Shown: in pieces, positions 1 through 64,000 of the stretch
Position numbering within the stretch: position 1 is the first letter of the stretch
Layout of the letters: the number at the start of each line of letters is the position of its first letter
From: Microbulbifer salipaludis
GTDB taxonomy: Bacteria; Pseudomonadota; Gammaproteobacteria; Pseudomonadales; Cellvibrionaceae
NCBI RefSeq assembly: GCF_017303155.1
Contig: NZ_JAEKJR010000002.1
Location: 434,001 to 498,000, forward strand
Reading direction: 5' to 3'
Length of the DNA stretch: 64,000 nt
Position numbers and translations under genes: made by a program
Notes under the pieces: generated by a model
The model's input: only the letters and a program-made list of their open reading frames with translations
What the model was told of the DNA's origin: nothing
Databases searched by the model: none

Positions 1-2
1 TT

Positions 3-881
3 GGTGAAGCCCGTTTGTTTACCGTGGGTATCGGTTCTGCCCCCAACAGCTTCTTTATGACCAAGGCTGCACAGTATGGACGCGGCAGCTTTGTGCACAT
101 CGGTGAACTGGCCCAGGTGCAATCGAAAATGGGCGCGCTGTTTGAAAAGCTGGAGAGCCCGCTGGTAACCGACCTGCAGGTGCAGTGGCCCGTCGGCATC
201 AAGGTGGCGTCCTATCCGCAGCGATTGCCCGACCTGTACCGCGGTGAGCCGGTGCGACTGGTTGCCCGGGTCGAAGGTAGCGCACTGGGTAACGATGCCA
301 GCGGTGAAGTGGTGGTGAGCGGACGTCTTGCCGGCAAGCGCTTCTCGCGCACACTCTCCCTCAGTCAATTGACCGTGGAGGCGTCCGGCAAGGGCATCGG
401 CAGTTTGTGGGCGCGGGAAAAGATTGCGGCACTGCGCGATGCACAGCGCGAGCGCGGGCCGCTGAATGATCCCGAGGCGGTGGATCCGCTGCGCGAGCAG
501 ATCCTCGGCCTGGCGCTGGGTTATCAACTGACCAGTCCCTACACGAGCTTCGTTGCCGTGGAAGAAACGCCGGTGCGCCCCCGTTCGGAAACCCTGCGTT
601 CGAGCCCGGTGCCCAATGCCGTTGCTCACGGTCAGGTGCTGCAGTCGTTTAGTTACCCTGCTACTGCAACCGGCGTATATGGGCAAATGATGCTCGCCGC
701 GGCGCTGCTGGCACTGGGTGGTTTGCTGCGCACGCTGCGGCGGGGGCCGCAGGTGGCCGCGCGGGTGCTGGGGCACTGGCGGGCGTTGCGCCGGGCGAGG
801 GCTGCGGTGGAACGCGGGGTGCGTCGCTGGCTGCGCAAGGTAATCCCCGATCTGCGTCGCGGCAAACGGGGGATGCCATGA
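3..881 (+). CDS. Marine proteobacterial sortase target protein (VWA domain), C-terminal part
   Basis: The reading frame is open from the window edge, so the N-terminus (expected VIT domain and most of the VWA domain) is missing. The visible start, GEARLFTVGIGSAPNSFFM, is the end of a von Willebrand A fold. A beta-rich region follows. Near nt 645-675 the segment SYPATATG is followed by a hydrophobic helix (MMLAAALLALGGLL) and basic residues, the layout of a C-terminal sorting signal. In this family the protein is usually the only sortase substrate in its genome and is encoded beside the sortase; here the stop overlaps the sortase start (ATGA). Oddly, the basic tail runs about 50 residues past the membrane helix, longer than a typical sorting signal. 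Family assignment rests on architecture and neighbour. Confidence 0.8.
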   Translation, partial: GEARLFTVGIGSAPNSFFMTKAAQYGRGSFVHIGELAQVQSKMGALFEKLESPLVTDLQVQWPVGIKVASYPQRLPDLYRGEPVRLVARVEGSALGNDASGEVVVSGRLAGKRFSRTLSLSQLTVEASGKGIGSLWAREKIAALRDAQRERGPLNDPEAVDPLREQILGLALGYQLTSPYTSFVAVEETPVRPRSETLRSSPVPNAVAHGQVLQSFSYPATATGVYGQMMLAAALLALGGLLRTLRRGPQVAARVLGHWRALRRARAAVERGVRRWLRKVIPDLRRGKRGMP

Positions 882-1480
882 GACGCCCGAAAACGCTCGC
901 TTCCTGTGCCTCTGTGCTGTGTATCGCCCTTGGCCTGTGGCAACTTGGGGGTGGCGCCTGGATACTGTTGAAGGCAGAGGTGGCGCAATACCTGATTAGC
1001 GATGCCTGGCAGCGCCAGCTCGCCAGCGGCGAGGTGCAAAAACCGTGGCCCTGGGCGGATACCTGGCCGGTGGCACAGTTGCAGCTGGGGGCGGAAAAGC
1101 CACTGGCGGTGTTACAGGGCACCAGTGGCCAGGCACTGGCCTTTGGCCCCGGTTTGCTCAACGGTTCGGGGGAGCCCGGCAATCTGGACGAACCGCGCAC
1201 CACGGTGATTGCCGCGCACCGGGATACCCATTTCCGCAATCTGGCCGTGCTGAAGCCGGGTGCGCTGATTCAGTTGCAGGACCGGGCGGGACGCTGGCAC
1301 AGCTTTCGGGTGCGTGGCGCGCGGGTGGTCGACAGCGAAGCAGAGCCATTGCCGGTGATCGATACGCCCGGGCTGCTGCTGGTCACCTGTTATCCGTTTG
1401 ATGCGGTCGATGCGAGTGGGCCCCTGCGCTACCTTGTTTATGCCGACTATCTGCGTCCGGAATCTACGGTGCAGCTGTAA
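878..1480 (+). CDS. Class GN sortase
   Basis: Transpeptidase of the Gram-negative (GN) sortase class, 200 aa. An N-terminal membrane anchor (about residues 10-30) precedes the sortase barrel. The catalytic triad is readable: His114 in IAAHRDTHF, Cys171 in LLLVTCYPF and Arg184 in GPLRYLVYA. It should cleave the sorting signal of the upstream protein and join it to an unknown acceptor at the inner membrane or periplasm. The start codon overlaps the stop of the target gene by 4 bp, so the two are translationally coupled. GN sortases are typical of marine Proteobacteria and have few substrates; this pair looks complete except for the window edge. Confidence 0.9.
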   Translation: MRRPKTLASCASVLCIALGLWQLGGGAWILLKAEVAQYLISDAWQRQLASGEVQKPWPWADTWPVAQLQLGAEKPLAVLQGTSGQALAFGPGLLNGSGEPGNLDEPRTTVIAAHRDTHFRNLAVLKPGALIQLQDRAGRWHSFRVRGARVVDSEAEPLPVIDTPGLLLVTCYPFDAVDASGPLRYLVYADYLRPESTVQL

Positions 1481-2106
1481 TGGGAAAGAGCCTTTGCACG
1501 TCGGCGGTGCCGCGGCCGGTTTTTGGCCTGGCACGGCCGTACTGTCATGGCGCTCCGATAACCGCGGAACGGCTTCTGGCTGTGACCAGAATTGCCATTC
1601 TGGACTCAATTTTGTAATAAAAAATGGCGCTTTGGCCGTTATTTGTTTCGGCAAATGCGTCAAATGGCAAATAATTGTTTTACAAATTGGTTTTATTTGT
1701 TACTAATCGTCCTGTCTGGAAAAACGTTTGTAGTAATACTACAATCGCCCCCGCTTAAGTACATGCAGCCGGTTAATTGAGGGCATTCCTGTGCGCCGCA
1801 AGGTGCTCGCCCTACAGTTGACGGGCCGAGAATTCAACGCCGAATTCAAAGTCGAGCCGGTATTAACGAGCCTCCGAGCAGGTTCGGGTGGCCGGCGGTA
1901 TTCAGGTCGCGCAGTCCCTCCCGTTTCCGCGTTAGTGCTGAAACGTTGATCAATGTTCGTTGCTTTTCCGCCATTTCAGGCGGTGATCTGGCGAACCTGG
2001 GCGCAGGACCCGGGGGAAATCCCGGTGTTTTGGGGTACTGTTGCGCAACAAAATTCTGACCATAAAAACACCGACTCGACGTCGTATATTCGCCGAGGAG
2101 CATTTG
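1481..2106. other. Intergenic region upstream of aceE
   Basis: 626 bp without a credible gene. The first 100 bp are GC-rich; about 1600-1760 is markedly AT-rich and holds the palindrome at 1728-1744, so it probably contains the pdh promoter. No clear -35/-10 pair could be assigned with confidence. Short open frames here lack ribosome binding sites and coding character. Confidence 0.6.
1728..1744. promoter_or_regulatory. PdhR/GntR-type operator candidate
   Basis: TTGTAGTAATACTACAA is a perfect 8-1-8 palindrome in the AT-rich stretch about 365 bp upstream of aceE. FadR-subfamily GntR regulators (PdhR, LldR, GlcC) bind short palindromes with a central GTnnnAC-like core, so a pyruvate-responsive repressor site is plausible. 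No regulator gene adjoins it in this window. Confidence 0.5.
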
Positions 2107-4776
2107 ATGCACGAAGAAACCGACATTCAGGAAACGCAGGAATGGCTGGACGCGCTGCAGGCGGTCATCCGCCACAGCGGCAAGGAACGCGCTGCGTTCC
2201 TGATCAAGCAGCTGTCTGACCGCGCCACTAACACCGGCGTACAGCTGCCGGCTGCCATCACCACGCCGTACCGCAACACCATTCCGGCGGACGCGGAAAA
2301 GCGCATGCCGGGTGACCTGTTCATGGAGCGTCGAATCCGCTCCCTGATCCGCTGGAACGCACTGGCCATGGTGGTGCGCGCCAACTCCAACAGCGACAGC
2401 CTCGGCGGCCACATCGCCAGCTTCTCATCCGCCGCCACCCTGTACGACGTTGCGTTTAACTATTTCTTCCGCGGTAACGAGGGTGAAGAGCGCGGCGACC
2501 TGATTTTCTTCCAGGGCCACAGCGCGCCGGGCATCTACGCCCGCTCCTACCTGGAAGGCCGCTTCGACGAAGAGCAGCTGGACAACTTCCGCCGCGAAGT
2601 GAACGGCAAGGGCCTTTCTTCTTATCCGCACCCCTGGCTGATGCCGGAATACTGGCAGTTCCCCACCGTCTCCATGGGCCTGGGCCCGATCCAGGCGATC
2701 TACCAGGCGCACATCATGCGCTACCTGTCTGCCCGTGGCCTGTCGCCGCGCGGCGATCGCAAGGTGTGGGCATTCCTGGGCGACGGCGAGTGTGACGAGC
2801 CGGAATCCCTGGGCGCCATCGCCCTGGCGGGCCGCGAGAAGCTGGAAAACCTGGTATTCGTGGTCAACTGTAACCTGCAGCGCCTGGACGGCCCGGTGCG
2901 TGGCAACGGCAAAATCGTGCAGGAGCTGGAAGGCGTATTCCGCGGTGCCGGCTGGAACGTGATCAAGGTCCTGTGGGGCCGCCTGTGGGATCCGCTGTTC
3001 GAGAAAGACGAAAAAGGCCTGCTGCAGAAAGTCATGGACGAGACCGTCGATGGCGAGATGCAGAACTTCAAAGCCAACGGCGGCGCCTATACCCGCGAGC
3101 ATTTCTTCGGCAAATACCCGGAACTCAAGGAGATGGTCAAGGACTTCTCCGACGACGAGATCATGAAGCTCAACCGTGGCGGCCACGACCCGTACAAGGT
3201 CTATGCAGCGTACGCCGAAGCCATGGCGAGCAAGGGCAAGCCCACCGTGATTCTGGCGCAGACTGTAAAAGGCTACGGCCTGGGTGCTGCCGGTGAAGCG
3301 GCGATGGACACCCACAACGTGAAGAAGATGGACACCGAGGCGCTGAAGCGCTTCCGCGACCGCTTCGCGATTCCGATTACCGACAAGGAAATCGAAGAAG
3401 TCCCTTACTACCGTCCGTCTCCGGACAGCCCGGAAATGAAGTACATGGCGGAGCGTCGCAAGGCGCTGGGTGGCCCGGTACCATCCCGCACCACCGACGT
3501 GGCCAAGCTGGAAATTCCCGAGCTGGATGCCTTCAGTGCCCTGACCAAAGGCTCCGGTGACCGCGAAATTTCCACCACCATGGCATTCGTGCGCGCACTG
3601 TCTGTGCTGGTGAAAGACAAGAAGATGGGCAAGAACGTGGCGCCCATCGTGCCGGACGAAGCCCGTACCTTCGGTATGGAAGGCCTGTTCCGTCAGCTGG
3701 GTATCTACTCGTCCCAGGGCCAGAAATACACCCCGGTCGATCACGGCCAGATCATGTATTACAAGGAAGACAAGAAGGGCCAGGTGCTGGAAGAGGGCAT
3801 CAACGAAGCCGGTGCCATGTCCGCATGGATGGCGCTGGCCACCGCCTACAGCAACCACGGCGTGCCGATGGTGCCGTTCTACATCTATTACTCCATGTTC
3901 GGCTTCCAGCGCATCGGCGACCTGGCCTGGGCGGCGGGCGACATGCAGGCGCGCGGCTTCCTGATCGGTGCCACCGCTGGCCGTACCACCCTGAACGGTG
4001 AAGGCCTGCAGCACCAGGACGGCCACAGCCACGTGCTGTCTGCCACCATCCCGAACTGTAAGAGCTACGACCCGGCCTACGGCTACGACCTGGCCGTGAT
4101 CATGCGCCAGGGTCTGAAGGAGATGTACGAAGAGCAGAAAAACCTGTTCTATTACGTCACCATCGAGAACGAAAACTACCTGCAGCCGGAAATGCCGCAG
4201 GGCGTTGAAGAAGGCATCATTCGCGGTATCTACAAGCTGGACAACAACTGTCGCAAGCCGGGCAAAGGCAAGGCCGCGAAGAAGCACGTACAGCTGATCG
4301 GCGCCGGTTCTATCCTGCGCGAAGTGCTGGCGGCAGCAGACATTCTCGCCGACCAGTTCGGTGTCACCTCTGACGTGTGGAACCTGACCTCCGCCACCGA
4401 AGCGGCCCGCGAAGGCCAGGACGTGGCGCGCTGGAACATGCTGCACCCCGCTGAAGCACCGCGCAAATCCTGGATTGGCGAGCAGTTCGAAGGTAACCAG
4501 ACCCCCGTGGTGATCTCCACCGATTACATCCGCTCTTATGTAGAGCCGCTGCGCGAGTTTATCGACGGTGACGTGATTGCGCTGGGCACCGACGGCTTCG
4601 GTCGTTCCGACAGCCGCGAACAGCTGCGTCGCTTCTTCGAAGTGAACCGCAACTACGTGACGATTGCCGCGCTTAAAGGCCTGGCAGACCAGGGCGTGAT
4701 CGAGGCGAGCGAGGTGGCTGACGCCATCAAGAAGCTGAACATTGACCCGGAAAAAGTAAATCCGCGTCTGGTCTAA
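2107..4776 (+). CDS. aceE: Pyruvate dehydrogenase E1 component (homodimeric)
   Basis: Thiamine-diphosphate-dependent decarboxylation of pyruvate and reductive acetylation of the E2 lipoyl group; cytoplasmic. 889 aa against 887 in E. coli. The ThDP motif GDGECDEPES is present near residue 230, and the homodimeric-E1 pattern (HSAPGIYARS near the N-terminus, EGLQHQDGHSH in the middle) is intact. The frame is open further upstream, but ATG at 2107 is chosen because GAGGAG lies 6 nt before it and the protein then begins MHEETDIQETQEWLDAL as in homologues. aceF follows after 30 bp; lpd is not in the window. A palindromic operator candidate lies upstream. Confidence 0.97.
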   Translation: MHEETDIQETQEWLDALQAVIRHSGKERAAFLIKQLSDRATNTGVQLPAAITTPYRNTIPADAEKRMPGDLFMERRIRSLIRWNALAMVVRANSNSDSLGGHIASFSSAATLYDVAFNYFFRGNEGEERGDLIFFQGHSAPGIYARSYLEGRFDEEQLDNFRREVNGKGLSSYPHPWLMPEYWQFPTVSMGLGPIQAIYQAHIMRYLSARGLSPRGDRKVWAFLGDGECDEPESLGAIALAGREKLENLVFVVNCNLQRLDGPVRGNGKIVQELEGVFRGAGWNVIKVLWGRLWDPLFEKDEKGLLQKVMDETVDGEMQNFKANGGAYTREHFFGKYPELKEMVKDFSDDEIMKLNRGGHDPYKVYAAYAEAMASKGKPTVILAQTVKGYGLGAAGEAAMDTHNVKKMDTEALKRFRDRFAIPITDKEIEEVPYYRPSPDSPEMKYMAERRKALGGPVPSRTTDVAKLEIPELDAFSALTKGSGDREISTTMAFVRALSVLVKDKKMGKNVAPIVPDEARTFGMEGLFRQLGIYSSQGQKYTPVDHGQIMYYKEDKKGQVLEEGINEAGAMSAWMALATAYSNHGVPMVPFYIYYSMFGFQRIGDLAWAAGDMQARGFLIGATAGRTTLNGEGLQHQDGHSHVLSATIPNCKSYDPAYGYDLAVIMRQGLKEMYEEQKNLFYYVTIENENYLQPEMPQGVEEGIIRGIYKLDNNCRKPGKGKAAKKHVQLIGAGSILREVLAAADILADQFGVTSDVWNLTSATEAAREGQDVARWNMLHPAEAPRKSWIGEQFEGNQTPVVISTDYIRSYVEPLREFIDGDVIALGTDGFGRSDSREQLRRFFEVNRNYVTIAALKGLADQGVIEASEVADAIKKLNIDPEKVNPRLV

Positions 4777-4806
4777 ACCCGCTGACAAGGAATAAGGCAA
4801 AAAATT

Positions 4807-6456
4807 ATGGCAAAACAAGTCATTAAAGTGCCTGATCTCGGCGGCGCCGATCAGGTAGATGTCATTGAAATCGCCGTTGCCGTGGGCGACACGGTGGCGG
4901 AAGAGGATGCGCTGATTGTGGTGGAGGGTGATAAGGCCTCCATGGATGTGCCCGCACCGTTTTCCGGCAAGATCCTGAGCCTCTCCGTTAAGGAAGGTGA
5001 CAAGGTCTCCGAAGGCGACGTGATCGGTGAAATGGAAACCGACGCGGCAGGCGACGACGCAGATAGCGGCGCGGCGGAAGAAGCTGCGCCCGCTCCGGCG
5101 GCTGAGCCTGCTCCGGCACCCGCCGCGGAATCAGCGGCTGCACCGGCGCCTGCCGGCGAAGAGAAGGAAGAAGAAATCAAGGTTCCCGACCTCGGCGGTG
5201 CCGATGCGGTGGACGTGATTGAAATCTCCGTTTCCGCCGGCGACAGCGTGGAAGAGGGCGATGCCCTGATCGTGGTGGAAGGCGACAAGGCGTCCATGGA
5301 CGTGCCGTCTTCCGCAACCGGCACCATCGTGTCTATTTCCGTGAAGGAAGGCGACAAGGTGTCCACCGGCGATGTGATCGGCGTGATCAAGACCTCTGCT
5401 GGCGCTGGTGCGGCTCCCGCACCGGCGCCTGCGGCAGAAGCATCCGCGCCCGCTCCGGCGGCAGCGCCGGTCAGTGAGGCCGAAGCGCCTCAGCAAGCAC
5501 CGAAGCGTGATCCACACGTGGAGCGCGATCACACGCCGTCCGCGGAAGTGTACGCCGGCCCCGCGGTGCGCAAACTGGCGCGGGAACTGGGTGTGACCCT
5601 GAACAAGGTCAAGCCCTCCGGTCCCCGCGGTCGTGTGACCAAGGATGACCTGCACGCCTACATCAAGGAGCAGGTGAAGAAGGCCGAGAGCGGCGCCGCT
5701 GGTGGCGTCGGTGGCAGCATTGGCATCGCGCCGATGCCGGAAATCGACTTCAGCCAGTTTGGCCCGGTCACCACCGAGCCCATGAGCAAGATCCACAAGC
5801 TCACCGCGGCCAACATGTCCCGCAACTGGCTGAACGTGCCCCACGTGACCCAGTTCGACGACGCCGACATCACCGAGCTGGAAGATTTCCGCAAGGCGAT
5901 GAAAGCGGAAGCCGAAAAGCGTGGCGTGAAGCTGACGCCGGTGCCATTCCTGCTGAAAGCCGCGGCGGCCGCCCTGCGCGAAGTGCCGAGCTTCAACGTA
6001 TCCCTGCACAACGATGGCGAGCACATTGTTAAAAAGGACTACGTACACATCGGTATGGCGGTGGATACGCCTAAGGGCCTGATGGTTCCGGTGATCCGCG
6101 ACGTGGATAAGAAAGGCCTGTACGAACTGGCAGAAGAAGCTACCGCCATGGCCATCGCGGCCCGCGACGGCAAGCTGAAACCCCGCGATATGCAGGGTGC
6201 CTGCTTCACCATCTCCAGCCTCGGCGCCATCGGTGGCACCGGTTTTACCCCGATCGTCAATGCGCCGGAAGTGGGTATCCTCGGTGTTTCCAAGCTGGCG
6301 ATCCGCCCGGAGTGGAACGGCAAGGAGTTCGTACCGCGCAAGATGCTGCCGCTGGCACTGTCTTACGATCACCGCGCCGTGAACGGTGGCGATGCCGGTC
6401 GTTTCCTGACCTACCTGGCTGGCGTGCTGGCCGACGTGCGCAAGCTGCTGCTGTAA
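4807..6456 (+). CDS. aceF: Dihydrolipoamide acetyltransferase, pyruvate dehydrogenase E2
   Basis: Core of the pyruvate dehydrogenase complex, transferring acetyl from lipoyl-lysine to CoA. 549 aa with two lipoyl domains carrying EGDKASMD (lysines near residues 42 and 161), Ala/Pro/Glu-rich linkers, a peripheral-subunit-binding domain (about 250-290, AGPAVRKLARELG) and the catalytic domain (about 320-549). Two lipoyl domains rather than the three of E. coli. The catalytic motif reads DHRAVNGGD, so the usual Asp of DHRxxDG is Asn; His remains, and CRVINGA-type Asn variants occur in other E2 proteins, so activity is expected. The gene lies 30 bp after aceE and a strong terminator follows. Confidence 0.97.
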   Translation: MAKQVIKVPDLGGADQVDVIEIAVAVGDTVAEEDALIVVEGDKASMDVPAPFSGKILSLSVKEGDKVSEGDVIGEMETDAAGDDADSGAAEEAAPAPAAEPAPAPAAESAAAPAPAGEEKEEEIKVPDLGGADAVDVIEISVSAGDSVEEGDALIVVEGDKASMDVPSSATGTIVSISVKEGDKVSTGDVIGVIKTSAGAGAAPAPAPAAEASAPAPAAAPVSEAEAPQQAPKRDPHVERDHTPSAEVYAGPAVRKLARELGVTLNKVKPSGPRGRVTKDDLHAYIKEQVKKAESGAAGGVGGSIGIAPMPEIDFSQFGPVTTEPMSKIHKLTAANMSRNWLNVPHVTQFDDADITELEDFRKAMKAEAEKRGVKLTPVPFLLKAAAAALREVPSFNVSLHNDGEHIVKKDYVHIGMAVDTPKGLMVPVIRDVDKKGLYELAEEATAMAIAARDGKLKPRDMQGACFTISSLGAIGGTGFTPIVNAPEVGILGVSKLAIRPEWNGKEFVPRKMLPLALSYDHRAVNGGDAGRFLTYLAGVLADVRKLLL

Positions 6457-6483
6457 TCGTCGGATTCACAGCGACAAGCGAAA

Positions 6484-6518
6484 AACGCCAAGGGCTTTGC
6501 TCCTTGGCGTTTTTTTTA
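6484..6518 (+). terminator. Rho-independent terminator of aceEF
   Basis: AACGCCAAGG (6484-6493) pairs perfectly with CCTTGGCGTT (6502-6511), loop of 8 nt, followed by a run of T. Confidence 0.93.
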
Positions 6519-6766
6519 TGTCTGCTTTTTGCGTCAGAAAGTCTCGATGGGGTCGCAATTTTCGGGCAAAAAGAGCGCCCGCAGCCACTGGCTGTCGTCA
6601 AACTATCGGCAGCGTTGAATCTCGCGCATTTAATTCTGGTTAAATCATGATCAACGTCGTCGAACACTTCCTGCGCGCTAAACTGAAAATAGTAAAGAGT
6701 GGAAATCGGGAGATGGGATTTCCCGGTTGTGGTCCGGCAGTGATCAAGTTGCGAGGTAGTTGAGCG
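6519..6766. other. Intergenic region before lipoprotein cluster
   Basis: Roughly 250 bp with no convincing gene. It must carry the promoter of the lipoprotein genes starting at 6767, but no unambiguous promoter was recognised. Confidence 0.4.
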
Positions 6767-7036
6767 ATGATCCGCACAGGGATAGCAGCGGTGGCGATAT
6801 CCGCCACACTATGTTTACAGGGTTGTATCTTCGTACCTTACGAAAATGAAAACAGTTACGATCCATTCTTTTTCAACCCCGATGATCAGTCCCAGAGCGC
6901 GGACTTCGTCGAGGTGGGCCACTACTTGCCCAATGCGGCAGTGCCCCCGGCTGCCAGCCGGCAGTGCTCAACGGATGTGGAAGGTAGCCGGGTAGGATCT
7001 GCATGCTGGTTTTTTCCGATCATGCGGATGTACTGA
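6767..7036 (+). CDS. Small putative lipoprotein
   Basis: 89 aa, function unknown. The N-terminal signal peptide ends in a lipobox (LCLQGC, Cys about residue 22), so it should be a lipid-anchored envelope protein. The residues after the lipobox are acidic and Asn/Phe/Tyr-rich (YENENSYDPFFFNPDD), and the end contains CSTD...GSACWFFP, reminiscent of the Cys-rich pattern of the next two genes. First of three consecutive small lipoprotein genes on the same strand, each with its own ribosome binding site. No homology to a named family was recognised. Confidence 0.7.
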   Translation: MIRTGIAAVAISATLCLQGCIFVPYENENSYDPFFFNPDDQSQSADFVEVGHYLPNAAVPPAASRQCSTDVEGSRVGSACWFFPIMRMY

Positions 7037-7084
7037 GTGGTGGCAAACTGGTTTTTATCCGGTAGCAATTGTTAAGGAGGTCAC

Positions 7085-7345
7085 ATGCGCAAGCGCGTAA
7101 CGATTTTTTCTGTGATGGCGGCAGCAGCACTGTTGTCGGCCTGTGGTACCAGTAGCGTGCGCGATCAGGTGGTCTACCCTAACAGTGCGCCCATCCCCCG
7201 GGCTCCGGTGCATGCGGAGCAAAAAACCAATTACGATGGTTGCCCGGGCGATGCGGAAGAACTGGCGCCGGGCTCAATCTGTCCGGCCACCGCACAGTGC
7301 TACGAAATCTCCGGCGGCCGCCGCTGTATCGTTTACGAAAAGTAA
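7085..7345 (+). CDS. Small Cys-rich lipoprotein
   Basis: 86 aa, function unknown. A strong ribosome binding site (AAGGAGG, 4 nt before ATG) fixes the start. Signal peptide with lipobox LLSAC (Cys20). The mature protein ends in a cysteine-rich block: CPGDAEELAPGSICPATAQC, then YEISGGRRC. The same spacing (C-P, C-P, C-[YW], G-x-R-C) recurs at the end of the next gene, so the two are paralogous in that module and probably disulfide-bonded in the periplasm. Confidence 0.75.
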   Translation: MRKRVTIFSVMAAAALLSACGTSSVRDQVVYPNSAPIPRAPVHAEQKTNYDGCPGDAEELAPGSICPATAQCYEISGGRRCIVYEK

Positions 7346-7399
7346 GCCCGGCAGTATGGGCGCGGCGGTAATCACAGCCGGAATCACAGAGGAAGTGAT

Positions 7400-7807
7400 A
7401 TGAAGCTGCGCCTGTTTTGTGTGTTCATGACGGTCATTGCCGCAGGGTTTGCCACAGGTTGTGCCCATACGGGTGACAGCCTGGAAAATGCCGCCAGCCT
7501 GGATGGCTTCTGGTGTGATCTTACCGGTACCCCTGCGACCTATTATCAACGGCCGCTGCCTGCCAACCTGATGCCCGCATATCCACGCGAATGTTTTGCG
7601 GGCGACACGCAGGTGCCGACGGCCAATGCCTGTCTGGTGGATGATGCGGTGTGCTACCAGCTGGATAGCGGCCCCTGGTGCACGGCCGGGCGCACGCCCC
7701 AGTGTCCGGCGGGTGCGGCCCCCATCACCATGGATGCGCCCTGCCCGGAAGGTGGCAAGTGCTGGATCTACAGTGAGGGATTGCGCTGCCACACGGCGGG
7801 TGCCTGA
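7400..7807 (+). CDS. Cys-rich lipoprotein with duplicated Cys module
   Basis: 135 aa, function unknown. GAGGAAG lies 4 nt before ATG. Signal peptide and lipobox GFATGC (Cys about 21). The C-terminal half carries two related modules: CLVDDAVCYQLDSGPWC and then CPAGAAPITMDAPCPEGGKC followed by WIYSEGLRC. The second closely matches the tail of the preceding lipoprotein. Even cysteine numbers suggest disulfides. Convergent with the histidine kinase gene 22 bp downstream; no terminator is obvious between them. Confidence 0.75.
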   Translation: MKLRLFCVFMTVIAAGFATGCAHTGDSLENAASLDGFWCDLTGTPATYYQRPLPANLMPAYPRECFAGDTQVPTANACLVDDAVCYQLDSGPWCTAGRTPQCPAGAAPITMDAPCPEGGKCWIYSEGLRCHTAGA

Positions 7808-7829
7808 GCCCAGCGGACGACCCTTTTCC

Positions 7830-9161
7830 TCAGAGGTTTTCAGGCCACGGTAGCCAGAGGTTGACCTGAAGGCCGCCCTCACTGCGGTTGTGCAGCCGGA
7901 TCTGCCCGCCATGAGCATCGGCAATTTCCCGGCACAGAGCCAGCCCCAGGCCGACGCCCTGGGGCTTGGTGGAATAGAACGGCAATAGCGCCTGCTGTAT
8001 TACCTTGTCACTCATACCACTGCCGCGGTCAGCCACGGTGAGCAGCTGGCCGTGGGCGTCGGTTTCAATCTCCAGGGTAATGTCCTCTTCCGCACTACCG
8101 GACTCGCTGGCATTTTTCAGCAGATTTAACAGCGCCTGCTCGATTTGCGCCGGGTCGAAGTAACCCGGGCGCAGGGGGAGTTCACCCTCCAGCCGGAAGG
8201 GGTGTAGTGGCTGCAGCTGCTTGACCAGGGTGGACCACTCTACCTGCTCGCAGACCGGTGGCGGCAGTTTGGCGAAGCGTGCGTAGCCCTGGGTAAATTC
8301 GGTGAGGTGGCGACAGCGATCGGCAATCACATCAAACACACCGGCCAGTTGCTGCGAGTCGATTTTTTCCGATAACAGTTTGCCGCTGTGGGCCATGGAG
8401 GAGATGGGGGCCAAGGAGTTGTTCAGCTCGTGGCTGATCAGGCGAATCACCTTTTTCCACACCTGTACTTCGGCGCGTGTCAGTTCACGGGTCATTTCCC
8501 GCAGCAGGATCAAGCGGTGCTTCTGTGAGTTGAGCACAAAGGTGCTGTTGCTGATGTGCAGTGTCTGGCTGACGTCGCCGTCCAGATAGCTGGTGAGCCC
8601 GTTCTGTTTTTGCTCGATGGCCTGAGCCAGCTCGGGAGGACAGCGGGGAAGAATCGTTTCCAGCCGATGTCCCTGCAGGGGCTTGCCCTGGTGGAGCAGG
8701 TGGCGCGCGCTGGTGTTGGCGTAAATGATGTGTTCGCTGTGATCGATCAGCAGTAGAGCCAGCGGCGAACTCTGGATGACCGTATCCAGCAACAGTTCCC
8801 GCTGGTGAATATGGGCCCGTTCGCGCCGCAGTATTTCTCCCACCTCGTTGTAGAGCTCCGCTAGCTGGCCCAGCTGATCGTTGCGGTTCAGTGCCAGGGA
8901 GATGGAAAAGTCACCGTCGCGAAAATTCAGCAGGCCGCCCTCAAGGGTTTCCAGTGCGCGGTTCAGATTGTGGGTGAACGGGCGCAACAACAAAAACGAC
9001 AGCACCAGTGCCAGTAGTAGCCCGGCACTCCACGCCAGTGCAGGGCCGGCGCCGAAGTGCAGCAGGCCGAAGGGAATACTTATGCCCAGGGCCACAGCGA
9101 GCATCACCACACCAAACAGTTTGCCCTCCAGGGAGGTTTTCGGAGTCGGGCTGCGGGGCAT
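7830..9161 (-). CDS. Sensor histidine kinase (NtrB/NtrY type)
   Basis: 443 aa membrane kinase. Two N-terminal helices (about residues 14-60) are followed by a HAMP-like stretch, a PAS-type domain (about 110-200, LLDTVIQSSPLALLLIDHSEHIIYANTSA), the phosphoacceptor His near residue 243 in LISHELNNSLAPI, and an HATPase domain ending in GVGLGLALCREIADAHGG. Its ATG shares an A with the TAA of the upstream response regulator (TAATG), so they are coupled partners. Last gene of the minus-strand export operon that starts at 15294. Its signal is unknown; the operon context suggests envelope stress or an exported or toxic compound. Confidence 0.9.
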   Translation of the reverse strand: MPRSPTPKTSLEGKLFGVVMLAVALGISIPFGLLHFGAGPALAWSAGLLLALVLSFLLLRPFTHNLNRALETLEGGLLNFRDGDFSISLALNRNDQLGQLAELYNEVGEILRRERAHIHQRELLLDTVIQSSPLALLLIDHSEHIIYANTSARHLLHQGKPLQGHRLETILPRCPPELAQAIEQKQNGLTSYLDGDVSQTLHISNSTFVLNSQKHRLILLREMTRELTRAEVQVWKKVIRLISHELNNSLAPISSMAHSGKLLSEKIDSQQLAGVFDVIADRCRHLTEFTQGYARFAKLPPPVCEQVEWSTLVKQLQPLHPFRLEGELPLRPGYFDPAQIEQALLNLLKNASESGSAEEDITLEIETDAHGQLLTVADRGSGMSDKVIQQALLPFYSTKPQGVGLGLALCREIADAHGGQIRLHNRSEGGLQVNLWLPWPENL

Positions 9162-10507
9162 TAGTAGGGAATTCCGTATTTATCCAGGCGGCGGTACAGT
9201 GCCTGGCGACTCAGACCCAGCTCACGTGCGGCCTGGGCGATGATGCCGTTGCAGTTGGCCAATGTCTGCTCCAGCAGTTCCCGGCTGGGTTCGAAGTTGT
9301 GGTCCGGGACCTTCAGTTGTGCCTCTTCCGGCAGTGCCAGCGTCGACTCCTCGATGGTGTCTCCCCGGGTGAGGACGGCGGCACGCTGCATGACATTCTG
9401 TAATTCGCGCACGTTGCCGGGCCAGCTGTAGCGCATCAGGCGTTGCTGGGCCTGCGGCGCGAGGTGTTTGCCGGTTGCCGCGAGGAAGCTGCGGGCCAGG
9501 GGCAGAATATCTTCCGGCCGTTCGCTCAATGCCGGCAGCTTCAGCTCGATCACGTTCAACCGGTAGAACAGGTCCTGGCGGAAGCGGCCGTCACTGATCA
9601 TTTGCTGCAGATTGCTGTTGGTCGCACTGATGAACCGCACGCGGACCTTGCGGGTCTGGCTGCTGCCAAGACGCTGGAACTCGCCGGTTTGCAGGACGCG
9701 CAGTAACTTCACCTGGCCACTGGCCGAGAGTTCACCGATTTCGTCGAGAAACAGGGTGCCGCCATCGGCGGCTTCGAATCTACCCTGGCGGACCTGGTTA
9801 CCGGACCCGGTATAGGCTCCGGCCTCTGCGCCGAACAGTTCCGCTTCCATCAGCTCTTCCGGCAGGGCACCGACATTGACTTTGATATAGGGGCCATCCT
9901 TCACACTGGAGTTGATCTGGACAATATCTGCAATCTTTTCTTTGCCCGCGCCGTTGGGGCCAGTGATTAATACCGGCACGTCGGAGTGGGCCACCTGGGT
10001 AGCCATTTCCAGTAATGTCTGCACGCTCTGACTGCGGTAGACGATCTCCTGCAGGTCGAACTGTTGTTTCAGTTGGTCTCGTGCCTGCTGCGCGCGACTC
10101 TGGGACTGGCGCTGCTGCTGTTGCAGGTCGTGCAGCTCCATCAGGTTCTTGATGGTGGCAACCAGCTTGTTATCGTCCCAGGGTTTGCCCACGTAATCCG
10201 CGGCACCGGCCTTGACCAGCTCGACGGCCATTTCCAGCTGGGTCCAGGCGGTAAGCAGTATCACGGGAATGTCGGGCTGCAGCTCGCGCAGCGCAAAAAA
10301 CAGTGCGCGACCTTCTTCACCGGAAGTGGTGTCGGTGGTGAAGTTCATATCCTGAATGACAAGACTGATATCCGGGTTTTCCCGCAACAGTTGTAATCCC
10401 GCCTGGGGAGTGATGGCGGAGAGCGTCTGGATATCATGAAGGGACAACAACAGGGAAAGCGCAGAGATGATGCTGGTGTTGTCGTCGATGATCAGTACTT
10501 TGTCCAA
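9161..10507 (-). CDS. Sigma-54-dependent response regulator (NtrC family)
   Basis: 448 aa: receiver domain with phosphoacceptor Asp53 (VIQDMNF), AAA+ domain (about 155-385) and C-terminal Fis-type HTH ([21 protein letters not shown]). Two sequence oddities: Walker A reads GPNGAGKE (183-190) instead of GESGTGKE, and the sigma-54 contact loop reads GAYTGS (230-235) instead of GAFTGA. DEIGE and the remaining core motifs are normal, so it is probably functional. It lies between the export genes and its kinase. A near-perfect -24/-12 promoter and repeated TGTCCG/CGGACA sites upstream of the operon are its likely target, which would make the system autoregulated. Confidence 0.92.
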
Positions 10508-10602
10508 CTCGCGTTTCCTGTTGCGGCGGTGTCTAACTCGGATTGTGGCGGTCCCGCGAAACCCTATAGGGTGCAGGACCTAATCATCAGATTATGGAGA
10601 AA

Positions 10603-11811
10603 TTACACGCTTCGGGTCGCCATCGCCGGCGAAATATTGGCAGCGCGCATGGCCGGCATCAAAGCGGCAGCAATACTCACGAGCAACAATACTATCGCAC
10701 ACACGGTAAGCAGCGGTAATGTAAGAGCCGGTTGTGAAAATTCGCTCACCATCAGCTGATTGATGATCAGTGCGCCCGCGGTGCCCAGCCCCAGGCCGGT
10801 ACCAGCAATCAGGGCGTTTTCAACCAGAAAATAGCGGCTGATATTGGCGCGGGTGGCACCCAGTGCACGGCGGATACCGATCTGTTTGGTACGCTGGTTG
10901 ATCCAGAATATGGTCAAACCGATGATCCCGAGAGCGACAATGAAGGTGAGCAGGGCCATTACCAGAGACAGCACTTTGATCATGATGTTGTCGCTGATGT
11001 AAGTACGCTCCAAATTTTCGCTCAGGGTTTCCACATGCACGACGCGCTGAGGGTCACGCTTGTTAAGCAAATCCTCCACTTTCTTGAACACCTCGTCCCG
11101 CTGGCCTGGTTCGGCTCGGATCATGTAGCGTTTGTGGTTGCCAGTGACCAGCAGTGGATAGAAAACGACGTTGCCTGCACGGGACCAGGCCGGCCAGGCA
11201 CCCAGGTGCTGCTCGACCACACCGATGATTTCCACCGGGTTGTCATTGGCTCCGCTATAAAAAAACTTACCGATAGCAGATTCGCCTGGATACAGCTTTT
11301 CGGCAAACTGCTTGCTGACCACAGCCATGTTGCTGTGATACTGATCATTCGGTCCGATAACGTGTTCGTCGGCAGGAGTAAAACTGCGACCTTCGATTAG
11401 ATTGAGGCCGAGGGTGTTAATAAAGTGTGAGTCCACCTGATAGTAGTTGGCGTTTTCGCCACCGATCTCCTGATTGGGCTCGGTGAAATAGGTGCCCGCG
11501 GAACCGGATCCGGACAGTGGAATCTGGTTGGTTGCGGAGGCATCCACAACACCAGCTGTACTGCGCAGCAGATCCAGGTCAGCTACGACGGCTCCTGCCA
11601 TATCGTATTCAGTGGGGATAGGCATATAGGTCGCGGCGATAATGTTTCCTACATCCATACCGGTGGGGCGCGCCACCTGTTCCATGCGATCTTTTACGAT
11701 CACGCTGGCATTACTCACAATGGCAAGAGTGAGTGCAAGCTGCAGGGCGATCAGCAATGCGGATACCTTGTTGCGCCAGAGGGCGGACAACATGGGTTTT
11801 AGCTCGAACAT
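10603..11811 (-). CDS. ABC transporter permease, MacB/FtsX type
   Basis: 402 aa. One N-terminal membrane helix (about 15-35), a large periplasmic MacB-PCD-like domain (about 45-265) and three C-terminal FtsX-family helices. Mechanotransmission-type exporters of this fold move substrates from the periplasm or outer leaflet rather than through a membrane pore. AAGGAAAATAAC precedes ATG. It follows a second, divergent permease by 21 bp, so the transporter is probably a heterodimer of permeases with the ATPase at 13196-13897. The substrate is not deducible. Confidence 0.9.
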   Translation of the reverse strand: MFELKPMLSALWRNKVSALLIALQLALTLAIVSNASVIVKDRMEQVARPTGMDVGNIIAATYMPIPTEYDMAGAVVADLDLLRSTAGVVDASATNQIPLSGSGSAGTYFTEPNQEIGGENANYYQVDSHFINTLGLNLIEGRSFTPADEHVIGPNDQYHSNMAVVSKQFAEKLYPGESAIGKFFYSGANDNPVEIIGVVEQHLGAWPAWSRAGNVVFYPLLVTGNHKRYMIRAEPGQRDEVFKKVEDLLNKRDPQRVVHVETLSENLERTYISDNIMIKVLSLVMALLTFIVALGIIGLTIFWINQRTKQIGIRRALGATRANISRYFLVENALIAGTGLGLGTAGALIINQLMVSEFSQPALTLPLLTVCAIVLLLVSIAAALMPAMRAANISPAMATRSV

Positions 11812-11832
11812 GTTATTTTCCTTTTCTCTGGG

Positions 11833-13155
11833 TTACTGGGTCTTCAGGTAAACGGATGGATTGGTGCGGCTGATGCGCCAGGCCGGGTAAAGGCCGGCGA
11901 TAATGCTCGCGAATATGGCGAGGCCGACCGCGGCCAGCATCATTTCCCAGTTCATGGTGGCGATCTGGTCTACCTGGCCCATCGCCAGTGCGCGAATACC
12001 CGTCAAACCGGCCAGCGCGAGGACAATACCAAACAACCCGCCGAGCACACCGATACAGCTGCTTTCGATCAGGTGCTGGGTGAATATGGCGTTACGACTT
12101 GCGCCCAGTGCCCGGCGCACGCCGGCCTCCGGGGCTTTGCGTAAAAATTTTGCCAGCAGCAGGGCAACAGCATTGACCACGCACACTAACAGGAAGGCCA
12201 GTGATGCCCAGCCCAGTACCCGGTTGTCGTTGTCCAGTACTTCATTCAGAACCAGCCATTCAGACGGGTGTGACAGAGCAAAGTTCAGTGGGCGTTCAAA
12301 GCGACCCTGTTCTTTTTGTTGGCGGATATAGCCGGTGAGGAACTGCTCGTACGCTTCTTTCTGTTCGGCGTTGTCCAGTTCTACCCAAAATTGAATCCAC
12401 ACATGCTCTCCGAGAAGGAAGCGTTCGTAGCCTTCGGCGCCCTCTGGTGCGCTGCTTGTCCAGCCATTGGTGTTGCCCCAGCTGTAAATCTCATACATGC
12501 GGTGCAAGCCGAAGGGGATATACAACTCTTCGGCGTCCGCGAAGGGGTTGTTGTTAAGATCGTAAATCTTGGGCGATGGGTTCCAGTGCTTGAGCACACC
12601 GACAACGGTAAAGGGTTCGCCGTTCAGTTGTACAACCTTACCGACACTGTTTTCACCGCCAAACAGTTTTTCATTAGTTTCTTTACTGAGCACCACAGAT
12701 TGCACCGCTGCAATATCCGCCTCCTTGTTCCAGGTGCCGCCGTATTCAAACGGTACGTCGAACAGGGAAAAGAAATCACGGGTGGTTACACGAGTATTGG
12801 CGGTAAACGGGCGCATTTCAGACTCGTCGATATTCACGGTAAACCCGAAGCGGTGCATGGCAACCTGACGGGTGGGAATATCCGAACGTAGCAGGGCAAC
12901 CGCATCGGGGTAGGTGAGCTGCCATGGAATTTCGTTGGCGGTATCTGCGGCCTGGTTCGGGTCCCAGCTATCCAACTGCACGGCATAGAGGACCTTGTCT
13001 TTATGCTCCAGTGCGTTCTGCGACATCATGTAGTTCAAGGTCATCACGGTCATGGATGCGCCCACGCCCACGGCGATGGCGGCGATCATGAGCGCGCTCA
13101 GTGTAGGTGTTCCCCGCAGGCTGCGCATGGCGAGGCTGATGTAGTAGCCGATCAT
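11833..13155 (-). CDS. ABC transporter permease, MacB/FtsX type
   Basis: 440 aa. N-terminal helix (about 20-42), periplasmic domain (about 50-310) and three FtsX helices at the end with the conserved [18 protein letters not shown] segment. Partner of the shorter permease immediately downstream. AAGGA about 8 nt before ATG supports the start. The ATPase gene ends 40 bp upstream. Permease pairs of this kind next to an NtrC-type two-component system recur in Gammaproteobacteria and Xanthomonads; a physiological substrate is usually not known. Confidence 0.9.
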
Positions 13156-13195
13156 TTCGGTGTCCTTTTCTCTTATTCAGCGATGCGAATTCAGC

Positions 13196-13897
13196 TTATG
13201 CGGTGGCGAGTTCGGGCTGTGCAATGTTCTGGCGAAGATCGGAAACCTGTCCGTCCACAATCTGGATGTTGCGGTGTGCGCGGCGCGCCAGATCCGGATC
13301 GTGGGTGACCATGACGATAGTGGTGCCCCATTCGTTAATAAATTCCAGCAGCTCCATCACCTGGCGGGCCATCAGCGAGTCGAGGTTGCCGGTGGGTTCA
13401 TCCGCAAGCAGAAAGCGCGGCTCGCCGGCCAGTGCGCGGGCGATGGCAACGCGTTGTTGCTGACCACCGGACAGTTGTGCCGGCAAGTGTTTGGCGCGGG
13501 CGGCGAGGCCGACCTGTTCGAGGGACTTCTCGATGCGGCGACGGCGTTCCTTGGCATTGAAGCCGCGGTAGCGCAGTGGCACGTCGATGTTGTCGAACAG
13601 GTTGAGGTCGGGAATCAGGTTGAATCCCTGAAAAATAAATCCGATTTTCTCATTGCGCAGGTGTGAACGGTCGCGGTCGGAAAGTCCACCCACTTCCTGT
13701 CCGTCCAGCAGGTACTCGCCGCCGGTGGGTGTTTCCAGCAGGCCGGCGATATTCAGGAAGGTGGTTTTTCCGGAACCACTGGGGCCGGTGACAGAAACAA
13801 ATTCGCCTTCCTTGACCTCCAGGCTGAAATCCCTGAGTGCATGGGTTTCGATGGCGTCGGTGCGGTAGCTTTTACGGATATTGTGCATTTTCAGCAT
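13196..13897 (-). CDS. ABC transporter ATP-binding protein, MacB/LolD type
   Basis: 233 aa. Walker [10 protein letters not shown], signature [15 protein letters not shown], Walker [14 protein letters not shown] and switch His (VMVTHD) are all present. The frame is open further upstream, but ATG at 13897 ([14 protein letters not shown]) matches the family N-terminus and has AAGGAA 8-9 nt before it; the upstream extension runs through the inverted repeat at 13934-14014 and has no family similarity. It powers the two permeases encoded just downstream. Confidence 0.93.
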
Positions 13898-13933
13898 GAT
13901 GGATTTCCTTGTCTTCGTAGTCAGTATTTTTGA

Positions 13934-14014
13934 TGGTGGATGCGCTGCGCTTATCCACCCTACGGATTCACCGTATTTATTCATGTGGGGTGGATAAGCG
14001 CAGCGCATCCACCA
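13934..14014. repeat. REP-like inverted repeat with 27-bp arms
   Basis: Positions 13934-13960 and 13988-14014 are perfect reverse complements (27 bp) with 27 bp between them. The arm contains GGTGGATGCGCTGCG and TTATCCACCC, resembling dispersed REP-type sequences found between genes in many gammaproteobacteria (recalled from general knowledge). It separates the adaptor gene from the ATPase gene inside one operon, so it may lower or stabilise expression of one part of the transcript. Confidence 0.85.
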
Positions 14015-14016
14015 AT

Positions 14017-15294
14017 TCAATCTCTCAGTGCAACGATCTGGGCATTTTCCAGCGCGTCCGCAGAGGAAGTGATGATCTGGTCGCCTTCCTGCAGGCCGGA
14101 AACAATTTCCACCTGGTTCAGTCCCAGTGCGCCAATGGTGATCGGCACTTTTACCGCCTGCTGCTGGTCGTTCAGCTTCCACGCAAAGCGCCCCCCGGTC
14201 TGATCCAGGAATGCGCCGCGCTTCACCAGAATCACGTCGTTACGACTCTCCAGCAGAACGCGGGCGGTCATGCGCAAATTCTGGCGCAGGTTTTCGGGCT
14301 GCTGCAGGAAGCGCACGCGGGCCACGACCTGGCCGTCGATGACCTCGGGGGCAATTGCGGTGATTTCGCCGGGCAGTTGCGTGCCGCCCATATTGATTAC
14401 TACCTCCATGGCGAGCCCCAGGTCATCGGCGTAGTTTTCCGGCACCGCGGCTTCGAGTTCGAAACTGGTGAGGTCGACCACCGTAAGCAGCGGCGCATTG
14501 GCGGCGACGGCTGAGCGCTGGGTGGCGGCGAGGCTGCCGATGGTGCCGTTGACGGGGGAGACGATCTGCAGCTCGTTGACCTTGCGTTGCAGCTCTTCGA
14601 CCTGGAGTTGCTGCTGGTCCACCTGCAGTTGCAGGGTCTGGGTTTCGAAGGTGAGGGCTTCGTTTTCCAGCTGGGAATTCTGCACCGCCTGTTGGTATTC
14701 GAGTCTGGCGCGGGCGAGGTCGTCACTGGCTTTTTCGAAATCCAGCTGAGAGATGATCTGTTTTTCCATCGACAGCTCGGCACGCTTCAGTTCGCGCTCG
14801 GCGGCGGCCAGGTCGACTTTCGCCAGATCGGCTTTCTGGGTGTTCTCCAGGCGCTGGCGTTTGGCCTGGATTTTTTGCCGCGCCAGCTCCACGGCGAGCT
14901 TGCTGTACAGGGCGCTTTCCTGGGCGAGCTGATTCTGCAGCTGCGGGCTGTCCACTTCCGCCAGCAGCTGGCCCTTCTCCACAGCATCGCCGGCCTTTAC
15001 CGCAAACTTGACGATGCCCTGGGCGGGACTGAACAGGGTAGGGCTGTTGGCGGCCACCACCTTGCCCTGAACCACCAGATCCCGTACCAGATCCCCGCGC
15101 TCCACCGCCGCAATATTGACCCGCGCCAGTGACACGCTGGCATCCACCGCACTGGTGCTCTGCCAGCTCATCAGCCCCCACACCACAAACGCGGCGGCGC
15201 CAATACCGAGCCCGGTGCGCTTCAGCAGCCGCGGGTTTTTCCACGGGCTCTGCGGGGTGAGTTGGACGTCCTGCCCGGAGGTATCTCTGATCAT
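14017..15294 (-). CDS. Periplasmic adaptor subunit, HlyD/MacA-like
   Basis: 425 aa membrane-fusion protein. A short cytoplasmic N-terminus, one membrane helix (about 26-46), a biotinyl-lipoyl-like half (KAGDAVEKGQLLAEVDSPQL), a long coiled-coil hairpin (about 125-245, Gln/Leu/Glu-rich), the second lipoyl half (VNELQIVSPVNGTIGS) and beta-barrel and membrane-proximal domains. It would link the MacB-like permeases to an outer-membrane duct; no TolC gene is in the window. First gene of the minus-strand operon adaptor-ATPase-permease-permease-regulator-kinase; the sigma-54 promoter at 15394-15409 lies about 100 bp upstream. Confidence 0.92.
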   Translation of the reverse strand: MIRDTSGQDVQLTPQSPWKNPRLLKRTGLGIGAAAFVVWGLMSWQSTSAVDASVSLARVNIAAVERGDLVRDLVVQGKVVAANSPTLFSPAQGIVKFAVKAGDAVEKGQLLAEVDSPQLQNQLAQESALYSKLAVELARQKIQAKRQRLENTQKADLAKVDLAAAERELKRAELSMEKQIISQLDFEKASDDLARARLEYQQAVQNSQLENEALTFETQTLQLQVDQQQLQVEELQRKVNELQIVSPVNGTIGSLAATQRSAVAANAPLLTVVDLTSFELEAAVPENYADDLGLAMEVVINMGGTQLPGEITAIAPEVIDGQVVARVRFLQQPENLRQNLRMTARVLLESRNDVILVKRGAFLDQTGGRFAWKLNDQQQAVKVPITIGALGLNQVEIVSGLQEGDQIITSSADALENAQIVALRD

Positions 15295-15393
15295 GTTGTT
15301 CCCAAGTTCTTAGAATCTGTTCTTCTGCCACTTTGATGCGCGTCTTCCCGCGTCCGGATGCAAAGCGGAATTTGTAGATGCAGCGGCCTTATC

Positions 15394-15409
15394 GCAATTG
15401 CCGTGCCAA
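15394..15409 (-). promoter_or_regulatory. Sigma-54 (-24/-12) promoter of export operon
   Basis: Read on the minus strand the sequence is TTGGCACGGCAATTGCGA: GG (15407-15406) and GC (15395-15394) are separated by exactly 10 nt, and TGGCACG-N4-TTGC matches the consensus at every fixed position. Transcription should begin near 15382, leaving about an 88-nt leader before the adaptor gene. Confidence 0.88.
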
Positions 15410-15483
15410 GGCGGTTTTTTGTCTTAAGTATCTGATATATATAGAAAATAAATTTTCAAAAAGTTTTTGGATGGCGGGTGAGG

Positions 15484-15529
15484 TGTCCGCAAAAAGTGTC
15501 CGGACAGGCTGTGTCCGTGGGGCCGGACA
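15484..15529. promoter_or_regulatory. Cluster of TGTCCG/CGGACA half-sites (candidate enhancer)
   Basis: TGTCCG occurs at 15484, 15497 and 15512 and CGGACA at 15501 and 15524, including the palindrome TGTCCGGACA and the inverted repeat TGTCCG-N6-CGGACA. They lie about 100-145 bp upstream of the predicted sigma-54 start, the usual position for an NtrC-family activator, with an AT-rich stretch (15425-15470) between that could bend. The likely binder is the regulator encoded at 9161-10507. Confidence 0.72.
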
Positions 15530-15584
15530 GGAGTGGGAAAGCGCGACATCGGCCGGAAAAGTGCAGGCGTTTGATGAGAAGATC

Positions 15585-15760
15585 CCGATGTCGGGTACAG
15601 CTTTGCAAGACGTTGATTCGGGCCAAGGCCCTCACCCTTCGGGCGCCCATGGCGTCCAAAGCTGGCGCTTTGTCCGCGAGAGGGACCTCGCGGAAGAGCC
15701 CCCATGGATGGGTTAAGGGGGGGCGCCTAGCTCGTGTCTTGCAAAGCTGTACCCGGCAGC
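15585..15760. repeat. Nested intergenic hairpin element, copy A
   Basis: Perfect 20-bp arms at 15592-15611 and 15736-15755, extending imperfectly outward. Inside are a perfect inner hairpin (CCGCGAG 15674-15680 with CTCGCGG 15687-15693) and, on the minus strand, an 18-nt core at 15696-15713 identical to the core of the copy near 55.8 kb. It lies between the divergent export operon and SulP gene, so it is not a simple terminator. Confidence 0.8.
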
Positions 15761-15906
15761 GGGATCGCCACAAAACCAGACCAAAGCACTGAGCGTTCTT
15801 TAGCCACAACCCCCAAGATGCTAGAATCCGCGCCCCTATTTACGGCCCCGCAAAAGAGGGCTCGAAAAGACCCTCAAGTCAGAATCCCAGACAGGCTCAC
15901 CTGATT

Positions 15907-17415
15907 ATGCAGTTCTCCAACACTTTGTTGTCGTCCACCAGAAACGACTGGTTCGGCAATATCCGCCGCGACGTGCTCGCTGGCCTCGTCGTGGCCCTGG
16001 CCCTGATCCCCGAGGCCATCGCCTTCTCCATCATCGCCGGTGTCGACCCGCGGGTGGGCCTGTACGCGTCTTTCTGTATTGCGGTGGTGATCGCCTTCGT
16101 CGGTGGCCGCCCGGGCATGATCTCTGCCGCCACCGGCGCCATGGCCCTGCTCATGGTTACTCTGGTGAAAGAGCACGGCCTGCAATACCTGCTGGCCGCC
16201 ACGTTGCTCACCGGTGTGCTGCAGATCATCGCCGGCTATCTCAAGCTCGGCAGCCTGATGAGCTTTGTGTCCAGGGCCGTGGTGACGGGGTTTGTGAACG
16301 CACTGGCCATCCTCATCTTTATGGCGCAGCTGCCCGAACTCACCGATGTTACCTGGCACGTGTACGCGATGACCGCCGCCGGCCTCGGTATCATCTACCT
16401 GTTCCCCTACGTGCCGGTGGTGGGCAAGGTCCTGCCGTCGCCGCTGGTGTGCATCCTGGTGCTGACCGCCGTGGCCGTCGTGATGGGGCTGGATATCCGC
16501 ACCGTGGGCGATATGGGCGACCTGCCAGACACCCTGCCGATCTTCCTGTGGCCGGATGTACCGCTCAACTTTGAAACCCTGAAGATCATCTTTCCGTACT
16601 CTGCCGGTCTCGCGGTGGTGGGCCTGCTGGAATCCCTGATGACCGCCACCATCGTGGACGATCTGACCGATACCAACAGTGACAAGAATCGCGAGTGCAA
16701 GGGCCAGGGTATCGCCAATATCGGTGCGGGCATGCTCGGCGGTATGGCGGGTTGCGCGATGATCGGCCAGTCGGTGATTAATGTGAAATCTGGCGGTCGC
16801 GGCCGTTTGTCTACGCTGGTGGCGGGTGTGGGTCTACTGACTCTGGTGGTATTCCTGAGTGACTGGGTGGCGGTGATCCCGATGGCGGCGCTGGTGGCGG
16901 TGATGATCATGGTCTCTATTGGTACCTTCGACTGGGGTTCCATCCGCGATCTGAACAAGTTGCCGTTGTCGACCAATCTGGTGATGCTGTCCACGGTGAT
17001 TGTGGTAGTGTTTACCCATAACCTCGCATTTGGTGTGTTTGTGGGGGTGCTGCTGGCATCGCTGTTCTTCGCCAACAAGGTGAGCCACTTTATGTATGTG
17101 CGCTCGGAGCTGGATGAAGAGGCAAATTGCCGGACCTACAGGGTGGTGGGGCAGGTGTTCTTCAATTCGGCGGACAAGTTTGTTGCGGCGTTTGATTTTA
17201 AAGAGGCGCTGGACAAGGTGGTGATTGACCTGAGTCGCGCGCACTTCTGGGATGTATCGGCGGTGTACTCGCTGGACAAGGCGGTGGTGAAGTTCCGCCG
17301 CGAGGGCGCCGAGGTTGAGCTGATTGGCCTGAACGAAGCCAGCTCGACCATCGTTGACCGCTTTGGGGTGCACGATAAGCCGGAAGAAATTGAGAAGGTT
17401 TTGGGGGGGCACTAA
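15907..17415 (+). CDS. SulP-family inorganic anion transporter
   Basis: 502 aa. About 11-13 membrane segments (residues 25-400) with the SulP signature region near the N-terminus ([28 protein letters not shown]) and a C-terminal STAS domain (about 410-490) containing [20 protein letters not shown]. Marine SulP proteins of this length transport bicarbonate, sulfate or other anions with Na+ or H+; the ion cannot be told from sequence. A universal stress protein gene follows after a hairpin element, a pairing often seen with SulP genes. Confidence 0.9.
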
Positions 17416-17455
17416 GCCCGGAGCTTCGCGTCGGGAGCTCTGTTTTGGCGCCGTG

Positions 17456-17578
17456 GAGCCGAAACACTGGGTGGAAGTTTTTGAAATCGCACAAGTACAT
17501 CCCTGTAAGCTCCGGCGGCGACGTCCATGTCGCCGACGGTTTCAAAAACTTCCACCCAGCATTTCGGCTTCTCCCTTG
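17456..17578. repeat. Nested intergenic hairpin element, copy C
   Basis: Perfect 20-bp arms at 17467-17486 and 17540-17559, continued outward by a shorter GCCGAAA/TTTCGGC match. Inside are TACATCCCTGTAAGCTCCGG and an inner hairpin CGGCGAC (17516-17522) with GTCGCCG (17529-17535), loop gtccat. It lies between the SulP and universal stress protein genes. Confidence 0.8.
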
Positions 17579-17651
17579 TCCCTTCACTCCGTAAGCGAGG
17601 ACCGCACTCCGTAGTTTATTAAGTTGGATAGCGACAGAGAGAAAATAATAA

Positions 17652-18509
17652 ATGACCGAACAAAAAGATCCGCTGGTACTCTCCTGCATTGATGGCTCCC
17701 GCTTTAGTGGCGCTGTCTGTGATTATTCCGCCTGGATCGCCAGTCGCGCCTCCGCTCCCATCAAGCTGCTGCACAATATCGAACGGGTTACCACGCCCGC
17801 GGTTGCCGATCTCTCTGGCAGCATTGGCCTTGGTAGCCAGGAGGAATTGCTGGAGGAGCTCACGAGTCTTGAGCAGCAGCGTTCCAGGCTGCTGCTGGAG
17901 CAGGGCAGGCAGATGCTGGATGGCGCGCGGGAGCGTGCGCTGAAGGCGGGGGCTGAGCGGGTGGTTACCTGCCAGCGGCACGGTTCGCTGGTGGAGTCTC
18001 TGGTGGAGCTGGAGGATCACATTCGGGTGCTGGTGCTCGGTATCCGTGGTGAAGAGCATGAGGCTTCAAACAAGGGGCTGGGGGCGCAGCTGGAGTCGGT
18101 GGTGCGTTCGCTGCACAAGCCGATTCTGGTGGTGAACCGTGAGTTCAAGGCGCCGCGCTCGATCATGTTGGCGTACGATGGCAGTGAGTCGGCGCGCAAG
18201 GCGCTGGATATGGTGGCCAGCAGTCCGGTATTCAAAGACGTCGAGTGCCACCTGGTGTATGTGGGAGATGGTGCCGAGTCTGTGCTGGCCGACGGTGCCG
18301 AGGTGTTGAGCCATGGTGGGGTGTCGGTGGTTAGCGTCAACCTGCAGGGTAAGACGGTGGAATCCCTGATCGCCTATCAGCAGGAACACGATATCGACCT
18401 TACCGTGATGGGCGCTTTCAGCCACAGTAAGTTGCGCGACCTGTTGTTGGGCAGTGTGACGGCCAAGATGCTGCTGGGCACCAACCAGCCGCTGTTGCTG
18501 TTGCGTTAA
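17652..18509 (+). CDS. Universal stress protein, tandem UspA domains
   Basis: 285 aa with two Usp folds (about 5-155 and 170-285). The second keeps the ATP-binding-type ending, VMGAFSHSKLRDLLLGSVTAKMLL, and a start IMLAYDGSESARKAL; the first is more divergent. Resembles UspE-type tandem proteins. ATG at 17652 is directly preceded by AATAATAA (17644-17651) with only a weak GAGAG ribosome site, so translation could be sensitive to an A-rich-motif binder such as Hfq/Crc (inference). Likely linked in function to the upstream SulP transporter. Confidence 0.87.
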   Translation: MTEQKDPLVLSCIDGSRFSGAVCDYSAWIASRASAPIKLLHNIERVTTPAVADLSGSIGLGSQEELLEELTSLEQQRSRLLLEQGRQMLDGARERALKAGAERVVTCQRHGSLVESLVELEDHIRVLVLGIRGEEHEASNKGLGAQLESVVRSLHKPILVVNREFKAPRSIMLAYDGSESARKALDMVASSPVFKDVECHLVYVGDGAESVLADGAEVLSHGGVSVVSVNLQGKTVESLIAYQQEHDIDLTVMGAFSHSKLRDLLLGSVTAKMLLGTNQPLLLLR

Positions 18510-18545
18510 CACACGCGTCTGCGCCGATTTCTCTCCCGAAATAAA

Positions 18546-18579
18546 AAAAGCCCGTGGCGGATAACCGCTACGGGCTTTT
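18546..18579. terminator. Bidirectional terminator between usp and thioesterase
   Basis: AAAAGCCCG (18546-18554) pairs with CGGGCTTTT (18571-18579), with additional pairing inside and A and T runs on either side. It separates two convergent genes. Confidence 0.9.
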
Positions 18580-18591
18580 CTTTATCGTGAT

Positions 18592-19005
18592 TTAGCTGGC
18601 GAGTTTACGGGCCTCGCTGGTCGAGTTTGCCGCTTCTGCCAGGGTCATTCCCGCTTTCTTGTGGGGTGTCGGTTTGCCTTCGGCATCCAGCGCGACAAAC
18701 ACAATCCGCTCCACCCGCACAATCAGCTCGCGGGTCTGTTTGTTACGCATTTCGCAGTGCACGGTAAGCGAGGTGCGGCCAATGTCCGTCACCTCGAAGC
18801 CGAATTCCACAACGTCCCCGCAAACCGCGGAGCTGACAAAATCGATTTCGGACATCAGCTTGGTCACGATATTGGCGGTGCCCATCTGGCACCCGGCGAA
18901 GATGGCCGCCTCCTCATCTATCCACGCCAGTGCCTGGCCGCCGAACAGACGTTGGGCCGGGTTCAGGTCGCCGGGTTTTACGAAATGACGTGAGTAGTAC
19001 TTCAT
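18592..19005 (-). CDS. Acyl-CoA thioesterase (hotdog, YciA/BACH-like)
   Basis: 137 aa single hotdog domain. The signature NPAQRLFGGQALAWIDEEAAIFA (helix with Asp near residue 30) is typical of hexameric acyl-CoA thioesterases of the YciA/BACH group, which hydrolyse acyl-CoA in the cytoplasm. Complete, with no unusual extensions. It ends at a bidirectional terminator and is divergent from fabV. Confidence 0.88.
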   Translation of the reverse strand: MKYYSRHFVKPGDLNPAQRLFGGQALAWIDEEAAIFAGCQMGTANIVTKLMSEIDFVSSAVCGDVVEFGFEVTDIGRTSLTVHCEMRNKQTRELIVRVERIVFVALDAEGKPTPHKKAGMTLAEAANSTSEARKLAS

Positions 19006-19357
19006 CGGAAATTACCTCGCTGCTTTTCCTTGAAAAATAAAAGGGCCCCGCGTTCCTTCGCGCTGCCAGGGGAGGTTTTGCATTTAGTGTGCCAATGCAT
19101 TGCGGGCCTTATACGGCGTGGTGCGGGCGTCTCGGCCGGGGGAAATAAGTGACTCCGCATGCTTGTTTTAGTCAGATGTGTTCAAAAAATGTGCGTTGCG
19201 CACAGGAAGGGGGCGTAAGAAAAGCGGCGCCTCTGGCTAAACTGGCCGCCACCCCCGAAGTTCTGGCCACCAATCTCCCCAAGCGTGACCTGTCACTCTG
19301 GGCGTTGCCCGTAAACGCCATTAGAATGGGCGCCTTTATGGCCGGCCAGTCGGCCCT
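19006..19357. other. Intergenic region between thioesterase and fabV
   Basis: About 350 bp preceding hairpin element D. It must hold promoters for the divergent thioesterase and fabV genes. No gene, and no promoter that could be assigned with confidence. Confidence 0.4.
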
Positions 19358-19497
19358 GGGACCCCTGAAAACCTACTGCGCGTGCGCCTGGCGGCGTCCA
19401 GCGGTGCTCGCAATCCTCACGTACTGAAGTACGCTCCGGTTGCTCTGCTCCGGTGGCCACCATCAGCCCCCCGCTCGCTGCGGTTTTCAGCGGCCCC
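19358..19497. repeat. Nested intergenic hairpin element, copy D
   Basis: GGGACCCCTGAAAACC (19358-19373) pairs with GGTTTTCAGCGGCCCC (19482-19497), 14 of 16 matches. The interior has the small hairpin CGTACTGAAGTACG followed by CTCCGG, comparable to the GCTC-containing core of the other copies. It ends 34 bp before the fabV start, so it would lie in the fabV leader if the promoter is upstream. Confidence 0.65.
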
Positions 19498-19531
19498 ATC
19501 AATTCGGAATCACCAACGGAGAGAGCCCGGC

Positions 19532-20710
19532 ATGATCATCAAGCCGAAAGTACGCGGATTCATCTGTACCAATGCCCACCCGCAGGGCTGTGCCGCCAAC
19601 GTGCGCGAGCAGATCGAATACATCAAATCCCAGCCCGCCATTGAAGACGGCCCGAAAAACGTTCTCGTGATTGGCGCCTCTACCGGTTATGGCCTCGCCT
19701 CCCGTATCACCGCGGCGTTTGGCTGTGGTGCCAGCACGCTGGGTGTCTTCTTCGAGAAGCCGCCCACGGAAAAGCGCACCGCCTCGGCCGGTTACTACAA
19801 TTCCGCGGCCTTTGAGGAAGAAGCGCACAAAGCCGGCCTGTACGCGAAAAGCATCAATGGCGATGCCTTCTCCAATGAGATCAAGGCCCAGGCCATCGAC
19901 CTGATCAAGCAGGATCTCGGCAAGGTCGACCTGGTTATCTACAGCCTCGCCTCTCCCCGTCGCACCGACCCGGAAACCGGCGAGCTGTACAGCTCCGTGC
20001 TGAAGCCTATCGGCAAGTCCTATACCGCCAAGAACCTCAACACCGACAAGCTGGAAATTTCCGATATCAGCGTCGACCCGGCCAGCGAAGAAGAAATTGC
20101 TGCCACCGTCAAAGTCATGGGCGGTGAAGACTGGGAACTGTGGATGAAGGCCCTGGGCGAAGCCGGTGTGCTGGCGGACGATTGCAAAACCGTGGCCTAC
20201 ACCTACATTGGTGAAAAACTCACCTGGCCGATCTACGGTCACGCCACCATTGGTAAAGCGAAAGAAGACCTGGATCGCGCGGCCAAGGCCATCAGCGACA
20301 GCGGTAGCGCCAGCGCCAACGTGGCGGTGCTGAAAGCGCTGGTTACCCAGTCCAGCTCGGCCATCCCGGTGATGCCACTGTATATCTCCATTGTCTACAA
20401 GGTGATGAAGGAAGAAGGGACCCACGAAGGCTGTATCGAGCAGCTGTACCGCCTCTACACCGAAGGCCTGTATACCGATAGCCCGCGCCTGGATGACACC
20501 AACCGCTTCCGTATGGACGAGAAGGAACTGCGCCCGGAAACCCAGGCCAAGATTGAAAAGCTGTGGCCGGAAGTGACCGAGGAAAACCTGTTCGATTTGA
20601 CCGATTACAAAGGTTACAGCGACGACTTCCTCAAGCTGTTTGGCTTTGGTGTAAAGGGTGTCGACTACGAGGCTGAGGCCAGCCCGCTTGTGGAAGCCGA
20701 CTTCAAGTAA
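19532..20710 (+). CDS. fabV: Enoyl-ACP reductase FabV (trans-2-enoyl-CoA reductase)
   Basis: NADH-dependent reduction of the enoyl intermediate in fatty acid synthesis. 392 aa, close to the usual 400. Nucleotide-binding [12 protein letters not shown] near residue 50 and the active-site segment [22 protein letters not shown] with the FabV Tyr-x8-Lys spacing. ATG at 19532 is chosen over an upstream in-frame start that would run through hairpin element D; the protein then begins [20 protein letters not shown] as in the family. FabV enzymes are known to be relatively insensitive to triclosan. A terminator follows. Confidence 0.96.
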
Positions 20711-20736
20711 GCCGCTTGCGCAAACGCTGCCCTGAA

Positions 20737-20765
20737 AACGCCGGCCTCACTCGCCGGCGTTTTTT
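20737..20765 (+). terminator. Rho-independent terminator of fabV
   Basis: AACGCCGGC (20737-20745) pairs with GCCGGCGTT (20753-20761), loop of 7 nt, then T5. Confidence 0.93.
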
Positions 20766-20839
20766 GTTGTAGGCTGCGGCGTTTTAACCGCGACGGTTAC
20801 TGAATCTAAATTGTCATCGAACACCAACAGGGGAGCGCC

Positions 20840-21883
20840 ATGGAACAGCGTCAGCTCGGAAAAACCGATATTCAAGTCAGTAAAATCTGTCTGGGTACCA
20901 TGACCTTTGGCGAGCAGAATACCGAGCAGCAGGCGTTCGAGCAGCTGGACTATGCGGTAGCGCAGGGCGTCAATTTTATAGACTGTGCGGAAATATATCC
21001 GGTGCCGCCCAAGCCCGAAACCTATGGCCGTACCGAAGAAATTATCGGTAACTGGCTGCAACAGCGCGGCAAGCGTGCGGACGTTGTTCTGGCGAGCAAG
21101 GTCACCGGTCGCAGTGCTGCCAACTCCGGGGTGGGGCATATTCGCGGCGGTCCACGCCTCGATCGCGCACAGATTCTGCAAGCCTGTGATGACTCCCTGG
21201 TGCGCCTGCAAACCGATTACATCGACCTGTATCAGGTGCACTGGCCCGAGCGTCAGGCCAACTTCTTCGGCAAGCTCGGCTACCAGCACGGCGACGATGA
21301 CGGCGTGGACATCAGCGAAACCCTGTCTGCCCTGCAGGAGCTGGTGGATGCCGGTAAGGTGCGCCACATCGGTCTTTCCAACGAGACCCCCTGGGGCATG
21401 CACCGCTACCTGCGCCTTGCGGCCCACGGTAACAAACCGCGCGTGGCGTCGATCCAGAACCCCTACAGCCTGCTGAACCGCACCTTTGAAGTAGGGCTGG
21501 CGGAGATGGCGATTCGCGAGCAATGCGGGCTGCTTGCCTATTCCCCACTGGCGTTCGGCACCCTGAGCGGCAAGTACCTGCAGGGTGCCCGGCCGGAGGG
21601 CGCGCGCCTCACCCTGTTCGAACGCTTCCAGCGCTACACCGGTGAGCGCGCGATCGCGGCGACGGAACAGTATGTGCATCTGGCGCGCGAATTTGGCCTG
21701 GACCCGGCACAGATGGCGCTGGCTTTTGTTACCCAGCAACCCTTCGTCACATCCAACATTATCGGTGCCACCACACTGGATCAGTTGCAGAGCAATATTG
21801 CCAGTGCGGAACTGGTGTTGAGCGCCGAGCAACTGGAGGCGATTGATGCCATTCACCAGCGGAGCCCCAACCCAGCCCCTTGA
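20840..21883 (+). CDS. tas: Aldo/keto reductase, Tas family
   Basis: 347 aa NADP(H)-dependent aldo-keto reductase with the same length and layout as E. coli Tas: QLGKTDIQVSKICLGTMTFG at the start, catalytic Asp/Tyr in FIDCAEIYPVPPKPETYG, Lys in VLASKVTG and His in IDLYQVHWPER. The C-terminal NADP site (ANIASAELVLSAEQ-like; here SNIASAELVLSAEQLEAI) is present. GGGGAG lies 7 nt before ATG. Single gene after the fabV terminator; physiological substrate not known. Confidence 0.9.
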   Translation: MEQRQLGKTDIQVSKICLGTMTFGEQNTEQQAFEQLDYAVAQGVNFIDCAEIYPVPPKPETYGRTEEIIGNWLQQRGKRADVVLASKVTGRSAANSGVGHIRGGPRLDRAQILQACDDSLVRLQTDYIDLYQVHWPERQANFFGKLGYQHGDDDGVDISETLSALQELVDAGKVRHIGLSNETPWGMHRYLRLAAHGNKPRVASIQNPYSLLNRTFEVGLAEMAIREQCGLLAYSPLAFGTLSGKYLQGARPEGARLTLFERFQRYTGERAIAATEQYVHLAREFGLDPAQMALAFVTQQPFVTSNIIGATTLDQLQSNIASAELVLSAEQLEAIDAIHQRSPNPAP

Positions 21884-22042
21884 AATCGGCGGTCGGTGAC
21901 GGCAGTCCTGTGTAGGCGGTCCCTTGGTGCAGTGAAACCTGCCAATCCTGCGGGGCTATCTAAACTCACGGGTAGCTATACTCACAGGTAGGATTCCGCG
22001 CCCGTTGGGGCCGGGTGAGACACCACATGAATGGGAGGTTGT

Positions 22043-22273
22043 ATGGAAACCGGTCACCACACCCTGAACGACCTGTTTGCCCAGCTTGGCCTGGGCTCGG
22101 ATGACACCGCGATCGAAGACTTTCTGGGCCGGCACCATCTTGCCGGAGAGGAAAAACTGACCAAAGCGGAATTCTGGAGTGACAGCCAGCGCAAGTTCCT
22201 GCATGACGCGATCGTGGAAGACTCGGATTGGTGTGAGGTGGTAGACGAGCTGGATGCCCTGTTGCGGCATTGA
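22043..22273 (+). CDS. DUF2789-family small protein
   Basis: 76 aa acidic, helical, soluble protein matching the DUF2789 pattern (HTLNDLFAQLGLGSDD at the start, FWSDSQRKFLHDAIVEDSDW in the second half). Function unknown. ATG at 22043 is preferred over an in-frame ATG 12 nt earlier because GGGAGG (22033-22038) sits 4 nt before it. Confidence 0.8.
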   Translation: METGHHTLNDLFAQLGLGSDDTAIEDFLGRHHLAGEEKLTKAEFWSDSQRKFLHDAIVEDSDWCEVVDELDALLRH

Positions 22274-22449
22274 GTTGCGGTGCTGACTGCGGGCCGCGGG
22301 CACTGCAGTTGCGGAGACTGCCCGGTCGCCATTGAATCCGTGATCTCGGTAGTACCCTCCGGAGGATGGGCGCGGCTATAATGCGCCGTTTTCTTCCGGT
22401 CGCCCCGGCGCCCGGTTGCCCATTCCCTGTTCGCCGCTGTCCGCTATCT

Positions 22450-23418
22450 ATGGAAAAACCGCATTTTCGTGTCGCCCTGTTACATCCGCGTTACTGGCTG
22501 ACCTGGTCCCTGTTCGGGCTCTGGTACCTGGTGGCGCAGTTGCCCTACCGCTGGCAAATGACCCTCGGTCGAGGGGTGGGCAAACTGATGCTGCGGTTCG
22601 CCAAAAGCCGCCGAATTATCGCCGAGCGCAATCTGGCGCTGTGTTTCCCCGAGCTTCCCCCGCGCAAGCGCGAGCAACTGTTGCGTCGCAACTTTGCCTC
22701 CAATGGCATCGCGCTGATGGAAACCGGCATGGCCTGGTTCCGCTCCAGCCAATGGCTGCGCAAGCGCTTTACCATCGAGGGGCTGGAGTACCTGCAGGCG
22801 CCCCACGAGCGCGGCCAGGGCGTGGTGATGATGGCGATGCACTTCACCACCCTGGAGATCGGTGCTGCCTTTATGTCGATGAGTCACCCGGTGGATGGCA
22901 TGTATCGCCCGCACAAGAACCCGGTGTACGACTACATGCAGCGCAAAGGGCGCGAGCGGCACGGGGAGAGTTCCAATGTGCTGCAGCGCAAAGATGTGCG
23001 GGGCATGCTGCGCGCGCTGCAAAAGGGGCGTGCGGTCTGGTATGCACCGGATCAGGATTACGGCATCAAGCAGGGCGTATTTGCCCCGCTGTTTGGTGTG
23101 CCTGCTGCCACTGTCACCGGCACCTCGCGCTTTGCGCGGGTGGGGCGTGCACAGGTGGTGCCTTACACCGTGACCCGCCTTGAAGAGAAAGGCCTGTACC
23201 ACGTAAAGGTGTTTCCGCCGCTCGCGGAAATTCCCTCCGGAGACGAACAGAAAGACGCGGTACTGGTCAATCAGTTTGTCGAGGCGCGTATGCGCGAGAA
23301 CCCGTCCCAATATATGTGGGTACACCGTCGCTTCAAGACGCGCCCGGAGGGGGAAGAACCCTTCTACCCGGCGCGCAAGCGGCGGCGTAAAAAGCGCAAG
23401 CCCCTCGCTTCGCGCTGA
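22450..23418 (+). CDS. lpxL: Lipid A biosynthesis acyltransferase, LpxL/HtrB family
   Basis: 322 aa inner-membrane acyltransferase that adds a secondary acyl chain to the lipid A precursor. N-terminal helix (about 18-38), catalytic HFTTLE (H-x4-E motif, MMAMHFTTLEIG, near residue 138) and the later APDQDYG motif. ATG at 22450 (MEKPHFRVALLHPRYW) is used; an upstream in-frame extension of 28 residues is not family-like. The C-terminus is strongly basic (KRRRKKRKPLASR). LpxL or LpxP chain specificity cannot be told apart from sequence alone. Confidence 0.9.
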   Translation: MEKPHFRVALLHPRYWLTWSLFGLWYLVAQLPYRWQMTLGRGVGKLMLRFAKSRRIIAERNLALCFPELPPRKREQLLRRNFASNGIALMETGMAWFRSSQWLRKRFTIEGLEYLQAPHERGQGVVMMAMHFTTLEIGAAFMSMSHPVDGMYRPHKNPVYDYMQRKGRERHGESSNVLQRKDVRGMLRALQKGRAVWYAPDQDYGIKQGVFAPLFGVPAATVTGTSRFARVGRAQVVPYTVTRLEEKGLYHVKVFPPLAEIPSGDEQKDAVLVNQFVEARMRENPSQYMWVHRRFKTRPEGEEPFYPARKRRRKKRKPLASR

Positions 23419-23555
23419 TCAATAAATAGCCTGGTGGATGCGCTCTGGTCGGATGACTTTTTTGCGCTGGCATCCAACTGGCACGCTCAGTAACATACCG
23501 CATTCATTTTTTGGCGGCACAGGCCGGCACCAGCCCGGCTGGAGAAGGAGTTGCA

Positions 23556-24431
23556 ATGATTTCCGGCAGTATGGTGGCACTCGCCACACCGATGTATGCA
23601 GATGGCAGTCTCGACTGGGACAAGCTGCATGAGCTGGTGGAGTGGCACATCGAGCAGGGCACCCGTGCGCTGGTGGCCGTGGGTACCACCGGTGAGTCGG
23701 CGACCCTTGACGTGCATGAGCACCTGGAAGTGATCCGTCGTGTGGTCGATCAGGTGGCCGGGCGCATTCCCGTGATTGCCGGCACCGGTGCCAATTCCAC
23801 CACCGAGGCGATCGAGCTCACCGCCACAGCGGCCAAGTGTGGCGCCGATGCCTGTCTGCTGGTGACCCCCTACTACAACAAGCCTACCCAGGAAGGGCTG
23901 TACCAGCACTTCAAAACGGTGGCCAAGACCGTCGATATCCCGCAAATCCTCTACAATGTGCCCGGGCGCACCGCGGTGGACATGCTGCCGGAAACCGTGC
24001 AGCGGTTGTCCGAGGTGAGTAACATCGTCGGGATCAAGGAGGCGACCGGAGACCTGGAGCGCGCGCGGCAGGTGATTGCGCGGGTGCCGGAAGACTTCGC
24101 CGTCTACTCCGGCGATGACGCCACGGCGGTGGAATTGATGCTGCTCGGCGGCCACGGGAATATCAGCGTTACCGCGAATGTGGCCCCGGCGGCGGTGGCC
24201 CAGATGTGTGAGGCGGCTCTGGCCGGCGACGCGGATACGGCCCGCGCGATCAATCAGCGTATCGAAATATTGCACAAAACGCTGTTTGTGGAGTCCAACC
24301 CCATACCGGTGAAGTGGGCACTGAAAGAAATGGGTCGCATCGAAGAAGGTATTCGCCTGCCGCTCACCAGTCTGTCACCGGAGTTTCATGCGGTAGTGCG
24401 CGACGCCTTGCGCAGTGCAGGCGTACTCTGA
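23556..24431 (+). CDS. dapA: 4-hydroxy-tetrahydrodipicolinate synthase
   Basis: First committed step of lysine/diaminopimelate synthesis, condensing pyruvate with aspartate semialdehyde. 291 aa (E. coli 292). TTGESATL, the Tyr motif [11 protein letters not shown] and the Schiff-base Lys in [10 protein letters not shown] are intact. AAGGAG (23545-23550) 5 nt before ATG fixes the start; an earlier in-frame start is rejected. Followed by bamC, the same order as in E. coli and Pseudomonas. Confidence 0.97.
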
Positions 24432-24450
24432 CAGCTGATAGATTCTGCCG

Positions 24451-24476
24451 GCTTCTGTGGGAATCTCCGCAGAAGC
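24451..24476. other. Intercistronic hairpin dapA-bamC
   Basis: GCTTCTG (24451-24457) pairs with CAGAAGC (24470-24476), with extra G-C pairs inside. No T run follows, so it is more likely an mRNA-stability or attenuation structure between dapA and bamC than a terminator. Confidence 0.5.
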
Positions 24477-24544
24477 TACCCCGGCGCTGCCTGAAGCCGC
24501 GACCGGATAATTGCGACCAGGACTGATTCGACAAGGTATCAATA

Positions 24545-25720
24545 ATGACAAAATTTACCGCCGGAGCCCTGCTGTGCGCTGCGGTTACCACCCTGAGTGG
24601 CTGTGGCATCTTTGGCAAGGACGGTTATTTCCGCGACCGCGGTGACGACTACCAGCTGGCTGACAGCCTGCCGCCTCTGCAGATGCCGGAAGGTGTTTCC
24701 TCCAAGCATCAGGAAGAACTTTACGAGATCCCGCAGATCAGCGGCGAGGTGGAGCGGGGTGATTTTGTGGTGCCGCGCCCGCAGGCGCTGTCGGTTAACG
24801 TGGGCCTCGACCGGGTGAAAATCCAGAAGCTGGGTAGCCGCCGCTGGGTTCTTGTGAATCAGCCGCCGGATGAGGTGTGGCCGCAGCTACATTACTTCCT
24901 GCGCACCACAGGCTTGCAGTTGGCCATGTCGGACGCCGGCGCTGGCATGATGGAAACCACCTGGCTGACGTTCGGCGACAACCCGGACACCAAAGACAAG
25001 TACCGCTTGCTGGTGGAGTCCGGGGTACAGCCGGATACCACTGAAATCCATGTTCGCCACCTGTCTGCGCCGCTGGAAACACCCGCGAGCGCAGCGGTGA
25101 GCTGGCCCGCCCAGTCCTCCAGCCCCGAGCGGGAAGGGTGGATGATCGACGAGATGTCCAGCGCCCTCGCCGCCGATGCAACCGGCGCAGCGGCCTCCCT
25201 GGTGGCGCAGGCCATTGGCGGTGGCAAGGTCAAGGTGCAGGTGATGGAGCCCGCGGGTAAGGAACCTTACATCGCGTTGGGTCTGGCCATGAACCGGGCC
25301 TGGGCCACGGTGAGCCATGCGCTCAATACCGGCGCCTATCGCCTGCACAAGGAAGATTCGGATATCGGTGTTTTCTATGTGACTTACGATCCGGAGCGCG
25401 AGCTGTCGGAGGAGGATGAGGGCTGGTTCTCCCGTTGGGGCTCTGGTAGCAACGAAGACAAGCTGGCCAAATCCGCAGAGGCTTACAGCCTGCAGCAGGT
25501 GCTGGCGAATATCGACATGACATCTTCTGTACAACCGGCGTTGTTTGCGGGTATGCAGGGGCTGGGCGGTGCTGCCGACAGCAATATCCCCGGTTACTTG
25601 GTGGTGCTGCGCGGCGTGGACGATGCGATTGAAGTGCGGATTCGCAGTACCCGCGGGTTGCCGCTGACGCGGGCCAAAACCTCTGAACTGTTGATGGCCA
25701 TACGCCAGAACCTGATCTGA
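24545..25720 (+). CDS. bamC: Outer membrane assembly lipoprotein BamC
   Basis: 391 aa. Signal peptide with lipobox LSGCGIFG (Cys about 20), then the unstructured segment that contacts BamD (YFRDRGDDYQLADSLPPLQMPEG) and two helix-grip domains. Accessory lipoprotein of the BAM complex inserting beta-barrel proteins in the outer membrane. Located directly after dapA, as in other gammaproteobacteria. Somewhat longer than the E. coli protein (344 aa), the difference being in the region between the two globular domains. Confidence 0.93.
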   Translation: MTKFTAGALLCAAVTTLSGCGIFGKDGYFRDRGDDYQLADSLPPLQMPEGVSSKHQEELYEIPQISGEVERGDFVVPRPQALSVNVGLDRVKIQKLGSRRWVLVNQPPDEVWPQLHYFLRTTGLQLAMSDAGAGMMETTWLTFGDNPDTKDKYRLLVESGVQPDTTEIHVRHLSAPLETPASAAVSWPAQSSSPEREGWMIDEMSSALAADATGAAASLVAQAIGGGKVKVQVMEPAGKEPYIALGLAMNRAWATVSHALNTGAYRLHKEDSDIGVFYVTYDPERELSEEDEGWFSRWGSGSNEDKLAKSAEAYSLQQVLANIDMTSSVQPALFAGMQGLGGAADSNIPGYLVVLRGVDDAIEVRIRSTRGLPLTRAKTSELLMAIRQNLI

Positions 25721-25734
25721 CCTCGGGCGCAGTC

Positions 25735-26508
25735 ATGGCGATCAGATTTGCCTCCCTGGGTAGCGGCAGTAAGGGCAATGGCACTCTGGTCGCCTCTGGC
25801 GACCACTGCCTGCTGGTGGACTGCGGTTTTACCATCAAGGAAACCGAGCGGCGCCTGGCGCGGCTCGGTGTCTCTCCGGCAGACCTCACTGCCATTCTCG
25901 TCACCCACGAACACAGCGACCATATGGGCGGTGTGGGACCTTTTGCGCGCAAGCACCGGATCCCGGTTTATCTGACCCCGGGCACCTTGCGTGCGCGTGA
26001 CATCGGCACATTGCCCACGGTCCACCTGATCGAAGGTCATCAGCCGTTCGTGGTGGGTGACATACAGGTGACACCGGTGGCGGTGCCCCACGATGCGCGT
26101 GAAGCGGCACAATTCGTCTTCCGCAGCCGCGGCAGCAGCCTGGGTCTGCTCACCGATCTGGGGACAATTACCCCCCATGTGGAAGCCCACTATGGCGACT
26201 GCGACGCACTGGTACTGGAAGCGAATCACGACCCACAGATGCTGGCGCAGGGGCCCTACCCGCCCTCGCTAAAACGGCGGGTGGGCGGTGCCTATGGTCA
26301 CCTGAGCAATCAACAGGCGGCCGGATTCCTGCAGCGAGTGGGCAGTGATCACTTGCAGCACCTGGTTGTCGCACATATCAGTGAAAAAAATAATAGTCTG
26401 GAGCTGGCGCGAGCCGCCCTTGCCGATGCCGCCGAGCGCGCGGCCAACTGTATTTTCGCCTGTCAGCAGGAAGGGTTTGACTGGCTGCAGATTGAAAAGG
26501 CAGAGTAA
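25735..26508 (+). CDS. MBL-fold metallo-hydrolase (YycJ/WalJ-like)
   Basis: 257 aa metallo-beta-lactamase fold. Metal-binding motif THEHSDHMGG near residue 60 and downstream ligands LLTDLG and VLEANHD. N-terminus FASLGSGSKGNGTLV is typical of the YycJ/WalJ group. It follows bamC by 14 bp; the same dapA-bamC-MBL order occurs in Pseudomonas, where purC comes next. Here purC is absent and a mutarotase follows. Substrate unknown. Confidence 0.9.
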   Translation: MAIRFASLGSGSKGNGTLVASGDHCLLVDCGFTIKETERRLARLGVSPADLTAILVTHEHSDHMGGVGPFARKHRIPVYLTPGTLRARDIGTLPTVHLIEGHQPFVVGDIQVTPVAVPHDAREAAQFVFRSRGSSLGLLTDLGTITPHVEAHYGDCDALVLEANHDPQMLAQGPYPPSLKRRVGGAYGHLSNQQAAGFLQRVGSDHLQHLVVAHISEKNNSLELARAALADAAERAANCIFACQQEGFDWLQIEKAE

Positions 26509-26580
26509 CGTCTGATCCGGGCTGGCGGCGTCCGTCTTCGGCCCCTTACCACTCACATCCGGGAAACGGAGTTTCTATTC

Positions 26581-27456
26581 GTGGCAGCGCACGATCATCT
26601 GGCCTCGTATATCACGCGCACCGACAGCGGTGCCCTCTATGACAAACCGGGTCTTGACCTGTTAGTGGTGCAGACCGGGCTTTGCCGTGCAGTGATTGCG
26701 CTGCAAGGTGCCCAGGTACTGGAATTTACCGCGCAAGGGCGCGCGCCGTTGTTGTGGCTGAGCCCTGCCGCGGTGTTCGAGGCCGGCACCCCGGTGCGCG
26801 GCGGAGTGCCGCTGTGCCTTCCCTGGTTTGGCGAGAACACGCGCGACCCGGCCAAACCCAAGCACGGTCTGGTGCGCAGTCAGCAGTGGGAACTGGCGGG
26901 CAGTGAAGAGCGTGCAGACGGCAGCGTGGTATTGGTATTTCGTTTTCGGCATGCCGGCGATGCGCTGTTCGCCAGTAGTTTCGAGTGCGAGCTGCGCGTG
27001 GGGTTGGGTACCGCGCTGGCGTTCGACCTGGCTTTGACCAACACGGCCGAGGTGGCGACGGAGTACAGCTGGGCGCTGCATACCTATTTTGCGGTGGAGG
27101 ATATCGCCGGTGTCGAGGTAGAAGGGTTATCCGGTGTCAGTTACCGGGATAAAACCCGGGGCTTTGCGCGCGATGTGCTCGACGGCATGCAGGTGTTTAC
27201 CGGCGAGGTGGACCGGGTATTTGAACAGGCACCCGCGCAGCAAACCATTCATACCCCCAACCCGATTACCACCCGCAGTGCGGGCTGCCATACGGTGATC
27301 ACCTGGAATCCAGGTGCCGAACTCGCCGTGACGATCGGCGATATCGGCGCGCATTTTTCCGGCTTTGTGTGCGTTGAGCACGGCAATGCGTTTGCCAATA
27401 GCTGGCAGTTGGCGGCTGGCGAAACGGCCCATGCCAGCCTGACCCTGAGCCGCTGA
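26581..27456 (+). CDS. D-hexose-6-phosphate mutarotase (YeaD-like)
   Basis: 291 aa aldose-1-epimerase-like beta-sandwich. GGVPLCLPWFG (about 78-88) and a histidine in WALHTYFAV are family landmarks. Interconverts anomers of hexose-6-phosphate. The start is GTG (26581) with GGAG about 10 nt before it; no in-frame ATG gives a better N-terminus. The zntB gene follows after 5 bp, so the two are cotranscribed. Confidence 0.88.
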   Translation: MAAHDHLASYITRTDSGALYDKPGLDLLVVQTGLCRAVIALQGAQVLEFTAQGRAPLLWLSPAAVFEAGTPVRGGVPLCLPWFGENTRDPAKPKHGLVRSQQWELAGSEERADGSVVLVFRFRHAGDALFASSFECELRVGLGTALAFDLALTNTAEVATEYSWALHTYFAVEDIAGVEVEGLSGVSYRDKTRGFARDVLDGMQVFTGEVDRVFEQAPAQQTIHTPNPITTRSAGCHTVITWNPGAELAVTIGDIGAHFSGFVCVEHGNAFANSWQLAAGETAHASLTLSR

Positions 27457-27461
27457 CTCCC

Positions 27462-28454
27462 ATGTCTGATGACGGAAATGTGCCCATGCAATCCGGATTG
27501 ATTCACGCTTACCTGCTGGATGGGCAGGGCCGCGGAACACGTCTCCGCTGGCCTGAAGTGGAGGCCTGGGTACCGGAACAGGGCAAATTGTGGCTGCATT
27601 TTGACTACACCGATCCGCAGGCGCGGGCGTGGATCAGCGGGCCGGCAGGGCTCGATACGCTGGTCGCCGATGCACTGTTGACGGAAGAGACCCGGCCGCG
27701 CACCAGCGGTATTGGGGATGGGCTGCTGATCGCCCTGCGCGGTGTCAATCTCAACCCCGAATCGCAGCCGGAGGACATGGTCTCGATCCGCCTGTGGGCG
27801 GAAGAGCACCGGGTCATCAGTACGCGCAAGCGCCAGCTGTTGTCGATTAGTGATCTGTGCCAGCAACTGGAAAGCGGCCGCGGGCCTCGCACCTGTGCGG
27901 CACTGGTGGTGGAGCTTGCCGACCTGCTGGTATGGCGGATGAGCGACACGGTGGATATGTTTGAAGACACCATCGACGAACTGGAAGACCGGGTTGTCAC
28001 CGGCGCCAGTGGCGGTTTGCGACTGGATCTTGCGATGCTGCGCAAACAGACGATTACCCTGCGGCGCTACCTCTCCCCGCAGCGGGAAGCGCTGGCGCGG
28101 TTGATGGTGGAGAAACTGGACTGGATCGAAGAGGCCGATCGGCTGCAGTTGCGCGAGGTAAGTGACCGCTTGCTGCGTCACATCGAGGATATCGATGCAG
28201 TGCGTGAACGCGCCGCGGTGACGCAGGAAGAGTTGATGAGCCGCATTTCAGAGCAGCTCAACAGTCGCATGTACGTGCTGTCGATCATTGCCGCAATTTT
28301 CTTACCCCTCGGTTTCCTTACCGGGTTGCTGGGCATCAATGTGGGCGGCATTCCCGGGTCGGAAAATCCCCGGGCGTTTGCGGTTTTCAGTGTGTTACTG
28401 GTGATTACCGTGGCCATCCAGTTGGTGGTGTTTCGCTGGAAAAAGTGGCTCTGA
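27462..28454 (+). CDS. zntB: Zinc transporter ZntB (CorA family)
   Basis: 330 aa. Long cytoplasmic N-terminal domain and two C-terminal helices; the CorA-type signature after the first helix reads GLLGINVGGIPG (GxN motif as GIN). ZntB proteins import Zn2+ coupled to protons. ATG at 27462 is 5 bp after the mutarotase stop; an in-frame ATG at 27486 with GGAA upstream is an alternative start that removes eight residues. Confidence 0.9.
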   Translation: MSDDGNVPMQSGLIHAYLLDGQGRGTRLRWPEVEAWVPEQGKLWLHFDYTDPQARAWISGPAGLDTLVADALLTEETRPRTSGIGDGLLIALRGVNLNPESQPEDMVSIRLWAEEHRVISTRKRQLLSISDLCQQLESGRGPRTCAALVVELADLLVWRMSDTVDMFEDTIDELEDRVVTGASGGLRLDLAMLRKQTITLRRYLSPQREALARLMVEKLDWIEEADRLQLREVSDRLLRHIEDIDAVRERAAVTQEELMSRISEQLNSRMYVLSIIAAIFLPLGFLTGLLGINVGGIPGSENPRAFAVFSVLLVITVAIQLVVFRWKKWL

Positions 28455-28497
28455 AAAGTGGCTCTGAACCGCGCCGGCGGTCAGCGCCATCTCGTTT

Positions 28498-29325
28498 TCA
28501 GCCGAACACCGTGACCGTCTGGCGCGACAGCGCGATCAGCTGCCCCTGGTTATCCCACAAGCGCGCGCGAATTACCGCGTAGCCATCCTCTGACTGTTCC
28601 ACTTCCGCCAGGTACTGCCACCAGTCGTCACTGTGGGCGCTGGCGTTCGCTTTGGCGCGATGGGCCGCCGGTGTCATTTCCAGTGTCCAGGTGAGGGAGC
28701 TGGCCGCCGCGAAGGTGTTCAGTTGCGCGAGCACCGCCGGTGGCCAGGCGTCAATGAGCGCAAGCAGGTGGGCGGTGGTGATCGGGCCCGCCGGTGTCCT
28801 GAAGCGGATCCAGCCACCCACCCGGGTCTCGTTACTGCCGGTAAAGGGCAGGGCACCGCAGGCCAGGCGGTGATCGAAGTGCTGCGCGAACTCCGGCACC
28901 AGGCCCTCGATGTAGGGCAGGGCTTCACACTGCTCCGGGGCATCAAAACCGGGCGCGGGCTCGGGCGTGACAGCAATGGCGGATTCGCGCGGCTTGCCAA
29001 AGCTGGCCAGTGCCGCGGTGACCACCTGGGTACCCTGGGAAGCCTGCGCCTCGATCTGAACCGCGGAGCGGCCTGCACGCAATACCTGTGTGCGGGTATC
29101 TAGTTCGCCGGCTTGCGCGGGTGCGATAAAGGAAATGGTCAGTGAGCGCAGCGGTGTCTCCGCAATACTGCCCTGAGTAGCACTTTCCAGTGTGGCCTCT
29201 ATGGGCTGGTACAGCAGGGCTGCAGCGAGGCCGCCAAAAGTGGCGCGGCCCTGGCTCCAGCCGCCGGGGATGACGCAGGCACTACCTGCGTCGCGGGCGC
29301 CGTCGAGAATGGCCTTGAATTCCAT
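28498..29325 (-). CDS. Acyl-CoA thioesterase family protein (double hotdog, TesB-like)
   Basis: 275 aa with two hotdog repeats: N-terminal WSQGRATFGGLAAALLYQ and C-terminal half with the later IDAWPPAVL and NASAHSDDWWQYLAE segments. Similar to the 4HBT_3/TesB-like group that hydrolyses acyl-CoA thioesters. It sits downstream of panB where Pseudomonas has panC, but is unrelated to pantothenate synthesis by sequence. Convergent with zntB. Confidence 0.85.
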   Translation of the reverse strand: MEFKAILDGARDAGSACVIPGGWSQGRATFGGLAAALLYQPIEATLESATQGSIAETPLRSLTISFIAPAQAGELDTRTQVLRAGRSAVQIEAQASQGTQVVTAALASFGKPRESAIAVTPEPAPGFDAPEQCEALPYIEGLVPEFAQHFDHRLACGALPFTGSNETRVGGWIRFRTPAGPITTAHLLALIDAWPPAVLAQLNTFAAASSLTWTLEMTPAAHRAKANASAHSDDWWQYLAEVEQSEDGYAVIRARLWDNQGQLIALSRQTVTVFG

Positions 29326-29382
29326 CCGATACCTCTACTACTAACTGCTTTTCTACTGCCTGCTTTTATGGCGATTGCGCGA

Positions 29383-30198
29383 TCAGCTGAAGCTGTGCGC
29401 CGCATCGGGGAAAGAGCCGTTCTTCACGTCTTCCGCATACTTGCGCAGTGCGCCGGGGATGTCGCCCGCTTCCACCAGGAAGTTCTTGGAAAACTTGGGC
29501 GGTGTTTCCGTGAGGCCGAGGATGTCATTGATGACCAGTACCTGCGCATCGGTATGCGGGCCGGCGCCAATGCCGATGGTGGGCATCGAGACCGTATCGG
29601 TGATGCGCTTGCCCAGCTCCGATGGCACGCACTCGAGTACCAGCAGATCGGCCCCGGCCTGGTCGAGTTGTACGGCGTCGTCGAGAATTTCCCTGGCGCG
29701 ATCATCGTCCCGCCCCTGTACCCGGAAGCCACCGAGTTTGTGCACCGACTGGGGTGTCAGGCCGAGGTGGGCGCACACTGGAATGCCGCGCTCGGTGAGC
29801 ATTTTCACAGTGGGAGCAAGCCAGGCTCCTCCTTCGATTTTCACCATGTGCGCGCCCGCCTGCATGATGCGGGTCGCGTTGGTGAGTGCCTGCTCCGGTG
29901 TGGCGTAGGTCATAAACGGCAGGTCTCCCATGATCAGGGACTTCTTGTTGCCGCGCGCGACCGCCTCCACGTGATAGATCATCTGCTCCATGGTCACCGG
30001 AATCGTGCTGTCGTAGCCCAGTACCGTCATGCCCAGTGAGTCGCCAATCAGTACGCTCTCCACACCGGTTTTCTGCGCCATGGCGGCCATGGGAGCATCG
30101 TAGAGCGCAACGCAGATAAATTTTTCTCCATCCGCTTTCATCTTGCGCAGTGTTTGCACGGTCACTGGCTTGGTCAGTTCACTGGGGGCGTAGGGCAT
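29383..30198 (-). CDS. panB: 3-methyl-2-oxobutanoate hydroxymethyltransferase
   Basis: Ketopantoate synthesis from 2-oxoisovalerate and methylene-tetrahydrofolate, first step of pantothenate/CoA synthesis. 271 aa. Metal- and substrate-site motifs are present: VLIGDSLGMTVLGY, VKIEGGAW, HLGLTPQSV, ECVPSELG and GIGAGPHTDAQVLV. Part of the pcnB-folK-kinase-panB series. panC, normally adjacent, is not in the window. Confidence 0.96.
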   Translation of the reverse strand: MPYAPSELTKPVTVQTLRKMKADGEKFICVALYDAPMAAMAQKTGVESVLIGDSLGMTVLGYDSTIPVTMEQMIYHVEAVARGNKKSLIMGDLPFMTYATPEQALTNATRIMQAGAHMVKIEGGAWLAPTVKMLTERGIPVCAHLGLTPQSVHKLGGFRVQGRDDDRAREILDDAVQLDQAGADLLVLECVPSELGKRITDTVSMPTIGIGAGPHTDAQVLVINDILGLTETPPKFSKNFLVEAGDIPGALRKYAEDVKNGSFPDAAHSFS

Positions 30199-30262
30199 GG
30201 TGGTGGCTCATGTGGTGGGCTTGTGGCCCGGTAATACGTTGGGCAGTAGTCCCGGAATCGGG

Positions 30263-30982
30263 TTACTTGCCGGGGTTGTAGTAGTGGCGGCCGCTGGACA
30301 CATTCAGCAGGTACTCCACCAGCTGCAGGTAATCATCCTGCTGATCGACAATATCGATTTCCGCGCAGTTCACGATCAATAGCGGCGCCTGATCGTAGTA
30401 GTGGAAAAAGTGGGTGTAGGCCTCGTTGAGTGTGGCCAGATACTCGTTACTGATGTTGCGTTCGGCGGCGATACCCCGCTTGTGGATACGCTCCTGCAGG
30501 ACGTCCAGCGGTGCCTGCAGGTAAATCACCAGGTCGGGCTTGGGGGCTTCCAGGGTCAGGTGCTGGTACACCTGCTGGTACAGCGCCAGCTCATCACTGT
30601 CGAGGGTGACCTCGGCGAACAGGTAATCTTTTTCAATCAGGAAGTCAGCCACCCGTACCGGCTTGAACATATCGTCCTGGCGCAGGGCCTGGATCTGCTG
30701 TGAGCGCTGCAACAGGAAGTGCAGCTGGGTGGGCAGGGCGGCGCTTTTGGGGTCGCGGTAGAAGCGCTCGAGAAAGGGGTTTTCCTCGGGGAGCTCCAGC
30801 AACGTATCGTAATTGAAGGTTGCCGCGAGCTTCTTTGCCAGCGTGGTCTTGCCCACGCCGATATTGCCCTCCACGGCAATAAAGCGCGGCAGGGTCTTGC
30901 CCTCCAGGTCGAGTTCCTGGGCCAGGTTTTCGGCGCTGTAGTCTGCGCCGTGAGCGGTGTCAGAAGTGGGATGTCTTGTCAC
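30263..30982 (-). CDS. Deoxynucleoside kinase
   Basis: 239 aa. P-loop GNIGVGKTTLAKKLA near residue 40, the DRS-like lid region and KRGIAAERNI identify the deoxyadenosine/deoxyguanosine-kinase family (dNK), which phosphorylates salvaged deoxynucleosides. Inserted between folK and panB, a position seen in several marine gammaproteobacteria. Base specificity cannot be told from the sequence. Confidence 0.9.
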   Translation of the reverse strand: MTRHPTSDTAHGADYSAENLAQELDLEGKTLPRFIAVEGNIGVGKTTLAKKLAATFNYDTLLELPEENPFLERFYRDPKSAALPTQLHFLLQRSQQIQALRQDDMFKPVRVADFLIEKDYLFAEVTLDSDELALYQQVYQHLTLEAPKPDLVIYLQAPLDVLQERIHKRGIAAERNISNEYLATLNEAYTHFFHYYDQAPLLIVNCAEIDIVDQQDDYLQLVEYLLNVSSGRHYYNPGK

Positions 30983-31016
30983 CGGGGTGCACCTTTTCTT
31001 GCGGTTTAGTCCCTGA

Positions 31017-31493
31017 TTACAGTCGGTGTAACCGGTTGGGCGGGCACTGTTTCAGTAATGCCTGCAGCGATGTACCACCGGGCAGGATCAGTGCCGGCGC
31101 CAGCTCCGCCAGGGGTTCCAATACAAAATTACGCTCTGCTATACGTGGGTGCGGCACCTGCAGGCGCACCGTATCGATCTGTTGATCGCCATACAGCAGA
31201 ATGTCCAGGTCCAGCGTGCGCGCACCCCAGCGCAGGGTGCGTTCGCGACCATGAGAATTCTCTATGGCCTGCAGGGCGTCCAGCAGGGCCTCGGCCGCCA
31301 GGTCGGTGTCCAGTTCAGCCACCGCATTGACATAATCCGGTTGCTCGCCGGGGCCGATGGGCGCGCTGGCGTAAAATGCCGAACTCGCGCACAGCGTTGT
31401 TTGCGGAATGCCCTGGATTTGCTCAAGGGCACGGCGCAGTTGCGCGGCCGGGTCATCCAGATTGCTGCCGAGGCCAATATAACAGCGAATCAC
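31017..31493 (-). CDS. folK: 2-amino-4-hydroxy-6-hydroxymethyldihydropteridine pyrophosphokinase
   Basis: Folate synthesis: pyrophosphorylation of the pterin. 158 aa from a GTG start at 31493 (MIRCYIGLGSNLDDP), which gives the family N-terminus; the frame is open through the end of pcnB but that extension is spurious. Motifs GLGSNL, GPGEQPDYVNAVAELDT and WGARTLDLDILLYG are complete. It begins 13 bp after the pcnB stop. Confidence 0.94.
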   Translation of the reverse strand: MIRCYIGLGSNLDDPAAQLRRALEQIQGIPQTTLCASSAFYASAPIGPGEQPDYVNAVAELDTDLAAEALLDALQAIENSHGRERTLRWGARTLDLDILLYGDQQIDTVRLQVPHPRIAERNFVLEPLAELAPALILPGGTSLQALLKQCPPNRLHRL

Positions 31494-31506
31494 TTGGGAA
31501 TTCCGC

Positions 31507-32967
31507 TCAATTTGATGGGTGTTCCGCGCCGTTATCCGGGCGCTTGCCGCGGTTTCGGTTGCGCCCGCCACGGCTGCGGCGACCGCGACTCTTACTGCCG
31601 CGCGGACCGCTGCGGGCGGCGTCGCGGACCATTTGCTGGCGCTGTTCTTCATCCGCTGCCTGGAAATCGGTCCACCACTGGCCGAGGCCGGCGGGGATCT
31701 CGCCGCTGTCTTCACGCAGCAGCAGGAAGTCGTAGGCCGCGCGGAAGCGGGGCATTTCCATCAGGCGGAAGGCGCGTTCACCACCGCGGCGCGACAGGCG
31801 CGACTGCATATCCCAGATCTCCCGCATGGGCAGGGAGAAGCGCTTGGGGATGGCGGTGTGTACCAGCTGGTTGCTGGTAATTTTCTGGGCCGCCTGCGCC
31901 AGTGCCGGCACCGGAGGTATGCCCTTCTCGATCAGGAATTTCTGCTCGGAATTGACCGCCGGCCACAACAGCGCGGCGTACAGGAATGCCGGAGTTACGC
32001 GCTGGTCGTTACGAATACGGTCGTCGGTATTGCGCAGTGCCTGGCGGGTAAGCGCCAGCGCTTCCGGCGTATCCAGCTGCAGGGCGTTATCCGGGAACAG
32101 GTGCGGCCACAGCCCGTGTTCGCACAACAGTTCAAAGGTGCGTTCGCCGTTGCCGCTCATGAGCAGCTTGAGGATCTCATCAAACAGGCGCGCGGGTGCG
32201 ATATTGCGCAAAAGCGGCGCCAGCTCTGCGAGCGGTGCGGCCGTGGCGGGCTCGATGTCGAAGTCCAACTTGGCGGCAAAGCGCACCGCGCGCAGCATCC
32301 GCACCGGATCTTCCTTGTAGCGGGTTGCCGGGTCGCCAATCATGCGGATGAGGCGTTGCTCGATATCGCGGATACCACCGGTGTAATCGTGAATTTCGAA
32401 GCCGTTGATGGTGTAGTAGAGCGCATTGACGGTGAAGTCCCGGCGTACCGCGTCACTTTCCAGGTCACCGTAGACATTGTCCCGCAGCAGCATGCCGTGC
32501 TCCGACTGCTGCGCCTCGTGCGCCTCGCCGTCGCTGTGGTGGCCACGGAAGGTGGTGACCTCAATGACTTCACGGCCGATGCGGGCGTGCAGGATGCGGA
32601 AGCGGCGGCCGACGATGCGCGCACCGCGGAACAACTGCTTTGCCTGCTCTGGAGTGGCATCCGTGGCCACATCGAAATCCTTGGGGTGTCCGCCCAGCAG
32701 CAGGTCGCGCACACCACCGCCGACGATGTAGGCCTCAAACCCGGCCTCCTGCAGCCGTTTCATCACGGTCAGAGCCGCACGACTGACGTCGCGGCGGGAA
32801 AGGCAGTGATCACTGCGCGGCACAATCACGCGGGAGGTTTTGGGGGAGCGGTTTTTTTGGGGGGCGGGCTGGCGGCCTTTGCCGGAACGGGAGTCGGCTT
32901 TTGAGCCTTTTCCATCCTTGGGCTTGCTGTGCCAGCGCTTGATACTGCTGATCAGGGAATTGAACAT
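31507..32967 (-). CDS. pcnB: Poly(A) polymerase I
   Basis: Adds 3' poly(A) tails that promote RNA decay. 486 aa. Nucleotidyltransferase core: VGGGVRDLLLG and KDFDVATDATPEQ (catalytic Asp pair), GRRFRILHARIG, RRDFTVNALYY; a basic tail rich in Arg/Gly/Lys at the C-terminus. The basic N-terminal 60 residues are like those of other gammaproteobacterial proteins. First gene after the CrcZ-like RNA region, as in Pseudomonas. Confidence 0.96.
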   Translation of the reverse strand: MFNSLISSIKRWHSKPKDGKGSKADSRSGKGRQPAPQKNRSPKTSRVIVPRSDHCLSRRDVSRAALTVMKRLQEAGFEAYIVGGGVRDLLLGGHPKDFDVATDATPEQAKQLFRGARIVGRRFRILHARIGREVIEVTTFRGHHSDGEAHEAQQSEHGMLLRDNVYGDLESDAVRRDFTVNALYYTINGFEIHDYTGGIRDIEQRLIRMIGDPATRYKEDPVRMLRAVRFAAKLDFDIEPATAAPLAELAPLLRNIAPARLFDEILKLLMSGNGERTFELLCEHGLWPHLFPDNALQLDTPEALALTRQALRNTDDRIRNDQRVTPAFLYAALLWPAVNSEQKFLIEKGIPPVPALAQAAQKITSNQLVHTAIPKRFSLPMREIWDMQSRLSRRGGERAFRLMEMPRFRAAYDFLLLREDSGEIPAGLGQWWTDFQAADEEQRQQMVRDAARSGPRGSKSRGRRSRGGRNRNRGKRPDNGAEHPSN

Positions 32968-33195
32968 ACGGCTTACTGTGTTATCCGCTGCCGCTGAGTT
33001 AAGGGGCAGCTGTGGTATTCCGGGCCTGTATCTTTGGGGCGCCGGGGCATGGCTCCGGGCATCTTACCAATTGGGCCTGCTAGGGCCCGGTTCCGGACGA
33101 TTGTCAGGCGGATTCTAACACACACAGCGAAACGCACAGCTGCCGGGCCCGCTCCTTGCGGGGACCAGCGAATTGTGTGCATTCATTGAAAAGAA
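32968..33195. other. pcnB leader region
   Basis: GC-rich 33000-33150 followed by a pyrimidine/purine-rich strip near 33185-33207 (T-rich on the minus strand). Probably the leader of pcnB and possibly the 3' end of the upstream RNA; no gene seen. Confidence 0.4.
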
Positions 33196-33199
33196 AGAA

Positions 33200-33590
33200 A
33201 AGAAGGGAATTATTCTTATTCGGTATGAAGGCAGCGGCTTCCTTGCGCTATCAATTTGCTTTTCAGCAAACCCTCTCCCAGGCACAATCAGTCAGTTTGT
33301 CACGTGCTTGTCGTTATTTTTGTTGTCTTCTACAAGTTATTGTTCTTGTTATTACTCTTTATTCTTATTGTTTATTTTTATTATTTTATTTATAACTTTT
33401 AGTTATTTTTATTGTTGTTCTGAGCCTTATTATTTTTATTGCTCAAGCTTTGCTCCGGCATCGATCACTTTGGCTTTTATTATCGATCTGCCCGTTCTCT
33501 TATTGTTATTGCGCTTCGCCCGCTTATTGTCAGTTGTTATTAGGGCTTAAACAGTCATTTATTTTTATTCTTGGCTGTTATTGTTGTTTG
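33200..33590 (-). ncRNA. crcZ: CrcZ-like Hfq/Crc-titrating small RNA
   Basis: No protein is plausible here, but the minus strand is AT-rich and packed with AAnAAnAA-type motifs. Examples by plus coordinate: 33578-33589 (AAACAACAATAA on the minus strand), 33558-33570, 33499-33511 (CAATAACAATAAG), 33426-33441, 33404-33420, 33370-33392, 33357-33372, 33337-33357, 33313-33327 and 33210-33221. Such motifs are the binding sites of Hfq/Crc. The location between cbrB and pcnB, the -24/-12 promoter, the TGTTAC/GTAACA boxes and the size near 0.4 kb all match Pseudomonas CrcZ (known family). Start predicted near 33590. The 3' end is uncertain: a hairpin TTTGCT/AGCAAA (33255-33270) and a T-rich strip near 33185-33207 are candidates. 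Confidence 0.82.
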
Positions 33591-33601
33591 ACCTATACAA
33601 A

Positions 33602-33617
33602 GCAGATAGCGTGCCAA
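33602..33617 (-). promoter_or_regulatory. Sigma-54 (-24/-12) promoter of the CrcZ-like RNA
   Basis: The minus strand reads TTGGCACGCTATCTGCTT. GG (33615-33614) and GC (33603-33602) are 10 nt apart; TGGCACG-N4-TTGC is matched with one change (C for the first T of TTGC). Predicted start at about 33590, just where the first AACAACAATAA motif begins. Confidence 0.87.
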
Positions 33618-33691
33618 CTTTATTAATTCCTTATAAATCAATAACTTAACATTTCTTGGAACTTTTTTACGCCGCGTGAACACAGATTTAC

Positions 33692-33753
33692 GTTACACAT
33701 CGTGCGGTGGTTGTTACTCCGGTGGGAGTGGGGGTAACACTTTCATTTGTTAC
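33692..33753. promoter_or_regulatory. Candidate CbrB-binding sites
   Basis: TGTTAC at 33712-33717 and GTAACA at 33734-33739 form an inverted repeat with 16 nt between; a further TGTTAC lies at 33748-33753 and GTTACA at 33692-33697. They sit 100-160 bp upstream of the predicted sigma-54 start, the correct place for an enhancer. TGTTAC/GTAACA half-sites correspond, as I recall, to those described for CbrB upstream of crcZ in Pseudomonas. Confidence 0.75.
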
Positions 33754-33910
33754 CAATTTGCGCCACGCCGAGGGTATTGGCTGGGCTGCGTTTTGCCTCG
33801 CCAGTCTGCCCTTAACTGGTTGATTTTTAAGTATTTTCTATTGGGATGGTGGCGTGGGGTGACACAGGGATGGCGCAAGGGGTGGGCGCTAGCGGCGATC
33901 TGTCGGGCAC

Positions 33911-33945
33911 AAAAAAGCCCCGGTCAGCTGGCTGTCCCGGGGCTT
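33911..33945 (-). terminator. Rho-independent terminator of cbrB
   Basis: AAGCCCCGG (33915-33923) and CCGGGGCTT (33937-33945) form the stem; the A run at 33911-33916 gives a U tail on the minus strand. It separates cbrB from the CrcZ-like transcription unit. Confidence 0.93.
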
Positions 33946-33981
33946 CTGCGGTGTGTCTGGTGTCTTGCAGCGGCCGACGAC

Positions 33982-35379
33982 TCAGGCTTCGGCGACGCGT
34001 TTGGCTTTTTTGCGCGGAATGCCAAGCTTCTGGCGCCGTTCCCACAGGCACTTGCGGCTCACACCCAGCTTCTTGGCCAGCTCGGTCTCGCTCATGGTCT
34101 CCTGGTGCTCCAGCACGAACCGGGCGAAATAGTCTTCCAGAGACAGGTCTTCCCGGGGGTCGGCGTGCAGGCTGTTGATGCGGGGGCGACGCTCCGGGTC
34201 GGCATCCTCGATCGGGACCAGGTCGAGATCAATATCCAGAGTGCGGTGATCAATTTCACTGACGTCTTCGGTGAGGATGACGGCGCGCTGGATCGCATTT
34301 TCCAGTTCGCGCACATTGCCCGGCCAGGTATAGGTGGTCACTGCCTGGATTGCTTCCGGTGACAGCTTCAGGGTGGGGCGATTGATCTTGGCGCAGAACT
34401 TCTCCAGCAGGCTCTCGGCAATAGAGAGCACATCTTTGCCGCGCTCGCGCAGTGGCGGCAGTGTCATCTGAACCACGTTGATGCGGTAGTAAAGGTCTTC
34501 CCGGAACTTGCGCTCCGCGGCCAGCTGCCGCAGGTTTCTGTGGGTGGCCGCCACCAGCCGCACGTTGACCTTGCGGGACTCGATAGCGCCAATGGGGCGT
34601 ACTTCACCCTCCTGCAGTACCCGCAACAGGCGCGCCTGGGCTTCCAGGGGCAGTTCACCGATCTCATCCAGGAACAGGGTCCCGCCATCAGCAGCGGCGA
34701 TCAGTCCCTCGCGCGCGGTCTGGGCGCCGGTAAAGGCACCTTTTTCGTGGCCAAACAGTTCCGCTTCGATCAGGGTTTCCGGGATGGCCGCGCAGTTGAC
34801 GGAAATCAGGGGTTTACCGTTGCGCTTGCTTTCTTCGTGAATTGCGCGTGCAACCAGCTCTTTACCGGTGCCGGTTTCACCGTGCACCAGCACCGTGGCG
34901 TCGGTGGGGGCGACCTTGTGGATGCGCGCGTAGAGATCGCGCATCACCGGGCTGTCGCCAATCATGCCGGTTATCGCGCGGCCCTCGGCCTTGCTGTCGG
35001 CTGCGGCGGCACCGGCGGCGCGATGCTGCTCCGCCTTGCCGATGACCCGGCGTACGGTAGCGAGCATTTCGTCGTGGTCGAAGGGTTTGGCGATGTAGTC
35101 CGCGGCGCCCATACGCATGGAGTCGACGGCAGAGCGCAGGCTGGCGTAGCTGGTCATGATCAGCACCGGCACATCCCCCGCCAGCTTCAGCAGGTCCGTA
35201 CCGGGGGCGCCCGGCAGGCGCAGGTCGGAGATGATCAGATCCATGTCCGTGATGCGAAACTTGGTGGTCGCTTCACGCACAGAGCCGGCCTCACTGATCT
35301 TGTAACGGTGCCTCTCCAGCAGCTTGCGCAGCGCAGTGCGGATAATGGCTTCATCTTCTACGATCAGGATGTGGCTCAT
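33982..35379 (-). CDS. cbrB: Two-component response regulator CbrB (NtrC family)
   Basis: 465 aa. Receiver domain with LIISDLRLPGAP (Asp near residue 53), AAA+ domain with GETGTGKEL, an intact sigma-54 loop GAFTGA (about 214-219) and DEIGELP, and a Fis-type HTH (ELAKKLGVSRKCLWERRQKLGIPRK). Partner of CbrA, controlling carbon/nitrogen balance, in Pseudomonas mainly through crcZ. The identification rests on sequence class and the very specific neighbourhood (cbrA upstream, AAnAAnAA-rich RNA and pcnB downstream). Confidence 0.94.
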   Translation of the reverse strand: MSHILIVEDEAIIRTALRKLLERHRYKISEAGSVREATTKFRITDMDLIISDLRLPGAPGTDLLKLAGDVPVLIMTSYASLRSAVDSMRMGAADYIAKPFDHDEMLATVRRVIGKAEQHRAAGAAAADSKAEGRAITGMIGDSPVMRDLYARIHKVAPTDATVLVHGETGTGKELVARAIHEESKRNGKPLISVNCAAIPETLIEAELFGHEKGAFTGAQTAREGLIAAADGGTLFLDEIGELPLEAQARLLRVLQEGEVRPIGAIESRKVNVRLVAATHRNLRQLAAERKFREDLYYRINVVQMTLPPLRERGKDVLSIAESLLEKFCAKINRPTLKLSPEAIQAVTTYTWPGNVRELENAIQRAVILTEDVSEIDHRTLDIDLDLVPIEDADPERRPRINSLHADPREDLSLEDYFARFVLEHQETMSETELAKKLGVSRKCLWERRQKLGIPRKKAKRVAEA

Positions 35380-35380
35380 G

Positions 35381-35501
35381 TGTTACGCCTGGTTACAAAT
35401 TGTTCAGGGGGAGCTAAGTTTTACCTGTTGGGCGTTTCGATGCAACCCAAACAGGTCCTGTTGTTCAAAAAATGTTCAAATTTGGCCGTTTGCGCGTAAC
35501 A
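35381..35501. promoter_or_regulatory. TGTTAC/GTAACA boxes between cbrA and cbrB
   Basis: TGTTAC at 35381-35386, GTTACA at 35392-35397 and GTAACA at 35496-35501 lie in the 128-bp cbrA-cbrB gap, the same half-sites as upstream of the CrcZ-like RNA. They could allow CbrB to control its own gene; no -24/-12 promoter was found between them. Confidence 0.45.
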
Positions 35502-35507
35502 GTTGGG

Positions 35508-38504
35508 TCAGTTTTGCAGTGGATTTTCCCCGGCTTCTAGGGGGAGCTGCACGATAAACCGTGCGCCGCGGCCGGTATCCGGGTGGGCGGGGCTGACCAG
35601 CTCCAGTTGTCCGCCGTGCTCTTCCACGATGCTGTATACCATGGCCAGCCCCAGGCCCGTGCCTTCGCCGGGTTCTTTGGTGGTGAAGAAGGGCTCCAGG
35701 ATGCGCTCCCGGTGGGCGGCGGAGATGCCTGGGCCATTGTCGGTCACCGCGATGCAGGCGAGACCGGCGCGCACGTAACCTTCAACTTCGATATGCCCGC
35801 CATCGGGGCTGGCATCACGGGCGTTGCTGAGCAAGTTGATAAACACCTGAATCAACCGCTGATTGTCACCCAGTGCGTAGAGGTCATCGGGCACCAGATT
35901 GGAGAAGGTCACCCGGGTCTTGTCGAGTTGCAGTGACAGCAGCTGCACCGCCTCTTCCACGCACGCGTGCAGGTCCACAGGGGCCTTCTCGCTCTCCTGG
36001 CTGCCACTGTGGGAAAAGCTCACCAGAGAGTGGACGATGCGGCTGATACGCTGGGTCTGGCTGAGAATCTGGTCCGCGGTTTCCAGCACTTCGGGGTTGT
36101 CCGAATCGAACTGCAGATTCTGCGCGAGGCACGCGATGCCGGTGACCGGGTTGCCCACCTCGTGCGCGACCCCGGCCGCCAGACGACCTACGGAAGCGAG
36201 GCGTTCGCTGTGCATCAGCTCCTGTTCCAGCACCTGGGTTTCGGTGATGTCTTCCACCAGCAGCATCTGGCCATCCCCGCGGTTGTCCCTGCCACCGTCC
36301 TTGTATTCGCGGCCGTATTTACCCGTGCGCTGTTTGAGACGGGTCTTGTGCAGGTTGAGCCAGCGGTGAGTACCCTCCATTTCCACCTGCTGTTTAAAGC
36401 GGCTGCCATCGGCGGATTCTGCAAATTCGATTAACAGGGTGCGCCAGGGCTCCTGCAGGTACTCCAGTTTGGAGCCGATCACCTCGCTGGCACCGACCCC
36501 GGTCAGGTCGGCCATGGCGTAGTTCCACAGCAGAATCTCGCCGTCGCGGCCCAGGGAGCAGGCCGCCATCGGCAGCTCTTCCAGCATCTGGCGGTGGTAC
36601 AGGCGCAAGTTGTTCAGTTCCGCGGCGAGGCCGGTGAGCTGGTTTTTGTAGCGGCTCAGACGAGTTTCAATCAGGTTGATGTCTTTGTTGGCAGGCTGGT
36701 CGCTGGTCACAAACGGCAGGTGACGGTCCACGATCTGGCCGGCGAGCACCCGTCCCAGCAGGCCGGACAGATTCGCTTCCAGCTTGTCGCGCAACTGGCG
36801 CAGGGCATAGGGGCGGCGCTCGTCTTCCGGCAGGTTGAGCTGTCGCAGGGCGCGGCTCACTTCCTGGCTGGCGGTGGCGGCACCGAGGCTTTCCGACAGT
36901 CGCAGGCGGAAATCCGTGGCCGATTGCACATCGAGTTCCAGACGCAGTGCCTGGCTGATGGAGTCGTCACTGCACAGGTCCGCGGCGTAGCGTTCGAGGC
37001 TGCTGGCGCGGGTAAAAATCGAGAGTCCCACAAACAGCAGTACATTGACCGACAGCGACAGCGTGGTGATCTGCGGCCAGATCTCCATGCCCAGCGGGAT
37101 CCGGTACTCACCGACCGCAAGGCCACTGTTACCCACCATGGCGGGGAGCAGTAGCCCTGCCGCCCACACGAACATCCCGGCAAGCAGGCCGCCAATAAAC
37201 CCGCGGCGGTTGCCCTGGGGCCAGTGAATCACCGCGAAAATACCCGGCAGAAACTGCAGCGAGGCAATGAATGCAATGATCGCCAGGTCGGAGAGGGACA
37301 GTCGGTTGTTGAGCAGCAGGTAGAACCCGAAGCCCGCCAGAAACAGTGCCGCTACCAGCGCCCGGCGCAGCCACAGTAGCTGGCGGTACATATTGTCATC
37401 GGACTGCCAGCGGGTGCCGGGTAGCAGCCAGTGGTTCATCACCATGGTGGAGAGTGCCAGGGTGATCATGATCAGCGCGCCGGTGGCAGCAGACAGACCG
37501 CCGATAAACGCGAGAATGGTGAGCAGCGCGGACCCGCTGGCGCGTGGTACTGCCAGCGTGAAGTACTGTGCCGGTTCCGTGACATCCAGGGCAAAGCCCG
37601 CCCACATGATGGGGAAAATGGGGAGCGCCATCAGCAGCAAAAACAGCGGGAATCCCCAGCTGGCAGTCCGCAGCGCATGGGTGGCGGGGCGCTCGGCAAT
37701 ACTGAGGTAAAAAATGTGCGGCATTGCCACCGCGGTGGCAATGAAGACCAGTAGTAGTGTGTGGGATGAACCCTGCTTGATCGGGGAATACAGCAGTTGC
37801 TGCATATCGTTGTTTTGCACCAGCCATTGATCGAGGCCACCCAGGCCGCCGAATACGCCGTACACCGCATAGAGCCCAACCGCCAGCAGTGCCACCAGTT
37901 TTACCAAGGATTCCAGCGCCATGGCACTGGCGAGGCCGGCCCTTCTTTTACGGGAGGCGCCATAGGTACTGGTGAACAGCGCCAGCAGAACACAGTAAAG
38001 GAACGCGATGAGGTTTTTGCTGGTAACGCCACTGTCCGGCAGTGCCAGCGCGGCAGCATCGTCGCGGGAAAGCAGGGCCAGGGTTTCTGCCACGGCCTGA
38101 ATCTGTAGCGCGATCAGCGGCAGCAGTCCGAGCAGCATAAACAGGGTGGCGAGGGTGCCGGCCTCGCGGCTGTGGTAGCGGAAAACGAGCAGGTCGGCGG
38201 GGGAAGTCAGCTGGTAGCGCTGCGCCAGCCGCGCGAGCGGTTCCAGCGCCACCGGCGCAAACAGAAACATGGCGCCGGTGCCCAGGTAGTAAGCGAGCAC
38301 CCCGTAACCATGCTGCCACGCCAGGTCCACGATGCCGTAATAGGTCCAGGCGCTGAGAGAAACCCCCAGGGACAAAACGTAAACGAAGGGATGCCGCACC
38401 CAGTTACTGGGCAGCCACCCCTTGGATGTGGCGAAGGCGACGAAGAACAGGGCGAAAATATACGCGACGCCAATCAGCGCAATGTTGACGATCTCAAAGG
38501 TCAT
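35508..38504 (-). CDS. cbrA: Sensor histidine kinase CbrA with SLC5-type membrane domain
   Basis: 998 aa. The first half (about 1-500) is a sodium:solute-symporter-like domain with 12-13 helices (start MTFEIVNIALIGVAYIFALF). Then comes a linker, a PAS domain (about 640-740, LPMAACSLGRDGEILLWNYAMADLTGVG), the phosphoacceptor His near residue 780 (GVAHEVGNPVTGIACLAQN) and an HATPase domain ending GTGLGLAMVYSIVEEHGGQ. This combination is diagnostic for CbrA, which in Pseudomonas couples histidine transport and sensing to CbrB. Overlaps the small upstream gene by 11 bp. Confidence 0.95.
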   Translation of the reverse strand: MTFEIVNIALIGVAYIFALFFVAFATSKGWLPSNWVRHPFVYVLSLGVSLSAWTYYGIVDLAWQHGYGVLAYYLGTGAMFLFAPVALEPLARLAQRYQLTSPADLLVFRYHSREAGTLATLFMLLGLLPLIALQIQAVAETLALLSRDDAAALALPDSGVTSKNLIAFLYCVLLALFTSTYGASRKRRAGLASAMALESLVKLVALLAVGLYAVYGVFGGLGGLDQWLVQNNDMQQLLYSPIKQGSSHTLLLVFIATAVAMPHIFYLSIAERPATHALRTASWGFPLFLLLMALPIFPIMWAGFALDVTEPAQYFTLAVPRASGSALLTILAFIGGLSAATGALIMITLALSTMVMNHWLLPGTRWQSDDNMYRQLLWLRRALVAALFLAGFGFYLLLNNRLSLSDLAIIAFIASLQFLPGIFAVIHWPQGNRRGFIGGLLAGMFVWAAGLLLPAMVGNSGLAVGEYRIPLGMEIWPQITTLSLSVNVLLFVGLSIFTRASSLERYAADLCSDDSISQALRLELDVQSATDFRLRLSESLGAATASQEVSRALRQLNLPEDERRPYALRQLRDKLEANLSGLLGRVLAGQIVDRHLPFVTSDQPANKDINLIETRLSRYKNQLTGLAAELNNLRLYHRQMLEELPMAACSLGRDGEILLWNYAMADLTGVGASEVIGSKLEYLQEPWRTLLIEFAESADGSRFKQQVEMEGTHRWLNLHKTRLKQRTGKYGREYKDGGRDNRGDGQMLLVEDITETQVLEQELMHSERLASVGRLAAGVAHEVGNPVTGIACLAQNLQFDSDNPEVLETADQILSQTQRISRIVHSLVSFSHSGSQESEKAPVDLHACVEEAVQLLSLQLDKTRVTFSNLVPDDLYALGDNQRLIQVFINLLSNARDASPDGGHIEVEGYVRAGLACIAVTDNGPGISAAHRERILEPFFTTKEPGEGTGLGLAMVYSIVEEHGGQLELVSPAHPDTGRGARFIVQLPLEAGENPLQN

Positions 38505-38670
38505 CGGGCTTGCGCCTCCGCTGAATAACGATCGCCAGCAGGATGAGCACGAACCATAGAATGAACGGGCGATACCAGGCGCCGGTTGGATTGATCATCC
38601 AGGTGAATACGGTGGGGCTGAACACGTAGCCCACCAGTACCAGCAGGATTAACAGGGTGCGGTTGCTCAT
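38494..38670 (-). CDS. cbrX: Small membrane protein upstream of cbrA (CbrX-like)
   Basis: 58 aa from ATG at 38670 (MSNRTLLILLVLVGYVFSP); a longer upstream reading is unlikely because it is Pro-rich and lacks family character. Two hydrophobic segments, a central WMINPTGAWYRPF and a basic end (IQRRRKPDDL). It overlaps the cbrA start by 11 bp, so translation is probably coupled. Pseudomonas has a similar small gene overlapping cbrA, named cbrX; the name here is by position and size. Confidence 0.75.
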   Translation of the reverse strand: MSNRTLLILLVLVGYVFSPTVFTWMINPTGAWYRPFILWFVLILLAIVIQRRRKPDDL

Positions 38671-38775
38671 CAAAGGCCTGTCGGTGCGTCCTGCGGCGAG
38701 AGGGTGCGGCGGAACGGGAAAAGTTGGCGCAAAATGGTAATGCGCGCACGGGGGGGAGTTCAACTGTCGTGTTGG

Positions 38776-39633
38776 TTACGGTGCGAGCAGCCGATTGCGG
38801 GTGTCCACCTGCGGCCGCTGCCAGCGCGCACAGGCCCAGGCCAGAATCTGTTGTGGCGCCTGTTCCGCTAGCGCTGCGGATGGATGAAAACCCAGAAACT
38901 GCAGTGCCTGGCAGAGATTGTGTGCCGCACGGGTATCGTCAAGCGCGGCGGCATGGTTCTGCTTGCTGAGCTTCTGGCCACCTTCATTCATAACCAGTGG
39001 CAGGTGGCCGAATTGCGGCGGCTCGGCACCCAGGGCGCGAAACAGCTGCAGCTGCACACCGGTGCAGTCCAGCAGGTCGGCACCCCGCACCACGCAGGAC
39101 ACCTGCTGGGCAACGTCGTCGACCACCACTGCCAGCTGATAGGCGTAGAGCCCGTCCTTGCGCTTGAGTATCGGGTCTTCGGCGATAGGCTGGGTTTGTG
39201 TCCCTTGCCAGATATCCACAAACGTCTCGGTGGCGCCGGCGCAGTGAAAACGCAGGGCGTGCTCACCCAGGTTGCCCACGCAGTTTTCCCGCCGGTGGCC
39301 GCCGGCCTTGCGCACTTGTTCGCGGGTACAGGAGCAGGGATACACCCGGTTATCCTGGCGCAGTTGATCCAGTGCTTTCTGGTAATGAGTATGTCTGCGG
39401 CTCTGCCATTGCACCGGGGCGTGTGCATGTAGGCCATGGGCATCGAGAGATTTCAGGATGCGTGCAGCGGCACCGGGCATTTCCCGGGGCGGGTCCAGGT
39501 CTTCCATGCGCACCAGCCAATGTCCTCCGTGGGCCACGGCATCCAGATAGCTGCCCAGCGCACACACCAGTGAGCCGAAGTGCAGCGGGCCTGTGGGGGA
39601 GGGGGCGAAGCGGCCGGTGTAGTGTTCGGGCAT
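38776..39633 (-). CDS. gluQ: Glutamyl-Q tRNA(Asp) synthetase
   Basis: Attaches glutamate to the queuosine of tRNA(Asp). 285 aa, a truncated class-I glutamyl-tRNA synthetase without the anticodon-binding domain. HIGH-like motif GRFAPSPTGPLHFGSL, KMSKS-like motif GQKLSKQNHA, and a Cys-containing zinc region (YPCSCTREQVRKAGG). Follows dksA by 85 bp, as in many gammaproteobacteria. Confidence 0.95.
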   Translation of the reverse strand: MPEHYTGRFAPSPTGPLHFGSLVCALGSYLDAVAHGGHWLVRMEDLDPPREMPGAAARILKSLDAHGLHAHAPVQWQSRRHTHYQKALDQLRQDNRVYPCSCTREQVRKAGGHRRENCVGNLGEHALRFHCAGATETFVDIWQGTQTQPIAEDPILKRKDGLYAYQLAVVVDDVAQQVSCVVRGADLLDCTGVQLQLFRALGAEPPQFGHLPLVMNEGGQKLSKQNHAAALDDTRAAHNLCQALQFLGFHPSAALAEQAPQQILAWACARWQRPQVDTRNRLLAP

Positions 39634-39718
39634 GCCGTAAACCGGGGCAGGGAAGGCGGAAAAGAACAGGATGAGGGTGGAATGCCGGGCGGCTCAGGCG
39701 CCGCCCGTGCAGCGAGCA

Positions 39719-40156
39719 TCAGCCAGAGATCTGCTTCTCTTTGATTTCCGCCAGGGTCTTGCAGTCCACGCACAGGGTGGCGGTGGGCCGGGCTTCCAGG
39801 CGGCGAATGCCGATTTCTACACCACAGGCTTCACAGAAGCCGTAATCATCCTGGTCGATCAGTTCGATGGTGGCATCGATCTTTTTGATCAGCTTGCGCT
39901 CACGATCGCGGGTACGCAGTTCCAGGCTGAATTCTTCTTCCTGGCTGGCGCGATCTGCCGGGTCCGGGAAGTTTGCCGCTTCATCTTTCATATGAGATAC
40001 GGTGCGATCCACCTCTGCCATCAGTTCAGCCTTCCAGGCCAGCAGCAGCTTGCGGAAATGCTCCTGCTGCTTCTCATTCATGTACTCCTCGCCCTTCTGT
40101 TCCTGATAGGGTTCGAAGCCATGTAGAGAATCGGATTTCGCAACAGTATTGGGCAT
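39719..40156 (-). CDS. dksA: RNA polymerase-binding transcription factor DksA
   Basis: 145 aa. Coiled-coil with the tip DPADRASQEEEFSLELRTRDRERKLIKKI, carrying the Asp and Ala of the DxxDxA tip, and the four-Cys zinc finger FCEACGVEIGIRRLEARPTA followed by TLCVDC. It works with ppGpp in the stringent response. The start at 40156 is preferred over ATG at 40162 because GAGAGG then has an 8-nt spacer; further upstream extension is unlikely. Confidence 0.97.
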   Translation of the reverse strand: MPNTVAKSDSLHGFEPYQEQKGEEYMNEKQQEHFRKLLLAWKAELMAEVDRTVSHMKDEAANFPDPADRASQEEEFSLELRTRDRERKLIKKIDATIELIDQDDYGFCEACGVEIGIRRLEARPTATLCVDCKTLAEIKEKQISG

Positions 40157-40451
40157 AGTCATTGCCTCTCTCGTAATACGGGCCCTGATAAATAGGGGCT
40201 CTACAACCAAATTCAAGCCTAGCAGGCTGCACAAAGCCTAAGCGACCGCCGGCTGTATCTTTCAGGCCACTCGCGCGACCGAGGCGAGGAAACTATCAAA
40301 TCTCTCTGGACCGCGCCACAAAATGTTGCCCGTTAATGACTCCGACGACGATCCTCCGGTAATTAATTGGCCCGATGGTGTATTCTGGCGTTCGTTTTTT
40401 CGGCAGGATCGTGTTCAATCTTGCCATAACTGACTTTTTGTAAGGCCTCGT

Positions 40452-41162
40452 GTGAAACTTGACCCGCCATTGACCAGAGGAAAATTGCTGCACCGCTACA
40501 AGCGGTTTCTCGCGGATGTGGAAACCAGCTCTGGTGAAATTATAACCATTCATTGCCCCAACACCGGGTCGATGAAAAATTGCTGGCAGGAAAATACTCC
40601 CTGCTGGTATTCCGACTCTGGTAACCCCAAACGCAAGTACCGCCATACGCTGGAAATTACCACCACACCGGAGGGCGCTTTAGCCGGGGTCAATACCGGC
40701 CGCGCCAATCACCTGGTGGAGGAGGCGATTCACTCAGGCGTCGTCAAGGAGCTGCAGGGTTACTCGCAATTGCGCCGCGAGGTGAAGTACGGCGAAGAAA
40801 ACAGCCGCATTGACCTGCTGCTGAGCGGGGAACGTGGCGATTGCTACGTTGAGGTGAAAAACGTGACGCTGGCGGAGGGTGCGCGGGGGTTGTTTCCCGA
40901 TGCGGTCAGTGCCCGCGGGAGCAAGCACTTGCGCGAGTTGCGCACACTGGCACGGTCGGGCACGCGCGCGGTGCTGTTTTACTGTGTACAGCACTCGGCC
41001 ATCGAGACCGTAGAGGCCGCCGTAGAGATCGACCCGGCGTATGCGGCGGCACTGGAAGAGGCAGTGGCGGCGGGTGTGGAAGTGATTGCTTACCGCGCCA
41101 CACTCGGCCCGGGCGAAATCGCGCTCGATACGCCGATTCCGTTTCTGGCACTGGGGCGCTAG
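40452..41162 (+). CDS. sfsA: Sugar fermentation stimulation protein SfsA
   Basis: 236 aa nuclease-fold DNA-binding protein of uncertain role. GTG start (40452) with AAGG 6 nt before it. Signatures: RYKRFLADVE, IHCPNTGSMKNC, SRIDLLLSG, CYVEVKNVTL and the C-terminal VEVIAYRATLGPGEI. Divergent from dksA, with 295 bp between; in Pseudomonas sfsA likewise lies next to dksA. Confidence 0.95.
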   Translation: MKLDPPLTRGKLLHRYKRFLADVETSSGEIITIHCPNTGSMKNCWQENTPCWYSDSGNPKRKYRHTLEITTTPEGALAGVNTGRANHLVEEAIHSGVVKELQGYSQLRREVKYGEENSRIDLLLSGERGDCYVEVKNVTLAEGARGLFPDAVSARGSKHLRELRTLARSGTRAVLFYCVQHSAIETVEAAVEIDPAYAAALEEAVAAGVEVIAYRATLGPGEIALDTPIPFLALGR

Positions 41163-41168
41163 GCCCGC

Positions 41169-41513
41169 TCAGTCCGCCAGCAATACATAGAGCCCTTCCT
41201 GGGCGTATTCCACCGGTACCGGTGTCAGCGCATCACCGGCGCAGGGGCCCGCGATGCACTCGCCGGTGGTGATCTCGAACAGGGCGCCATGGGAGGCACA
41301 CTGGATCAGCGCTTTTTCCGAGTCCAGAAACTGGTCTGGTTGCCACTCCAGGTTGATTCCCCGGTGCGGGCAAATGTTCTTGTAGGCGAACACCTCGCCA
41401 TCTTTCTTTACCGCAAACACATTGTTCATGCCCGCGCTGTTGTCGCCGAGGGAAAAGCCTTTGGAGTCGCCTTCGTTGAGGTCTTCGTAGCGGCAGAGAA
41501 AGTGTTTTTGCAT
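41169..41513 (-). CDS. Rieske [2Fe-2S] ferredoxin-like protein
   Basis: 114 aa. Cluster ligands are readable as CPHRG (Cys-x-His) and CASHGALF (Cys-x2-His), separated by 16 residues as in Rieske domains. No signal peptide, so a soluble cytoplasmic electron carrier of the dioxygenase-ferredoxin type. It ends 6 bp from the convergent sfsA stop. No partner oxygenase is nearby, so the role is unknown. Confidence 0.87.
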   Translation of the reverse strand: MQKHFLCRYEDLNEGDSKGFSLGDNSAGMNNVFAVKKDGEVFAYKNICPHRGINLEWQPDQFLDSEKALIQCASHGALFEITTGECIAGPCAGDALTPVPVEYAQEGLYVLLAD

Positions 41514-41623
41514 GACGGTTCGCAGTCGTGGTCGGGAAATTTTGAGGGGCGAGTGTACAGAATTTGGCAGGAACTGCGAAAGGTCGGGGCAAAGGTCTTG
41601 CCTGCATATGCTACATGCTCAGG

Positions 41624-41647
41624 CCCGGTGGCGGCATCGCCACCGGG
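41624..41647. other. Strong hairpin at the end of the DegS-like gene
   Basis: CCCGGTGGCG (41624-41633) and CGCCACCGGG (41638-41647) pair perfectly with a 4-nt loop, 15 bp past the protease stop. No T run on the minus strand; it may still stop or protect the protease transcript. Confidence 0.55.
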
Positions 41648-41661
41648 ATTTCATAACGCGA

Positions 41662-42723
41662 TCAGGGAGCGGCCAGGGTGAGAGAGGTCTGGTAGGCCTC
41701 GCCATCGCGCAGGTAATCCACCCTCACCTTGTCGCCCGGGCGTCGGTTCTCCAGCACGTTCATCAGGTCGTCGTAGTTGCTGATGGGCAGGCCATCGATG
41801 CCGATGATCACATCGCCCAGCTGCCAACCGCCGCGGTTGCTGCGGTACACGCCACGCAACCCCGCGCGCTCGGCCGGCAGCCCCGGTGCCGTGCGCAGCA
41901 CTGCTACGCCGGTGAAGTCATAGCGGCTTGCCCATTGGTCGGGTGCCGACTCGATACCCAGAATGGGGCGTACCAAGCGCCCGTGGGCGATCAATTCGGG
42001 AACGATCTTTTTCACCGTGTCTACCGGTATGGCAAAGCCAATACCCACGCTGGCACCACTGGGGCTGTAGATCGCGGTATTGACGCCGATCAGGCGGCCG
42101 CTGCTGTCCAGCAGTGGGCCGCCGGAATTGCCGGGATTGATGGCCGCATCCGTCTGGATCACGTTGCGGATGGTGCGGTTGCCGGCGGCCTCGATCTCGC
42201 GCCCCAGGGCGCTGACCACACCGGTGGTCAGGGTGGTATCCAGGCCGAATGGATTGCCGATGGCGAGCACTTTGCGCCCCACGGACAGTCCCGCTGACTC
42301 GCCGGGAAGCAGTGGCTTGAGCAGGGCTCTGGGCGCCTCGATCTTCAGCACCGCCAAATCTTTTTCCGGTGCAGAACCCACCAGTTCTGCCGGCCATTCG
42401 CTGCGATCCTGCAGGGTAATGGTGATCTTGCGCGCTTTTTCGACCACGTGATAGTTGGTCACCACATGGCCGCGGTCGTCCCAGATAAACCCACTGCCGG
42501 AACCCTTGGGCACCGTGTGCAGGCGCAGGGTCCAGCGGTCCCGTACCACGGTTTCGTTGGTGACATACACCACCGAGGGGCTGGCGAAGTTGAACACCTG
42601 CATGGTGTTGACTTCGTCGTCGGTGGCGAACTGGGGAATGCGGGATTCTGCCTGTACGTTGACGGTCAAGCAGAGGAGTAGGACGGTGAGAGCGAGACGG
42701 GACAGAGATGGATTCAATCGCAT
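41662..42723 (-). CDS. S1C trypsin-like serine protease with PDZ domain (DegS/AlgW-like)
   Basis: 353 aa from ATG at 42723 (MRLNPSLSRLALTVLLLCLTV), which supplies a signal peptide or anchor ending in NVQAES. Catalytic triad: His in TNYHVVEK, Asp in KDLAVLKIE, Ser in GNSGGPLLDS. One C-terminal PDZ domain (about 265-350, GWQLGDVIIGIDGLPISNYDDL). A single PDZ and this length resemble DegS/AlgW, which trigger the sigma-E pathway by cutting an anti-sigma factor. Lies downstream of htpX, so both may serve envelope quality control. Confidence 0.88.
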   Translation of the reverse strand: MRLNPSLSRLALTVLLLCLTVNVQAESRIPQFATDDEVNTMQVFNFASPSVVYVTNETVVRDRWTLRLHTVPKGSGSGFIWDDRGHVVTNYHVVEKARKITITLQDRSEWPAELVGSAPEKDLAVLKIEAPRALLKPLLPGESAGLSVGRKVLAIGNPFGLDTTLTTGVVSALGREIEAAGNRTIRNVIQTDAAINPGNSGGPLLDSSGRLIGVNTAIYSPSGASVGIGFAIPVDTVKKIVPELIAHGRLVRPILGIESAPDQWASRYDFTGVAVLRTAPGLPAERAGLRGVYRSNRGGWQLGDVIIGIDGLPISNYDDLMNVLENRRPGDKVRVDYLRDGEAYQTSLTLAAP

Positions 42724-42760
42724 TGGTCGACAGGTTCCTGCGCCTGGGTTTTGCTTCGGA

Positions 42761-42789
42761 CGGGGCCCCGCAGGGGGCCCCCGTTTTTT
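42761..42789 (+). terminator. Terminator-like hairpin, plus orientation, between htpX and the protease
   Basis: CGGGGCCCC (42761-42769) pairs with the GC-rich strand up to 42783 (one bulge), followed by T6 on the plus strand. The flanking genes are on the minus strand, where the same stem has no U tail, so it could stop only antisense transcription or act as a processing hairpin. Confidence 0.45.
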
Positions 42790-42793
42790 GCAA

Positions 42794-43681
42794 TCAGCGT
42801 GCGGAATTTTGCAGGGCCAGGATGCGATCCTCAAGGGGCGGGTGGCTGGCGAGCAGGGCGGCCATGCTGTTGCCGTAAATACCAAACGCTTTCATGTTGG
42901 CAGGCAGCGGTTGCTCGCGGCCGGCTTCCGATTCGGACTTGATCCGCGCCAGCGCGGCCATCATTGCGTTGGGGCTGGCCAGGTGCGCACCGGCGGCGTC
43001 GGCGCGGTACTCGCGGCGGCGACTGAACCAGGCGACGATCATCATTGCAAATACCCCGAAAACCATATCCATGATGATCGACGTGATGTAGTAGCCAATG
43101 CCCAGGCCTTGTTCATTGCGCAGCAGTACCCGGTCCACAAAGAAGCCGACGAGACGCGCAAAAAACATCACAAAAGTATTTACCACGCCCTGGATGAGCG
43201 CCAGGGTGACCATATCGCCGTTGGCCACGTGGCCGATCTCATGGCCGATCACCGCACGTGCTTCATCACGATTGAAGCGCTGCAGCAGGCCTTCACTCAC
43301 CGCCACCAGCGCATTGTTGCGGTTCCAGCCGGTAGCAAAGGCGTTGGCCTGGGGCATAGGGAAGATCCCTACATCCGGCATGCCAATGCCCGCTTTCTGA
43401 GACAGCTCACGCACGGTTTCTACCAGCCAGCGCTCGTCTGGGGTTTGTGGCTGGGTGATTACGTGGGTGCGCGTGGACCGGCGCGCAATGGTTTTTGACA
43501 GAAGTAGTGAAATCAGTGCACCGCCAATACCGAAAATGGCGCACATCAACAGCAGGCCGGGAAGGTTTAAATTGACCCCGTTGGCATCGAGAATGCCCTG
43601 AATACCCAGCAGGTTGAAGATGATGCCGACAAGCACCATCACCGCCAGGTTGGTAAGAAGAAACAGCCCTATTCGCAACAT
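42794..43681 (-). CDS. htpX: Membrane zinc metalloprotease HtpX
   Basis: 295 aa (E. coli 293). Two N-terminal helices, catalytic HEIGHVANGDM near residue 140, two more helices after it and a downstream Glu in YRADAAGA. Degrades damaged inner-membrane proteins. 70 bp upstream of the DegS-like protease gene on the same strand. Confidence 0.96.
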   Translation of the reverse strand: MLRIGLFLLTNLAVMVLVGIIFNLLGIQGILDANGVNLNLPGLLLMCAIFGIGGALISLLLSKTIARRSTRTHVITQPQTPDERWLVETVRELSQKAGIGMPDVGIFPMPQANAFATGWNRNNALVAVSEGLLQRFNRDEARAVIGHEIGHVANGDMVTLALIQGVVNTFVMFFARLVGFFVDRVLLRNEQGLGIGYYITSIIMDMVFGVFAMMIVAWFSRRREYRADAAGAHLASPNAMMAALARIKSESEAGREQPLPANMKAFGIYGNSMAALLASHPPLEDRILALQNSAR

Positions 43682-43866
43682 CAGACTTCTCCGGAAGATA
43701 TTGTGGAAACGACAGAAACAGGTTTGTGTGGCGCTTTAGACTGCGCGCACGGAAATAGGATCCAGCGGCATAGGCCACACGCGCTGGCGGTGGCGTTTGA
43801 GGCTAGATAGGGGCTGTGCGCGCCGTTTACAAGTCTGTTCCGGCACAATTTCAGGGGAGTATAGTG

Positions 43867-44151
43867 TCAGGCGCTGTCTTTGCGGGCGATCAGTTGCTCG
43901 GCCTCGGTGACCAGAGAGGCTTTGAGATCGGGATCCAGATCATTCCAGTGCACATCCAGCAGTGCACCCTGCAGGGCATAGAGCAGCACGCGGGAAACGT
44001 TGATGCCGCGGCGCCGAATGCTGGCGAATGCTTCCACAGGGCCAACCCGATGGAGGTCATCCTGCGTGCGGATGCCGATGGAATGAAGGATATTGACGGA
44101 GGCGAGTCCCAGGTTTTTCAGCTTCAACAACTCTGATTGACTAGGGTGCAT
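43867..44151 (-). CDS. TfoX C-terminal-domain protein
   Basis: 94 aa from ATG at 44151 (MHPSQSELLKLKNLGLAS), with AGGGA about 9 nt before it. Matches the TfoX_C helix-hairpin-helix domain (LKNLGLASVNILHSIGIRTQDDLHRVGPVEAF). The N-terminal TfoX domain of competence regulators is absent, so a competence role cannot be assumed. Alternative starts at 44184 and 44199 would add 11-16 residues. Confidence 0.8.
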   Translation of the reverse strand: MHPSQSELLKLKNLGLASVNILHSIGIRTQDDLHRVGPVEAFASIRRRGINVSRVLLYALQGALLDVHWNDLDPDLKASLVTEAEQLIARKDSA

Positions 44152-44464
44152 AAATTCATTCCCTGAACTGTTGATACTTCGCATAGGTTGCGGTGACAAC
44201 CGATCACCGCGGTACTATGTCGGCTCGTTCCTGAGCCAACTGCAACGGTCGTCCAACATAGCACAAAACAAACAAAGGCCAAACCGCACCGCCGGTGAGA
44301 GGCATTTCCACGGCGCGGAGTGCACGTCTTGCGGGAGGTGTCGGGGCCCGGCACACTTGTTCTATTTGGAGGTGCCCGCTGCAAAAGCCTAGCCTGTATT
44401 ATCGGGTTTTGCAGTACTTCATTATTGTGCTCAGTGGCCACGGCGGGAAACAAGGTCTGCCTTT
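44152..44464. other. Intergenic region between divergent genes
   Basis: 313 bp between the TfoX_C gene and the M15 peptidase gene. It contains an A-rich stretch (44258-44280, with ACAAAACAAACAAAGG) but no recognisable gene or clear promoter. Confidence 0.4.
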
Positions 44465-45193
44465 ATGCATCAACTTGTGAAAAATATTTTGTTCGGACTC
44501 ACCGATGCGCACGTCATCCTCGAGCCGGTTTCCGGGCAGCTGATGCACCCGGAGGCACTCACCGCATTTGATCAGTTGCGGCGGGATGCCCGGGCCGCAG
44601 GATTTGATCCGAAAGTCGTTTCGGGATTCCGGGATTTCGAACGTCAGCGTGCCATCTGGAATGCCAAGGCCTGTGGCGTGCGGCCGGTGTTTGACTGTAA
44701 TGGTGATGTGCTGGATGTGGCACGCATGTCGCCAGAGGAAATAGTATTCGCTATATTGCGCTGGTCGGCGCTGCCCGGTGGATCCCGCCACCATTGGGGT
44801 ACTGACTTCGATGTGATTGATGCGGGCGCGGTTGCGAGCGATTACCGGGTGCAGCTGACCCCGGAAGAGGTGGTCGATGAAGGCGTCTTTGGGCCCTTCC
44901 ACTGCTGGCTCGACGAGCGTATTGCCGCCGGTAAAAGTTACGGCCTGTTTCGCCCCTATGCGGAAGATCGCGGCGGCGTAGCGCCGGAGCGCTGGCACTT
45001 GAGCTATGCGCCGCGGGCCAGGGAATTTCAGCAGCTGCACAGTGCCGAGGCACTGCAGGCGCAGCTGCAGCAGTGTCAGGCCGACAGCGAACTGGCCCTC
45101 GCAGACACGGTTTGCGGCGCTATCGGCGAGATCTACCCGCGCTTTGTGGCGGTGCCGGAAACGGCCTACCCGCTGAATATGGATCGTTTGTGA
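44465..45193 (+). CDS. M15-family D-alanyl-D-alanine carboxypeptidase (VanY/LdcB-like)
   Basis: 242 aa, no signal peptide. Zinc-site motifs: SGFRDFERQRAIWN, HHWGTDFDVID (His-x6-Asp) and PERWHLSYAP (Glu and second His). Trims peptidoglycan stem peptides or acts on D-Ala-D-Ala-like substrates; the lack of an obvious export signal leaves the location open. Confidence 0.87.
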   Translation: MHQLVKNILFGLTDAHVILEPVSGQLMHPEALTAFDQLRRDARAAGFDPKVVSGFRDFERQRAIWNAKACGVRPVFDCNGDVLDVARMSPEEIVFAILRWSALPGGSRHHWGTDFDVIDAGAVASDYRVQLTPEEVVDEGVFGPFHCWLDERIAAGKSYGLFRPYAEDRGGVAPERWHLSYAPRAREFQQLHSAEALQAQLQQCQADSELALADTVCGAIGEIYPRFVAVPETAYPLNMDRL

Positions 45194-45316
45194 CGGGCGT
45201 GAAGGGTGTGATGGGTAGAGAGCACGCGGTGATGGGAAACCACACCGTTACCGCCAACCGCGCAGCCCCGGAAAAGCCACCCGGCAAGAGGAACTTACGT
45301 TATTAACGCCAGCGAA

Positions 45317-46102
45317 TTGAACCGCCGGGATATCTGGTGCTCCATGCGTGCGGAAGCGGCGGCCGCCGCGGCCGGGGAGCCGGTACTGGCCAGCTATTTT
45401 CACAACACCGTGCTGCGCCACCGCAGCCTGGACCGGGCGCTGGCCTATCAGCTGGCCTCGGTGCTGGATCACGCCGCGCTCACGGCCACGGCGTTGCAGG
45501 AGGTCATCGCCGCGGCACTGGCGGACGACCCCGAGATCTCCCGCTGTATGCAGGCCGACATCTGCGCCTGGTACGACCGCGACCCTGCCTGCGATCAATA
45601 CCTTACGCCATTCCTTTACTTCAAGGGGTTCCATGCGCTGCAGTCCCACCGTATTGCCCACTGGCTGTGGAAAAAGGGGCGCCATACGCTGGCGCTGTAT
45701 TTCCAGAGCCGGGTCTCCGAGCAGTTTGCGGTGGATGTCCACCCCGCTGCCCGCTTTGGCTGCGGCATCATGATCGACCACGCTACCGGTCTGGTGGTGG
45801 GGGAGACCAGCGTGGTCGAAGACGACGTGTCCATCCTGCATTCGGTCACCCTCGGGGGCAGCGGCAGCGGTGGCGGTGATCGCCACCCGAAAATCGGCCG
45901 CGGTGTGATGATCGGCGCCGGCGCCAAGATCCTGGGCCCGGTGACGATCGGTGAGGGCGTGAAAATAGCGGCGGGCAGCCTGGTGCTGCGGGATGTGGCC
46001 GCGCGCTTGACCGTGGCCGGGGTGCCGGCGCGGGTGGTGGGCGGCAAATGTGAAGGCGCGCCGGCCTACACCATGGACCAGACACTGGATTCTGACGACT
46101 GA
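45317..46102 (+). CDS. cysE: Serine O-acetyltransferase
   Basis: Makes O-acetylserine for cysteine synthesis. 261 aa: N-terminal helical domain (LDRALAYQLASVLDHAAL) and a left-handed beta-helix with hexapeptide repeats (GCGIMIDHATGLVVGETSVV). Active-site DHATG and GGDRHPKIGRGVMIGAGAKILG are intact. The start is uncertain: TTG at 45317 gives the family N-terminus (MNRRDIWCSMRAEA), but the only good ribosome site, AGAGGAA, ends at 45293, 8 nt before an in-frame ATT at 45302. ATG at 45344 would remove family-conserved residues. Confidence 0.93.
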   Translation: MNRRDIWCSMRAEAAAAAAGEPVLASYFHNTVLRHRSLDRALAYQLASVLDHAALTATALQEVIAAALADDPEISRCMQADICAWYDRDPACDQYLTPFLYFKGFHALQSHRIAHWLWKKGRHTLALYFQSRVSEQFAVDVHPAARFGCGIMIDHATGLVVGETSVVEDDVSILHSVTLGGSGSGGGDRHPKIGRGVMIGAGAKILGPVTIGEGVKIAAGSLVLRDVAARLTVAGVPARVVGGKCEGAPAYTMDQTLDSDD

Positions 46103-46185
46103 ATTGGTTATCAATAGCGACCACCACTGCGGACAAACCCGAAGAATAACGAGCCGGGATAGCGGCGACACGATCGAGGTGCCCC

Positions 46186-46776
46186 ATGAGCGAACTTACC
46201 TATAGCGTGATTTTCCGCGGCGACCTGCAGCCGGGGTATACCGCTGCGGACGTCAAGGCGAACTTTGCCCGCTTGTTCAAGACGGGCCCGGACACGGTGG
46301 AAAAACTGTTCAGCGGCCGCCCGCTGGCGATCAAGAAAGGCCTGCCCCGAGCGCAGGCGGAGCAGCTGCAGGCGACCCTGGCCAAATTGGGTGCCGTATC
46401 CGCTGTGAAGGCCGAAGAGAAGGTGCAACAGGAGACGGCCACCGATGGCGCGACTGCCCCCGCCAAGGCGGCACCGACGAGCGCGTCAGTCAATCCTGTC
46501 GCGGCAGAAGAATCAGTTGCGCAGGCGCCGCAAAACCAGTCGTCGGAAGCTGGTTTGACCCTGGCGCCGATGGAGGGTTACCTGCTGAAGGAGCACGAGC
46601 GCAGCAAGGTGGAGCCGGTGCAGGTGCCCGTGAGCCATCTCAGCCTGAAGCCTGCCACGGGCAACCTGGTGGAGCCGAGTGAGCAGCCGTCCCCGCCGCC
46701 GGTTCAGGTCCAGGTCCCCAACTGGCAGCTGGGGAGCCATGTTACCGGCAAGGCTTCGTTCAAGTTACCGGAATGA
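46186..46776 (+). CDS. Conserved hypothetical protein
   Basis: 196 aa. The first 75 residues form a small conserved module (YSVIFRGDLQPGYTAADVKA, LFSGRPLAIKKGL) also seen at the N-terminus of uncharacterised Pseudomonas-type proteins. It is followed by an Ala/Glu/Pro-rich, probably disordered tail with no membrane segment. The last 12 bp overlap the convergent tag gene. Function unknown. Confidence 0.75.
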   Translation: MSELTYSVIFRGDLQPGYTAADVKANFARLFKTGPDTVEKLFSGRPLAIKKGLPRAQAEQLQATLAKLGAVSAVKAEEKVQQETATDGATAPAKAAPTSASVNPVAAEESVAQAPQNQSSEAGLTLAPMEGYLLKEHERSKVEPVQVPVSHLSLKPATGNLVEPSEQPSPPPVQVQVPNWQLGSHVTGKASFKLPE

Positions 46777-47379
46777 CGGGCGCCTGAACTTCTTTCTGGC
46801 CCTGTCGACGGCCTTGCGCGTCACACAGTCTTCCACGTGGTCATTGATCAGCCCCATGGCCTGCATAAATGCATAGGCGGTGGTGGGCCCCACGAACTTC
46901 CAGCCGCGTTTTTTCAGGTCTTTGGATAGGGCCCTGGAAACGTCGGAGGTGGAAACGCTTTGCGGTGCAGTGCTCGCGCTTTCTTCCGGCTCGAAGCGCC
47001 AGAAATAGGCCGCCAGCGACCCTTCTTCCCTGACCATCTCCCGTGCGCGCTGGGCGTTGTTGATCACCGCCTCGATTTTTCCCCGGTGCCGGACAATCCC
47101 TGCATCCTGTAGTAATCGCTCCACATCCTTGTCGGAAAATTTTGCCACCTTGTTGAAGTCGAACTGCTGGAAGGCCGCGCGAAAGTTTTCCCGCTTGGCC
47201 AGAATGGTTCGCCAGCTCAGACCGGACTGGAATCCTTCCAGGCAGATTTTTTCAAACAGCCGTTGGTCGTCGTCCACCGGAAAGCCCCATTCGTTGTCGT
47301 GATAGGGAAAGAAATCGTCGGTGGCCGCGCACCAGCCGCAGCGGGGTTTGCCATCGGGCCCTTGGACGGTGTTTGGCAT
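46765..47379 (-). CDS. tag: DNA-3-methyladenine glycosylase I
   Basis: Removes 3-methyladenine from DNA. 204 aa. RCGWCAATDDFFPYHDNEWGFP at the start holds the first zinc ligand and the catalytic region, and LFEKICLEGFQSGLSWRTIL follows. The zinc-binding end is partly different from E. coli Tag, but His and Cys residues remain near 175-195. Convergent with the upstream hypothetical gene, 12-bp overlap. Confidence 0.94.
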   Translation of the reverse strand: MPNTVQGPDGKPRCGWCAATDDFFPYHDNEWGFPVDDDQRLFEKICLEGFQSGLSWRTILAKRENFRAAFQQFDFNKVAKFSDKDVERLLQDAGIVRHRGKIEAVINNAQRAREMVREEGSLAAYFWRFEPEESASTAPQSVSTSDVSRALSKDLKKRGWKFVGPTTAYAFMQAMGLINDHVEDCVTRKAVDRARKKFRRPSFR

Positions 47380-47437
47380 ACAGGCTGCTCCGTGATTTCA
47401 GAAACGAGAGTGGGTAGTGACAGTATTTAACGGGCAC

Positions 47438-47462
47438 AAAAAAGCCGGCGCAAGGCCGGCTT
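47438..47462 (-). terminator. Rho-independent terminator downstream of ppa
   Basis: AAGCCGGC (47442-47449) pairs with GCCGGCTT (47455-47462); the A run at 47438-47443 gives a U tail on the minus strand. Confidence 0.9.
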
Positions 47463-47515
47463 CTTGTGAGTGAGAAAATTACCCACCTGTTAAACAGTGC
47501 GGGCAACAAGCACTC

Positions 47516-47627
47516 GATTGCCATCCATGGCGAGGCTCACGTGTGTTCGATCTGGCCCCGGCCCCGCCTTCCTTGGCGGGTCGCTAAACCACGCGCAAAG
47601 CAATGCTTTGCAAACGCGCGGTTTAGC
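47516..47627. repeat. Hairpin region overlapping the ppa stop codon
   Basis: GCTAAACC-CGCG arms at 47583-47627 form a long imperfect hairpin whose distal arm contains the ppa stop (47623-47625). The neighbouring strip has GCCATCCATGGC and GAGGCTC (about 47519-47541), like the core of the nested hairpin family, but outer arms could not be matched clearly. Possible decayed fifth copy. Confidence 0.5.
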
Positions 47628-48159
47628 CTTCTTCTTTCAGGTAGCGCTCGCGGGAGGCCATGACTTCGGCGCGCGCGGCTTCAGCGTCGGCCCAGCCGTC
47701 TACTTTCACCCACTTGCCCGCTTCCAGCGCTTTGTAGTTTTCGAAGTAGTGCTCGATCTGCTTGATCAGCAGCTCCGGCAGGTCGCCGATTTCGTTCACG
47801 TGATCGTACAGCTTGGTCAGCTTGGTGTGCGGTACCGCCAGCAGTTTGGCGTCTACGCCGGATTCGTCGGTCATGTTCAGCACGCCGATTACACGGGAGC
47901 GGATCACGGAGCCAACCATCACCGGGTAAGGGGCTACAACCAGCACGTCCAGGGGGTCACCGTCTTCAGACAGGGTCTGGGGTACGTAGCCGTAGTTGGC
48001 CGGGTAGAACATGGGGGTGGCTACGAAACGGTCTACGAATACCGCGTCTGCGTCCTTGTCGACTTCGTACTTGATCGGATCGTGGTTGGCGGGGATCTCG
48101 ATGATTACGTTGATATCGTTGGGCAGGTCTTTACCTGCGGAAACCTTGTCGAAGCTCAT
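47623..48159 (-). CDS. ppa: Inorganic pyrophosphatase (family I)
   Basis: 178 aa. Active-site signature [15 protein letters not shown] with the three Asp residues, [16 protein letters not shown] at the start, and KYKALE-like region ([16 protein letters not shown]). Cytosolic hydrolysis of PPi. The same window encodes a PPi-dependent phosphofructokinase (62144-63412), which competes for PPi. Confidence 0.96.
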
Positions 48160-48351
48160 TGCTGGTCCTGACTAATGTGTGATCGGAAAATTTGGAGGCC
48201 GGATTATATACCCTGAGCGGTCGCTAACATAGGTGTCAGTGTGACCGTACAAATATTGTTCAAAGCCCCGTGCTGCGGGGCTTGGGCTATCCTGTAGGCA
48301 AGATTCTGCCCATCGCATTCCTGCTAACTTAGCCGGCGCTGGTGGTGCGGT

Positions 48352-48364
48352 AACAATAACGGAG
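48352..48364 (+). promoter_or_regulatory. A-rich Hfq/Crc-type motif abutting the ribosome binding site
   Basis: AACAATAAC (48352-48360) matches AAnAAnAA and directly abuts GGAG (48361-48364), the ribosome site of the gamma-glutamylation gene starting at 48371. In Pseudomonas such motifs let Hfq/Crc block translation of catabolic genes, and a CrcZ-like RNA is encoded 15 kb away. No function has been tested here. Confidence 0.6.
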
Positions 48365-48370
48365 CATCTC

Positions 48371-49837
48371 ATGGACGAGTCCACAGAATTGCCGTCATCC
48401 TCGTCGGCACCCCTCAATACCACTGTATCTTCCCCGTCACCGGCGGCCACCGGCACACCTCGGGTACTGAACCCGCGCCAGGTGCGCACGGTGGCGGAGG
48501 CCCGGCAGATCGTCGAGGCGCGTGGCCTCACCCATGTGAAGGTGGGCCTGTTTGATAACGACGGGGTGATGCGTGGCAAGTACATGAGCCGGGAGAAGTT
48601 CTTCTCCGCCCTCGACAAGGGCTTTGCCTTCTGCGATGTGGTGCTGGGCTGGGATATTCAGGACCAGCTCTACGACAACGCCCGCTACACCGGCTGGCAC
48701 ACCGGCTACCCGGATGCTCCGGTGCGGATTCTGCCGCACACCTGCCGCGAGGTACCGTTTGAAGACGGCATGTTGCTGTTTCTGGCGGAGTTCGAGGGCG
48801 CGGCGGAGGCGGTGTGCCCGCGGGCACTGTTGCGGCGGGTGATCGAGCGCTGTGACAAGTTGGGCTTTGTCCCCTTTGGTGCGCTGGAGTACGAGTTCTT
48901 CGTGTTCGATGAGACCCCGGACAGTGCCCGCGCCAAGGGCTACCGCGACCTGAAGCCCTTTACGCCCGGCTGGTTTGGCTATTCGATGATCCGCAACTCG
49001 GTGCATGCAGACCTGTACCACGAGATTCTCGCGCTGGCCGAGCAGATGGATTTCCCGATCGAGGGGCTGCATACGGAGACCGGCCCCGGCGTGCTGGAGG
49101 CGGCTATTGCCGTGGATACGGCGGAGGCTGCAGGCGACAAGGCGGCGCTGTTCAAGACCTTCATCAAGGTACTGGCAGAGCGACGCGGGTTGATGGCGAC
49201 CTTTATGGCCAAGTGGTCCAACGACTACCCCGGCCAGAGCGGGCACATTCATCTCTCCCTGCGCAATAAAAACGACAATACCTCCGCATTCTTCGCCGAA
49301 GGCGAGCCCCACAGCATGAGTGATACGCAGCGGCATTTTCTCGCCGGGCAACAGCGCCTGATGCCGGAGTTGCTGTGCATGGTTGCGCCCACCATCAATA
49401 GCTATCGCCGCATGATCCCCGGCTTCTGGGCGCCCACCGATGCCACCTGGGGCGTGGAAAACCGCACCGCCGCGCTGCGGGTGATTCCCGGCAGTGATAA
49501 ATCCCAGCGCCAGGAATATCGTCTCGGCGCCGCCGACGCCAATCCCTACCTCGCGCTGGCGGTTGCGCTCGGCTCCGGGCTGTATGGCATCGAGCAGGGC
49601 TGGGAACCGGGTGAAGCGGTGGCAGGCAATGCCTACGCCGTCGACCACCCGGCAGAGCTGTCACTGCCGCGCACCCTGTGGGAGGCAGCGCAGCGTCTGC
49701 GGCAGTCGCCGGCTGCCCGGGAGCTGTTTGGCGATGACTTTGTCGAGCACTTTGCCGCCAGTCGCGAGTGGGAGGAGCGCGAGTACCGCAAGCATGTCGG
49801 CGAGTGGGAGCTGCAGCGCTATTTCGAGATTATTTAA
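48371..49837 (+). CDS. Glutamine synthetase family protein (gamma-glutamyl-amine ligase)
   Basis: 488 aa GS-like ligase. N-terminal beta-grasp (about 40-130), catalytic domain with ALEYEFFVFDE (metal Glu), ETGPGVLEAAIAV, FMAKWSNDYPGQSGHIHLSL, NSYRR and ENRTAALRVIPG. GlnA proper has its own conserved features (for example the adenylylation loop), which this lacks; PuuA/IpuC-type enzymes join glutamate to amines. Followed by an aldehyde dehydrogenase and an iron alcohol dehydrogenase in the same direction, suggesting degradation of an amino alcohol or similar amine. ATG has GGAG 6 nt upstream. Confidence 0.88.
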   Translation: MDESTELPSSSSAPLNTTVSSPSPAATGTPRVLNPRQVRTVAEARQIVEARGLTHVKVGLFDNDGVMRGKYMSREKFFSALDKGFAFCDVVLGWDIQDQLYDNARYTGWHTGYPDAPVRILPHTCREVPFEDGMLLFLAEFEGAAEAVCPRALLRRVIERCDKLGFVPFGALEYEFFVFDETPDSARAKGYRDLKPFTPGWFGYSMIRNSVHADLYHEILALAEQMDFPIEGLHTETGPGVLEAAIAVDTAEAAGDKAALFKTFIKVLAERRGLMATFMAKWSNDYPGQSGHIHLSLRNKNDNTSAFFAEGEPHSMSDTQRHFLAGQQRLMPELLCMVAPTINSYRRMIPGFWAPTDATWGVENRTAALRVIPGSDKSQRQEYRLGAADANPYLALAVALGSGLYGIEQGWEPGEAVAGNAYAVDHPAELSLPRTLWEAAQRLRQSPAARELFGDDFVEHFAASREWEEREYRKHVGEWELQRYFEII

Positions 49838-49911
49838 CGGGGTGGATAAACCCCACAGGTTTTGCACGCCCACAAGGCGTTGCGTGATTCAGGCAGGAAG
49901 CCATTGTTCCC

Positions 49912-51309
49912 ATGCAAAAACTCCAGTGTATCTCGCCGGTCGATAACAGCATTTATGTCGAGCGACCGCTGGCCACAGACTATGAAATCCAGAACGCACT
50001 GAACCGTGCCCAGGGTGCGCAACTGGGCTGGCGGCAGGTGCCGGTCGCCGAGCGCGCGGCACTGGTGCGTGCGGCGGTGGATAACCTGCGTGCCCTTAAG
50101 GCGCCGTTAGCGGAAGAGATTTGCTGGCAGATGGGCCGTCCGATTGCCTTCGCCGGTGGTGAAATCGACGGTCTCGCCGAGCGCGCCCTGTACATGGCTG
50201 AGCTGGCGGAGTCCGCAGAGAGTCCACTGCGCGACATCCAGCTGCCGGAGAAGAAAGGGTTCCACCGGTTTATTCGCCGCGAGCCACTGGGAATCTGCTT
50301 TGTTATTGCGCCCTGGAATTATCCCTATCTCACCGCGATCAATGCGGTAGTGCCCGCCCTGCTGGCGGGGAACAGTGTCATTCTCAAACACTCCGCACAA
50401 ACGCCGTTGTGCGCGGAGCGGCTGGTGAATGCCTTTGCTGAAGCCGGTCTGCCACAAGGGGTGTTTCAATACCTGCACCTGGATCATCGGGACGCGGAGC
50501 AGATGATCATCAATGGGGGCGTTCAGCACGTTGCCTTCACCGGGTCGGTCGCCGGTGGGGCGGCGGTGGAGGCGGCGGCCGCGGGGCGCTTTTTGTCCGT
50601 GGGCCTCGAACTGGGCGGCAAAGATCCAGCGTACGTGCGCGCGGATGCGGATCTCGACAGCGCGGTGGCGTCGGTGGTGGACGGCGCCTACTTCAATTCA
50701 GGGCAGTCCTGCTGTGGTATTGAGCGGCTGTATGTCCACCACACCCTGTTTGATGAATTTGTTGAGCGTGCGGCGTCGCTGATCCGCGGTTATCGGCTCG
50801 GACGCCCGGACGATCAGAAAACCACCCAGGGCCCCATGGTGCGCGCCAGTGCGGCGGACTTTGTGCGCGACCAGATCGACGAGGCAGTGGCGCAGGGCGC
50901 GCGGGCATGGATTGACGATGGCGCGTTCGAATTCGATCAGCGGGGCAGTGCCTACATGGCTCCGCAGTTGCTCACCAACGTCGATCACAGTATGCGCATC
51001 ATGAGCGAGGAATCCTTCGGCCCCGTGCTGGGGGTGATGCCGGTGGCCGATGATGCGGAAGCGCTGGCGCTGATGAACGACAGCGAATACGGCCTGACCG
51101 CAGCCATCTATTCCGCAGACGAAAAGGCTGCACTGGCCCTGGGGGACGAATTGCAGACCGGCACGGTGTTTTTAAACCGCTGCGATTATCTCGACCCGGC
51201 CCTGGCCTGGACCGGGGTAAAAAATTCCGGCCGTGGCTGTACCTTGTCTGGTATTGGTTTTGAGTATCTTACCCGCCCAAAGTCTTTCCATTTCAAACTT
51301 GCACGGTGA
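49912..51309 (+). CDS. Aldehyde dehydrogenase
   Basis: 465 aa NAD(P)-dependent ALDH. Catalytic Cys in FNSGQSCCGIERLYVH, general-base Glu in VGLELGGKDP, cofactor motif FTGSVAGGAAVE. Middle gene of ligase-ALDH-ADH; likely oxidises the gamma-glutamylated aldehyde made by the downstream dehydrogenase. Its stop overlaps a possible GTG start of the next gene. Confidence 0.9.
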   Translation: MQKLQCISPVDNSIYVERPLATDYEIQNALNRAQGAQLGWRQVPVAERAALVRAAVDNLRALKAPLAEEICWQMGRPIAFAGGEIDGLAERALYMAELAESAESPLRDIQLPEKKGFHRFIRREPLGICFVIAPWNYPYLTAINAVVPALLAGNSVILKHSAQTPLCAERLVNAFAEAGLPQGVFQYLHLDHRDAEQMIINGGVQHVAFTGSVAGGAAVEAAAAGRFLSVGLELGGKDPAYVRADADLDSAVASVVDGAYFNSGQSCCGIERLYVHHTLFDEFVERAASLIRGYRLGRPDDQKTTQGPMVRASAADFVRDQIDEAVAQGARAWIDDGAFEFDQRGSAYMAPQLLTNVDHSMRIMSEESFGPVLGVMPVADDAEALALMNDSEYGLTAAIYSADEKAALALGDELQTGTVFLNRCDYLDPALAWTGVKNSGRGCTLSGIGFEYLTRPKSFHFKLAR

Positions 51310-51317
51310 TCTTTGCG

Positions 51318-52514
51318 ATGTCCGGTTCTTCGATGGTTACCAACTGGAACTACCCCACCGCCATGCGTGTCGGCCCCGGGCGCATTAGTGAGTTGCCGCA
51401 TTTGTGCCGGGAGATGGGCATGGCCACGCCGATGCTGGTGACCGACCCGGGCCTGGCGGCGCTGCCAATGCTTCAGGGTATTGTGGAAAACTGTCTGGTG
51501 GCCGGGTTACCGTTGACGGTTTTCAGTGGAATCAAGGGGAATCCCACCGGCACCAATGTGAGCGATGGGGTCGCTACCTTCAAGGCGCATGGCTGTGATG
51601 GCGTTATCGCGCTGGGGGGTGGTTCCGCACTGGATGCAGGAAAAGCTATTGCGTTGATGGTGGGGCAGACACAACCCATCTGGGCATTTGAGGATGTGGG
51701 GGACAATTACCTCAAGGTAAATACCCAGGGGATGGTGCCGGTGATTGCCGTACCTACCACCGCTGGAACCGGCTCGGAAGTAGGGCGTTCCTCGGTGATT
51801 ACCGATGAGCAGGCCAGGCTGAAGAAAATCATTTTCCACCCGCGCATGTTGCCGGCCATCGTACTGCTCGACCCGGAGCTCACCCTCGGGTTGCCGGCCC
51901 CGATCACCGCTGCCACTGGTATGGATGCGCTGTCGCACAATCTTGAAGCTTTCTGCGCAAACAATTTCCACCCCATGGCGGAGGGGATCGCACTGGAGGC
52001 CATGCGCCTGATCCACGTGTATCTGCCGCGGGCTGTGGCCGACGGCAACGACCTCGAGGCCCGCATGCAAATGCTGGTGGCCTCCAGCATGGGTGCCACC
52101 GCGTTTCAGCGCGGGCTCGGTGCGATGCATGCGCTGGCCCACCCGCTCGGTGCGCTGTTCGATAAACATCATGGGCTGCTCAACGCCATCCTGATGCCCT
52201 ATGTGCTGGCCGCCAATCGCGTAGCCATCGAAGAACCCATGAGCCGGCTGTCCCGTTACCTGGCGCTGCCCAGCGCCGGTTACCAGGGCGTGCTGGACTG
52301 GGTTCTGTTCCTGCGGCGTGACCTGGGAATTCCCCACAGCCTGGGGGAAATCGGCATCGACGTGGCGCAGTCCGGCAGAGTGGGCACCATGGCTGCGCAG
52401 GACCCCTCTGCGCTTGGGAATCCTGTCGCGTTTGACGCCGGGAGCTATCAACGGCTTTTCGAAACTGCCTGTGTCGGTGACCTTGACGGCGCTGGGCATA
52501 TTTCACCGATTTAA
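51318..52514 (+). CDS. Iron-containing alcohol dehydrogenase
   Basis: 398 aa group III ADH. Rossmann-like N-terminal half with GGGSALDAGKAIAL and PTTAGTGSEVG, and an iron-binding C-terminal half with DALSHNLEAFCA, HALAHPLGALFDKHHG (His ligands). The start is uncertain: ATG at 51318 is taken; GTG at 51306 overlaps the ALDH stop and ATG at 51333 is also possible. The pair with ALDH fits stepwise oxidation of an alcohol group after gamma-glutamylation, for example ethanolamine or alaninol; this is inference. Confidence 0.9.
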   Translation: MSGSSMVTNWNYPTAMRVGPGRISELPHLCREMGMATPMLVTDPGLAALPMLQGIVENCLVAGLPLTVFSGIKGNPTGTNVSDGVATFKAHGCDGVIALGGGSALDAGKAIALMVGQTQPIWAFEDVGDNYLKVNTQGMVPVIAVPTTAGTGSEVGRSSVITDEQARLKKIIFHPRMLPAIVLLDPELTLGLPAPITAATGMDALSHNLEAFCANNFHPMAEGIALEAMRLIHVYLPRAVADGNDLEARMQMLVASSMGATAFQRGLGAMHALAHPLGALFDKHHGLLNAILMPYVLAANRVAIEEPMSRLSRYLALPSAGYQGVLDWVLFLRRDLGIPHSLGEIGIDVAQSGRVGTMAAQDPSALGNPVAFDAGSYQRLFETACVGDLDGAGHISPI

Positions 52515-52770
52515 TCCCATAAAACCGATTGGCCTCCCGCCGATGGATCGCCCTGCTGCTGGCTAAAATCGCGATGCCGGTTGAGACAATTTCCGCTGTT
52601 TGCTCGCGCCTAATGCAATACGCGCCAATATTTCTGGTATTTCCACGCGGTGGGTCAATTCCCATAGCTCCGGATGCTGTCCCTTCTATACCATGTGCCC
52701 CCTTAGCGGTCAGCAGAATGGCCGGTTCATTGCATGTAAGTTATTAGTCGTTGGGAATGAAGGGGGAGAC

Positions 52771-53886
52771 ATGGATCGTCGGCTTTATCATTTGGATTTT
52801 CTCAGAGCCTTCGCGCTGTTTGTCGGTGTGTTTTATCGTTCGGCCCATGCTGATGCCGGCTCGGGGGATTACGATTTTGTGCGGGATGCCTCCGGTGCAT
52901 TCAGGATGGCTTGCTTTTTTCTGATATCCGGGTACTTCTCGGTTGCTCTGATCGAGCGGAAGGGGGCCTGGCCTTTTCTGAAAAGTCGCCTGGTGATGTT
53001 GACGGTACCCGCATTGGTCTGTGTTGTCTTGTTGGCACCGCTCACTGCTGAGTGGATGACCTCGTACTACCGTGAGGCTTCGACTGGCAAGGACTTCAAG
53101 ATGTTCTGGATGTACCATGCATGGTTTCTGTTTTCGCTGTTGGCGTATACCCTGGTGTTAACCTATACGGTGCGTATAACCAAAGCTTCCGTTCAGTGGT
53201 TATCGCGTTTTATGCCGGAAAATGTAGCGAGATTTTCCCTGTTTTTTGCGGTTGTACTTGTGTGTGCAGTTTCCTATAAGCTGCTATTGCCGAGCTTTAT
53301 GTGGGACATTCCATATATTCATCTGGTCGGTCTCTTCGTTCTTGTTACTGTGCATCACTTTCCCTATTTCCTGCTTGGCGTATTCATGTTTCTGTGGCGG
53401 GACCTGTACGAGAAATTTAACAGTGGCTATATCGGCTGGGGTTTGACCGCCCTGGCCTGTATTGGCGGGGCCATGCTGCTCGGTAGTTTGACGGATTACT
53501 ATCAGGAGCAGGGTGAAGTGGCACGTTTTCTCGATATTTTTTCTGTAGTTTACGATTACATCCTGGCAATTTTGTTGTCCATTTTTCTGTGTGCGTTTGG
53601 TGCGCGTTTTCTGGATAAAGATTTTTGGATTGTCCGGGTTATGTCGCAGTCGGCGTACACGGTTTATGTTGTGCACTTTATCGTTGTGGCGTTTTTGCTG
53701 TTTGTCCTGCAGCGCGCAGGTGTGCCGATGGATGTGCGTATGGGGCTTTCTGCGATTGGGGCTTGCCTGGGCGGGATGCTATTCCACTTCGCGATTGTGA
53801 AACGCTATCAATTCCTTTCCTTGTTGTTTAACGGCAAGCTGAATTATGGCTCTGGCGGTGTAGCAGGGCGCGCGGTGAAGGCGTGA
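52771..53886 (+). CDS. Membrane acyltransferase, acyltransferase-3 family
   Basis: 371 aa with about 10 helices. N-terminal catalytic-type segment YHLDFLRAFALFVGVFYRSAHADAG (position equivalent to the conserved His region) and FFLISGYF. GGGGGAG before ATG at 52771 fixes the start; an upstream in-frame extension is rejected. OpgC-like proteins of this family succinylate glucans, others acylate surface sugars. The gene is richer in T and in TTT/GTT codons than its neighbours, a hint of recent acquisition. Confidence 0.83.
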   Translation: MDRRLYHLDFLRAFALFVGVFYRSAHADAGSGDYDFVRDASGAFRMACFFLISGYFSVALIERKGAWPFLKSRLVMLTVPALVCVVLLAPLTAEWMTSYYREASTGKDFKMFWMYHAWFLFSLLAYTLVLTYTVRITKASVQWLSRFMPENVARFSLFFAVVLVCAVSYKLLLPSFMWDIPYIHLVGLFVLVTVHHFPYFLLGVFMFLWRDLYEKFNSGYIGWGLTALACIGGAMLLGSLTDYYQEQGEVARFLDIFSVVYDYILAILLSIFLCAFGARFLDKDFWIVRVMSQSAYTVYVVHFIVVAFLLFVLQRAGVPMDVRMGLSAIGACLGGMLFHFAIVKRYQFLSLLFNGKLNYGSGGVAGRAVKA

Positions 53887-53911
53887 AGTGTGCTGCAGGG
53901 GCGGTGAGGGC

Positions 53912-54802
53912 TCAGTCGTGGCCAGTGTGCGCCGCCCAAGTGGTGAGGCGCTGGCAAAGCGCGGTGATACTCTCTTCCAGCCCAGCCTGGAGGTTTTCAC
54001 CGGTGGTGCGCGGTATGGCGTACCAGAGAGCGGACAGGTAGCGGTAAGCAATCTGCCAGTGACCCAGCCTTTTAAGGTCGCCTGCGCCAACAGGACGCTG
54101 CAGGTAATGCTGAAGCAAGGTGCGCCGCTTTCCCTCTGGCAAGTGGTGCTCTTCAGTAATCACGGCAAGATCGTAGAAGGGGTCACCGGTGCAGGCATAC
54201 TCCCAGTCGATAACCAGCAGCTGACCACCTCTTGAAAATATCAGGTTTTCTGGCTGCAGGTCGTTGTGGCAAAGCACCGGGGAGCAAATCATGGCTTGTG
54301 CGGCGGCAATATGCGGGCGTACTTGATCTTCCAGCTGCCGCAGCCGATGGGTAAAGCTCGAGTTATCCGCAATGGACTCCCAGTAACGGGCTATCTTGGC
54401 GTGAATATCCAGCGCGCTGTCAACGATGGGCAAGCGGTGAATCGCGCGGGTGAGTGCCGCCAATTGTGCCAGCGCCGTTGCGTTGCCAGGTCGCGCTTGC
54501 TTCCAGGTGTGGCCATCGATGAAACCGGTTACCAGGTAGTTGTGGCCTGGGTCGCAGTAGATCAGGCGCGCGCCCAGCCCGGCATCGCTCGCCTGGCGTA
54601 AGGACTGTGCCTCGGTGCGGCGGTCCAGGTCGAGGGCGTTGCTGATAGGGGAATTCCAGCGCAGGACGACGTTTGCGCCATCGGCGTTCAGTAGAAAGCT
54701 GCGGTTGGTGAGCCCGCTGGCCATTGGCCGCACCACGGTCGGTTGGGTGGCACTCCAGCGCTGCCAGTCGCTGGGGAGGATGTCAGCGGGCGGCAAGGTC
54801 AT
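53912..54802 (-). CDS. Aminoglycoside-phosphotransferase-fold kinase, probable thiamine kinase
   Basis: 296 aa. Kinase signatures: VVLRWNSP (ATP-binding Lys replaced by Arg context), LCHNDLQPENLI (catalytic Asp) and VIDWEYACTGDPFYDLA (metal Asp). ATG at 54802 overlaps the end of the permease gene by 20 bp, giving coupled translation. Choline/thiamine-kinase-type proteins of this fold phosphorylate small alcohols; being last in a TPP-riboswitch operon, thiamine is the likely substrate (inference). Confidence 0.82.
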   Translation of the reverse strand: MTLPPADILPSDWQRWSATQPTVVRPMASGLTNRSFLLNADGANVVLRWNSPISNALDLDRRTEAQSLRQASDAGLGARLIYCDPGHNYLVTGFIDGHTWKQARPGNATALAQLAALTRAIHRLPIVDSALDIHAKIARYWESIADNSSFTHRLRQLEDQVRPHIAAAQAMICSPVLCHNDLQPENLIFSRGGQLLVIDWEYACTGDPFYDLAVITEEHHLPEGKRRTLLQHYLQRPVGAGDLKRLGHWQIAYRYLSALWYAIPRTTGENLQAGLEESITALCQRLTTWAAHTGHD

Positions 54803-55439
54803 TGGTAGTGGCCGCAAAACGGTTTCCGGGTGCTTGTTTCCGGTACAGTGCAAACCACTGTATAAAGCCGATAATCACCAGAATCACATACAGCACAAAC
54901 AGCAGGGCGGTGAGATAGAGTTCGCGGTCAATGTACAGATAGATGGCGGCGCCATCGATGACAATCCAGTAGAGCCAGTTCTCCAGTACCTTGCGGGTCA
55001 CCATATAGGTGGTCACCACCGCGCCCCAGGTGGTGAATGAATCCAGGTAGGGCAGCACGGCACTGGTGTATTGGTCGAGCAGGTAGCCGAACACCAGGGT
55101 AAGCACACCGATGGCGGCGAAGGCGCTCAGGTGCGTGGTGGCCGACCAGCGGTGAATATGCAGTGTTTTGCCGTCGCGTTTTCGATGTCGCCACTGCCAC
55201 CAGCCATAGATGGCCATCAGCAGATAAAAAACTTGCAGGGCGGACTCCATCAGCAGGCTGACATCCCAGAACAGGAACAGGTAAATCGCGGTGCTGGCGA
55301 AGGCGGCGTACCAGCACAGGATGTTTTCCCGCATGGCCAGTAGCAGGTAGGCAAGCGCCAACAGCACTGCCGCCACTTCCCACAGGGTCATGGCCGCGTA
55401 GGCGCTGGCGATGGCTTCGCGGATCTCCGGGCTGAGCAT
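54783..55439 (-). CDS. pnuT: PnuC-family permease, probable thiamine transporter PnuT
   Basis: 218 aa with about 7 helices. PnuC-family landmarks: WEVAAVLLALAYLLLAMRENILCWY, MAIYGWWQW and ENWLYWIVIDGAAIYLYIDRELYLTALLFVLY. Family members take up nicotinamide riboside (PnuC), thiamine (PnuT) or riboflavin (PnuX). The TPP riboswitch and thiamine-type neighbours assign it to PnuT by context, not by direct motif. Confidence 0.85.
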   Translation of the reverse strand: MLSPEIREAIASAYAAMTLWEVAAVLLALAYLLLAMRENILCWYAAFASTAIYLFLFWDVSLLMESALQVFYLLMAIYGWWQWRHRKRDGKTLHIHRWSATTHLSAFAAIGVLTLVFGYLLDQYTSAVLPYLDSFTTWGAVVTTYMVTRKVLENWLYWIVIDGAAIYLYIDRELYLTALLFVLYVILVIIGFIQWFALYRKQAPGNRFAATTNDLAAR

Positions 55440-55442
55440 GGA

Positions 55443-55703
55443 TCAGAGTCCGATATTGGGGTTCAGGTCGCCGTCGATAAATTTGCACACGAAAATCGCG
55501 CGCCCGAACTGCTCCCAGGACTTGCGCATTTCCGCTTTCAGCACATCCATCACCACATCGTAGTCACCGAACACCTGAGTACTCATGGTGTTGGAGATCA
55601 CCTGTAGCTGCGGCTGTTCGTTCAGGCGCTGGATAAAATCCTTGATGGCCGGAATGTACTCGTCTTTTAGCGGGTACATACTGATTTCTACGGAGAGTTG
55701 CAT
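55443..55703 (-). CDS. YkoF/thiamine-binding-like protein
   Basis: 86 aa. LSVEISMYPLKDEYIPAIKD, the central STQVFGDYDVV and the end FVCKFIDGDLNP follow the YkoF / MTH1187 (Thiamine_BP) pattern. YkoF of Bacillus binds thiamine in the cytoplasm. Second gene of the TPP-controlled operon, 4 bp before the permease gene. Confidence 0.8.
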   Translation of the reverse strand: MQLSVEISMYPLKDEYIPAIKDFIQRLNEQPQLQVISNTMSTQVFGDYDVVMDVLKAEMRKSWEQFGRAIFVCKFIDGDLNPNIGL

Positions 55704-55764
55704 ATCAAATCTCTTGAGTTATTGGGGGTGTTCCATTGAACCAGCTCGAGGCTGTACCGCTGCC

Positions 55765-55855
55765 GGGTATACCTTTGCGAGACACGTCGTGAACCCATCC
55801 ATGGGGGCTCGGCTGCGGCCATCCAGGCCGCAGACGGTCTCGCAAAGGTATACCC
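55765..55855. repeat. Nested intergenic hairpin element, copy B
   Basis: Perfect 19-bp arms at 55765-55783 and 55837-55855, with an outer imperfect extension ending in GTACC/GGTAC. Interior: core at 55793-55810 (identical to copy A on its minus strand) and an inner hairpin TGCGGCC (55814-55820) with GGCCGCA (55826-55832). It lies inside the thiamine operon between the receptor and YkoF-like genes. Confidence 0.82.
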
Positions 55856-55892
55856 AGCATCGGTACCTTCACAGCAAGTTCAGTTCACTGAA

Positions 55893-58037
55893 TCAAAATG
55901 TATAGCTGCCGGAGATGCCTGCCGTGCGCGGCTCACCCAGCTGGTAGTAGGCTTCCGGCGCGTAGCCATTGGCCGGGTTGTTGCCAAACTGGTTGCTGAA
56001 ATAGAAGCCGCGGGTGTACACCACCTCATCGGTGAGGTTTCTGCCCCACAGGGAGACATGCCAGCGGTCCTCGCGGTAGGTCAGCTTCGCATTGACCAGC
56101 TCGTAGGCGGTGGACTTCTCGTTGTGGCTGTTGGAGAAATAGAAGTCGTCCTTGCCCTCCAGTTCGACGCGCGCCGTAAGGTTGCTGCTCAGCGCGTATT
56201 CCGCACCGGCAAAGAACTGGTAATTCGGCGCGTGGGCCAGGTCGCGGCCGTCGAGGTTCACCGGCGGAAGCGCTTCACCGTTGGAGTCGTCCCGCGCATC
56301 CACATGGGCGGCGGTAACGAAATCATCGAACTCGGCGTTCAGCCAACCGAAGGTGGCGAACAGCTGCAGGGCTTCGGATGCCTGGAACTGGAGCTCGGCT
56401 TCGATACCGCTGCTGTATCCACCCGCGGCGTTGGTCAGGTAGTCGTCGAAGGAGAAATCGTCCGGGTTGAAGATGGACTGTTTGGCCTGGACGTCGTTGC
56501 GGTCCTGATAAAAGGCCGCGAGCTGCGCCTGCAATCGGTTTTCCAGCCAGTCGCCTTTTATGCCCAGCTCGTAGTTCAGCATGCTTTCGGTGTCGAACAG
56601 GTAGGTATCTTCCCCGATGGCAGGGTTGCTCGCGGACGCCGAGATAATCCGCCCGTTCACGCCACCCGCCTTGTAGCCGCGCGACAGGGTGCCGTAGAGC
56701 ATGGTGTTATCGGTCGCGCTGAATTGCAGGGTGATATTGCCACCCCACAGGCTTTCGTCGTTGCGATTGGCCACCTGCAGATTGTCACTGTAGTCCGCGC
56801 GGCGCTGCTCCAGGCGCAGGCCGGTAATCAGTTCAACGCGCGCGCCCAGGGCGGTATTCAACTGGCCGTAAAGCGCGGCATTGTCGGTGTCGAACTGGCT
56901 GGTGAAACTGGCGTTGCGTTCGAGCCCTTCTTCTTCGGTGCGTAAATATACCCCGGCCACCCAGTCGGTGCTGTCACCGAACAGGCGGCTCTGGTCGGTG
57001 GAGGCCAGTCGCACATCGGCACTCAGGTTGTTGCGCTCACGCTGGTAGTTATCGGTGGAGCTGTATTCCCAGGGGTGGAAGCCCTCATAGGTCCAGTCTT
57101 CGTCGTAGCCGTATTCGGTGTCGGAACTGGCGGCGCTCAGTACGGATTTAACGGTGAACAGCGGACTACCGCTCCAGGTTGAGCTGACCGCGCCGGCGAG
57201 GGTTTGCTGGCGGTCCCAGCCGGGCTGGTCGGAGAGGGTATTGCGGGAGTTGTCGAAGCTGAAGGCGTCGTAGCCGTTGTCCGCATCCAGGTACAGCAGG
57301 GTGAAATCCAGCTGCAGGTCATCGCTGGCCTGATAGCGCAGCTTGCCGCGCGCCACGGTCTCGTCGATGTTGTTGGTGTCTTTGCGGTTCAGGTAACGGT
57401 TATGCACGTAGCCGTCGGACTGCTGGTTCTGTAGCGCGAAGCGGTAGCTCAGCTGCTCGGACAACGGGCCGCTGGTGACGGCGGACAGGGTGTGGGAGCC
57501 GTAGCGGGCGGCTTCCGCGGAGACTTTTGCATAGTTCTCGGTAGTCGGCGCATGACTGGTCATGGTGACCAGGCCGGCCAGGGCGTTGGCACCGTATACC
57601 GTGCCCTGGGGGCCGCGCAGGATTTCTACCTGCTGCATGTCGAGGGTGCTGGCGGCAAGGCCCAAACCGGTAAAGTCGATGCCGTCGACGATCAGGCCCA
57701 CTGAGGAATTGACCGGGTCGATAAACTGGCTGCGCTCACCGATACCGCGAATCTGTACAAAGCGGCCCCGGGAGGCGCCACTGGAGAAATTCACGTTGGG
57801 GGCCAGGTTCAGCAGTTGCTCCAGGTTGGTGGCGCCGCGGGTTTCGATGGCGCTGGCATCCAGCACGCTGACACTGGTGGGGGTGTCGAACTGGCCAGCC
57901 GCGCGCAGCTGGCCGGTTACCACCACCTCCTCGAGGGCGGTTTCGGCCAGGGTAGCACTGCTGATCAGCACGATTCCGGCGCTGACAGCCTGGGCGATCG
58001 GTTTGATGCGGGATTTGAGGCGGTTATCGATATTCAT
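55893..58037 (-). CDS. TonB-dependent outer membrane receptor, thiamine-regulated
   Basis: 714 aa. Signal peptide ending in TLAETA, TonB-box-like EEVVVTGQL, plug domain (about 45-160, SVGLIVDGIDFTGLGL, VEILRGPQGTVYGANALAGLV) and a 22-strand-type barrel ending in the terminal Phe (GISGSYTF). The TPP riboswitch in its leader and the thiamine-type genes downstream point to thiamine, its phosphates or precursors as ligand. First gene of the minus-strand operon. Confidence 0.9.
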   Translation of the reverse strand: MNIDNRLKSRIKPIAQAVSAGIVLISSATLAETALEEVVVTGQLRAAGQFDTPTSVSVLDASAIETRGATNLEQLLNLAPNVNFSSGASRGRFVQIRGIGERSQFIDPVNSSVGLIVDGIDFTGLGLAASTLDMQQVEILRGPQGTVYGANALAGLVTMTSHAPTTENYAKVSAEAARYGSHTLSAVTSGPLSEQLSYRFALQNQQSDGYVHNRYLNRKDTNNIDETVARGKLRYQASDDLQLDFTLLYLDADNGYDAFSFDNSRNTLSDQPGWDRQQTLAGAVSSTWSGSPLFTVKSVLSAASSDTEYGYDEDWTYEGFHPWEYSSTDNYQRERNNLSADVRLASTDQSRLFGDSTDWVAGVYLRTEEEGLERNASFTSQFDTDNAALYGQLNTALGARVELITGLRLEQRRADYSDNLQVANRNDESLWGGNITLQFSATDNTMLYGTLSRGYKAGGVNGRIISASASNPAIGEDTYLFDTESMLNYELGIKGDWLENRLQAQLAAFYQDRNDVQAKQSIFNPDDFSFDDYLTNAAGGYSSGIEAELQFQASEALQLFATFGWLNAEFDDFVTAAHVDARDDSNGEALPPVNLDGRDLAHAPNYQFFAGAEYALSSNLTARVELEGKDDFYFSNSHNEKSTAYELVNAKLTYREDRWHVSLWGRNLTDEVVYTRGFYFSNQFGNNPANGYAPEAYYQLGEPRTAGISGSYTF

Positions 58038-58110
58038 GGCTCTCTCAGTGATGTCAGTGATGTCGGTGAGAGACCCGGTGTGCGACGTGAAGAGGAGAGC
58101 TGGAGGACTA

Positions 58111-58206
58111 CCTATTCCTACGCCGGTATTAGCCGGATCAGGTTCAAGGGTTTGCGGGCCGGGTCGCTTGGAACCGGCAGCATCTCAGGCGTTTGCCACC
58201 CCTTAG
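58111..58206 (-). ncRNA. TPP riboswitch (THI element)
   Basis: Read on the minus strand: AAGGGGTGGC at the 5' side, CTGAG, then ACCCTTGAACCTGATCCGG, CTAATACCGGCGTAGGAATAGG. These are the fixed blocks of the THI element in the correct order. It ends about 70 nt before the receptor start and should repress the operon when thiamine diphosphate is plentiful. Confidence 0.95.
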
Positions 58207-58436
58207 GTTTTACCGGCGCGATGCTATCAGATATACGTTGGCACAGGAACTGCGGCGGGGCCGCGCGGGTTATCTGGCTGGTGGGCAGAGCCGATTCGTT
58301 GTGATGGTTGCAGCGGGCATGACGGTACTGGCTGTGCCAGGTCTTTATCACACAACGATTTTTTTTAACTGGCTGGATTTGCTAGGCGGCAGATTCCTTT
58401 ACACTGCGGACTCTTATCCAATGTACTGGAGCCTGT
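58207..58436. other. Intergenic region between riboswitch and puuA-like gene
   Basis: About 230 bp. Must contain the promoter of the thiamine operon (minus) and that of the ligase gene (plus). Nothing else recognisable. Confidence 0.4.
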
Positions 58437-59825
58437 ATGAGTCAGCCCGATGCAAATTCCTGGCTGGAAACCCTGCCCGAAGCCTTCCTCGCGTACCTGA
58501 ACGGGCGCCGTCTGGACGAGGTGGAGTGCATAGTCCCGGATCTGAACGGCATGTCCCGCGGCAAGGCGATGCCGCTGAACAAGTTCTCACCGGATGCACC
58601 GATCTTCCTGCCCATCTCCATTTTCTACCAGACCATTACCGGTCAGGACGTGGAGATGGCGATTGAAAACCAGTGGGCGGAAAGTGATATGGCGCTGGTC
58701 GCGGACATGTCCACCGCCATGGCGGTGCCCTGGGCGAAGACACCGGCGCTGCAGATCATTCACGACCTGCAGGATCTCGACGGCAACCCCATTCCCTGTG
58801 CGCCGCGCAATGTGCTGAAGCGGGTAATTGGCATGTACCGGGAGCGCGGCTGGCAGCCGATTGTGGCTCCGGAACTGGAGTTTTACCTGACCCGTCCGAA
58901 CGTGGACCCCAATGAGCCGATCCAGCCGCCGGTGGGACGCAACGGCCGTTCGGGCACATCGCTGCAGTCGTACTCCATGACTGCTATCGACGAATACGGC
59001 CCGGTGATCGACACCATTTACGAATTTGCCGAGGCCGCCGGCCTGCATATCGATTCGGTGATTCAGGAGGACGGTGCCGGGCAGGTGGAATTCAACCTGA
59101 CCCACGGTGACCCGCTGCTGCTGGCGGATCAGGTGTTCTACTTCAAACGCATCATCCGCGAGGCCGCGCTGAAAAACGGTATGTTCGCCACCTTCATGGC
59201 CAAGCCCATGCGCGACCAACCCGGCAGCGCCATGCATATCCACCAGAGCGTGGTGGATATCGAGACCGGTAAAAACGTGTTCTCCGCGGACGACGGCAGT
59301 GCGACGGACCTGTTCCGCTATTTTATCGGCGGCACCCAGAAGCATATGCGGGAAGTGATGCCGTTTATCGCCCCGAATGTGAACTCCTATCGACGTTTTG
59401 AATCCGAGGCGAACTCCAGTGCGCCCACCAATATCGGCTGGGGTTACGATAACCGCGCCACCGGTCTGCGGGTGCCCAATTCCGGGGCTCAGGATCGCCG
59501 CCTGGAAAACCGGGTGGTGGGGGTGGACTCCAACCCGTATCTGGCCATTGCCGCCAGTCTGGTATGCGGCTATCTCGGTATGATCAACGGTGTCGAGCCC
59601 AGCGCGCCCGCGACCTCGGAATTGAATGAGGAGCAGGAAGAAAACTTCTATATCCCGCTTACCTTCGACGAAGCGCTGCGTATCTTTGACGATGCCGACG
59701 AGGTGCGCCAGGCACTGGGTGAGGACTTCTGCCAGCTGTACGCGGCGGTGAAATACGAGGAGATGCGCCTGTTCCACCGGGAGATTTCTCCCTGGGAGCG
59801 GCAGCATCTGTTGTTGAATGTGTAG
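58437..59825 (+). CDS. puuA: Gamma-glutamylpolyamine synthetase-like (PuuA/SpuI family)
   Basis: 462 aa GS-type ligase. VAPELEFYLTRPNVDPNEPI (metal Glu), IQEDGAGQVEFNL, FMAKPMRDQPGSAMHIHQS, NVNSYRRFE, DNRATGLRVP and RLENRVVGVDSNPYLA. Close in length and motif to PuuA/SpuI enzymes that join glutamate to putrescine or other polyamines. The second GS-like ligase of the window; the two differ enough to have separate substrates. No polyamine dehydrogenase follows; the end converges on an acyltransferase gene. Confidence 0.87.
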   Translation: MSQPDANSWLETLPEAFLAYLNGRRLDEVECIVPDLNGMSRGKAMPLNKFSPDAPIFLPISIFYQTITGQDVEMAIENQWAESDMALVADMSTAMAVPWAKTPALQIIHDLQDLDGNPIPCAPRNVLKRVIGMYRERGWQPIVAPELEFYLTRPNVDPNEPIQPPVGRNGRSGTSLQSYSMTAIDEYGPVIDTIYEFAEAAGLHIDSVIQEDGAGQVEFNLTHGDPLLLADQVFYFKRIIREAALKNGMFATFMAKPMRDQPGSAMHIHQSVVDIETGKNVFSADDGSATDLFRYFIGGTQKHMREVMPFIAPNVNSYRRFESEANSSAPTNIGWGYDNRATGLRVPNSGAQDRRLENRVVGVDSNPYLAIAASLVCGYLGMINGVEPSAPATSELNEEQEENFYIPLTFDEALRIFDDADEVRQALGEDFCQLYAAVKYEEMRLFHREISPWERQHLLLNV

Positions 59826-59853
59826 AGGCTCAGCCCTGCGGAGGGTTGAGCCT
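59826..59853. terminator. Hairpin at the convergent puuA / acyltransferase ends
   Basis: AGGCTCA (59826-59832) and TGAGCCT (59847-59853), extended by CCCT/AGGG, form a strong hairpin over the last codons of the acyltransferase gene. No clear T run on either strand; a shared weak or factor-dependent terminator is possible. Confidence 0.5.
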
Positions 59854-61932
59854 GTCCCGCTCTGACAGAAGCACGCGCCCCAGTTCCCTGATCGGCGGTG
59901 TCTGCTCGGCTAACGCCGGCAGCAGCTGGCGAGCCGCAAATACTGTCAGGTGGTCATCGTCCCGGTAGAGGAGCTGGTCGTCGATGGCGATTTGGCAGTT
60001 GTCGTCGCACATCATTTCTCGCGGGTTCAGGGTATAGGCACCATGGCGTTCAGCCACCAGGTCGATCATCCTGTCGGCCTGCCGGTGCCGTTTTTCCACA
60101 CGGCTGACTGGGGGCCCCGCGCCGAGAGCGGTTCCGCCAAAGGCGGTTGTGGCCAGAGCCGCCGGAACGGAGTATTCAATTTCAGGGACGCCCTTGATCA
60201 GCACCACCTGCCGCCCGGTGGCGCGAATGGTTGCGACCGTTCGGTCGAGTGCGTCAGCAACCATGGCTGCTCTGCGGGTTCCCGTTGCCTGCGTGGCCCA
60301 GCTGGGGATGGGGGTAGTCCGGGTGGTGACAGGCTCCAGTTGCATATCGTCACCGCCTTCGGGGCGGGTCCCTTCACTCGCTAATGCCCAGCGCGCGGCC
60401 AGCACGACGACGGGGAGGTCTTCCCTTTTCTGCAATAGCGACAGCACCTGATCATTGAATTGGTCACAGCTGTGCGAGCGGGACTTGTCCGGTCGGTACA
60501 GCCCGAGTAACGGTGGGCAGCCGGATTTAAGTGCCGCCATACCGATGGATTTCTTTTCTGTGTGCAGGGGCTCAAAGCCTGGAAGCCAGGCCGCAGCATG
60601 AGAATCTCCCCACAAGAAAACGCCGTTTTTTTGTGAGCGATCGAGAGGATCCTGGCCGATCGAGCACAGATTTGCCGCGGGAGATTTCTCCATGCACCGC
60701 TCCTGACGGTCGATTCCGCTGAACGCCTGCTGGTAGGTGGCAAGATAAGGATCTGGCAAACGGAGTGGAAAGCCGTCGTAGGTCTTGATGGTCGCGCCGA
60801 TGCCAACGAGTAACAGGGATGAGACCAAGGAGAACCTTACCAGTTGGGGACGGGATACCCTTAGTACCCGGCCACCGCGAAATGGCTGTTCGATATATTT
60901 CCAGCTGGCCCAGGCAATAACCAGGGAAAGCGCCACCGCAAACAGCGCAACAGTTGTCGGGAGGTGGGCGCTGCCTTGCAGCAGGCGCAGGCCCACCAGC
61001 ACCGGCCAGTGCCAAAGATACAGCGAGTAGGAAATCAGTCCGATACCGACGAGCAGGCGGTTGCCGAGCACCCGGGAAACCCGGTTGCCCGGGGCTTCAC
61101 CGGCCCATATCAGGGCCACAGCACCCAGTACGGGCAATAGCGCCGCAGTTCCGGGGAAGGGAGTTTGTGAGTCGTACAGGACCACGCCGCTGGTGATCAT
61201 CAGCAGCCCGGCGAGGGCAATAAACTCGGCCGCAGTGCGCTGCTGCAACTTCGGCAGGGCGCCCATGGCAAGCAGGGCGCCGGCACCCAGTTCCCACATC
61301 CGTGCAGGCGTGAGGAAGTAGGCCGCTGTGGGCGCGGTCCGGGTTTGCCACACGGCGAAAAGTAGTGAAGCCACGGTCGCGATGGCGACCCCAGTGAGCA
61401 TGCGGGCTCGAGGGCCCCGGGCCAACAGGCACAGCAGCAGAGGAAAGCCCAGGTAGAACTGCTCCTCGACCGACAGCGACCAGGTGTGCAACAGCGGCTC
61501 CCACTCCGCGGCCGTGCCAAAGTAGTCCTCGGTGCTGCGCAAAAACCAGACGTTGGAAAGAAACAGGACGGCCGCGATCATCGAGCGGCCCAAAGCACCA
61601 AAGGCATCTGGCGGCATCAGCAGCCAGCCGGCGACCACGCAGGCCAGCATCATCGCAAACAGTGCGGGCAGGATCCGGCGGGCGCGGCGGTCGTAGAAGC
61701 GCGCCAGGGAGAATTCACCGCTGGTGATTTCCCGGATCAGGATGCTGGTGATCAGAAATCCGGATATCACGAAAAATACATCGACGCCGATAAAGCCGCC
61801 GGAAAAGCCCGGGAGGCCCGCATGGCCAAGTACTACCGGCAATACTGCCAGAGCCCGCAGGCCGTCGATATCCGGGCGGTAACCATTGATTTGCTTGTTG
61901 CCTGCCAATTGAATAATGCCCCGCAAATTCAC
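59830..61932 (-). CDS. Acyltransferase with SGNH domain (OafA/YrhL-like)
   Basis: 700 aa. N-terminal acyltransferase-3 membrane domain (about 20-370; start YRPDIDGLRALAVLPVVLGHAG, FFVISGFLITSIL, RRARRILPAL) and a periplasmic SGNH esterase-like domain (about 430-690; FLWGDSHAAAW with catalytic Ser, DDDHLTVFAARQLL with Asp and His). Such proteins O-acetylate lipopolysaccharide or other surface polysaccharides. No polysaccharide cluster adjoins. Confidence 0.9.
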   Translation of the reverse strand: MNLRGIIQLAGNKQINGYRPDIDGLRALAVLPVVLGHAGLPGFSGGFIGVDVFFVISGFLITSILIREITSGEFSLARFYDRRARRILPALFAMMLACVVAGWLLMPPDAFGALGRSMIAAVLFLSNVWFLRSTEDYFGTAAEWEPLLHTWSLSVEEQFYLGFPLLLCLLARGPRARMLTGVAIATVASLLFAVWQTRTAPTAAYFLTPARMWELGAGALLAMGALPKLQQRTAAEFIALAGLLMITSGVVLYDSQTPFPGTAALLPVLGAVALIWAGEAPGNRVSRVLGNRLLVGIGLISYSLYLWHWPVLVGLRLLQGSAHLPTTVALFAVALSLVIAWASWKYIEQPFRGGRVLRVSRPQLVRFSLVSSLLLVGIGATIKTYDGFPLRLPDPYLATYQQAFSGIDRQERCMEKSPAANLCSIGQDPLDRSQKNGVFLWGDSHAAAWLPGFEPLHTEKKSIGMAALKSGCPPLLGLYRPDKSRSHSCDQFNDQVLSLLQKREDLPVVVLAARWALASEGTRPEGGDDMQLEPVTTRTTPIPSWATQATGTRRAAMVADALDRTVATIRATGRQVVLIKGVPEIEYSVPAALATTAFGGTALGAGPPVSRVEKRHRQADRMIDLVAERHGAYTLNPREMMCDDNCQIAIDDQLLYRDDDHLTVFAARQLLPALAEQTPPIRELGRVLLSERDRLNPPQG

Positions 61933-62143
61933 TTCATTCAGGGTAAAACGGTGCGTCTCTGGCGCCCTTTCGGCACAGACGCGGAGGCGCGTAATTCTAC
62001 CACCTTGCGGTATGGAAATACGTGCGCCGGGTGACGGGAGTGTGAACCTGTGCAGCTCGCCAGGGGAGGGGGAGGAAGAGGGGGAGAAGGAGAGGGAGAA
62101 GGCGCCCTGGGCCTGATGGCGGCCCGGGGCGGGAAGTCACACC

Positions 62144-63412
62144 TTATACGGCGAAGCTGTCACTCAGTTTCTTCTCCACCAGCACTTTCTTCAGGCGCGC
62201 GTACTGCGGAATACCGTTTTTGTAAGGCGGGTAGTCTTCGCCCTGAATCAGGGGCTCGAGATAGTTGCGGCCGGCCTCGGTGATGCCAAAGCCGTCTTCG
62301 GCAATAAATTCCGCGGGCATGAACTTCTCGACATTGGCCACTTCGGCCAAGGGTGCCTCGCCAATGGTCCAGCTGTAATCCGCGGTGGTGGTGCCGTTGC
62401 GTTCGATGGTGGGCATGATCGCATTCTTGCCGGCAACCGCCGCTTCCACCGCGGCCTTGCCCACGGCGTAGGCCTGCTCCACGTCGGTGGCAGACGCAAT
62501 GTGGCGCGCGGCCCGCTGCAGGTAGTCGGCCAGGGCCCAGTGGTATTTGAAGCCCAGCTCGTCCTTCACCATTTTCGCCAGGGTGGGCGCGACACCGCCC
62601 AGCTGCTTGTGGCCAAAAGCATCCACACTGCCGGCGTCGGCGAGGAAGGTGCCATCGGCGTACTGGGCGCCTTCAGAGGCGACGATCACGCAATAGCCCT
62701 TGTCGGCAACGGTCTGCTGTACCTTGGCCAGAAACTTTTCTTTGTCGAAGGCCACTTCCGGCAGCAGGATGATGTGCGGGGCATCGCCTTCCTGTTCCTG
62801 GGCCAGGGCGCCGGCGGCGGCAATCCAGCCCGCGTGGCGACCCATCACTTCCACGATGAATACCTTGGTCGAGGTGGCGCACATGGAGGCCACATCGAGG
62901 GCGGCTTCCTTGGTGGAAACGGCCACATACTTGGCCACGGAGCCAAAGCCCGGGCTGTTGTCGGTAAACGGCAGGTCGTTGTCCACCGTCTTCGGGATAT
63001 GAATGGCCTGGATCGGGTAGCCCAGCTTTTCCGACAGCTGGGAGATCTTGAGGCAGGTGTCGGCAGAGTCGCCGCCACCGTTATAGAAGAAGTAGCCGAT
63101 GTCGTGGGCCTTGAAGACCTCGATCAGGCGCTCGTACTCGGCGCGGTTCTGCTCCAGGCTCTTCAGCTTGTAGCGGCAGGAACCGAAGGCACCGGACGGG
63201 GTGTGGCGCAGGGCGGCGATGGTCTCGGTGGATTCCTGGCTGACATCGATCAGCTCTTCCTTGAGGGCACCCACAATACCGTTGAGGCCGGCGTACACCT
63301 TGCCAATCTTGTCGCCGTGCTGGCGGGCAGTCTCGATGACTCCGCAGGCGGAGGCGTTGATAACGGCGGTAACGCCGCCGGATTGCGCGTAAAAGGCATT
63401 CTTCTTCGACAT
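62144..63412 (-). CDS. pfp: Pyrophosphate-dependent 6-phosphofructokinase
   Basis: 422 aa. FFYNGGGDSADT (Asp rather than the ATP-binding Gly), IPKTVDNDL with Lys in place of the ATP-enzyme Gly, and VEVMGRHAGWIAA identify a PPi-using enzyme. It interconverts fructose-6-phosphate and fructose-1,6-bisphosphate reversibly, using PPi instead of ATP. The window also encodes Ppa, so PPi levels should be balanced between the two. Divergent from mpl. Confidence 0.93.
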   Translation of the reverse strand: MSKKNAFYAQSGGVTAVINASACGVIETARQHGDKIGKVYAGLNGIVGALKEELIDVSQESTETIAALRHTPSGAFGSCRYKLKSLEQNRAEYERLIEVFKAHDIGYFFYNGGGDSADTCLKISQLSEKLGYPIQAIHIPKTVDNDLPFTDNSPGFGSVAKYVAVSTKEAALDVASMCATSTKVFIVEVMGRHAGWIAAAGALAQEQEGDAPHIILLPEVAFDKEKFLAKVQQTVADKGYCVIVASEGAQYADGTFLADAGSVDAFGHKQLGGVAPTLAKMVKDELGFKYHWALADYLQRAARHIASATDVEQAYAVGKAAVEAAVAGKNAIMPTIERNGTTTADYSWTIGEAPLAEVANVEKFMPAEFIAEDGFGITEAGRNYLEPLIQGEDYPPYKNGIPQYARLKKVLVEKKLSDSFAV

Positions 63413-63780
63413 GTCTATCCTATGGCTTCTCGTCTAAAGTCACCCTCGGCGTGGGGGTGGTGCAGGCGGGTGGCTCTTGACGGCTACCTCACGCGGCGCG
63501 AAGTCTAATGTATTCCCATGGCAATTGCATGGAATTGCGGGCCTTCGACACGTACTGTGGCGAAGTGCCGTGATAAGCTTGCGCGGCGCCGGTATTTCAG
63601 GCGCTGCGGGCGATCCCTGCCGTTGACAGGGAAGCAAGCAAAAACCGCGCCGAGCCACAGGGTTTGTCGAAAATTTGCCCGCCGTTGGAGAATGATTGCG
63701 TGAACAGCCGGTCCGCTGAGAGGCCGGTGCGGGTGGTGGTAATCGCGCGTATTGGTAGTGAACAGAGTGAACAAATTGGC
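63413..63780. other. Intergenic region between pfp and mpl
   Basis: 368 bp between divergent genes. Short open frames here have no family resemblance or good ribosome site. Promoters for both genes are expected but were not assigned. Confidence 0.45.
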
Positions 63781-64000
63781 ATGCATATTCATATTCTAGG
63801 CATCTGCGGCACTTTCATGGGCAGCCTGGCGCAGCTGGCGGTGGCCGAGGGACACAAGGTCACGGGCTCTGATGCCAATGTGTATCCGCCCATGAGCACG
63901 CAGCTGGAGCGCGCCGGGATTGCCCTGACCGAGGGCTATGATCCCGCGCAGCTGGATCCGGCACCCGACCTGGTGATTATTGGCAATGCCCTGTCGCGGG
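63781..64000 (+). CDS. mpl: UDP-N-acetylmuramate:tripeptide ligase, N-terminal part
   Basis: The first 73 residues of a Mur-ligase-like protein, cut by the window edge. MHIHILGICGTFMGSLAQLAVAEGHKVTGSDANVYPPMSTQLE is the Rossmann-like start of Mpl, which reattaches recycled murein tripeptide to UDP-MurNAc. GICGT with Phe-Met-Gly following distinguishes it from MurC (GIGGxGM). Confidence 0.92.
   Translation, partial: MHIHILGICGTFMGSLAQLAVAEGHKVTGSDANVYPPMSTQLERAGIALTEGYDPAQLDPAPDLVIIGNALSR

Follow-up and report, generated by a model that had tools for sequence, protein, structure and literature searches.

A CrcZ-like RNA gene predicted between cbrB and pcnB in Microbulbifer salipaludis, part of a CbrAB-CrcZ module found widely in its order

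In Pseudomonas, CrcX is a decoy RNA under the control of CbrB, and both it and CrcY lie outside the gap between cbrB and pcnB. CrcY is described likewise as another CbrB-controlled decoy RNA (PMC6296734), and CrcZ of P. aeruginosa as an RNA of 407 nt with six A-rich stretches (PMC4063720). A passage of the former paper calls CbrAB exclusive of the Pseudomonads. A 2022 review presents the system as unique to the Pseudomonadaceae, where it would be hosted by Pseudomonas and Azotobacter exclusively, and gives these two genera as the only ones in which the cbrA-cbrB-crcZ organisation has been described (PMC8871633). Elsewhere the names cbrA and cbrB appear in annotations: transcripts of cbrAB were counted in a mesopelagic metatranscriptome (PMC5073097), and the genome of a gammaproteobacterium from a vent lists a CbrA/CbrB homologue (PMC4136832); the passages concerned leave CrcZ unmentioned. 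Our literature search, outside which lay subscription papers and supplements, found no paper naming both CrcZ and Cellvibrio, and prior reports are possible. Alcanivorax is a member of the same order as the bacterium considered here. A study of sRNAs in that genus, which it described as being without Crc, annotated them via Rfam and names neither crcZ, cbrB nor pcnB; it offers an example of how the CbrAB-CrcZ system can be overlooked (PMC9788540).

The stretch of DNA that was analysed, called the window throughout, is 64 kb of the 3.98-Mb genome. Its minus strand carries a cbrX-like ORF, cbrA, cbrB, a gap of 1014 bp, pcnB and folK. The cbrX-like ORF (58 aa, 38494..38670) overlaps the start of cbrA by 11 nt, and is 47% identical to the ORF in the corresponding position of Pseudomonas fildesensis (L004) and 59% to that of Gilvimarinus agarilyticus (L002). 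The product of cbrA (35508..38504), an SLC5-STAC transceptor histidine kinase, is 48% identical to Pseudomonas CbrA. In a search of solved structures its best match was 10ed, with 538 bits across residues 1-601, an entry deposited as CbrXA SLC5-STAC of Pseudomonas (PMC13022988). CbrB (33982..35379), an NtrC-type sigma-54 activator matching Pfam Sigma54_activat, is 63% identical to its Pseudomonas counterpart, and pcnB (31507..32967), the 3' neighbour of the predicted RNA gene, encodes a poly(A) polymerase (TIGR01942, 533 bits). The order cbrX-cbrA-cbrB-crcZ-pcnB-folK is common to the window, to P. fildesensis and to Serpens gallinarum (L008), in a comparison made on two Pseudomonadaceae loci, with Azotobacter outside it. 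A preliminary description of this DNA, made from its letters alone, had recognised the gene order of Pseudomonas here, and rightly so; the locus matches the position of crcZ, as against those of crcY and crcX. Elsewhere in the window, a TPP riboswitch (65 bits, 58098-58213, minus strand) lies just upstream of a gene for a TonB-dependent receptor (55896-57923, minus strand), a pair probably concerned with thiamine-related uptake.

On the minus strand of the gap, where about a dozen AAnAAnAA motifs had been claimed, we counted 13 non-overlapping and 29 overlapping copies; no non-overlapping copy was present on the plus strand. The array begins at 33588 and the last motif of its main cluster is at 33321. 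In 200 dinucleotide shuffles of the gap, the mean was 2.7 and the maximum 7. The densest other 400-nt piece of the 64 kb holds 3 motifs, and over 400 kb drawn from the rest of the genome (15,680 windows) the maximum was 4 per 400 nt. This ARN/AAnAAnAA array would form the 5' part of the CrcZ-like RNA (33314..33590, minus strand), with a start near 33590 as predicted from the promoter. For comparison between loci, non-overlapping AAnAAnAA were counted over 450 nt downstream of the promoter. Against 13 in the window, the counts ranged from 5 to 15 in its genus (median 13, n=24), from 3 to 14 in other genera of the Cellvibrionaceae (median 8, n=41), from 5 to 8 in the Pseudomonadaceae (median 6, n=7) and from 2 to 14 in other families (median 5, n=29). 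The earlier impression that the window exceeds P. aeruginosa CrcZ is therefore right when 13 is set against 5-8 in the Pseudomonadaceae, and needs correction as to the five motifs said to be usually quoted for that RNA, for which six are described (PMC4063720).

The sigma-54 promoter preceding the array, TTGGCACGCTATCTGC, occupies 33602..33617 on the minus strand, and its -24/-12 elements have the exact 10-nt spacing first reported (GG-N10-GC). By itself such a string is unconvincing, since TGGCACN6TGC has 91 matches genome-wide, compared with 34 for the reversed pattern. A looser sigma-54 pattern finds six matches in the window, and only TTGGCACGCTATCTGC has the array behind it (7 motifs per 100 nt versus 0-1). 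Further upstream on the same strand, the TGTTAC/GTAACA boxes of the preliminary description were found again: an extra GTAACA at 33748..33753 (-137 from the promoter), the CbrB subsite F1, TGTTAC, at 33734..33739 (-123), and R1, GTAACA, at 33712..33717 (-101). To these can be added R2, GTAACG, at 33691..33696 (-80), with one mismatch. P. putida promoters are described as having one forward and two reverse CbrB subsites with centres 20-25 bp apart, and R2 of P. putida crcZ is given as GTAACg, identical in its letters to that of the window (PMC6296734). With the third subsite, therefore, the F1-R1-R2 set known from P. putida is complete here.

The geometry of these subsites is fixed. Offsets are -124/-104/-82 in P. 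fildesensis against -123/-101/-80 in the window, and across loci the subsites cluster at -123, -102 and -80 from the promoter, separated by some two turns of the helix. In 76 of 104 loci the full set was found at the fixed offsets, each subsite with one mismatch at most, versus 0.2% of 5,200 random anchors; at least two of the three, under the same limit, were found in 89 of 104. Between the boxes and the promoter, at 33636..33648 (minus strand; WATCAANNNNTTR on the opposite strand), lies an exact match to the IHF consensus. Of 105 gaps, a set counted before duplicate removal, 42 have an exact IHF site no more than 100 bp upstream of the promoter, against 1.1 expected. A strict search of the genome for TGTTAC-N-GTAACA-N-TGGC matched the crcZ-like locus only (reversed-pattern control, 2), and thus no exact-box paralogue was found. 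In one locus (L141, genome G029), with boxes and array intact, the -12 element has TGT in place of TGC (TGGCACGCTAAATGT; gap position 565). The Rfam sRNA P36 (RF01679) matches just upstream of CrcZ in four of six Pseudomonadaceae loci (L191 209-269, L171 174-236, L170 127-187, L004 5477-5537), where it overlaps the CbrB-box region of the crcZ promoter.

The Rfam model of CrcZ (RF01675) gives the window 21.1 bits, with a gathering score of 95. It passes six of six Pseudomonadaceae loci and none of 14 others, and was dropped as a test of identity because it is too narrow outside the Pseudomonadaceae. The predicted RNA is outside RF01675 as modelled, and among the features tested it is the Rfam sequence threshold alone that it does not reach. 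With CrcZ of Pseudomonas the window shares the sigma-54 promoter, F1, R1 and R2, the A-rich array, and Hfq and Crc encoded in the genome; it differs in having an CANGGANG hairpin 3' of the array, no recognisable terminator and a score below the Rfam gathering value. Taken together, the gap very probably encodes an orthologue of crcZ, as a longer variant bearing a CsrA site.

We defined the module as a sigma-54 site, an A-rich array and a CbrB box, and followed it through the family and the order. CbrB was found in 117 of 120 Cellvibrionaceae genomes (E<=1e-100), and the module in 65 of 69 Cellvibrionaceae loci examined, the named loci apart, representing 30 of 32 genera. Two loci (L112 of G022 and L151 of G059) lack it beside cbrB; there it lies some 2.4-2.5 kb downstream, immediately ahead of pcnB. 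In G030 a short A-rich match alone, on another contig, is unconfirmed as a module; G017 is a 68%-complete genome whose contig ends 427 bases past cbrB. Among 390 genomes of the order, 271 have CbrB relatives (E<=1e-140), in 112 of 142 genera. Outside the Cellvibrionaceae (f1), 40 stretches downstream of cbrB were fetched and 38 kept, from families drawn from the listed CbrB matches, weaker CbrB relatives being outside the sample. The module was present in 34 of these 38 loci and 26 of 30 families, one of which (f20) we assigned to the Pseudomonadaceae since its searched loci pass the Rfam CrcZ model. The families without it, represented by one locus each, were f2 (contig end), f8, f10 and f17. 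Eight stretches (L161, L167, L168, L178, L182, L183, L187 and L188) contain two promoter-plus-array modules, each with at least one exact box, and are possible tandem CrcZ pairs; L133 and L154 have a weak second match.

Overall, 104 of 114 cbrB-downstream loci have the module: without exception the 97 in which an adjacent pcnB was found, and 7 of the remaining 17. L005 (contig end) and L006, two named loci, are among the ten without. Left out of these counts were L193 (a misplaced stretch), L119 (the same locus as L002) and L176, whose contig ends at the cbrB stop. Motifs and promoter are thus kept in every gap with pcnB adjacent, so that the refutation by non-conservation foreseen in the preliminary description is not borne out. 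Within the same class, none of the 20 CbrB-like loci of other orders that were read (25 found; about 2 kb each, 0.85 kb for L229) had pcnB or the module. To judge by its DNA parts, CbrAB-CrcZ is an order-level system, wide in the order rather than confined to the lineage of the window. The suggestion that such a locus exists outside Pseudomonas is supported and was understated, as the module occurs in 26 families outside the Pseudomonadaceae, namely the Cellvibrionaceae and 25 other sampled families.

Genes for the expected partners, crc and hfq, for which a search had been proposed, are both present in the genome, which also encodes RpoN and has one match to CsrA. Hfq scores 102 bits against PF17209, and its nearest solved structures are the 1u1s group, 1u1s being Hfq of P. 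aeruginosa. Crc, a protein of 255 aa (L084:1315-2079, minus strand), matches 4jg3 (Catabolite repression control protein) with 266 bits and 2myi (labelled Exodeoxyribonuclease III) with 252; among remoter structures, the 4b5h/2jc5 group gives 170 bits and the E. coli-type exonuclease III 1ako gives 32. It is closer to Crc than to exonuclease III. Other PF03372 matches (L082, which is exonuclease III, L083, L085 and L086) were read and discarded. Residues K77, K135, R138, K139, R140 and R141, described as the basic patch of Crc that engages RNA in Hfq-Crc assemblies (PMC9890229), are fully kept. E61, E86, R90 and E193 of P. aeruginosa Crc, also mutated in that work, are different in this copy, and assembly on RNA may differ.

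Crc was found in 117 of 120 genomes of the family (E<=1e-30), although the sole match in G076, 33% identical, is probably not Crc. In the order, 267 of 390 genomes have Crc relatives at E<=1e-60, a threshold that some exonucleases may pass. Four genomes with CbrB and the CrcZ module, G146 and G183 (f28; L177 and L194), G140 (f22; L172) and G121 (f3; L159), have no Crc match at that threshold and possibly have a decoy RNA without Crc. Conversely, f15 and f26 include genomes with Crc relatives and, among the matches listed, none with CbrB at E<=1e-140.

The part of the predicted RNA that lies 3' of the array has features of its own. A conserved TGGGAGAGG, followed by a hairpin GTTTGCT-GAAA-AGCAAAT, occupies 33254..33280 on the minus strand. 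Beyond it, a TAGCG/CGCTG hairpin at 33232..33250 (minus strand) is predicted to present a CsrA/Rsm-type site, CAAGGAAG (33245-33238), as the loop of a 5-bp stem with an outer G-U pair. A motif TGG(A/G)..GG, sought with a loose expression, is found 3' of the array in 62 of 104 loci, against 3.1 expected from single-base shuffles; the stretch matching this position in the Pseudomonas loci is TTTTGGAGAGG. CrcZ of P. aeruginosa is described as binding both RsmN, which requires a UUGGA motif, and RsmA, which requires an AGGGA motif in the 3' part of the RNA (PMC6061880). Further on, CANGGANG occurs in 58 of 104 loci versus 6.2 expected: in 57 of 68 Cellvibrionaceae loci, including all 24 of the window's genus, and in one of 36 others. 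Both N positions take all four bases across the 57 Cellvibrionaceae loci, as expected if the fixed letters alone matter, and an ANGGAN hexaloop is described as a known target of RsmE (PMC7652899). In 47 of 104 loci, where 8.5 would be expected, ANGGA falls in the loop of a plain hairpin.

When 5' and 3' flanks were exchanged between loci as a control, covariation in the CANGGANG stem across genera proved weak (native mean 3.12; swapped flanks 2.69, sd 0.17, maximum 3.27), and the hairpin is therefore supported mainly by loop conservation and case examples. RNAs of the RsmY/RsmZ/CsrB type usually have many GGA hairpins, whereas the window RNA has one clear site, beside its Hfq/Crc array. Like those CsrA decoys, it has ANGGA in a hairpin loop, according to the consensus described in PMC7652899. 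The ANGGA site 3' of the array in the Cellvibrionaceae RNA probably binds CsrA, and the presence of CANGGANG suggests a second decoy function for these copies. Its frequency in the family, together with the four genomes that have the module and no Crc match at E<=1e-60, would fit an RNA that titrates Hfq alone or mainly CsrA, Crc-type repression not being its output in this lineage. We hold this to be unlikely, for nearly every Cellvibrionaceae genome searched has Crc, and the copy in the window's genome keeps its RNA-facing patch.

The 3' end of the RNA can be placed, with uncertainty, at a U-rich tract at 33189..33209 (minus strand). Neither a general scan nor a terminator-hairpin criterion found a canonical terminator in the window, and the latter was negative in 23 of 24 loci of the genus, the match in L101 being a weak 6-bp stem; this criterion is strict and also misses five of seven Pseudomonadaceae loci. 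A discrete RNA of about 0.4 kb is therefore a possibility. Folding predictions for the RNA as a whole and for its 3' end came out no stabler than shuffles (z -0.40 and +0.61), so that global structure lends no support. Another reading, favoured by the want of a convincing terminator in the 24 loci of the genus, takes the sigma-54 transcript for a 5' leader of pcnB, long and rich in A; CbrB would then drive poly(A) polymerase, and Hfq/Crc would control pcnB translation in cis. It is helped by the fact that no sigma-70-like promoter was found before pcnB on the minus strand, and that the module stays beside pcnB in the two genomes where genes part it from cbrB. We nevertheless think it quite improbable: 55 of the 104 loci have a terminator-like hairpin 3' of the promoter where single-base shuffles predict 0.6, and about 350-620 bp separate the array from the start of pcnB, placing it away from the ribosome-binding site. 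Readthrough into pcnB and a decoy could also coexist. That the gap is an AT-rich spacer, with A-rich triplets devoid of RNA function and a promoter match by chance, is hardly credible, common as sigma-54-like strings are in the genome, given the fixed geometry, the order-wide conservation, the strand bias of the motifs and the want of any comparable array in 400 kb.

AAnAAnAA was also sought at translation starts, as a mark of possible targets. In the window and 20 other stretches, 14 of 232 ORF starts, which are crude and approximate, have it between -30 and +15, where single-base shuffles predict 6.1. In four flanking windows of the same length there were 7, 5, 4 and 3 motif-bearing starts, and at the same place on the opposite strand none; the excess is modest (p 0.06 against one flanking window). 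An earlier, cruder run on start codons had given 14 of 275 versus 0 in one internal window, and the stricter run is the one reported. Nine of the 14 ORFs encode a pullulanase, GH5 and GH9 cellulases, two collagenases, three TonB receptors and an MFS/POT transporter; the other five encode a glutamine synthetase, a phosphofructokinase, an epimerase, an SRAP protein and one protein without a family. Secreted hydrolases, TonB receptors or transporters thus make up 9 of 14 ORFs with the motif and 6 of 40 length-matched ORFs without it (Fisher p 0.001, or 0.006 with two further peptidases counted), under a functional rule fixed after the list had been seen. The 40 controls are those searched out of 42. 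Their cutoff was E<=1e-10 and that of the positives E<=1e-5; all nine counted positives pass 1e-10. Where AAnAAnAA stands at a translation start, the gene tends to be one for a secreted hydrolase or a TonB receptor.

Read as a crcZ orthologue, the locus would be transcribed, would bind proteins and would act in the cell as follows. Under carbon limitation, CbrA would signal to CbrB, which would occupy F1, R1 and R2 while IHF bends the DNA, and sigma-54 polymerase would initiate the RNA near 33590, towards pcnB. The dozen or so ARN/AAnAAnAA tracts would engage Hfq hexamers, on their distal face, jointly with Crc. Hfq/Crc would in this way be drawn off the A-rich ribosome-binding sites of catabolic mRNAs, and catabolite repression would be lifted. 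The conserved ANGGA site 3' of the array would, in the Cellvibrionaceae RNA, bind CsrA. More tentatively, and with somewhat less than even confidence, we propose that CrcZ is ancestral to this whole gammaproteobacterial order and that in the Cellvibrionaceae it is a dual decoy, for Hfq-Crc through the array and for CsrA through a C-ANGGAN-G hairpin.

The occurrence of the module in so many families would turn what has been regarded as a peculiarity at the level of the genus into a regulatory system at the level of the order. It also supplies natural variants with which decoy strength could be tested against array length, from 2 to 15 motifs, with tandem copies and with genomes without a clear Crc. 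If the dual decoy is true, one CbrB-controlled RNA switches the catabolite-repression and Csr regulons in polysaccharide degraders, and an order-wide CbrAB-CrcZ would suggest how marine polysaccharide degraders rank their carbon sources.
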